From Candidatus Sulfurimonas ponti (GTDB lineage Bacteria; Campylobacterota; Campylobacteria; Campylobacterales; Sulfurimonadaceae): DNA of 34,664 nt. This document shows, in pieces, positions 1 to 34,664 of the stretch (positions are counted from its first letter, which is position 1; each line of letters begins with the position of its first letter). The position numbers were made by a program, and so were the translations under genes. Location of the stretch: the NCBI GenBank assembly GCA_014381585.1, contig JACNLH010000161.1:10305-44968 (forward strand), written 5' to 3'. The notes beneath the pieces were generated by a model that ran no database searches, was not told the DNA's origin, and saw only the letters and a list, made by a program, of their open reading frames with translations.

Positions 1-329
1 CTTTCTTCATAACCTGCTAAAAGCTGAGTTAATTTTTTATACGCTTTTTCCTCAGTTAAATCTATACTTAAGTATTCTAAGCGTGATGTGAACTTCTCAA
101 ATGCACTTTCATTATAACTTGCATCTTTGAAGTTGTCTATGAATTTTTCTTTTATAAGAGAGCAATACTCTTGTGTGCTTAAGGGTTCACGGGAAACTGC
201 GATTATTCTAGTCTCAGCATCTAAGTGTTCATCCTGACATAGATGGTAAAGAGCAGGAATCAACTTACGAAGAGCCAAATCTCCATGACCGCCAAATATA
301 ATAATATCTTGAGCATTTTCACTATTCAT
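1..329 (-). CDS. zwf: Glucose-6-phosphate 1-dehydrogenase, N-terminal part (3' end lies outside the window)
   Basis: Manual reverse translation from ATG at 329-327: MNSENAQDIIIFGGHGDLALRKLIPALYHLCQDEHLDAETRIIAVSREPL..., a G6PD N-terminal Rossmann motif (FGGxGDLAxRKLxPALY). Open to the window edge; not in the supplied ORF track. Confidence 0.88.
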   Translation of the reverse strand, partial: MNSENAQDIIIFGGHGDLALRKLIPALYHLCQDEHLDAETRIIAVSREPLSTQEYCSLIKEKFIDNFKDASYNESAFEKFTSRLEYLSIDLTEEKAYKKLTQLLAGYEE

Positions 330-490
330 TTTAAAACCTTTTGAATAGTCTGACATATTTTAGTTATTTAGTAATCATTTAACTGCATTATTTTTAATCA
401 AAAATAAATATAAAATTCATATTAATTAATTTAATTATTGTGAATCTCTATCCTTATGATAAAATAGCGATTAAATTAAGGAGTGTCTAT

Positions 491-919
491 ATGAACTGGA
501 AACCGAAAACACCCTATCTCGCAACAGACGGTATAGTCGAGATATATGATGATTCTCAAGTGTTTTTAGGCATAGTTCTCATACAAAGAAAGAACCCTCC
601 TCTTGGCTTAGCTCTTCCCGGCGGATTTGTGGATGTTGGAGAGAGTGTTGAGCATGCTGTGGTTCGAGAGATGAAAGAGGAGATATCTCTTGATGTGCAG
701 ATTACAAAGCTTCTTGGAGTCTACTCAGACCCTGCTCGTGATGAGAGGTTTCATACAGCTTCTGTTGTGTATGTTTGTAAAGCGTATGGAGTTCCGGTTG
801 GAGCAGATGACGCTAAAGAGGCGATGGTGGTTTCATTAGAAGATTTAAAATTAGATACACTTGTGTTTGATCATGCAAATATACTTCAAGACTATCTCAA
901 CACAAAAGCATTTCATTGA
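491..919 (+). CDS. NUDIX hydrolase (ADP-ribose pyrophosphatase-like)
   Basis: NUDIX box GGFVDVGESVEHAVVREMKEEISLDV. The ATG at 491 has an AAGGAG Shine-Dalgarno just upstream, so the longer ORF start at 440 is probably wrong. Confidence 0.9.
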   Translation: MNWKPKTPYLATDGIVEIYDDSQVFLGIVLIQRKNPPLGLALPGGFVDVGESVEHAVVREMKEEISLDVQITKLLGVYSDPARDERFHTASVVYVCKAYGVPVGADDAKEAMVVSLEDLKLDTLVFDHANILQDYLNTKAFH

Positions 920-940
920 CTCTATTAAAAGGATTACATA

Positions 941-1291
941 TTGGTTTACTATATTACAAAGTTGATTATTACAGCGATTCTAATCGTGTTAATATCTGAG
1001 ATAGCAAAAAAAAGCAGTTTAGCCGGTGCATTATTGGCAGCAATCCCACTCGTCTCAATATTGGCTATGACATGGATGTATATAGATACTGATAATACTA
1101 AAAGTGCTATTGAATTTTCAAATAGAATTGTTTGGCTCATCACTCCGTCTATGACACTGTTTATAGTTTTTCCTCTTTTAATAAAAAAAGGCTTGGGCTT
1201 TTATCCAAGTATGATTGTCTCTATTTTAATGACTGTTCTTGCGTATTACAGTGTCATTTTTATTCTTAAGAAATTTGGAATCGAGTTATAG
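941..1291 (+). CDS. Small integral membrane protein, DUF3147-like
   Basis: TTG start with upstream AAAAGGA; about four hydrophobic helices. DUF3147 resemblance is from memory. Confidence 0.75.
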   Translation: MVYYITKLIITAILIVLISEIAKKSSLAGALLAAIPLVSILAMTWMYIDTDNTKSAIEFSNRIVWLITPSMTLFIVFPLLIKKGLGFYPSMIVSILMTVLAYYSVIFILKKFGIEL

Positions 1292-1292
1292 T

Positions 1293-1571
1293 TTGATTGA
1301 CTATGAATTTGAAGAAGACGCTGAACCTACTTGGTTAGTCAAACAAAGAGAAGACTCCCTGCTCGCGGAAAAAGCATTTACCAAAAATGAAAAAACACTT
1401 TATAAAGAAGGCGATCAGCTTGGAAACTTTTTATTTGTGCACTATAACAAATTTAAAAACCGTGCAACTTTTAAATGTCAAGAATGCGGAAGAAAGTTTA
1501 CTTATAATATTTACTCCATAAAAAATAAAAAACGCTGTAAATGGTATAAATTTCATGATAAGAAATTTTGA
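1293..1571 (+). CDS. Small zinc-ribbon-like protein
   Basis: ORF continuing to 1571 with CxxCGRKFTYN motif. TTG at 1293 is one possible start just after the 1289-1291 stop; the tracked TTG at 1239 overlaps the upstream CDS. Confidence 0.5.
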   Translation: MIDYEFEEDAEPTWLVKQREDSLLAEKAFTKNEKTLYKEGDQLGNFLFVHYNKFKNRATFKCQECGRKFTYNIYSIKNKKRCKWYKFHDKKF

Positions 1572-1572
1572 C

Positions 1573-1908
1573 TCACTTAATAATCCATCCGGAAAAACCA
1601 TAGCTCTGCATCACTCTATACATACATTCTTCTATGAAGGGCATGGATTCTCTCATATCATATTTCTGCGTTCCATCAATCATGGACTCTGTCTCTAATG
1701 CATTTACAGTGTCCTCTACAGTTTGAAGCATCTCAAGTAACTCATCGTTGGTATAGATTTCAATATTTTCGTACTGTTTTAGATATTTCATATATAAATT
1801 TTTAATAATTAGCATATAGTACTGTGCCTGCAAACTGACCAATTCCATCCTACAATTATTTGTTTGGACTTCAAGTTGTGCACTTAATTTTTCATCTATA
1901 CTAGGCAT
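1573..1908 (-). CDS. Hypothetical helical protein
   Basis: 111-aa ORF with AAGAGAG upstream of ATG, convergent with the preceding gene; no recognised domain. Confidence 0.6.
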   Translation of the reverse strand: MPSIDEKLSAQLEVQTNNCRMELVSLQAQYYMLIIKNLYMKYLKQYENIEIYTNDELLEMLQTVEDTVNALETESMIDGTQKYDMRESMPFIEECMYRVMQSYGFSGWIIK

Positions 1909-2000
1909 AATTCTCTCTTAAATTTTTTCTCGATTATAGCTTATTCCATATGTATATAAAATAATGCTAAAATAACAAAAATAACAATCAAAGTGCTTTA

Positions 2001-2867
2001 ATGATTATTCGATATTTTCTTTTTTTATTTATAAGTGTACAAATTTTTGCTTTAACGCTTGGCGACAGCTATTATGTTGATTCAAAGAATATTAAACTTC
2101 AAGACATTTTTCCTCAAGCTTCTTATGATATTACACTCTACCAAATCGAGACAAATAGATATACAAAAAAAATTAAATCACGTGAACTTATAGAACTTTT
2201 AAAAGAACATGGTTTTAAAGATATCACCGCTTCCAGCAGGTATGTTCACTTCACCCAAAAAAGCCCTATCGACACATCAAAAATAAAAACAGAGATTATC
2301 AGGTTTTATAAAAGCAAGTATCCCGGTATTGAGATTAAATCTATCATTCTCACTCCCAGAGGCTATATCAAAGAGCTTCCCCAAGAATTTGAAGTGCACC
2401 TGCAAAAAAAAGCCTATCTTAAGAATGACGGCACCCTGAGCATAAAAACCATTGATAAGAAAAAACTTTTTTTTGATTACGTGCTGGATGCACAGTTATA
2501 TATCTACACTGCAAAGAAAAAAATACAAAAAGGGACAAGGCTTTCTCTCATAAACATGAGTAAGAAAAGTGTCCGGCTTGATAGGTTCAAAGCGATGCCC
2601 ATTAACGACACCCACCTAAACACAAGTCAAAGCAAAAGAAAGTTTAAAACTGACACTGTTGTCACGATAAGAGATATTCAAACTCTCAATTTAGTCAAAA
2701 GAGGTTCAAATGTAAACGTTAGCTTTAATGATAAAAACATCAATATATCTTTTTCAGCAAAAGCCTTACAAAATGGAAAACTTAACGATATAATAACAGT
2801 ACAAAAAAGCAATAAAAAAAGACTAAGCGTAAAAGTCGTTGCTAAAAATAAAGTGGAGATTCAATAG
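2001..2867 (+). CDS. flgA: Flagellar basal body P-ring formation protein FlgA
   Basis: Signal peptide plus C-terminal SAF-like region (KKKIQKGTRLSLINMSKK...VKRGSNVNVSFNDKNINISFSAKALQNGKLND). Next to ubiX-coaD-tmk as in C. jejuni. Confidence 0.88.
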   Translation: MIIRYFLFLFISVQIFALTLGDSYYVDSKNIKLQDIFPQASYDITLYQIETNRYTKKIKSRELIELLKEHGFKDITASSRYVHFTQKSPIDTSKIKTEIIRFYKSKYPGIEIKSIILTPRGYIKELPQEFEVHLQKKAYLKNDGTLSIKTIDKKKLFFDYVLDAQLYIYTAKKKIQKGTRLSLINMSKKSVRLDRFKAMPINDTHLNTSQSKRKFKTDTVVTIRDIQTLNLVKRGSNVNVSFNDKNINISFSAKALQNGKLNDIITVQKSNKKRLSVKVVAKNKVEIQ

Positions 2868-3391
2868 TGCTTAAAAAAATTGTTGTTGCAACGAGTGGTG
2901 CTAGTGGAGTAAACCTTGGTTTAAAAACTTTAGAACTACTTCCAGATACGATAGAAAAACATTTTATTATGTCTAAAAATTCTAATATTGTTCTAGCTAA
3001 AGAGATGGGTGTAGTTACACATAAGGATAAAGACATATCTGCGAGTATTGCTTCGGGTTCATTTGGTGTTGATGCCATGATAATTGCACCTTGTAGTATG
3101 AATACGCTTGCTAAAATCGCCTGCGGAATAAGTGACAATCTTGTTACGCGATGCGCTGCAGTGATCATCAAAGAACAAAAAAAACTTATATTAGCTCCAA
3201 GAGAGATGCCTTTTTCAGCCATAGCGCTGGAGAACATGCATAAATTAGCCAGTTTAGGAATCATTATAGCTCCACCGGTTATGGCCTATTATTCTGAGCA
3301 ACAAACACTTGATGAGATGGAAAACTTCATCATTGGAAAATGGTTTGATTTACTTGGCATTGAAAATACTTTATATAAAAGATGGGAATAA
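2867..3391 (+). CDS. ubiX: UbiX family flavin prenyltransferase
   Basis: VVATSGASGVNLGLKTLELLP, MIIAPCSMNTLAKIACGISDNLVTRCAAV, LILAPREMPFSAIALENMHKLASLG. GTG start. Confidence 0.93.
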   Translation: MLKKIVVATSGASGVNLGLKTLELLPDTIEKHFIMSKNSNIVLAKEMGVVTHKDKDISASIASGSFGVDAMIIAPCSMNTLAKIACGISDNLVTRCAAVIIKEQKKLILAPREMPFSAIALENMHKLASLGIIIAPPVMAYYSEQQTLDEMENFIIGKWFDLLGIENTLYKRWE

Positions 3392-3394
3392 AAT

Positions 3395-3889
3395 TTGAAT
3401 AAAAAAATAGCACTCTACCCTGGAACATTTGATCCTATCACAAATGGACATTTTGACATTATCGAACGATCATTAAGCCTTTTTGACGAAGTAATCGTAG
3501 CGGTGGCGATGTCAGAAGATAAAAAACCGATGTTTACACTTGAGCAGAGAATAGAGATGACAAACAAAGCGGTAGCACACTTAAAAAATGTACGTGTTGT
3601 TGGTTTTGACAACCTTACAGTTGAGTTTGCACGCGAGAACAATGCTAGAATTTTAATCCGTGGTCTACGCGCAGTAAGTGACTTTGAATATGAATTACAA
3701 CTGGGTTATTTAAACAACTCTCTTGATGACACCATGGAAACTGTGTATCTAATGCCTAAACTCAATCATGCTTTTGTTAGCTCATCGATTGTAAGAAACC
3801 TTTTAAAATTCAATGGTAAAACATCTCATATCCTCCCAAAAGCAGTACAAGAAACCATAGAGGGTATGACTTCATGTACATTGCGATAG
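3395..3889 (+). CDS. coaD: Pantetheine-phosphate adenylyltransferase
   Basis: ALYPGTFDPITNGHFDIIERS; IRGLRAVSDFEYELQLGYLN; FVSSSIVR. TTG start. Confidence 0.96.
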   Translation: MNKKIALYPGTFDPITNGHFDIIERSLSLFDEVIVAVAMSEDKKPMFTLEQRIEMTNKAVAHLKNVRVVGFDNLTVEFARENNARILIRGLRAVSDFEYELQLGYLNNSLDDTMETVYLMPKLNHAFVSSSIVRNLLKFNGKTSHILPKAVQETIEGMTSCTLR

Positions 3890-4458
3890 AGGGGATTGAT
3901 ACAGCTGGAAAAAGCACGCAAATTGCAAAACTGGCAAAGCACTTTCCTGATGCTATCATAACAAAAGAGCCTGGGGCTACTGAAATTGGAAAAGAGATTA
4001 GAGATATTGTTTTATCTGCTCGCACTAAAAGTAAGAAAGCTGAGTTCTTACTTTTTTTAGCCGATCGCGCTGAACATATGCAAGAAGTAATTCAACCTAA
4101 TTTAGACAAGATGATTATATCAGATAGAAGTGCTGTAAGTGGTGTTGCTTATGCACTTATCCAAGGTGAAGTGAGTAAAGAGGACTTAGTGTCATTAAAT
4201 AACTTTGCAACAGATAATACTTACCCTCGAAAAGTTTTTCTACTACGTCTTACAAAAAAAGAACTTAACTTCAGACTTTCTCAAAAAGATTTAGATGGAA
4301 TTGAACTTCGTGGAAGTGACTATCTTTTAAATATTCAAGATGCGATTATCGAAGCAACTAAGCTCCTAGGATTAGAACTTGTAGAGATAGATGCTACACA
4401 AAGCAGAAATGAAATAACAAAAAACATATTAAACAATATCAAGGATAGTAATGATTAA
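3874..4458 (+). CDS. tmk: Thymidylate kinase
   Basis: MYIAIEGIDTAGKSTQIAKLAKHF P-loop; TKEPGAT; LFLADRAEHM; DRSAVSGVAYA. Overlaps coaD by 16 bp. Confidence 0.95.
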   Translation: MYIAIEGIDTAGKSTQIAKLAKHFPDAIITKEPGATEIGKEIRDIVLSARTKSKKAEFLLFLADRAEHMQEVIQPNLDKMIISDRSAVSGVAYALIQGEVSKEDLVSLNNFATDNTYPRKVFLLRLTKKELNFRLSQKDLDGIELRGSDYLLNIQDAIIEATKLLGLELVEIDATQSRNEITKNILNNIKDSND

Positions 4459-5662
4459 GTCACTCAGAGGAATGAACGATATTTTAAGTGAGGATTATGA
4501 AAGATTCACGTACTTTATAAACACAGCGACAGATGTTGCACAAAAGTATGGTTTTCATTTTATTGAGACTCCCCTTTTAGAAGAAACAGCACTTTTTAAA
4601 CGCTCTGTTGGCGAAAGCAGTGACATTGTTGGAAAAGAAATGTATCAGTTTATTGACAAGGGTGAAAATGATGTTTGTCTTCGCCCTGAGGGAACTGCCG
4701 GTGTTGTTCGTGCTTTTATACAAAAAAAGCTTGATAAAGCTGGCGGACTTCACCGTTATTTTTACCATGGTTCCATGTTTCGTTATGAGAGACCGCAAAA
4801 AGGGAGACTAAGACAATTCCATCAGTTTGGTGTGGAGAGTTTCGGTTCTGAGAGTGTCTATGAAGATGCCAACATGATTATGATGGTGGCTGACATTCTT
4901 GATGCGTGCGGCATCGGTTACAGACTCCAACTCAACTCCCTTGGCGATTCTATGTGTATGCCGACATACAGAGACAATCTGGTGAAGTTTGTAGAGAGAC
5001 GCAAAGATGATGTTTGTGAAGATTGTGTGAGAAGACTCGACACAAATCCTATCCGGGTGCTTGATTGTAAAAATGGAAAATGCCAGGAGATATATGTGAA
5101 TGCTCCAAAACTTATAGACAACCTTTGTGAATCTTGCGACACTGATTTTACAGTGCTTAAAAAGATTTTAGATACAAATGAAATCAAATATGAGATAGAC
5201 ACTAATTTAGTCCGCGGACTTGACTACTACTCAAAAACCGCTTTTGAGTTTGTGAGTGATGACATTGGAAGCCAAAGTGCGATAGCCGGTGGTGGACGTT
5301 ATGACAGACTTGTAGAGTTTTTAGATGGGAAGCCCACCCCTGCTGTCGGTTTTGCTATGGGGATAGAAAGACTCATGGAACTCATTAAAATGCCGGAGCA
5401 AACAAAAGAAGGTTATTATATCGGAGCACTTGATGAGAATGCTGTTGATTTAGTGGTGCAGCTTGCACATAAAAAAAGACGCACTGATAAGGTTACAATT
5501 GACTATAAAGCTAAGAATTTCAAAAACCATATCAAAGGTGCAGATAAAGTAAATGCAAAATATTTTGTGCTTATTGGTTCCAATGAAATACAAAGCGGTG
5601 CTATAGTTATAAAAAATTTAGAAGATAAAACTGAAGACAATATCCCTATAGAGGAATTTTAG
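4451..5662 (+). CDS. hisS: Histidyl-tRNA synthetase
   Basis: RGMNDILSEDYERF; LRPEGTAGVVRAFI; HGSMFRYERPQKGRLRQFHQFGVESFG; VRGLDYYSKTAFEF. Overlaps tmk by 8 bp. Confidence 0.97.
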   Translation: MIKSLRGMNDILSEDYERFTYFINTATDVAQKYGFHFIETPLLEETALFKRSVGESSDIVGKEMYQFIDKGENDVCLRPEGTAGVVRAFIQKKLDKAGGLHRYFYHGSMFRYERPQKGRLRQFHQFGVESFGSESVYEDANMIMMVADILDACGIGYRLQLNSLGDSMCMPTYRDNLVKFVERRKDDVCEDCVRRLDTNPIRVLDCKNGKCQEIYVNAPKLIDNLCESCDTDFTVLKKILDTNEIKYEIDTNLVRGLDYYSKTAFEFVSDDIGSQSAIAGGGRYDRLVEFLDGKPTPAVGFAMGIERLMELIKMPEQTKEGYYIGALDENAVDLVVQLAHKKRRTDKVTIDYKAKNFKNHIKGADKVNAKYFVLIGSNEIQSGAIVIKNLEDKTEDNIPIEEF

Positions 5663-5663
5663 T

Positions 5664-7391
5664 ATGGAAATGCTTCACCAACTTTGGAGTCTGTTTTTAG
5701 ATTTTTTTGAATTTTTTATAATTGCAGCCATATTTGGCTTAGTGCTCCTCTTTATTCATGATAAATATGTGCAACGTAAACATGCCCTACTCATAAACTA
5801 CCCTATTATAGGACGTGGCAGATATCTTCTTGAAGCGCTTCGCGAACCTATGCGCCAATACTTTGCAGAAGAGTCTTTTTACGAATCCAAAGACAAGGTG
5901 GACTGGGTTTATAAGGCTGCAAAAGATGTGCAGAACTATCAATCATTCTCGGTGACACAACCTTTTGAAGGTTCTAGATTTATTATCAAACATGCTACAA
6001 ATGTTTTAAATGAAGATGAAGTGGATGAGGATGTTTCAGTTGTTTTTGGTAAAGACAGAGATATGCCATTCACCTCATTTTCACCGATAATCCGTTCTGC
6101 GATGAGTGATGGAGCCCTAAGTCCTGAAGCAGTGCGCGCATTTTCACTTGCTGGAAAAAATTCAAATTTAACTATAAACACGGGCGAAGGTTCACTGACA
6201 TCAAATCATCTTTTTACACTCAAACCTGATTTAAAAAATGCAAAATACCTCGAAATCATCAAAAGCACTCCATTTGCAGAATTTGCATTTAAACTCGGCG
6301 ACAAAGTGTTTAACCGAAAAATAGCTTTAAAATGGTACAGAACTATTTTACTTCATAAAAGCACACAAAACACATATATCTATGACTCAGATTCTCATGT
6401 GCTTTTTCGTGTTAATTGGCAAGCGGCACTTGAAGATTTTCCAAATGAAGTGCCTTCGAGTATCCCAAATATGATATTTCAGATGAGTTCCGGTCTTTAT
6501 GGTGTTCGTGATGAAAATGGTGAATTCGATGAAGTGAAATATCAAAAAGTTATGAAATTTTGCCGTATGACAGAGATTAAGATTGCTCAGGGTGCAAAAC
6601 AAACCGGTGGAAAACTTGCAGGAAGCAAAGTGACAGCGGATATAGCATATTACCGTGGTGTGACAGAAGGTGAAAATGTATTTTCACCAAATAGATTCCC
6701 CTTTGCTGATTCCACAGAACATCTTCTTGATTTTGTGCAAAGACTTCAAAAATTATCTAAAAAACCGGTTGGATTCAAAATTGTAATCTCTGATGCAGAT
6801 GCAATAGATGAGATGGTTCAAGTGATGCAAAAAAGAAAAGAGCAAGGTCGAAGTTTACCTGACTTTATAACTGTGGATAGCGGTGAAGGTGGAAGTGCCA
6901 CAGCTCCTCTTGAACTTATGGAATCAGTTGGTCTGACTACAAACAATGCACTGTATGTTTTAGACACGATCTTAAAAACTTATAAAATACGTGATGATAT
7001 AAAAATTATAGCAAGCGGTAAAATCTTAACTCCCGATGATGCCATTATCACTATGTGCATGGGTGCAGATGCTATTGGTATAGCTCGTGGATTTATGATG
7101 AGTGGCGGCTGCATACGTGCTAAAATGTGTTCAGGGTTCGGATCACATGTTTGTCCTGTTGGAATGGCTACACAAGATAAGAAAAAAAGAGCTTCATACC
7201 TTGTTGTTAAAGAAGGGATAGAGATAGGAAATTACCATAAGAACCTCATTAAAAGCATGAAAGTGGTTTTATGTGTTATGGGTATCAAAAATATTAAAAA
7301 TTTAAACAAAAGTTTACTTACATTTAGAAATAATAATGGCGAAATATACTTTGATGTAGATCAACACTTTCGTCAAAAACTACACCTTTAG
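5664..7391 (+). CDS. Membrane-anchored FMN-binding glutamate synthase (GltB-like) domain protein
   Basis: GltB FMN-domain motifs (PFTSFSPIIRSAMSDGALSPEAVRAF, FITVDSGEGGSATAPLELMESVGL, GADAIGIARGFMMSGGCIRAKMC...CPVGMATQD); N-terminal TM helix FFEFFIIAAIFGLVLLFIHD. Confidence 0.9.
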   Translation: MEMLHQLWSLFLDFFEFFIIAAIFGLVLLFIHDKYVQRKHALLINYPIIGRGRYLLEALREPMRQYFAEESFYESKDKVDWVYKAAKDVQNYQSFSVTQPFEGSRFIIKHATNVLNEDEVDEDVSVVFGKDRDMPFTSFSPIIRSAMSDGALSPEAVRAFSLAGKNSNLTINTGEGSLTSNHLFTLKPDLKNAKYLEIIKSTPFAEFAFKLGDKVFNRKIALKWYRTILLHKSTQNTYIYDSDSHVLFRVNWQAALEDFPNEVPSSIPNMIFQMSSGLYGVRDENGEFDEVKYQKVMKFCRMTEIKIAQGAKQTGGKLAGSKVTADIAYYRGVTEGENVFSPNRFPFADSTEHLLDFVQRLQKLSKKPVGFKIVISDADAIDEMVQVMQKRKEQGRSLPDFITVDSGEGGSATAPLELMESVGLTTNNALYVLDTILKTYKIRDDIKIIASGKILTPDDAIITMCMGADAIGIARGFMMSGGCIRAKMCSGFGSHVCPVGMATQDKKKRASYLVVKEGIEIGNYHKNLIKSMKVVLCVMGIKNIKNLNKSLLTFRNNNGEIYFDVDQHFRQKLHL

Positions 7392-7399
7392 GATACATA

Positions 7400-9229
7400 A
7401 TGAAAGAATTCGGTCTAAATATATGGGCAAACAATAACTTTGCCGTCAAGAATGCTAAACTTGTTGTGAATCATAAAAGTGAGCCTGCACTGCTTGATAT
7501 CGTGGAGGACATTCGTTCTAGCGGAGTGCGTGGACCTATTTTACTTAGATTTCCACATCTTATTCAGCAACAGATTCAAAGTTTATATGCTAATTTCAGC
7601 AATGCCATTAGAGAAAATAAATACCAGGGTGAATTTCATGCAGTTTTTCCACTCAAGGTCAATCAATTTCCCAATGCTGTCGACGCTATCACAAAAGAAG
7701 GCGGGGTTCATGGTTATGGCCTTGAAGCGGGGAGTAAAGCTGAACTTATTCTGGCAATGGCAAAAACACCAAGCAATGCTCATATAACCGTCAATGGTTT
7801 TAAAGATAAAGAGATGATAACTTTAGGTTTTATTGCCGCACAAAGCGGACATAACATCACTCTGACCATTGAAGGTTTAAACGAGCTTGAGACAATTATA
7901 GAAGTCGCACAAGAATCCTCTTTAAAAACTCCAAATATCGGTATTAGAGTTCGGCTTCATAATGCTGGTAGTGGCACCTGGGCTAAAAGTGCTGGCATGG
8001 ACGCAAAATTCGGTCTCACTTCTACAGAAATCATTGAAGCTGTGCAACTTTTAAAAGATGCGCAGCTTCTTGACAAACTCAGTATGATTCATTTTCATAT
8101 AGGCTCCCAAATGGAGGATATCGCTCCAATTAAAAAAGCACTTCGTGAAGCTGGAAATATTTATGCAGAACTACGGCGTATGGGTGCTAAAGATTTAGAT
8201 AATATAAATATCGGCGGTGGTTTGGCAGTTGAGTATGACCAGCATTCAAGTTCTAAAATAAGAAATTATTCTATAGCCGAGTTTTCAAACTCCGTAGTGT
8301 TTGCCATCAGTGAAATCATGGATGCGAAAAATGTAAAACACCCGAATATTTTCACTGAATCAGGAAGATATGTTGTTGCGTCTCATGCAGTGCTGATCAC
8401 ACCTGTTTTAGAACTGTTTTCACAAGACTACAAAGAAAACTTATTAGGCTTAAAAGAAACAAACCCACCGCTTATAAATGAGCTGTCCTATCTAAATAAA
8501 AGACTAAACCTTTCAAATGCCACAGAGTACCTTCACGATGCACTTGATCATATTGAATCAATTTTCACTCTTTTTGACTTAGGATATATTGATTTGCAAG
8601 ATAGATCCAACGGTGAAATACTCGTACACAACATTATAAAAAAAGCTTTAGCTTTAAAGATTTCCACCCCGACTGATGAACTTGATCAACTCCAAATTAA
8701 AATTCAAGAACGTTACCTTATCAATGCTTCTATTTTTCAAAGTCTTCCTGATTACTGGGGTTTAAATCAACACTTTCCGGTGATGCCGCTTCACCATTTA
8801 GACACTCCTCCGCATCGTGCAGCTGCACTATGGGATATCACTTGTGACAGCGACGGTGAAATCGGTTTTGATCCGCATAAACCGCTTTACCTGCACGATA
8901 TAGACTTAGACAATGAAGATTACTATCTTGGTTTTTTCAATGTTGGAGCGTATCAAGAAACATTGGGAATGAATCACAATTTATTCACCAAGCCCAGTGA
9001 GTATACAATTCATATAAATAATGAAAGCTATAAAATCTCAAACAACAGCGAATCAATGTCTATTTTAGACATATTAAACTCTATCGGTTATTCTAAAGAT
9101 GAAGTTTTAAATAAGCTTGAAAGAGATTTGTTAAAAAGTGACTTTATTACAGAAAAAGAAAAAACAGATACACTTACGAAATTAAAATCATTTTTAGAAC
9201 AAAATGGTTACTTAAGAACTACAAACTAA
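7400..9229 (+). CDS. speA: Biosynthetic arginine decarboxylase
   Basis: FAVFPLKVNQ-like segment (FHAVFPLKVNQFPNAVDAI), GYGLEAGSKAELILAM, IHFHIGSQMEDI, GGGLAVEYDQHSS, HLDTPPHRAALWDITCDSDGEIG-like segment. Confidence 0.95.
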   Translation: MKEFGLNIWANNNFAVKNAKLVVNHKSEPALLDIVEDIRSSGVRGPILLRFPHLIQQQIQSLYANFSNAIRENKYQGEFHAVFPLKVNQFPNAVDAITKEGGVHGYGLEAGSKAELILAMAKTPSNAHITVNGFKDKEMITLGFIAAQSGHNITLTIEGLNELETIIEVAQESSLKTPNIGIRVRLHNAGSGTWAKSAGMDAKFGLTSTEIIEAVQLLKDAQLLDKLSMIHFHIGSQMEDIAPIKKALREAGNIYAELRRMGAKDLDNINIGGGLAVEYDQHSSSKIRNYSIAEFSNSVVFAISEIMDAKNVKHPNIFTESGRYVVASHAVLITPVLELFSQDYKENLLGLKETNPPLINELSYLNKRLNLSNATEYLHDALDHIESIFTLFDLGYIDLQDRSNGEILVHNIIKKALALKISTPTDELDQLQIKIQERYLINASIFQSLPDYWGLNQHFPVMPLHHLDTPPHRAAALWDITCDSDGEIGFDPHKPLYLHDIDLDNEDYYLGFFNVGAYQETLGMNHNLFTKPSEYTIHINNESYKISNNSESMSILDILNSIGYSKDEVLNKLERDLLKSDFITEKEKTDTLTKLKSFLEQNGYLRTTN

Positions 9230-9238
9230 AGGCACAAA

Positions 9239-9940
9239 GTGGGAATTTACAGTGACATCAGAGAAGACTTCGCAAATGCGTATAGGAATGACCCTGCCCT
9301 TAATTCAAAAGTAGATTTCTTATTCAACTACCCAGGTGTTTGGGCTATTGCATGGTACCGTGTAGCCAGCCGGCTACATAATTCTGGGTTTAAACGTTTT
9401 GCACGTATGATTATGGGACTCACCCAAATTTTCACAAACATAGATATTCATCCAGCAGCAAGAATCGGTCAAAGAGTTTTTATAGATCATGGCACCGGTG
9501 TGGTTATCGGCGAGACAGCTATTATCGAAGAAGATGTTGTGATTTATCAGGGTGTGACACTTGGCGGTGTTTCACTAGAACATGGAAAACGTCACCCCAC
9601 TATCAGAAAAGGTGCCGTACTTGGTGCCGGTGCCAAAATTCTTGGAAATATAGTTATCGGTGAATATGCAAAAATCGGTGCAAACTCTGTTGTTGTCAAA
9701 GAGGTTCCGGATTGTTCCACTGCGATTGGAATTCCTGCACATGTTATAGAAAAAGGAAGATGTACAGATCCGTTTATGCACAATATGCTTCCGGATATCA
9801 ACAAAGAGATGTTTGAGTATTTACTTAAACGTGTTGCCATTTTAGAACATGTTTTAGTAGAAGATAACAAGTCTGTTCTTGAAGAAGACTTAGAACTTGA
9901 AAACATCTACGAATCTTTCATTAAAGCGATGAAAAACTAA
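9239..9940 (+). CDS. cysE: Serine O-acetyltransferase
   Basis: Hexapeptide repeats; DIHPAARIGQRVFIDHGTGVVIGETAIIEEDVVIYQGVTLGGVSLEHGKRHPTI. GTG start. Confidence 0.96.
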   Translation: MGIYSDIREDFANAYRNDPALNSKVDFLFNYPGVWAIAWYRVASRLHNSGFKRFARMIMGLTQIFTNIDIHPAARIGQRVFIDHGTGVVIGETAIIEEDVVIYQGVTLGGVSLEHGKRHPTIRKGAVLGAGAKILGNIVIGEYAKIGANSVVVKEVPDCSTAIGIPAHVIEKGRCTDPFMHNMLPDINKEMFEYLLKRVAILEHVLVEDNKSVLEEDLELENIYESFIKAMKN

Positions 9941-10003
9941 GTCTTCCTCTTTTGTCTTTCTCATTCTTCGGATATAATAAATAAACTATTATAGGAATGA
10001 TGA

Positions 10004-10537
10004 ATGAAGCGACTTGATAAAAAAGATGCCCCTGTAAATATTACACAAACTGAAAAATTTATGAGTGAGAATGACTTTATTGTATCTAAGACTGATACAA
10101 AAGGTTATATAACATACTGCAATCAAATTTTCATAGATATGTCAGGCTATACAAAAGAAGAACTCATCGGTGCGAATCACAACCTCATAAGACATCCGGA
10201 TATGCCGGCAGTTGCTTTTAACTTAGCATGGGATTTGATTAAAAAAGGGCAAGAGTTTTTTGGATTTGTAAAAAACCTTAAAAAAGACGGTGGATATTAC
10301 TGGGTCTTTGCCTATATAACTGCTGATTATGATTCAAAAGGCACTGTCATTGGCTATTCATCTTTTAGACGTAAACCTTCACGTGTTGCAGTGGAGACTA
10401 TCGCTCCAGTTTATAAACTTTTATTAGATGCTGAAAAAAAAGGCGGGATGGAAGCTTCAGGTGAATTACTCGAAAATTTTCTAGCAGAAAACAAAACTTC
10501 ATACAATAACCTTGTTATTAATTTACAAAAAAGCTAA
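10004..10537 (+). CDS. PAS domain protein, Aer/CetB-like redox sensor
   Basis: GYITYCNQIFIDMSGYTKEELIGANHNLIRHPDMPAVAF..LWDxIKKGQEFFGFVKNLKKDGGYYWVFAYIT-type Aer/CetB PAS signature; no TM segment. Confidence 0.88.
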   Translation: MKRLDKKDAPVNITQTEKFMSENDFIVSKTDTKGYITYCNQIFIDMSGYTKEELIGANHNLIRHPDMPAVAFNLAWDLIKKGQEFFGFVKNLKKDGGYYWVFAYITADYDSKGTVIGYSSFRRKPSRVAVETIAPVYKLLLDAEKKGGMEASGELLENFLAENKTSYNNLVINLQKS

Positions 10538-10548
10538 AGGAAAAATAA

Positions 10549-12003
10549 ATGAATAAGTTTAAAAACTATAAAACACTGGCTTTTTTAACACTTAATATAA
10601 TTCTCGCTCTTTTTTTATTTTTGGAGCATAATGAAACTATTCTTTCACTTATCTTCATAATTATGAGTTTTTTATTTGTTTTCATCCCTTCTGATGATTT
10701 AAACAGCAACTCTCATGACACTAAGGTATTTCAAAATATTTTAGATCTTACACATGAAGTCTCACGTGGACAATTAACAAATCGTATCCATTATGATGAC
10801 ACTTCCTCGCAGGCTGGAGTTTTAGCAGAATCTATCAACGACATGCTTGATCAAGTGGAAGTCATTCTTAGAGAATCTAGAAACAGTATAGAAGCAGTCA
10901 CTCATGGAGATATGACAAGAACCATGTTTTCTTCAGGGCTTCATGGAGAGTTTAAACTAACAGCAGATGCTGTGGCAAAAACTATTGAAGCGATGAAAGA
11001 GAATGCTAAATTTCAACTCTCAGGTATATTTGCAAAAGAACTCTCTATGAGTAATGGCGGAGTCAAAGGTAACTTGGATCTCATTATGAACACTATAATT
11101 AATATTGGCCATGATATTAAAAATGTATCTATTTCTACAAAACATACAGCAAACCTTTCCGCACAAACGAATGTATCCGTCGGTGAAACAAGCCAAGAGC
11201 TTAGTCAGCTGTATCAACTCATAACCAACACCTCAGATGCCGTCACATCACTTAATTCTAATGTGAATGATATCAGTTCTGTTGTTGAACTTATTAAAGA
11301 TATTGCAGATCAAACAAACCTTCTTGCTCTGAATGCTGCCATAGAAGCTGCGCGTGCAGGTGAACATGGCCGTGGATTTGCAGTTGTCGCGGATGAAGTG
11401 AGAAAGCTTGCTGAGAGAACTCAAAAAGCGACTTCAGAAATATCTATAACTATCCAAACACTCCAACAAGAATCAACCAGCATTGCTGAAAACTCTGATC
11501 AAATGAACCATATTGCCATCGCTTCAAATAAGACAATGGATGATTTTTTAAACACTATCAATGAATTCAATCAACAACTCGAAACAAACGCAATCAGTGC
11601 AAACAAGAACTCCATTGACCTTATGATGACTATATACAAGATTCAACATATTATCTTTAAGTCTGAAGCTTACTCATCTGTGACAAATGGGAACTTAAAA
11701 GAAGATATGGCCTCTATAAACCATCATAACTGTAAATTTGGTCATTGGTATGACAACATTGCTCCTGAACTTTTTGGCGATAACAAAACATTTGCCAAGA
11801 TGTCTCAATCACATGAAGCATTTCATAAAGCAATTTCTCAAAATATATCCTTTGTGCTCGAAGGAAGTGATTCTTTACAAAAAAATAAAGACACCATCAT
11901 TAAAAATTTTGCTGTATCAGAAAAAACGAGCCAAGAACTTTTTGCACTTATGAATCAACTGGTTCAGGAAACTGCGGGTGATGTTGATTTAGAAAAAATT
12001 TAA
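10549..12003 (+). CDS. Methyl-accepting chemotaxis protein with N-terminal TM hairpin and C-terminal CZB zinc-binding domain (CetA-like)
   Basis: MCP hairpin tip [45 protein letters not shown]; two TM helices with almost no periplasmic loop; C-terminal [12 protein letters not shown]...[11 protein letters not shown]...HEAFHKAI (CZB 3His/1Cys pattern). Confidence 0.92.
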
Positions 12004-12033
12004 ATTTAAAAAAATTAAACTTCTAAACTTGTA

Positions 12034-12055
12034 TATACTATTTTTTTAGTATAAT
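12034..12055 (+). promoter_or_regulatory. Promoter region of aspartate aminotransferase with palindrome overlapping the -10
   Basis: TATACTATTTTTTTAGTATAAT: inverted repeat TATACTA-N6-TAGTATA; TATAAT at 12050-12055; GGAGAAGG Shine-Dalgarno before ATG 12083. Confidence 0.6.
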
Positions 12056-12082
12056 TTCATATATTTTTTAGGAGAAGGTTTA

Positions 12083-13249
12083 ATGTTAACTAAACGCGTC
12101 AATACACTTTCGGAATCAATCACGATTGCTATCACAACACTTGCTCAAGAGTTAAAAGCTCAAGGTAAAGATATTCTTAGTTTTTCAGCTGGTGAACCAG
12201 ACTTCGGAACACCTCAAGTTATCAAAGATGCAGCGATTAAAGCTATCAATGATGAATGCACAAAATACACTGCTGTTGATGGAGTTTTACCTCTTAGAGA
12301 AGCTATAGCCAATAAACTTAAGAGAGATAATGGATTAACCTACGCTCCTAATCAAATCATCGCAAATAATGGAGCAAAACACTCCCTATTTAATCTTTTT
12401 GCTGCAACTATAGAAAATGGTGCTGAAGTGATCATTCCTTCACCGTATTGGGTCACCTACCCTGAACTGGTTCAATACTGTGGCGGTAAAGTTGTAGAGA
12501 TTGAAACGCATGACACTGATGGTTTTAAAATCACTCCTGAGCAATTAAAAAATGCTATCACAGATAAAACAAGAATGTTGGTTTTAACATCTCCATCAAA
12601 CCCGACCGGTTCAATATATACAAAAGAAGAACTTATAGCTATCGGTGAAGTGCTAGAAGGTACAGATATCATCGTTGCCAGTGATGAGATGTATGAGAAA
12701 CTGACGTATGATGGCACTTTCACTTCATGCGCAGCAGTGAGTGAAGATATGTACAAACGCACTGTGACTATTAACGGGCTTAGTAAATCAGTTGCGATGA
12801 CTGGTTGGAGATTCGGTTATATGGCTGCAGCAGACACTGAGCTTATTAAAGCTACGAAAAAGCTTCAATCTCAAAGCACGTCAAACATCAACTCTATCAC
12901 TCAGATGGCTGCTATTGCCGGTCTTGATGGCAGTGCTGATGCAGATATAGAGATGATGAGAAAAGCCTTTATTGAGCGTCGCGATGAAGCTGTGAAACTT
13001 ATCAACGATATAGATGGACTCAGTGTTTTAAAACCAGATGGTGCATTTTACTTATTTGTAAATATAAAAGAGGTTTCAAAAGACTCTCTTACATTTGCTA
13101 AAGATTTATTAGATAAAAAACTTGTAGCTGTTGTTCCAGGTGTTGCTTTTGGAAGTGAGGGTTACTTCAGATTAAGTTTTGCGACTGATATAAACACTAT
13201 CCGTGAGGGTATAGCTAGGATTGCAGAGTTTGTTAAAGAGATAAAGTAG
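12083..13249 (+). CDS. aspC: Aspartate aminotransferase (class I/II PLP aminotransferase)
   Basis: FSAGEPDFGTPQVIKDAA; LTSPSNPTGSIYTKEEL; INGLSKSVAMTGWRFGYMA. Position after cysE corresponds to C. jejuni aspB. Confidence 0.93.
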   Translation: MLTKRVNTLSESITIAITTLAQELKAQGKDILSFSAGEPDFGTPQVIKDAAIKAINDECTKYTAVDGVLPLREAIANKLKRDNGLTYAPNQIIANNGAKHSLFNLFAATIENGAEVIIPSPYWVTYPELVQYCGGKVVEIETHDTDGFKITPEQLKNAITDKTRMLVLTSPSNPTGSIYTKEELIAIGEVLEGTDIIVASDEMYEKLTYDGTFTSCAAVSEDMYKRTVTINGLSKSVAMTGWRFGYMAAADTELIKATKKLQSQSTSNINSITQMAAIAGLDGSADADIEMMRKAFIERRDEAVKLINDIDGLSVLKPDGAFYLFVNIKEVSKDSLTFAKDLLDKKLVAVVPGVAFGSEGYFRLSFATDINTIREGIARIAEFVKEIK

Positions 13250-13268
13250 GTTTTAAAAACCTACTTTA
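13242..13268. terminator. Perfect 13-bp inverted repeat spanning both convergent stop codons (putative bidirectional 3'-end element)
   Basis: TAAAGTAGGTTTT-A-AAAACCTACTTTA; contains the aspC TAG (13247-13249) and the opposite-strand TAG (13261-13263). Confidence 0.6.
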
Positions 13269-13464
13269 AAGCTTGTAATGCTTCAATAACTGCATCAAGG
13301 TTGTCCATCGGAAGATGCACTTTCCACTCAGGCTCTTCTGCATTTCCCACCAATGAAATTCCTACACTTGCAACCGTGGCACTGCCTTTTCCATACGGCT
13401 CTTCTACTTTAGTCACTGATATAACACCTTTTTTTGTTCCGCTTAATGGGATTACTGCACTCAT
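13261..13464 (-). CDS. Conserved small hypothetical protein
   Basis: 67-aa ORF, good codon character; stop codon lies inside an inverted repeat shared with the convergent aspC stop. Confidence 0.7.
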   Translation of the reverse strand: MSAVIPLSGTKKGVISVTKVEEPYGKGSATVASVGISLVGNAEEPEWKVHLPMDNLDAVIEALQALK

Positions 13465-13489
13465 GTAAATTCCTTTTTATTATATAAAA

Positions 13490-14440
13490 TTATTTAAGTA
13501 GTCTAGCTAATCTACCCTGAAGCTTTAACCATGATTTGTGATCCATAAATGGAAATCCAGCAAAAGTTAAGCCTGTTTCTTTGACTGATTTTGTCACACC
13601 CGTTCTTGCAGCAAAAGTGTTGAATGGAGCTATTTCTATATGTCCGGATGCACCTGATTGTGCACCGAAAACAGTGTTTCTTCCCATTTTAGTGGAACCT
13701 GCAAAACCACTTTGAGACACCAATACAGAGTATTCACCAATTTCACAGTTATGCCCCACTTGCACAAGGTTGTCTATACGCACACCTTTTTTGATAAGTG
13801 TGCTTCCAAAAACTGCTCTATCTAAGGTTGTATTTGCTCCGACATCCACATCATCTTCAAGAACAACATTTCCATTTTGATAAATCTTTTTATGTTCGCC
13901 TAGTTTATTTGTAGCAAAACCAAAACCGTCACTTCCAACAACTGCACCGGCATGAAGCACACAGTTATTTCCAACAATACAGTCTCTATAGACCGTCACA
14001 TTGGGATAAATTATTGTATTGTCGCCTATAACAGAGTTCGCACCAATATAAACATGGGCCATAATCATACAATTTTCACCAACAATGGCACCGTTTGCAA
14101 TCTCTGCTTTTGGTGAAACAGTGGTGTTAGCACCTATTTTTGATGAAGGAAGGGTCTTGTCTTCTATTGGAGGGGCAAAATATTTTGAGACTTCAGCCAT
14201 CTCCCAATAAGGGTTTTCCACCACTAAAGCCACGCAAGCCTCCGGAACAAACTCCATTGTCTTAGCATCAACGATAATAGCGCCAGCATTTGAGAGAGAC
14301 ACATCTTTTACATACTTGGAGTTTGCGACAAAGGAAAGTTCAGAAGCTCCCGCATCCTTTAAAGTGTTCATAGATTCTATCTCTATATCAACACCATCAA
14401 ATTTTGCACCGATTATATTTGCTATTTCTGAGAGTTTCAT
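13490..14440 (-). CDS. lpxD: UDP-3-O-acylglucosamine N-acyltransferase
   Basis: N-terminus MKLSEIANIIGAKFDGVDIEIESMNTLKDA (start at 14440; the ORF-track start at 14473 overlaps ilvH). Hexapeptide repeats, GSDGFGFA, GAVVG, IDNLVQVGHNCEIGE. Confidence 0.95.
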   Translation of the reverse strand: MKLSEIANIIGAKFDGVDIEIESMNTLKDAGASELSFVANSKYVKDVSLSNAGAIIVDAKTMEFVPEACVALVVENPYWEMAEVSKYFAPPIEDKTLPSSKIGANTTVSPKAEIANGAIVGENCMIMAHVYIGANSVIGDNTIIYPNVTVYRDCIVGNNCVLHAGAVVGSDGFGFATNKLGEHKKIYQNGNVVLEDDVDVGANTTLDRAVFGSTLIKKGVRIDNLVQVGHNCEIGEYSVLVSQSGFAGSTKMGRNTVFGAQSGASGHIEIAPFNTFAARTGVTKSVKETGLTFAGFPFMDHKSWLKLQGRLARLLK

Positions 14441-14450
14441 ACCCCTCCCT

Positions 14451-14927
14451 TTATCTTTCCAGGGCCACTGCACCGCTTCTTACAATCTCTTTAGGGTTGT
14501 ATCTTTTGATTGCGCCTAAAAAGTGATCCACTCTTCTTGGTTCATCTGTGACCATAGCTATAACCACGTTTTCACCGACATTCACTATTTTTCCGTTGTA
14601 AGCTTCACATAAAGTGTTGATATCACTTAAGTTTTCAGTGATTGGAAACTTCACCATCGCCATCTCTTTTTCCACTAAGTCAGCGTGTTCGTACACTCTA
14701 AGCACCGGGATAAGCTTATGCAGCTGTTTGGTGATCTGCTCAATCACACGAACCGAACCGGATGTGACTATCGTGAGTCTTGAATACTTAGAATCCGGGA
14801 TAGGAGCAACAGTTAAAGATGTGATGTTATATCCACGGCCGGAGAAAAGATTTGTGATACGGGACAAAACACTTGCTTCATTCACCACGATAACTGAAAT
14901 TACTCTTCTTTCACTATTTTCAGTCAT
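14451..14927 (-). CDS. ilvH: Acetolactate synthase small subunit
   Basis: ACT domain RRVISVIVVNEASVLSRITNLFSGRGYNITSLTVAP; adjacent to ilvB. Confidence 0.95.
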   Translation of the reverse strand: MTENSERRVISVIVVNEASVLSRITNLFSGRGYNITSLTVAPIPDSKYSRLTIVTSGSVRVIEQITKQLHKLIPVLRVYEHADLVEKEMAMVKFPITENLSDINTLCEAYNGKIVNVGENVVIAMVTDEPRRVDHFLGAIKRYNPKEIVRSGAVALER

Positions 14928-16624
14928 TATTTTGTCTCCTTTTTCTCTAATAACATCATGTTAAACAGACTTCCGCCTGATGGCACCATCGGCATAACAT
15001 TTTCAAATCGCTCAACGATTACTTCTATAAAAGCAACAACATTTTTTGCAACTGCATCTTTAAGTGCTGCGTCAAATTCTTCTTTTGTAGTAACTCTATA
15101 CCCTATCCCGCCAAAAGCTTCTGATAGTTTTACAAAGTCCGGCTGCACTGACAAGTCTGTCTCACTGTGACGTTTGTCATAAAAAAGAGTTTGCCACTGA
15201 CGGACCATACCAAGAAAGTTATTATTTAAAATAATATTTATAACCGGTATTTTTTTCTCAACTGCTGTCATTAATTCTTGACAGTTCATCAAAATAGAAC
15301 CATCTCCTGTGAAGTTGATGCTTGTCTTTTCCGGAGAAGCTGCTTTAACACCGATAGCTGCCGGAAAACCAAAGCCCATAGTTCCAAGACCACCGGAGGT
15401 TATCCATTGATTTGGACGAGAAAATGGATAAAATTGCGCCGCCCACATCTGGTGCTGTCCAACATCTGTAGAGATGTTTGCACTATCTCCTAATAATTCG
15501 CCAACTCTTTGAACAACCCACTGAGGTTTAATTCTCTGGGAATCTTCATGGAACGTTAAAGGGTGAAGCTGGGCAAACTCATTGATAGTTTCTCTCCAAG
15601 ATTCATACTTTTCACTTTTGACCTTAGACACCTGTTCTAACATATCTTTTACAACATTTTTAACATCACCGACTATAGGATAATCCACACTTACAAGCTT
15701 TGAAATAGAAGCTGGATCAATGTCCACATGAATCACATCAGCATTTTTAGCAAACTCAGAGAGTTTACCTGTCACACGGTCATCAAATCTTACACCAAGA
15801 CCTATAACTAAATCTGTTTCACTCATCGCCATGTTTGATGAATAGGAACCATGCATACCAAGCATACCGACAAGTAAAGGATCATCGTACGATAAAACAC
15901 CGCGGGCCATCAATGTCTCAACGGCTGGAATACCGGTTTTTTGAACTAAGTCCCTTACTTCATATCCTGCATTTGCATTGATAATACCGCCACCAAGATA
16001 AAAAAGAGGACGCTTTGCTTTTGCTATTGCATCCATTGCTTTTTTGATTTGACGAGGATTTCCTTTAACATTCGGCTTGTATGTTTCTAATTCAAGTTCA
16101 ATATCATAGTTGAATTCTTCAATCTGTGCTGTGACATCTTTTGGAATATCCACATGAACAGGTCCGGGACGACCCGAACGCGCTATATAAAATGCTTCTT
16201 TTAAAACACGGGGCAGATCTTTTGCATCTGTTACAAGATAATTGTGTTTTGTACAAGGACGGGAGATACCGATAGCATCAATTTCTTGAAAACCATCTGT
16301 ACCGATTAAACTCATTGGAACTTGACCAGAGATAACAACCATAGGAACAGAGTCCATATATGCATCCGCTAAACCAGTCACTGCATTTGTAAAACCGGGA
16401 CCGGATGTAATCAAAGCCACACCAACCTTACCGCTCGCTTTTGCATAACCTTCAGCTGCATGCACTGAAGCTTGTTCGTGACGATTTAAAATATGTTGAA
16501 ATCCATTTTGCTTGTATATTTCATCATAGACATTCATAATCGCTCCACCAGGGTAACCAAACACTGTGTTCACCCCTTCTGCGATCAAAGCTTCAATGAC
16601 CATTTGCGCGCCACTTATTTGCAT
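14927..16624 (-). CDS. ilvB: Acetolactate synthase large subunit
   Basis: TPP enzyme motifs: GYPGGAIMNVYDEIY, HEQASVHAAEGYAKASGKVGVALITSGPGFTNAVTGLADAYMDSVPMVVISGQV, GDGSILMNCQELMTA. Confidence 0.97.
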   Translation of the reverse strand: MQISGAQMVIEALIAEGVNTVFGYPGGAIMNVYDEIYKQNGFQHILNRHEQASVHAAEGYAKASGKVGVALITSGPGFTNAVTGLADAYMDSVPMVVISGQVPMSLIGTDGFQEIDAIGISRPCTKHNYLVTDAKDLPRVLKEAFYIARSGRPGPVHVDIPKDVTAQIEEFNYDIELELETYKPNVKGNPRQIKKAMDAIAKAKRPLFYLGGGIINANAGYEVRDLVQKTGIPAVETLMARGVLSYDDPLLVGMLGMHGSYSSNMAMSETDLVIGLGVRFDDRVTGKLSEFAKNADVIHVDIDPASISKLVSVDYPIVGDVKNVVKDMLEQVSKVKSEKYESWRETINEFAQLHPLTFHEDSQRIKPQWVVQRVGELLGDSANISTDVGQHQMWAAQFYPFSRPNQWITSGGLGTMGFGFPAAIGVKAASPEKTSINFTGDGSILMNCQELMTAVEKKIPVINIILNNNFLGMVRQWQTLFYDKRHSETDLSVQPDFVKLSEAFGGIGYRVTTKEEFDAALKDAVAKNVVAFIEVIVERFENVMPMVPSGGSLFNMMLLEKKETK

Positions 16625-16723
16625 GAAAAGTCTCCTATTAAAATTATTATTTAAAAATTTGTTGATTATACTGAAATAACCTATATTTTAGGTTAAAAAA
16701 GAGTGTAGTTAAAAGCTAAAATC

Positions 16724-18850
16724 TTAATCTAATATGGACTCAACAATCATAGAAGGTCTCCACATACTTAAAGATCCTTTCGTTAATAATTCTAAATTCA
16801 ATTTTGAACTTGGAAATTTTTTAATAAAAATTTCATATAAACTTAATATCTGGTCTTCCAATCCAAAGTTCAATATATAATTTTTAATCCCTTCTTCGAT
16901 TAAAAACTTATCTTTTTTAACAGCTACGGCTTGTTCTAATTGAACCATATAGCACCATCCAAAAACTGTGGCCAATGCCCTGTATTTTGAACGAATCATC
17001 ATATAAGAGGATAAAGCTCTTTCAATCCCTGCAGCATCACCTTCAACTGCATGAGCACTTGCCACTGCTAAATCTTTATTCCATTCCTCTTGTAATCGTT
17101 TTCCATCTTCAGTGTCTTGTAAATCTGCTGATATATCAAGCATATTATAGGCTGTGACAATATCTTCATCTTTGACAGCTTTAAAAAATTTCTGCTTGGA
17201 TTCTATATCTAGCATCATCTCTTTCACCTCTGCTGCAAAGTCAGGAAAATCTACAAGAATTCTAATCATTTTAATCGCAGAATGGGTGTCCCCCACATTG
17301 AGGAACTCTTGTGATTTGATATAAAGAGTGTCTCCATAATTCATGATTGTGGTGTATTCTGGAAACTCCATTAAAAACGGATGCAATTTAATAAGCTCAA
17401 AAGTGATTTTAAAATCCTTTTGACCAAGTGCAATTTTAAACCTCTTGTACACTTCAGCTTGCGCAAAAAGGTCTTGTATAAGTTTTGTTTTATCACTTAT
17501 ACCCCGGTATGGTGCTAAAATTTCACGTGCCGTATCCATCCCTTTTGGATCAAGTGCATGTTTTTGTGCCAATGCAAATGCTTTTTTCCATCTCTGCTCT
17601 AATGATTTATAAATCGGGGTTTCTTTGTACATCGGATGCTGATTTGCAAGCCCGTATGCCAATAGCAATTTACCTCCTTTTGCGACATCCACAAATTTAT
17701 CATAATCAGCATATTCAAGAATAATCTCTTGCATAATTTTATTTTTAGCCGGTACATTTTTAAAATGACCCAGTAAGGCTATGGCAGTTTTTTTATCGCC
17801 CTTTTGTAAGTGCAGTTTTGCTTTTGCCAATGTGTTTTGCCAAAGATTTGCAACACGAGAGTGAATCTCTGTATATTCAAGCAAAGGATTTACATCCACG
17901 TAAGCTTGAATATCTTCATATCTTTGTTCTCTTAAAAGTGTATTTATATGTTCTTCACCTTCGTAAATATTGTAAACCGATACGTTTCCATCATTACACG
18001 AGAGAATAAGTTCTTTACTTTTCTCATCAAAGACCAGGGAAGTGATGGAAGAACCCACTTTTATATACTTTTTAGATAACTGTTCATATGTTTTTAAATC
18101 ATATACTAAAACATAGCCCAATGCCGTTGCTAAAAAAAGAAATTGATTTTCCTCGGCAGTAATAACCTGAGTGACATCATCGTGAATTCCGTCAAGCCTG
18201 GTTATCACCTTTGCATTACGAAGATTCCAAATAATCCCTTGATTATTTTTATCTACACTGAAAAATCTGTTGTGACCTATAAATGTCATCTTCATAACAG
18301 GGTCTGAATGTGCCTTTAATTTATACTTTTGTGTCATCATAGTAAGATTAAAAAGAGAGATTTTTTTATCGTATGAGCAGGTTGCGACTAAGTTTCCATC
18401 GCAACTGAAGACAATGTCATTGACAGCGTCAATATGCATAGGAAGGGTGAAGACCAACTTACCGCTTTGTATATCCATTACAAAAGTTTTTCCATCATCA
18501 CCGCAAGAAAACATATACTTACTGTGCGGATCTATACCTACACATGATGCTTCACCGTGATGCCTGTCCACTTTAACAATCACTTTTTTCGTTTTGGTGT
18601 TGTAAAGCCTTGATTCTTTAGAATCAGTTTTCAAAATAGCAAAATATTTTCCATCACTAGAAAATTCTATAACTTTATTTTTATATCGTAAATGATGAAT
18701 ATTTGCTTTAAATCCATCAAGAAGTTCTAATGTTTGAAGGTCTAAGTATCGAACAGTGCTTTTAGCATCAACTATTAAAAGACGTCCATCATCAAGAATT
18801 TGAGTGTGAACAATAGCATCTTTAAAGTTTTTACTTCTTAGAACTTCCAT
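16724..18850 (-). CDS. WD40-repeat beta-propeller plus alpha-solenoid protein of unknown function
   Basis: N-terminal ~300 aa contains seven WD-like units by eye. Residues ~302-690 are helical with a ~84-aa internal repeat. No signal peptide or TM. 4 bp from ilvA. Confidence 0.85.
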   Translation of the reverse strand: MEVLRSKNFKDAIVHTQILDDGRLLIVDAKSTVRYLDLQTLELLDGFKANIHHLRYKNKVIEFSSDGKYFAILKTDSKESRLYNTKTKKVIVKVDRHHGEASCVGIDPHSKYMFSCGDDGKTFVMDIQSGKLVFTLPMHIDAVNDIVFSCDGNLVATCSYDKKISLFNLTMMTQKYKLKAHSDPVMKMTFIGHNRFFSVDKNNQGIIWNLRNAKVITRLDGIHDDVTQVITAEENQFLFLATALGYVLVYDLKTYEQLSKKYIKVGSSITSLVFDEKSKELILSCNDGNVSVYNIYEGEEHINTLLREQRYEDIQAYVDVNPLLEYTEIHSRVANLWQNTLAKAKLHLQKGDKKTAIALLGHFKNVPAKNKIMQEIILEYADYDKFVDVAKGGKLLLAYGLANQHPMYKETPIYKSLEQRWKKAFALAQKHALDPKGMDTAREILAPYRGISDKTKLIQDLFAQAEVYKRFKIALGQKDFKITFELIKLHPFLMEFPEYTTIMNYGDTLYIKSQEFLNVGDTHSAIKMIRILVDFPDFAAEVKEMMLDIESKQKFFKAVKDEDIVTAYNMLDISADLQDTEDGKRLQEEWNKDLAVASAHAVEGDAAGIERALSSYMMIRSKYRALATVFGWCYMVQLEQAVAVKKDKFLIEEGIKNYILNFGLEDQILSLYEIFIKKFPSSKLNLELLTKGSLSMWRPSMIVESILD

Positions 18851-18854
18851 ATTT

Positions 18855-20057
18855 CTAACCTCTTAGATAACCTTCATCTTTTAAAACTTTTCTAATCTTA
18901 TTCTGGTGTTCTTCACCTTTTGTTTCCATATGAACTGTGACATTTGCATCTCCATATTCTAAAGAAACAGAGGTTCTGTCATATGCGATATGCACTATAT
19001 TTGCATTAAGTTCTTCTAAAATTTCTGTAAACCTTTTAAGCGAACCTGGTTTATCCACCAATGTGACCGTTATCATCATTTTTCTGCCAGACTTTAAAAG
19101 ACCTTTTTCGATGATGACTGAAAGCAGTGTGACATCCATGTTCCCACCACTTAAAACCACTGCCACTTTTTTGCCCTTTAATGATTCTAGCTTCTTATGC
19201 ATAAGAGCAGCCACACCGACAGCACCCGCACCCTCAACCACAAGCTTTTGACGTTCAAGTAAAAATAAGATTGCACTTGCTATCTCCTCATCGTCCACAC
19301 TGATAAATTCATCAACATTCTCCAGCATATGTGCCAGTGTGATTTTAGAAGCATCTCTTACAGCGATACCGTCTGCGATAGTCCTAACGCTTTTAGAATC
19401 TATGGCAACTTTTTTCTCAAAGGAGTTTTTAAGAGCAGGAGCTCCGCTGGCACCCACCCCTATCACTTTAATTTTAGGATTAATCGCTTTAAAAGCAAGT
19501 GCCATCCCCGAGATAAGTCCACCGCCGCCAACAGGTATAACCACAGCATCAAGCTCTTTACAACTCTCTAATATCTCAAGTGCCACAGTGCCCTGGCCTG
19601 CAATAACTTCTTCATCTTCAAAAGGGTGAACAAAAGTCAAGGAGTTCTTTTGGCCGTACTCTTTTGCATAGGCATATGCTTCATCATAGTTCACACCGGC
19701 AAGTATCACCTCTGCACCGTAACTCTTCACACCGTTTATTTTTGTAAGCGGTGTGGATTCTGGCATAATAATCACAGCTTTAATTCCAAATTTCGATGCA
19801 GAAAGAGCCACACCTTGAGCATGGTTTCCCGCACTCGCCGCGACTACACCGCATTCTCTTTGAGCTTGAGTGAGTGTTGCTATTTTATTATATGCACCAC
19901 GGATTTTAAAAGCACCTGTGACTTGAAGATTCTCTTTTTTTAGATACACATCAGCTTCAGCCATCTCACTAAGATGCGGTGCATATGAAAATGGAGTGTT
20001 CACTACAACGTCTTTAATGCGTTCTTGTGCCTTATATATTTTTTCTATGTTTAGCAA
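18855..20057 (-). CDS. ilvA: Threonine ammonia-lyase with C-terminal ACT domain
   Basis: LKKENLQVTGAFKIRGAYNKI (PLP Lys), SAGNHAQGVA, PVGGGGLISGMA; ACT domain ITVTLVDKPGSLKRFTEILEELNANIVHI. Confidence 0.94.
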   Translation of the reverse strand: MLNIEKIYKAQERIKDVVVNTPFSYAPHLSEMAEADVYLKKENLQVTGAFKIRGAYNKIATLTQAQRECGVVAASAGNHAQGVALSASKFGIKAVIIMPESTPLTKINGVKSYGAEVILAGVNYDEAYAYAKEYGQKNSLTFVHPFEDEEVIAGQGTVALEILESCKELDAVVIPVGGGGLISGMALAFKAINPKIKVIGVGASGAPALKNSFEKKVAIDSKSVRTIADGIAVRDASKITLAHMLENVDEFISVDDEEIASAILFLLERQKLVVEGAGAVGVAALMHKKLESLKGKKVAVVLSGGNMDVTLLSVIIEKGLLKSGRKMMITVTLVDKPGSLKRFTEILEELNANIVHIAYDRTSVSLEYGDANVTVHMETKGEEHQNKIRKVLKDEGYLRG

Positions 20058-20065
20058 TAAAGTTC

Positions 20066-20491
20066 CTATCTATTTTGTAGTTCAATTTTAGGACAATGGT
20101 TTTGAACAACCTTCATACCGGCATCTTTTGCTTTTTGTGCCGCTTCATTGTTCACAAGTCCAAGCTGACCCCAAAAAACTTTAACATCCCCGCGGGCTAT
20201 TGCAGCGTCAGCTATGGCATTGAATGCTGCAGGTTTTCTAAAGATATCCACCATATCAATTTCAAAGGGTATCTCCGCTAAAGAACGATACACTTTTTCA
20301 CCGAGAATCGTATCTTCTTTTGGATACACAGGCACTATTTTATAACCTCTTTGCTGCATAAATTTTGCAACCATATTACTTGCTTTGGATTCATCAGGAG
20401 ATAAACCCAACATTGCGATCACTTTCACACTGTCTAAAATCTCTAAAATCTCTTCATTGCTTGAGTTTACACGGGCGAATTCGCATTCCAT
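20066..20491 (-). CDS. CoA-binding domain protein (YccU-like)
   Basis: VKVIAMLGLSPDESKASNMVAKFMQQRGYKIVPVYP; VDIFRKPAAFNAIADAAIARGDVKVFWGQLGLVNNEAAQKAKDAGMKVVQNHCPKIE. Confidence 0.9.
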   Translation of the reverse strand: MECEFARVNSSNEEILEILDSVKVIAMLGLSPDESKASNMVAKFMQQRGYKIVPVYPKEDTILGEKVYRSLAEIPFEIDMVDIFRKPAAFNAIADAAIARGDVKVFWGQLGLVNNEAAQKAKDAGMKVVQNHCPKIELQNR

Positions 20492-20575
20492 ATCAATTCC
20501 TTGATTATTAATTTAAAAGGATTATATCAAAAAAGAATAAAATTTATTTGAGGTGCCTGAATGTCGAAAGTGAAA

Positions 20576-20974
20576 CTATTTTAACAATTCTTCAAGAGCC
20601 CTGCGTTTATTGATCTCTGGAATCAAGAAGTGATTAAAACGTTCACTGTCTATAGGCTTTTTTAAAAATCGGTGAACACCGATTTTTTTCAATTTCCTAT
20701 AACTCTCACGAGTCTCATCTCCACTTATCGCAAAAAATGAGTTTTGTAAATCTTGACGGGCTTTAAAAAGGGAAAAAGCAAATTCATAACCATCCATCTT
20801 CGGCATATTTATATCACTAAACACTATATCAGCACCGTTGTTTTGTATATACTCAAGTGCATCAAAACCATTTTCAAAAGAGACTATTTCTTCATCGCTC
20901 ACACCCAAGTCTTCCAAAAAAGATTCTATAATCATGCGAACAGTGAAAGAGTCATCGAGGATAATTATTTTCAT
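20576..20974 (-). CDS. CheY-like single-domain response regulator
   Basis: MKIIILDDSFTVRMIIESFLEDLG; FSDINMPKMDGYEF; FLKKPID: conserved DD, phospho-Asp, Lys. Confidence 0.92.
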   Translation of the reverse strand: MKIIILDDSFTVRMIIESFLEDLGVSDEEIVSFENGFDALEYIQNNGADIVFSDINMPKMDGYEFAFSLFKARQDLQNSFFAISGDETRESYRKLKKIGVHRFLKKPIDSERFNHFLIPEINKRRALEELLK

Positions 20975-21009
20975 ATATCAATTCTAGTTAAATGTCTCTA
21001 AAGTCTTAC

Positions 21010-21753
21010 TTAAAGCAGTTTTTCCTGACCAAGTCTATAGAGGGCAAAGTCATATTTCATAGGATCCCCGGCATCGAAACTTTTTAAGACTTCAGTTATT
21101 TCTATCGCAGCTTGCAAGTCATAGGTTTTTCTATGTAAAAGTCCAAGTTTTTTGGATACATTAAAGGTATGTGTGTCCAGAGGAAGGATTAAGTCTTTTT
21201 TATATTTAGGATTCCATAAGCCCATATCAATATTATCTTTTCTTATCATCCAACGAAGAAACATCATCCAGCGTTTTAATGCGCCAACACCTTTTGTTTT
21301 TGTTGTAACTTGTGAAATAAGAAAAGTATATCCCTTGCTTTTATACTCATACCCTCGCTGCAAGGATAAAATCATTTCATTTATTCCATCAACAACATTT
21401 TCATTTTTTTGGTGACCTATATCAAATGTTTTTTCTAAAGTGCTGAACTTGTTAAGTCGTTTTAAAGCGATGAATAATGCCGCAATATCTTCTGATTTTT
21501 GAAAACGGTAGTAATGATTTTTTAAAGACTTACGTATCTCTTCATCACTCTTTTGTAAAAGTGAAAAATCTAAAGAATCTAAAAACTTCACTATCTGCGC
21601 AACGTTTCCATAAGAAAATAATGCACAAATCAGGGAGATACTGGCATCATTGTATCTTTTAGCCACTAAAATCGGGTCGAGTCTTTGCTCAGACACTTCA
21701 CCTGCAACATTTCTCTTTTTAACTTCTGCATCAAGTCTTTTTTGTATACCCAT
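21010..21753 (-). CDS. TIGR02757/DUF2400 family protein
   Basis: DPILVAKRYNDASISLICALFSYGNVAQIVKFLDSL; KRWMMFLRWMIRKDNIDMGLW; LPLDTHTFNVSKKLGLL are hallmark segments of this family. Confidence 0.85.
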   Translation of the reverse strand: MGIQKRLDAEVKKRNVAGEVSEQRLDPILVAKRYNDASISLICALFSYGNVAQIVKFLDSLDFSLLQKSDEEIRKSLKNHYYRFQKSEDIAALFIALKRLNKFSTLEKTFDIGHQKNENVVDGINEMILSLQRGYEYKSKGYTFLISQVTTKTKGVGALKRWMMFLRWMIRKDNIDMGLWNPKYKKDLILPLDTHTFNVSKKLGLLHRKTYDLQAAIEITEVLKSFDAGDPMKYDFALYRLGQEKLL

Positions 21754-21763
21754 AAGTGTTGCT

Positions 21764-23032
21764 TTATCTTAACTGATAAAGTTTTTTTCTCTCACTAGAA
21801 CCTGCAATATTGAGCTGTTTTCTATATTTTGTGATAGTCCGGCGAACCATTTTCACTTTAAAATTCTCTTGAATCAAATCTAAAAGTTTCATATCACTCA
21901 AAGGTTTCTCCCGACTCTCAGCCTTCACCACACCCACTAAAAACTCTTTAATCGCAGCATTGGAGACATCTTCATCTATAGCAGTGGTGAAAAACTCTTT
22001 CATAGTGAAGACACCTCTGTCACAAGCAATATATTTATTTGCAATTGCACGTGAAATTGTCGATGGATTATGCCCGAATTCATCTGCTAAAGTTTTAAGG
22101 GTGAGAGGCATAATGGCACCGCCGGTGAAGAACTCATACTGGTACTCAACTATCATAAGTCCGACTTTATAGAGCGTTGCTTTACGCATATCAAGTGCGT
22201 CCACAAGAGACTTTGCTTCTTTGATTTTTTGCGAAATAAATTCGTGTTCCACTGCGTAATCCGTATCTATTTTTATAGTTGGGTAATAGGCATCATTGAG
22301 CTTCACCTCAATGGAATCGTCTTCATTAAAAAATATCATCAAATCAGGCACAACCTGTGCAGAATCTTCTTGATATTCTATTGCAGGCGGGTTTTTAAAT
22401 GTGCCCAGCACTTTCATCACTTCAGGAAAATGCTTTTGTGAGGAGTAAGAATGAATCTCCTGCATATTTTTAATCACTTCACAAGCAAGGGTGTATCCGC
22501 TATCGCTAATCTCAGCCGAATCAAGTTGAAATATAAAGGACTCTGCTAAGTTGCAAGCTCCTATCCCGACAGGTTCAATGTGAGCAAACCTCAAACGTAT
22601 TTTTTCAAAATCATCTAAGCTTATACTGTGTTTTATGCAAAAATCTTCAGAATCTCCTTCATAATACCCACCCTCATCAAGATTTGAGACTACAAACATT
22701 GCAATCTCTTGAGACATCGGAGTTGGAAAAAGCGGAGCTTCAAGTTGTTCATCAATCACTTCATGTAAAGTGCGTTGCTGGATTGTTAAAGCTTCTATCT
22801 GTTCTGTGCGAGAGTTGCTGACACTGCCGGAGATTATCTTTTTTGGAATTTTCTTTTCAAAATTCTCTTCATAGCCGGACTCCACTTCCACAACAGGGTT
22901 AGCCTCAACAAACGGTGCCATGGCCTCGCCTAATTCAGATAAACTTGAATGTAATATCGGAAGCCAATTTCTAAGTGTGTTTGAGAGTTTATGCTTACTC
23001 TCAACACTCTGGGTTTGTCTAAGTCCTGCCAT
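21764..23032 (-). CDS. rpoN: RNA polymerase sigma-54 factor
   Basis: Core-binding region VGIGACNLAESFIFQL, LADEFGHNPSTISRAIANKYI, RpoN box VRRTITKYRKQLNI near the C-terminus. Confidence 0.96.
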   Translation of the reverse strand: MAGLRQTQSVESKHKLSNTLRNWLPILHSSLSELGEAMAPFVEANPVVEVESGYEENFEKKIPKKIISGSVSNSRTEQIEALTIQQRTLHEVIDEQLEAPLFPTPMSQEIAMFVVSNLDEGGYYEGDSEDFCIKHSISLDDFEKIRLRFAHIEPVGIGACNLAESFIFQLDSAEISDSGYTLACEVIKNMQEIHSYSSQKHFPEVMKVLGTFKNPPAIEYQEDSAQVVPDLMIFFNEDDSIEVKLNDAYYPTIKIDTDYAVEHEFISQKIKEAKSLVDALDMRKATLYKVGLMIVEYQYEFFTGGAIMPLTLKTLADEFGHNPSTISRAIANKYIACDRGVFTMKEFFTTAIDEDVSNAAIKEFLVGVVKAESREKPLSDMKLLDLIQENFKVKMVRRTITKYRKQLNIAGSSERKKLYQLR

Positions 23033-23043
23033 ACACTATCAGC

Positions 23044-23766
23044 CTAAAGCTTGAAATCCTCGCCTAAATAGTGTGTGCGGACATCCGTGTTTTCACCGAT
23101 CTCCTTACTTGTTCCACTTGCAAGCAAAGCACCCGATTTAATAACATAAGCTCTATCACATACAGCTAAAGTCTCACGAACATTATGGTCTGTGATAAGC
23201 ACACCTATATCGTACGAAACAAGTTGGTGAATAACCTTTTGAATATCTAAAACAGCGATTGGATCCACCCCTGCAAAAGGTTCATCAAGGAGTAAAAATT
23301 TAGGTTCATTCACAAGTGCGCGGGCAATCTCCACACGACGTCGCTCGCCGCCGCTTAAACTGATACCCTTACGGTAACGGATCGGTTCAATGTTAAACAT
23401 ATCAAGAAGTTCTAAAATTCTATCTTCTTGTGCTTTTGGATCTTTTATACTCACTTGTGCCGCAACCATAAGGTTGTCTTCCACACTTAAATCTTTAAAT
23501 ATAGAAGCTTCTTGAGGAAGATATCCTATCCCCTTTAATGCACGTTCATGCAGCGGCATATTAGAAATATTTTCTCCATCAAAGAACACTTCACCGTCAC
23601 TTGCTTCTATAAGCCCGCATATCATATAAAAAGTGGTGGTCTTTCCCGCTCCATTGGGTCCCAATAAACCGACAACTTCACCGCTGTTGACTTCAAGACT
23701 CATACCTCTTACAATCTGTAAATCTTTAATTCTTTTTTTCAAACCTATCGCTTCTAACTTATGCAT
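23044..23766 (-). CDS. lptB: LPS export ABC transporter ATP-binding protein
   Basis: Walker [22 protein letters not shown]; signature [15 protein letters not shown]; Walker [17 protein letters not shown]. Start MHKLEAIGL at 23766 preferred to the ORF-track start. Confidence 0.95.
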
Positions 23767-24172
23767 ACTCCACCCTGTATTCTCGTAAATTTTTTGATAT
23801 CTTTTCAATATCTATCGTAATGTTTTTTATGTCCGCTTCATCTAAAATATTCTTCAAAGCATCATCACCCCACTCTACAAAATGCAGACCTTCTTTATCT
23901 AACTCTTCTAACATACCAAGTGAAATAAAATGTTCAAGTCCATGATTATAAATATCATAATGATAAATATTCCCGCCATAGCATTGTTGCAGAGAAAATG
24001 TCGGTGAAGTCACTTCATCTTCAACTCCAAGAGTCTTCACCATCTCTTTAACAAAGGTGGTTTTCCCAGCTGCCAAATCACCTCTTAGAATCACCACACC
24101 GGATGAAAAATGACTCAAAACATCTTTTATTAAAATATCTAAACTATCAAGCCCTAGTTTGTATGACTGCAT
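23759..24172 (-). CDS. tsaE: tRNA threonylcarbamoyladenosine biosynthesis ATPase TsaE
   Basis: [54 protein letters not shown]. Confidence 0.93.
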
Positions 24173-25155
24173 AATTTATTTGACACCTCTATGATTTGTT
24201 TAAGTTTTTTCTTTCCACGAAGGTTTCGCAAGGCTTCTCTTGCCATCTCCAAACCATCTTGAATATCTCGCGCACATCCATCAACCATAAGGGCACACGC
24301 TGTATTTATAAGCACTATATCTCTTTGTGCATCAGTGGCAATTGAATCAAATATATTATATAAAATAGCGGCATTTTCTTTAGCATCACCACCTATTATG
24401 GCTTTGAGAGGAACTTTCTTTATTCCGTATTCCTCCGGGTCAATGACAAATTCACGCATTTTCCCATTACGAAGCTCGCAAGCATAGCTGACATCAGAAA
24501 TACTGATCTCATCCATACCTTCTGCTGAACTCACAACAATCGCCGATGAGGCTCCGTTTATTTTAAGTGCTTCAGCCATTTTTGGAACAAAAGCTTTATC
24601 AAAAACACCAAGTAAAGATTTTTTCACACCTGCCGGGTTTGTAAGCGGTCCTAAGATGTTGAATATTGTCTTATCCGGAATACTTTTTCTCACAGGCATA
24701 ATAAACTTCATAGCAGGATGATGATTTTGCGCAAACATAAAGGTGAATCCCGTTTCTTCTAAGAGTCTGGCTGTGTTTTTGATGTTTAAATCAAGTCTCA
24801 CTCCCAGCGCTTCAAACATATCCGCGCTTCCTGACTTTGACGTGATGGAACGGCTGCCATGTTTTGCAACCGTGCTCCCGCATGCTGCACAAAGTAAGGC
24901 CACAGTTGAAGATATATTGAAACTTCCTATCTTATCGCCACCTGTTCCCACAACATCAAGAGCGCGAAGAGAAAGCTCTTTGGAAATTGGTAAAGCAATG
25001 GCAAAATCTCGCATAACTTCTGCAGCAGCGGCTATCGATTCCACTGAAGTGTATTTATCAAGTGTCATGCTTAAGAGAAACTCGCGCATCTCATTTTCAC
25101 TCATATCATTGTTAAAAAGTGAGGTGAAGGCTGCTTTGGCTTCATCATAGTTCAT
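24154..25155 (-). CDS. trpD: Anthranilate phosphoribosyltransferase
   Basis: DVVGTGGDKIGSFNISST; AKHGSRSITSKSGSADMFEALGV; FAQNHHPAMKFIMPVRKSI; FNILGPLTNPAG. Confidence 0.96.
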   Translation of the reverse strand: MNYDEAKAAFTSLFNNDMSENEMREFLLSMTLDKYTSVESIAAAAEVMRDFAIALPISKELSLRALDVVGTGGDKIGSFNISSTVALLCAACGSTVAKHGSRSITSKSGSADMFEALGVRLDLNIKNTARLLEETGFTFMFAQNHHPAMKFIMPVRKSIPDKTIFNILGPLTNPAGVKKSLLGVFDKAFVPKMAEALKINGASSAIVVSSAEGMDEISISDVSYACELRNGKMREFVIDPEEYGIKKVPLKAIIGGDAKENAAILYNIFDSIATDAQRDIVLINTACALMVDGCARDIQDGLEMAREALRNLRGKKKLKQIIEVSNKLCSHTN

Positions 25156-25400
25156 GATATCTCCTTAATATATTGATCTTGAAGACTTTTAGGTGTTGAT
25201 TTTGTAGTTGGGATTTGTAAGACTTCATACTTTTTAGAACTCTCCAAATAATTTATAGTGATAACATCACCAACTGCAACATTTTTACTTGCCTTTGCAG
25301 CTACATCGTTAATCAGCACAACTTTATTGCTTATCATATCTTGTGCCACTGAGCGTCTTTTTGTTATATTCACTGAATTTAAAAATTTATCTATTCTCAT
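25152..25400 (-). CDS. S4-domain RNA-binding protein
   Basis: MRIDKFLNSVNITKRRSVAQDMISNKVVLINDVAAKASKNVAVGDVITI is a canonical S4 motif. Confidence 0.93.
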   Translation of the reverse strand: MRIDKFLNSVNITKRRSVAQDMISNKVVLINDVAAKASKNVAVGDVITINYLESSKKYEVLQIPTTKSTPKSLQDQYIKEIS

Positions 25401-25428
25401 TCTTTGACTTTTAAAGGTTAATATAACA

Positions 25429-25466
25429 CAACCCCCTAAAGCTACAAAAAAATAATTTTTTGAGAT
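25429..25466 (+). repeat. Dispersed intergenic repeat, copy 1
   Basis: CAACCCCCTAAAGCTACAAAAAAATAATTTTTTGAGAT; nearly identical to the reverse complement of 29235-29273. Confidence 0.8.
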
Positions 25467-25540
25467 TTTTGAGATTAATTACATGCTTCCTATGAATTTT
25501 TCTTTATTGTAAGATATTGGAACTGAAATTAATGTAAGAG

Positions 25541-25558
25541 TTGGAACATTTTTTGCAT
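25541..25558 (+). promoter_or_regulatory. Candidate sigma-54 promoter
   Basis: TTGGAACATTTTTTGCAT: GG (25543-25544)-N10-GC (25555-25556), matching the Campylobacterota flagellar sigma-54 consensus TTGGAACN5TTGC; 23 nt from the -12 GC to the ATG at 25581. Confidence 0.75.
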
Positions 25559-25580
25559 TACATTTTAAAAAGACACACTC

Positions 25581-26522
25581 ATGTTAAAATTCACCACCCA
25601 TTCCATGCTTTATATAATGAATCTTTTAGAGGAAAAACTAAAAACTTTAAAAGCAAAAGATATTATTGAATTTGAAGTTGTAAATCCAGATTGTGTTGAT
25701 TCCACCTACGCTGGAAATATCTTACAAATCAATGATATATTATATCTCTATCATGGATATAAGGCTTGGAGTGATTTGGCACATCTATTAAAATGCAGAA
25801 TGCTCACACCCTTAGTCAAAGAAGAGCATCTGGTGCTCATACGATATCAAAAACTGAGTCCAGACACAAGTTTTCATGCAAACACTGCAGACGTGGAATC
25901 AAAGTACGGTTTAAATTCTATTTTTTCTCAAATACATAAGATGGAGGAGCCCGCTTTTTTGCATTACTATAAACAAGCACTTACAAATGTGCATATAAAC
26001 AAAAGGATGAGAATTTTAAATCTTGGGGTGAATAGCGCAGATGAATTTGAGTTCATTCAAGAGTATGCTTCGAACTTTAAGAACTTAGAACTTGTAGGAG
26101 TTGATTACTGCTCTTCTGCGATTGAAAATGCAAAAGAAAAATTCTCTGATGCGAAAAACATCAGCTTTTATACGCACGATATAAACGATTTAGATGCACT
26201 TAATTTAGGACGGTTTGATTTAATCATAAGTATCGGAACACTTCAAAGTTCCAACTTAGAGTTCAATCCTCTTTTTATGTCCATAGTGCAAAAGCAGCTA
26301 AAAAAAGATGGGGCAATCATACTGGGTTTTCCAAATTGCAGATGGCTCGATGGTGAAATGATTTATGGCGCACGGGCAAAGCACTACGCATTTTCAGAAA
26401 TGTCACTTGTTTATAAAGATGCAATATTTTGTAAAAAATATCTTCAACAAAAAAAGTTTCGGGTTACAATAACGGGGAAAGATTATATATTTTTAACAGC
26501 AACTTCCATAAGAAAAGACTAA
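25581..26522 (+). CDS. Class I SAM-dependent methyltransferase
   Basis: MRILNLGVNSADEFEFIQEY...LELVGVDYCSSAIENAKEKF (motif I/post-I), GRFDLIISIGTLQSSN, LKKDGAIILGFPN. Alternative start at 25617. Confidence 0.85.
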   Translation: MLKFTTHSMLYIMNLLEEKLKTLKAKDIIEFEVVNPDCVDSTYAGNILQINDILYLYHGYKAWSDLAHLLKCRMLTPLVKEEHLVLIRYQKLSPDTSFHANTADVESKYGLNSIFSQIHKMEEPAFLHYYKQALTNVHINKRMRILNLGVNSADEFEFIQEYASNFKNLELVGVDYCSSAIENAKEKFSDAKNISFYTHDINDLDALNLGRFDLIISIGTLQSSNLEFNPLFMSIVQKQLKKDGAIILGFPNCRWLDGEMIYGARAKHYAFSEMSLVYKDAIFCKKYLQQKKFRVTITGKDYIFLTATSIRKD

Positions 26523-26550
26523 ATCTTCCTAGACTTAGCCTCTTATACTG

Positions 26551-27285
26551 TTAGTTGAAAAACGGCATTTTCATACCGCCCTCTTTTTTATCGTCTTTAC
26601 CAAAAAATGGCATATTGTCCATGTTTGGCATATCTATTTTTTTACCGTCTTTTGTGTCTTTACCAAAGAAAGGCATATTGTCCATGCTTGGCATTTCAGA
26701 CACTTCAACTGTATCTTTCTTACCGATTTTGGTAGATGGCATCTCTGGCATTTTGCCATCTTTGATGGAGTCCATACTTGGCATTTCAGGCATTTTTCCA
26801 TCTTTCATGGAATCCATACTTGGCATTTTCGGCATTTTCATACCATCAGAACCGCTTCCCATACCTGGCATTTCAAATTCAGAACCGCCATCTTTTCCAA
26901 AACTTGGCATCTCCGGCATTTTTCCGTCCTTCATCGAATCCATATTTGGCATTTCGGGCATATCAGGCATCTTTGGCATTTCAGGCATCTCTGGCATTTT
27001 TATACCATCAGAACCTCCATCCATGCCTGGCATCTCCGGCATTTTCATTCCATCAGTTCCAGAACCCATACCCGGCATCTCTGGCATCTTCATACCATCA
27101 GAACCTCCACCCATGCCTGGCATTTCAGGCATTTTCATTCCGCCCGAAGACTTTTCTTTTTTGTCTTTGCCTAAGATTGGCATATCATCCATCATGTCCA
27201 TACCGGGCATCATACCTGCACTTAAAATTGTACCTGACACAAAGGCTGTGCTAAGTATAATTATTTTTATTTTTTCTTGTTTCAT
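26551..27285 (-). CDS. Exported methionine/proline-rich repeat protein
   Basis: Signal peptide MKQEKIKIIILSTAFVSGTILSAG; tandem MKMPEMPGMxxGxDG, MPSMDSMKDGK and MDNMPFFGKD units; AAGGAA upstream of the ATG. 49 of 244 residues are Met (hand count). Confidence 0.87.
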   Translation of the reverse strand: MKQEKIKIIILSTAFVSGTILSAGMMPGMDMMDDMPILGKDKKEKSSGGMKMPEMPGMGGGSDGMKMPEMPGMGSGTDGMKMPEMPGMDGGSDGIKMPEMPEMPKMPDMPEMPNMDSMKDGKMPEMPSFGKDGGSEFEMPGMGSGSDGMKMPKMPSMDSMKDGKMPEMPSMDSIKDGKMPEMPSTKIGKKDTVEVSEMPSMDNMPFFGKDTKDGKKIDMPNMDNMPFFGKDDKKEGGMKMPFFN

Positions 27286-27358
27286 CTATATTTCCTTGCT
27301 ATTTCCTATGATTGTATCTAAATAAAAAATATAACTGGCTTAACAAGATAATATTTTA

Positions 27359-29140
27359 TTATGATGCGAATCCACTTGAGAACTTGTCTTTTGCAACAAC
27401 TATCTGTTTCTGTCTCTCTTTTCTTTTGGTGTCTTTTTCTACAAATATTTTTTTACGTGTTTTAGGATCCATCTCTGTATAGTACATAACTGCAGAGTAC
27501 GTTCCTGGAGTTGGTGTAAAAACTTGTGCTTGTTCTGGATTCATTTGCAACTCATCTGTGGTGAATCTCTTTAACTCATGCATATCTTTATCTTCACATC
27601 CAGGATGCGCTGCTATAAGATAGTAGGTTAAAAACTGCTGCTTACCCTCTTCTTGGTTTAGCTTATCGTAGAGTTTTTTGAAGTCAATAAGTGTTTGTTT
27701 TCCAGGTTTCCCCATCAACTCAAGAACATGTTGTTGTGTATGTTCAGGTGCCACTTTCATTTGCCCGGATATATGATGCTTCACCATCTCTTTTAAATAC
27801 TCATAACCATGTTTTTTATCTTCAGTGATCAAGTCATACCGCACACCAGAGGCAACAAAAGCTTTTCGCACACCTTCCACCTGTCGTACTTGACGCAGTA
27901 AGTTTATGTTACGGGAATGGTCAGGTTTCATAGACTGGCAAAGATGAGAGGCATCCACACAACGTTGGTAATCACAGGTTCCGAGTTTAAGTTTTTTATT
28001 ACACTCGTACCCATACATATTTGCAGTAGGACCGCCCACATCAGAGATAATCCCTTTGTAGTCTTTATACTTATTGAAATCTTTTGCCTCTGCCAAGATA
28101 TTCTCTTCTGAACGGGTTCTGATTGTACGGCCTTGGTGAACCCCAATAGCACAGAAATTACATTCACCCCAACAGCCATGGTGTGTCATGATAGAGAATT
28201 TAATCGTCTCTAAACACTTCACCTTTCCCATTTTTGCATAAAAAGGGTGAAGTTCTCTCGTAAATGGTAAATTTGAATTTGCATCCATCTCATCTTCATT
28301 TAGATGATCACAAGGAGGATTTTGGATTAAAAACCTTGTATCGACCGGCTGACACAAACCATTTGCTGCGATTGGGTCATTGTTATCATAAAACAAATCA
28401 AACAAATCTATATATTTTTCTTTATCTTCCAAACACTCTGCATGCGATGGCATTTGATGATACTCAGGTTTTGGTTCTTTAGATATATAGCAAATTCCAC
28501 GAATATCAGTGTAGTCTCTTTTTTCAGCGATAGCTTTACTCAACTCTTCTAAAGCTGTTTCACCCATTCCATAGATTAAAACATCTGCTTTAGAATCAAA
28601 AAGAATCGGTTTTCTAAGCTTATTTGTCCAGTAATCATAATGCGTCACTCTTCTTAAACTTCCCTCAATCCCGCCTATCACAATAGGGACAGTGTTTTTG
28701 AAGTGCTGTCTAATCAGGTTGCAGTATACACTCAAAGCACGGTCTGGTCTTTTGTCATTTTTCCCACCAGGCGTGTAGTCATCTGAGTTTCTGAACTTTT
28801 TTGTCGCAGTATAGTTACTAACCATAGAATCAACACTGCCGCCACTCACACCCCAATAAAGACGAGGTTCACCCAAACGCATAATATCATTTGGAGATTT
28901 CACATCAGGTTGTCCTATCATCCCGACTCTATATCCAAGTCGCTCTAACATTCTGCCAACCATCGCCACACCTATAAAAGGAGAATCTATATAAGCATCA
29001 CCGCTTACAAGAATAACATCACAATAATCCCAACCGTGGGCATCCATATCAGCACGGGTTGTCGGTAAAAAATCTTTTTCTGTAAAAGTCACAGTGTCTT
29101 TATTTTGATTTGCTTGTTTATTTTTATTTCTTCTTGACAA
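27359..29140 (-). CDS. YgiQ family radical SAM protein
   Basis: DVILVSGDAYIDSPFIGVAMVGRMLERLGYRVGMIGQP; CWGECNFCAIGVHQGRTIRTRS (CX3CX2C); GGPTANMYG; QVFTPTPGTYSAVMYYTEMDP. Confidence 0.95.
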   Translation of the reverse strand: MSRRNKNKQANQNKDTVTFTEKDFLPTTRADMDAHGWDYCDVILVSGDAYIDSPFIGVAMVGRMLERLGYRVGMIGQPDVKSPNDIMRLGEPRLYWGVSGGSVDSMVSNYTATKKFRNSDDYTPGGKNDKRPDRALSVYCNLIRQHFKNTVPIVIGGIEGSLRRVTHYDYWTNKLRKPILFDSKADVLIYGMGETALEELSKAIAEKRDYTDIRGICYISKEPKPEYHQMPSHAECLEDKEKYIDLFDLFYDNNDPIAANGLCQPVDTRFLIQNPPCDHLNEDEMDANSNLPFTRELHPFYAKMGKVKCLETIKFSIMTHHGCWGECNFCAIGVHQGRTIRTRSEENILAEAKDFNKYKDYKGIISDVGGPTANMYGYECNKKLKLGTCDYQRCVDASHLCQSMKPDHSRNINLLRQVRQVEGVRKAFVASGVRYDLITEDKKHGYEYLKEMVKHHISGQMKVAPEHTQQHVLELMGKPGKQTLIDFKKLYDKLNQEEGKQQFLTYYLIAAHPGCEDKDMHELKRFTTDELQMNPEQAQVFTPTPGTYSAVMYYTEMDPKTRKKIFVEKDTKRKERQKQIVVAKDKFSSGFAS

Positions 29141-29172
29141 AACAGAACCTTTATTTTTTAAATAACTTTTTG

Positions 29173-29194
29173 TATACTATTTATTAAGTATAAT
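29173..29194. promoter_or_regulatory. Palindromic promoter-like element between divergent ygiQ and acyl synthetase genes
   Basis: TATACTATTTATTAAGTATAAT; 20/22 identical to 12034-12055 upstream of aspC; TATAAT -10 on plus, TATACT on minus. Confidence 0.55.
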
Positions 29195-29234
29195 AATACT
29201 AGAAAAAAATAAAATACACATGTAGACTTTTTAT

Positions 29235-29273
29235 ATCTCAAAAAATTTAATTTTTTGTAGCTTTAGGGGGTTG
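29235..29273 (-). repeat. Dispersed intergenic repeat, copy 2 (inverted relative to copy 1)
   Basis: Reverse complement reads CAACCCCCTAAAGCTACAAAAAATTAAATTTTTTGAGAT; differs from copy 1 by about one substitution and one indel. Confidence 0.8.
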
Positions 29274-29293
29274 CAGGGACTTTGTGTCCCTGC
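29273..29293. repeat. Perfect hairpin GCAGGGAC-TTTGT-GTCCCTGC
   Basis: 8-bp perfect stem, 5-nt loop, directly abutting repeat copy 2. Confidence 0.85.
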
Positions 29294-29323
29294 TATTATA
29301 ATGAGCTTTTGCTCATTATAATA
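29294..29323. repeat. Perfect hairpin TATTATAATGAGC-TTTT-GCTCATTATAATA
   Basis: 13-bp perfect stem, 4-nt loop, immediately following the previous hairpin. Confidence 0.85.
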
Positions 29324-29350
29324 TATAAATTAATAAAAATGAGATTATAG

Positions 29351-30967
29351 ATGACCTACCCCTTTAAAAACTTAGAAAACTTTACGCTTCCAAGATTACT
29401 CGATCGTTCTTTAGAACTTTTTGCAGATAATGATTCTTTTGGAAATGTTGGAGAAAAAGCGATGACTTATGCGGAGTTTCACAAACGCGTAATAGAAATG
29501 GTGAAGTTACTCAAGGCTCAAGGTGTTTCAAAGGGCGATAGAGTTATTTTACTAAGTGAAAATATGCCTAACTGGGGTGTCGCTTATTTTGCCGTCACTT
29601 ATTTTGGTGCGGTTATTGTCCCTATACTTCCTGACTTTCACCATGCTGATGTTCACCGTATTATGGAACACTCCGGCGCCAAAGCTGCGTTTGTCTCTTC
29701 TAAGTATCAAGAAACGATAGAAAGTTGTCCAAACTCCATAGTCACATTCACTATCAATCTCAATACACTCACGATGAATAATGAGCCAGAGACTTCAAAT
29801 AAAGAAATTGAAGAAATCACAGCGCCCAAAGAAGATGATTTGGCTGCAATTATTTACACTTCCGGAACCACTGGAAACTCCAAAGGTGTCATGCTCTCAC
29901 ACAAAAACCTTGTGACAAATGCTATGAGTGCTTATGTGCAAATAAGTATTAAAGAAGAAGATGTTTTTCTTTCCATCCTGCCGCTTGCGCATACATTTGA
30001 AGGGACTGTCGGCCTGCTTATACCTGTTTTAAACGGCTGCAGTGTTTACTATATAGATAAGGTTCCAACCCCAAGTGTGTTACTCAAAGCATTTGCCGTA
30101 GTCAAACCGACAATGATGGTGAGTGTGCCTCTTGTCATAGAAAAAATCTACAAAAATAAAGTCTTGCCTAATCTTACATCATCAGCTTTTATAAGCTTTT
30201 TATATGGAATCAGTTTTTTCAGAAAGATACTCAATAAAATAGCCGGCAAAAAACTCATAGAAAGCTTCGGCGGCCGTATACGCTTCTTTGGAATCGGCGG
30301 GGCTGGGATTTCACCTTTTGTAGAACAATTTCTCATAGAAGCAAAATTTCCTTTCATAGTGGGCTATGGACTCACAGAAACAGCTCCCCTGCTGGCTGGT
30401 TCCGTTCTTGGAGGGAAAATCAAGTTCAAGTCCACCGGTATACCGATGGCAGGAGTTGAACTTAAGATAAAAAACAAAGACCCACAAACCGGCGAAGGTG
30501 AAATACTCGCTAAATCACCGAGTGTGATGATGGGTTATTATAAAGATGAAGCTGCAACTGCTGAAGTTATGGAAGATGGCTGGTTTTTAACTGGAGATTT
30601 AGGTTTTATTGATGAAGAAGGCTTTTTATTTATCCGGGGAAGAAGTAAAAATATGCTTTTAGGACCGGCCGGTGAAAATATCTATCCTGAGCAGATAGAA
30701 GCTGTGATAAATCAAAATAAACTTGTGCTTGACTCTCTCGTGATGCAAGATGAAAATGCAAAGCTTATCGCTAAGATTCATCTTAACTATGACATGATTG
30801 ATGTAAACAACAAAGAAAAAATCGCATCCACACTCGAAGATATCAGACAAGAAATAAATGCCCAACTCTCTTCCTTTTCTAAAATAGTGAAGTTTGTAGA
30901 ACAAGAAGAGGAGTTTATAAAAACTCCTACGAAAAAGATTAAAAGGTTTCTATATATCGATACATAA
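29351..30967 (+). CDS. AMP-binding acyl-CoA/acyl-ACP synthetase (FadD-like)
   Basis: AAIIYTSGTTGNSKGVMLSHKNL; VGYGLTETAPLLAGS; GWFLTGDLGFIDEEGFLFIRGRSKNML. Confidence 0.93.
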   Translation: MTYPFKNLENFTLPRLLDRSLELFADNDSFGNVGEKAMTYAEFHKRVIEMVKLLKAQGVSKGDRVILLSENMPNWGVAYFAVTYFGAVIVPILPDFHHADVHRIMEHSGAKAAFVSSKYQETIESCPNSIVTFTINLNTLTMNNEPETSNKEIEEITAPKEDDLAAIIYTSGTTGNSKGVMLSHKNLVTNAMSAYVQISIKEEDVFLSILPLAHTFEGTVGLLIPVLNGCSVYYIDKVPTPSVLLKAFAVVKPTMMVSVPLVIEKIYKNKVLPNLTSSAFISFLYGISFFRKILNKIAGKKLIESFGGRIRFFGIGGAGISPFVEQFLIEAKFPFIVGYGLTETAPLLAGSVLGGKIKFKSTGIPMAGVELKIKNKDPQTGEGEILAKSPSVMMGYYKDEAATAEVMEDGWFLTGDLGFIDEEGFLFIRGRSKNMLLGPAGENIYPEQIEAVINQNKLVLDSLVMQDENAKLIAKIHLNYDMIDVNNKEKIASTLEDIRQEINAQLSSFSKIVKFVEQEEEFIKTPTKKIKRFLYIDT

Positions 30968-30979
30968 GGTGACTTCTAA

Positions 30980-31897
30980 CTAAAACTGAGGTTGCAAGAA
31001 AGGGATAATCTGTTTTTTACGGCTTAAAACACCGTCTAACCACACTTGAGAATTTTCTAGTTTACAATTAAATGCAGTCTCTATTTTACTCTCATCATCG
31101 CTCACGGTTAAAAGTGTTGAACCTTCTTTCATAATATCTGTTAAAAGGACAATGATAGTATGAAGGCCTTCTTCTTCTTTCATAGCTTTCATATCTGTCA
31201 TAATTTCATCTATTCTTGAATCTAGAACTGAGATATCCACCATCTCTAATTGATTGATCCCCACTTTGTTGCCATTCATCTCAAAAGCTTTATAGTCTCT
31301 TGTGTTTAAGTTTCTAGCAGATGCACCGTCCACTTGAGATTTTGCAATAAACATATCCATCGCCACTTGCTTGTAGTCTTCAACACCGCATATTTTAGAC
31401 AACTCTTTTACAGCTTTTGTATCAACTTTTGTGCATGTTGGTGATTTAAAAATCACCGTGTCACTTAAAATTGCGCACATCATCATCCCGGCTATATCTT
31501 TGGGAATCTCCACATCATATGCTTTATACATCTCATACACCACTGTGTTTGAACATCCGATAGGTCTAATCCAACACTCCAGTGGCGTCGAAGTTGTTAA
31601 ATCTCCAAGCTTATGATGATCTACAATTCCAAGGATTGTAGCCTCCATAATATCGTGAGGCGCTTGCGCTTTATCTGAGAAATCTATAATATAAACATCT
31701 TCCCCGGCAACAGAGGTTTTGAGCTCAGGCAATGTTCCATCAAACTTATCCAGTATAAACTGTGTTTCAGCGGAGATTTCACCTTGACGGGTCGGAATAC
31801 AATCTTCACCGAGCTGATTTTTTAAATATGAGAGAGAGATAGCACCCACAATTGAGTCGCTATCAGGACTTGTATGTCCAAAAACGTATGTTGACAT
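30980..31897 (-). CDS. ppaC: Manganese-dependent (family II) inorganic pyrophosphatase
   Basis: YVFGHTSPDSDSIVGAISLSYL; GIVDHHKLGDL; C-terminal SRKKQIIPFL. Confidence 0.96.
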   Translation of the reverse strand: MSTYVFGHTSPDSDSIVGAISLSYLKNQLGEDCIPTRQGEISAETQFILDKFDGTLPELKTSVAGEDVYIIDFSDKAQAPHDIMEATILGIVDHHKLGDLTTSTPLECWIRPIGCSNTVVYEMYKAYDVEIPKDIAGMMMCAILSDTVIFKSPTCTKVDTKAVKELSKICGVEDYKQVAMDMFIAKSQVDGASARNLNTRDYKAFEMNGNKVGINQLEMVDISVLDSRIDEIMTDMKAMKEEEGLHTIIVLLTDIMKEGSTLLTVSDDESKIETAFNCKLENSQVWLDGVLSRKKQIIPFLQPQF

Positions 31898-31944
31898 CTA
31901 ATGACCTTTAAATTTTTTCATATTATACTCAATTAAATTTATTA

Positions 31945-32382
31945 TTAATGAACTAGATCCACAGTTGCTGCTTTATTGCCGTCTTTAATGATTCTAACTC
32001 TATCGCCGGCGACTATATTTACAACTTTAGCAACAACCACAACAGTCTCTCCGTTGTCAAGTTCGATTGTAAGCTCAGATGCATTGGCTTTACCCACCTC
32101 GCTTCCAACAACTCCACCAGCCAGAGCACCACCGACTGTGGCCAATCTCGTACCTGTATTACTACCAACAGTGGAGCCTAGCACGGCACCGACTATAGCA
32201 CCTATAACCTTCCCGCTGCCATCATCTTTTATAGTGACCGGTCTGCTTTTAATAACAACACCGGTTTGCACTTTTTTTATTTGAGAATAACTATCTGCAT
32301 CATATTCCGGACCTGTTTTACTTGCGCATCCACTAAGAAGCAATATGACTATTGAACCGCTTATAAATATTTGTTTTAACAT
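31945..32382 (-). CDS. Glycine-zipper 2TM outer-membrane lipoprotein (SlyB/PcpA-like)
   Basis: Lipobox ILLLSGCAS; glycine zipper GKVIGAIVGAVLGSTVGSNTGTRLATVGGALAGGVVGSEVGK. Confidence 0.88.
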   Translation of the reverse strand: MLKQIFISGSIVILLLSGCASKTGPEYDADSYSQIKKVQTGVVIKSRPVTIKDDGSGKVIGAIVGAVLGSTVGSNTGTRLATVGGALAGGVVGSEVGKANASELTIELDNGETVVVVAKVVNIVAGDRVRIIKDGNKAATVDLVH

Positions 32383-32452
32383 CTTTTATCCTTTTAGTAT
32401 ATAAATTATTTACTAAATTATACTACTAAATTGATTTACATAAGACGGGTTC

Positions 32453-33082
32453 TTATTGAAGAAATGTAACCACTTCATCAAAATCGAGTCGTATCTGAGA
32501 AGACTGTTCATTAAGCCTATAGCCAAATGGCACCACAACCGAGAGTCTGTACTTTGATGTGTCAAGCTCTAAAATCTCTTCCACTTTTTCTTTTTCAAAA
32601 CCTTCGATCGGACAAGAGTCAATACCTAAAACTGCAGCAGCAGTCATCATGTTACCTAAGGCAATATAGCTTTGTTTTGCGGTCCAAGCTTCAATTTTTT
32701 CATCTGAACTTAATGTGTCCGCTAAATGCGATGCATAAATATCCATATAAAAGTCTAAAGTCTCTTGGGGCATTTCCCGTCTTTGAAATCTTTTCTTCAC
32801 TTCACCAAATTCTGGCTTCACCGATTCAATCCCAGCAAGCACAATAACTAAATGAGAACATGAAGTGACTTGAACCTGATCCCAGCATACAGGGCGTAAT
32901 CTAGCTTTTAATGCTTCATTTGTTATAACTAAAAACTTCCAGGCTTCCATACCAAAAGAAGAAGGAGACTTTCTCCCCGCTTCTAATATATATCTTATAT
33001 CCATATCTGATATTTTTTTTGTTTCATCAAAAACTTTACACGCATGTCTAAAATTCAATGCTTCTTCAAATGTTTTTTCCAT
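32453..33082 (-). CDS. NAD(P)H-dependent nitroreductase family protein
   Basis: FEEALNFRHACKVFDETKKISDMDIRYILEAGRKSPSSFGMEAWKFLVI; SYIALGNMMTAAAVLGIDSCPIEGFEKEKV. Confidence 0.92.
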   Translation of the reverse strand: MEKTFEEALNFRHACKVFDETKKISDMDIRYILEAGRKSPSSFGMEAWKFLVITNEALKARLRPVCWDQVQVTSCSHLVIVLAGIESVKPEFGEVKKRFQRREMPQETLDFYMDIYASHLADTLSSDEKIEAWTAKQSYIALGNMMTAAAVLGIDSCPIEGFEKEKVEEILELDTSKYRLSVVVPFGYRLNEQSSQIRLDFDEVVTFLQ

Positions 33083-33088
33083 ACTATC

Positions 33089-34213
33089 CTACTTTACTAT
33101 ATATATTTCATCTTTAAGAATGTGAAACTTTTTCGTGTGCTCACTTTCTTCAACTGCGAATTTTTTTGCAACTTCAGGTTTCACCAAATAATATCCAAGA
33201 ACAACATGCACTTTATCGCCCCTTTGAAGCTCTTTAGCATAAACAACTTCACGTGTTTCTTTACCTTTGATCATTGTATCTTCCACAACTTCATTTGCTA
33301 ACCATGGAGGTGTTCCTTTTGCATCTTTTCCTATAACGCGTTTAAAAACTTTTGCTTGCATCTCTTCTATCTCAGCATTTCTCTCAACACTTACACGAAG
33401 CTCTGTATGACGCATAGGGTGAAGCATCAGATCATGCGGACTTTGATTATAGATAGAGACTTTAAAACTTTTTTCTTCTTGAAGAAACTTCATATCAATA
33501 TACTGCAATAATTTTTCTTTATGCAAATTTGCTCCTGGAAAACCATGAAATGCGTATGTGCCCGTTTCTCCTTTTGTAGAAACATCACCTTTCACCTGCG
33601 GCATATGACATGTGATACAGTTGTCATCAGCATTTTCTTCACCCATGTCTGTAACACAAACATCAAGTTTTTCTTTGTTTTTTTTATGCGAATGACAGCC
33701 CATGCACACCTGTCCGTTTTTAAAGTTTTCACTGTATTTTTGATAATGTTTTTTACTTCGCAGCGGCTTCTCTCTCGTGCCGTAATAATCTTTTTTCTCA
33801 GGATGTATTTTATTTGTATTTGACATCACACCAATTTCTACAGATTCAACTCTATGACAATATGCACATAAAATCCCTTCCGTATGTGTCTCATTAGCGG
33901 CATCTGGCACGCCTTTTGTGCCTTCTCCCAACATATCTGAAATATTATCTGCTGTGGGTGTATGACACTTTGCGCATTTATACTGTTCTTTTTTTATATT
34001 TGAAGGATGCTTATCCCATACAGCTTTATGAATAGGATCTTTAAAAACTGTAGAATTTCTATGCACACTCTTCTCATATTCAGCATAGATCTCCGGATGG
34101 CACTTTTTACATGTGATATTCGGTTCAAAGCTTAATGTGCTCTCAACTTGAGCAATCAGAGAAGACACCTGTATACTTAAAAGTAATAATAAAATTTTAA
34201 TTTTCATACTCAA
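33089..34213 (-). CDS. Periplasmic pentaheme cytochrome c
   Basis: Signal peptide MSMKIKILLLLLSIQVSSLIA; five CxxCH motifs (CKKCH, CAKCH, CAYCH, CMGCH, CITCH). Confidence 0.93.
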   Translation of the reverse strand: MSMKIKILLLLLSIQVSSLIAQVESTLSFEPNITCKKCHPEIYAEYEKSVHRNSTVFKDPIHKAVWDKHPSNIKKEQYKCAKCHTPTADNISDMLGEGTKGVPDAANETHTEGILCAYCHRVESVEIGVMSNTNKIHPEKKDYYGTREKPLRSKKHYQKYSENFKNGQVCMGCHSHKKNKEKLDVCVTDMGEENADDNCITCHMPQVKGDVSTKGETGTYAFHGFPGANLHKEKLLQYIDMKFLQEEKSFKVSIYNQSPHDLMLHPMRHTELRVSVERNAEIEEMQAKVFKRVIGKDAKGTPPWLANEVVEDTMIKGKETREVVYAKELQRGDKVHVVLGYYLVKPEVAKKFAVEESEHTKKFHILKDEIYIVK

Positions 34214-34286
34214 ATCCTTTACATATAATTTTACCCTAATTTAATTATAAGTTCCAGACATTAAGTTGTATTTTTAATAAAAATGT

Positions 34287-34664
34287 TTATTTTTTGATTT
34301 TTTTTGCCCAGCGATGAAAGAATCTTGCAGGAGAGAGTCTTTTACTTATTTCTTTAGCCTCTAAAATATGTTCACATAATATTTTTGCCAAATACGGAGC
34401 TAAAACAAAGCCGTAGCCTCCGTTTCCATTTATCATATAGAGGTTGGGATAGTGACAAAAAGTGCCATAATCAATCTTTTTAGTATCTAAACGAAGCCCT
34501 TTTTTTAGAGTTTCTTGAGATATGACAAGTGAGCCAAGAAGAGGCATATAGTCCACTGATCCAGAACGAAGCCCCGTATAATCTTTAACGACTTCTGCAT
34601 CTTCTAAGTCTATCATACGGGAAGCTTTTTCAAGAAGCTCTTTTCTCCCCGCTTGTATGTCATA
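34287..34664 (-). CDS. FAD-dependent oxidoreductase (DAO family), C-terminal part (5' end outside window)
   Basis: Frame is open upstream of the tracked Met to the window edge (YDIQAGRKELLEKASRMIDLEDAEVV...). TGLRSGSVDYMPLLGSL and NLYMINGNGGYGFVLAPYLAKILCEHIL resemble DAO/MnmC-type C-terminal FAD motifs. Confidence 0.78.
   Translation of the reverse strand, partial: YDIQAGRKELLEKASRMIDLEDAEVVKDYTGLRSGSVDYMPLLGSLVISQETLKKGLRLDTKKIDYGTFCHYPNLYMINGNGGYGFVLAPYLAKILCEHILEAKEISKRLSPARFFHRWAKKIKK

Follow-up and report, generated by a model that had tools for sequence, protein, structure and literature searches.

A stretch of 34,664 nucleotides from a draft genome of Candidatus Sulfurimonas ponti (2.14 Mb in 182 contigs; contig positions 10305–44968), hereafter the window, encodes a 244-residue repeat protein of which one-fifth is methionine, and the best reading of this protein, held tentatively at a probability of about 0.4 as judged from its sequence, is that of a periplasmic, disordered buffer for soft metals (Cu(I)/Ag(I)) with thioethers as the only ligands. 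The gene is real and has been retained in four species-level genomes, whereas metal binding and a physiological role are properties that we infer from composition and methionine spacing only.

The open reading frame occupies positions 26551–27285 of the minus strand, from an ATG start to a TAA stop, and is preceded by a sequence resembling a ribosome-binding site (AAGGA, 27293–27297, minus strand; by inspection only). It is present as a single copy in its own genome. Exact counting gives 49 methionines (20.1%), 35 glycines, 32 lysines, 28 prolines and 25 aspartates, and no cysteine, histidine, arginine, tryptophan or tyrosine at all, in agreement with the hand count of the earlier note. The other large open reading frames of the window contain on average 3.0% methionine and 11.1% of the five missing residues taken together, the most methionine-rich of them reaching 4.6% methionine; relative to this composition, the probability of finding at least 49 methionines in 244 residues is 1e-25 and that of lacking all five residues is 4e-13. 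Pfam contains no family that matches the protein, a hit to Cornifin being under the cut-off and compositional, and the sole NCBIfam match, to an IgA-binding model, is likewise compositional and far below its cut-off. A sequence search of the PDB gave no relative.

Tandem Repeats Finder detects two arrays in the gene, one with a period of 45 bp and 3.4 copies (26984–27138) and one with a period of 42 bp and 2.4 copies (26737–26838). At the protein level, all on the minus strand, the former period corresponds to three 15-residue units MKMPEMPGM(G/G/D)xG(S/T)DG at residues 50–94 (27004–27138), followed by a run MPxMPxMPxMPxMPxMPxM at residues 97–115 (26941–26997) in which every third residue is methionine. 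Units of the type MP(S/N)MDS(M/I)KDGK are found at residues 109–122, 151–164 and 165–178; two of these are the 14-residue copies MP(K/E)MPSMDS(M/I)KDGK at 26752–26835, and the third 14-residue unit lies at 26920–26961. A first unit MPSMDNMPFFGKD lies at 26656–26694 and a second, MPNMDNMPFFGKD, at 26593–26631; MDNMPFFGKD occurs twice. Tandem Repeats Finder and translation thus bear out each type of unit described in the earlier note; the order given there holds in part, since the KDGK units are present but one of them overlaps the MPx run instead of following it. The first two 15-residue units differ by seven synonymous and two replacement codons, and the closest repeat copies in general differ mostly synonymously, a pattern that selection on the peptide would produce. 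In pairs that include a diverged unit at residue 149, replacements outnumber synonymous changes.

The protein is probably exported. Its first 23 residues (MKQEKIKIIILSTAFVSGTILSA; 27217–27285, minus strand), read by eye, resemble a Sec-type signal peptide with LSA↓GMM at its end and putative cleavage before GMMPGM, and a signal-peptide end of the form LxA↓(G/D)M(M/F) is common to all four homologues. By inspection, no anchor, lipobox or transmembrane segment follows the signal peptide. AlphaFold2 produced no confident structure (mean pLDDT 49.4, no residue above 70) from an alignment of only four rows, and the chain is accordingly predicted to be disordered, a prediction that the shallow alignment makes weak evidence. 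Export and disorder of this kind would fit all three roles that had been proposed, a metal sponge, an oxidant sink and a structural polymer.

Searched at the protein level, 135 Sulfurimonas genomes yielded two further copies of the gene, in Sulfurimonas sp. SAG-AH-194-I05 (G117) and in the metagenome-assembled genome Faavne_M6_B13 (G127), and a profile search added a fourth carrier, G045, so that 4 of the 135 genomes, those of a few related marine Sulfurimonas, possess it. As an independent check, the DNA pattern for MKMPxM is clustered at the gene in precisely these four (4, 7, 7 and 10 sites), and elsewhere amounts to 0–4 dispersed, unclustered sites per genome. Profile searches in samples of 397 genomes of the class and of the phylum gave no further true relative, and none was found on the plasmids and viral contigs that were searched. 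Two marginal matches in the class (G136 and G192) sit in unrelated proteins, and flavobacterial matches from a first scan of the collection (L006–L008) come from short MPEMPEMP linkers within another protein of greater length. A DNA pattern for a five-fold Met-x-x-Met repeat is swamped across the class by runs of the type MPDMGGMGGM, which we take to be the C-terminal tails of GroEL. Runs with methionine at every third residue were also seen in G012, another Sulfurimonas (six reverse-strand matches), G335 (C91) and G430 (C139). Within the searchable genomes, with class and phylum represented by samples and many genomes incomplete, the gene is rare and limited to one clade. A literature search combining Sulfurimonas with methionine-rich yielded nothing.

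What seems to have been kept among the homologues is the composition rather than the sequence order. Pairwise identities to the window protein are 43–56%, in an alignment of low-complexity sequence, and the repeat units themselves have been turned over between the species: MKMPEMPGM in the window, MDGMKMPEM in G117, MKMPFMGDMKMP in G127 and MDSDSIEMP in G045. The mature chains nevertheless all contain 21.6–24.4% methionine and carry a net charge of −8 to −17, they lack cysteine and tryptophan, and histidine, arginine and tyrosine each occur at most once. The Met-x-x-Met spacing was kept as well: each homologue has 22–32 methionine pairs at i,i+3 against about 10–11 expected, a two- to three-fold excess that was reached in none of 2000 residue shuffles per homologue, while pairs at i,i+1 and i,i+4 are depleted. 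All four also have (M/I/L/V)PF, with F, M, I or G after it, as a second motif in common. Since methionine content and spacing persisted while the repeats changed, the composition appears to be selected, and selection seems to hold composition and methionine register instead of order, although repeat structure passed on by descent could account for part of the register.

The gene lies in a recurrent neighbourhood. A YgiQ-family radical SAM protein is encoded 73 bp upstream in the same direction (ygiQ, 27359–29140, minus strand; TIGR03904, 780.7 bits), and a convergent gene for a methyltransferase-domain protein (25581–26522, plus strand; Methyltransf_31), which served as syntenic anchor and tree marker, follows it. 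The examination of homologues and their surroundings that the earlier note had proposed led to four related carriers, in all of which the methionine-rich gene follows ygiQ in the same orientation, directly so in three, at distances of 73 bp in the window, 50 bp in G127 and 24 bp in G045. In G117 only, a gene for a 187-residue Crp/Fnr-type regulator (L004:2773–3336) is inserted between the two; this regulator might control the methionine-rich gene. The convergent methyltransferase gene is present after it in three of the four carriers. In G045 the methyltransferase gene is on a separate contig and the neighbourhood is broken, yet the methionine-rich gene still stands behind ygiQ; downstream it overlaps by one base a gene resembling mltA (murein transglycosylase A; L055:5435–6529), which suggests a single transcript there. 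Among the best 30 methyltransferase loci and the best 30 ygiQ loci that were read for synteny, those of non-carriers have ygiQ abutting the methyltransferase gene, S4/trpD genes or unrelated genes. The window also encodes, at 33089–34213 (minus strand), an exported C554/C7-type multihaem cytochrome that contains several CxxCH motifs.

The earlier note had counted a lack of conservation in relatives against its proposals, and the gene proves to be conserved across four species-level genomes that make up one clade: in the methyltransferase tree the carriers form a single group with support 94/92. The ygiQ tree, which is weakly resolved, does not group them, and their grouping is not rejected (p-AU 0.21). 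Two relatives of the carriers, G052 and G054, have no cluster of the MKMPxM pattern, but the state of the gene in them is uncertain because ygiQ of G052 runs into a contig end and ygiQ of G054 was not found. One origin followed by vertical descent is the simplest account, without being proven.

The reading as a soft-metal buffer implies that a Sec-exported, intrinsically disordered and thioether-dense polymer would reside in the periplasm or at the cell surface, where proline would hold the methionines about three residues apart (M-P-x-M), with additional M-K-M-P pairs. Methionines spaced in this way could offer Cu(I) and Ag(I) numerous binding sites, each weak, exchangeable and built from thioethers only, and these ions would be buffered outside the cytoplasm of Sulfurimonas exposed to metals. 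Such a role would explain the M-x-x-M and M-x-M register, because the methionine-only motif MxMxxM of Ctr1 is described as selective for Cu(I)/Ag(I) (PMC9117721). A precedent for the type of molecule is SilE, a disordered periplasmic protein rich in methionine and histidine that acts as an Ag+ sponge (PMC5008109). By its record title, one carrier is from the Favne vent field, a black-smoker site (PMC10734525), which also counts in favour. The affinity would be modest, since the histidine or cysteine that known sponges combine with methionine is lacking. Against the metal buffer stands the absence of any copper or silver gene beside the methionine-rich gene, as the earlier note had already stated and as the open reading frames of the window and Pfam confirm. 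The methionine spacing could, moreover, be a by-product of repeat expansion. Copper-type E1-E2 ATPases were considered as a correlate, but carriers (3, 2, 2 and 1) and non-carriers (1–5) do not differ and there is no expansion.

A close rival of the metal buffer, somewhat less probable and by itself rather unlikely, is a sacrificial methionine sink similar to MrpX/BcrX, an exported chain that would spare other envelope proteins by being itself oxidized to the sulfoxide, and that an exported methionine sulfoxide reductase would then reduce again. This would account for the composition as well as a metal buffer does, and composition and location match exported methionine-rich peptides that scavenge hypochlorite together with MsrPQ (PMC8315932, PMC4623255). 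The window genome also encodes a fused MsrB/A above the NF004042 cut-off with a signal-peptide-like start, as does G127, but such an exported-type enzyme was found in only these two of the four carriers, the MsrA-family genes of G045 and G117 being without a visible signal peptide. Furthermore, no msrP, msrQ or other Msr gene adjoins the methionine-rich gene, the MxKDx family model TIGR02953 does not match its product, and a pure sink needs no fixed methionine spacing. MsrP was not found in the window genome, where scores were far below the cut-off. Its PF00174 proteins, considered as a possible MsrP partner, are SorA-like, with a SorB-like cytochrome, and of SoxC length, respectively; the SorA-like sulfite dehydrogenase and SorB-like cytochrome (L056:2603–4121) are best matches under the NCBIfam cut-offs. 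It could also be that a single protein serves as both metal buffer and oxidant sink.

Other explanations carry less weight. A disordered envelope chain rich in proline, glycine and methionine might bind elemental sulfur, metal sulfide or other surfaces, for which the low-complexity Pro/Gly repeats, the predicted disorder, the shared (M/I/L/V)PF motif and the sulfur-oxidizing nature of the genus can be cited; we consider such a structural or surface polymer improbable, as the chain has no means of attachment visible on inspection besides the signal peptide and resembles no known structural family, the Cornifin and IgA-binding hits being compositional. That the repeats of an exported peptide expanded neutrally or without function, or that the reading frame is spurious, is very unlikely: low-complexity repeats do expand readily and few genomes carry the gene, but four diverged species have all kept an open frame of 220–265 residues and, with it, the composition and spacing. 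Finally, the protein could be a substrate or partner of the upstream radical SAM enzyme. The persistence of the pair in the disrupted gene order of G045 speaks for this, the occurrence of ygiQ in most Sulfurimonas without the methionine-rich gene speaks against it, and we give it hardly any credence; should YgiQ modify the repeat protein, its uncharacterized family would gain a peptide substrate.

If the protein does bind Cu(I)/Ag(I), it would represent a thioether-only periplasmic metal buffer devoid of histidine and cysteine, and a clean natural test of copper handling by methionine alone, in bacteria whose habitats bring metals and sulfide into contact with oxygen. Were it an oxidant sink instead, the strategy of MrpX would have emerged anew in another phylum, its sequence and its partner enzyme both being different. 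In either case, a disordered protein that conserves composition over sequence is a useful evolutionary case.

Considering known systems, the protein is best called an exported methionine-rich repeat protein. MrpX of Azospira suillum and BcrX of Brucella are likewise small, exported proteins with low-complexity repeats rich in methionine, lysine and aspartate, but theirs are MxKDx pentads instead of Met-Pro units with a spacing of three, and they are encoded in an operon with msrP/msrQ (yedYZ), whereas the present gene stands beside ygiQ and a methyltransferase gene, with neither msrPQ nor an ECF sigma factor adjacent. The model TIGR02953 (penta_MxKDx) gave no match at the locus in the four carriers at E<=10. 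SilE and PcoE share export and repeated methionine-containing motifs at regular spacing, and the predicted disorder of the present chain would resemble theirs, but they combine methionine with ten conserved histidines (PMC5008109), compared with none in the window protein and 0–1 in the mature homologues, and a sil/pco operon is absent near the gene. The protein thus falls outside both the MxKDx family, having no TIGR02953 match, and SilE/PcoE, having no histidine, although by analogy it may work like either. With Ctr1 it has thioether-only MxM and MxxM clusters in common, but Ctr1 is a non-homologous membrane transporter in which these motifs form a short tail, whereas the protein described here is soluble and consists almost wholly of the motif.
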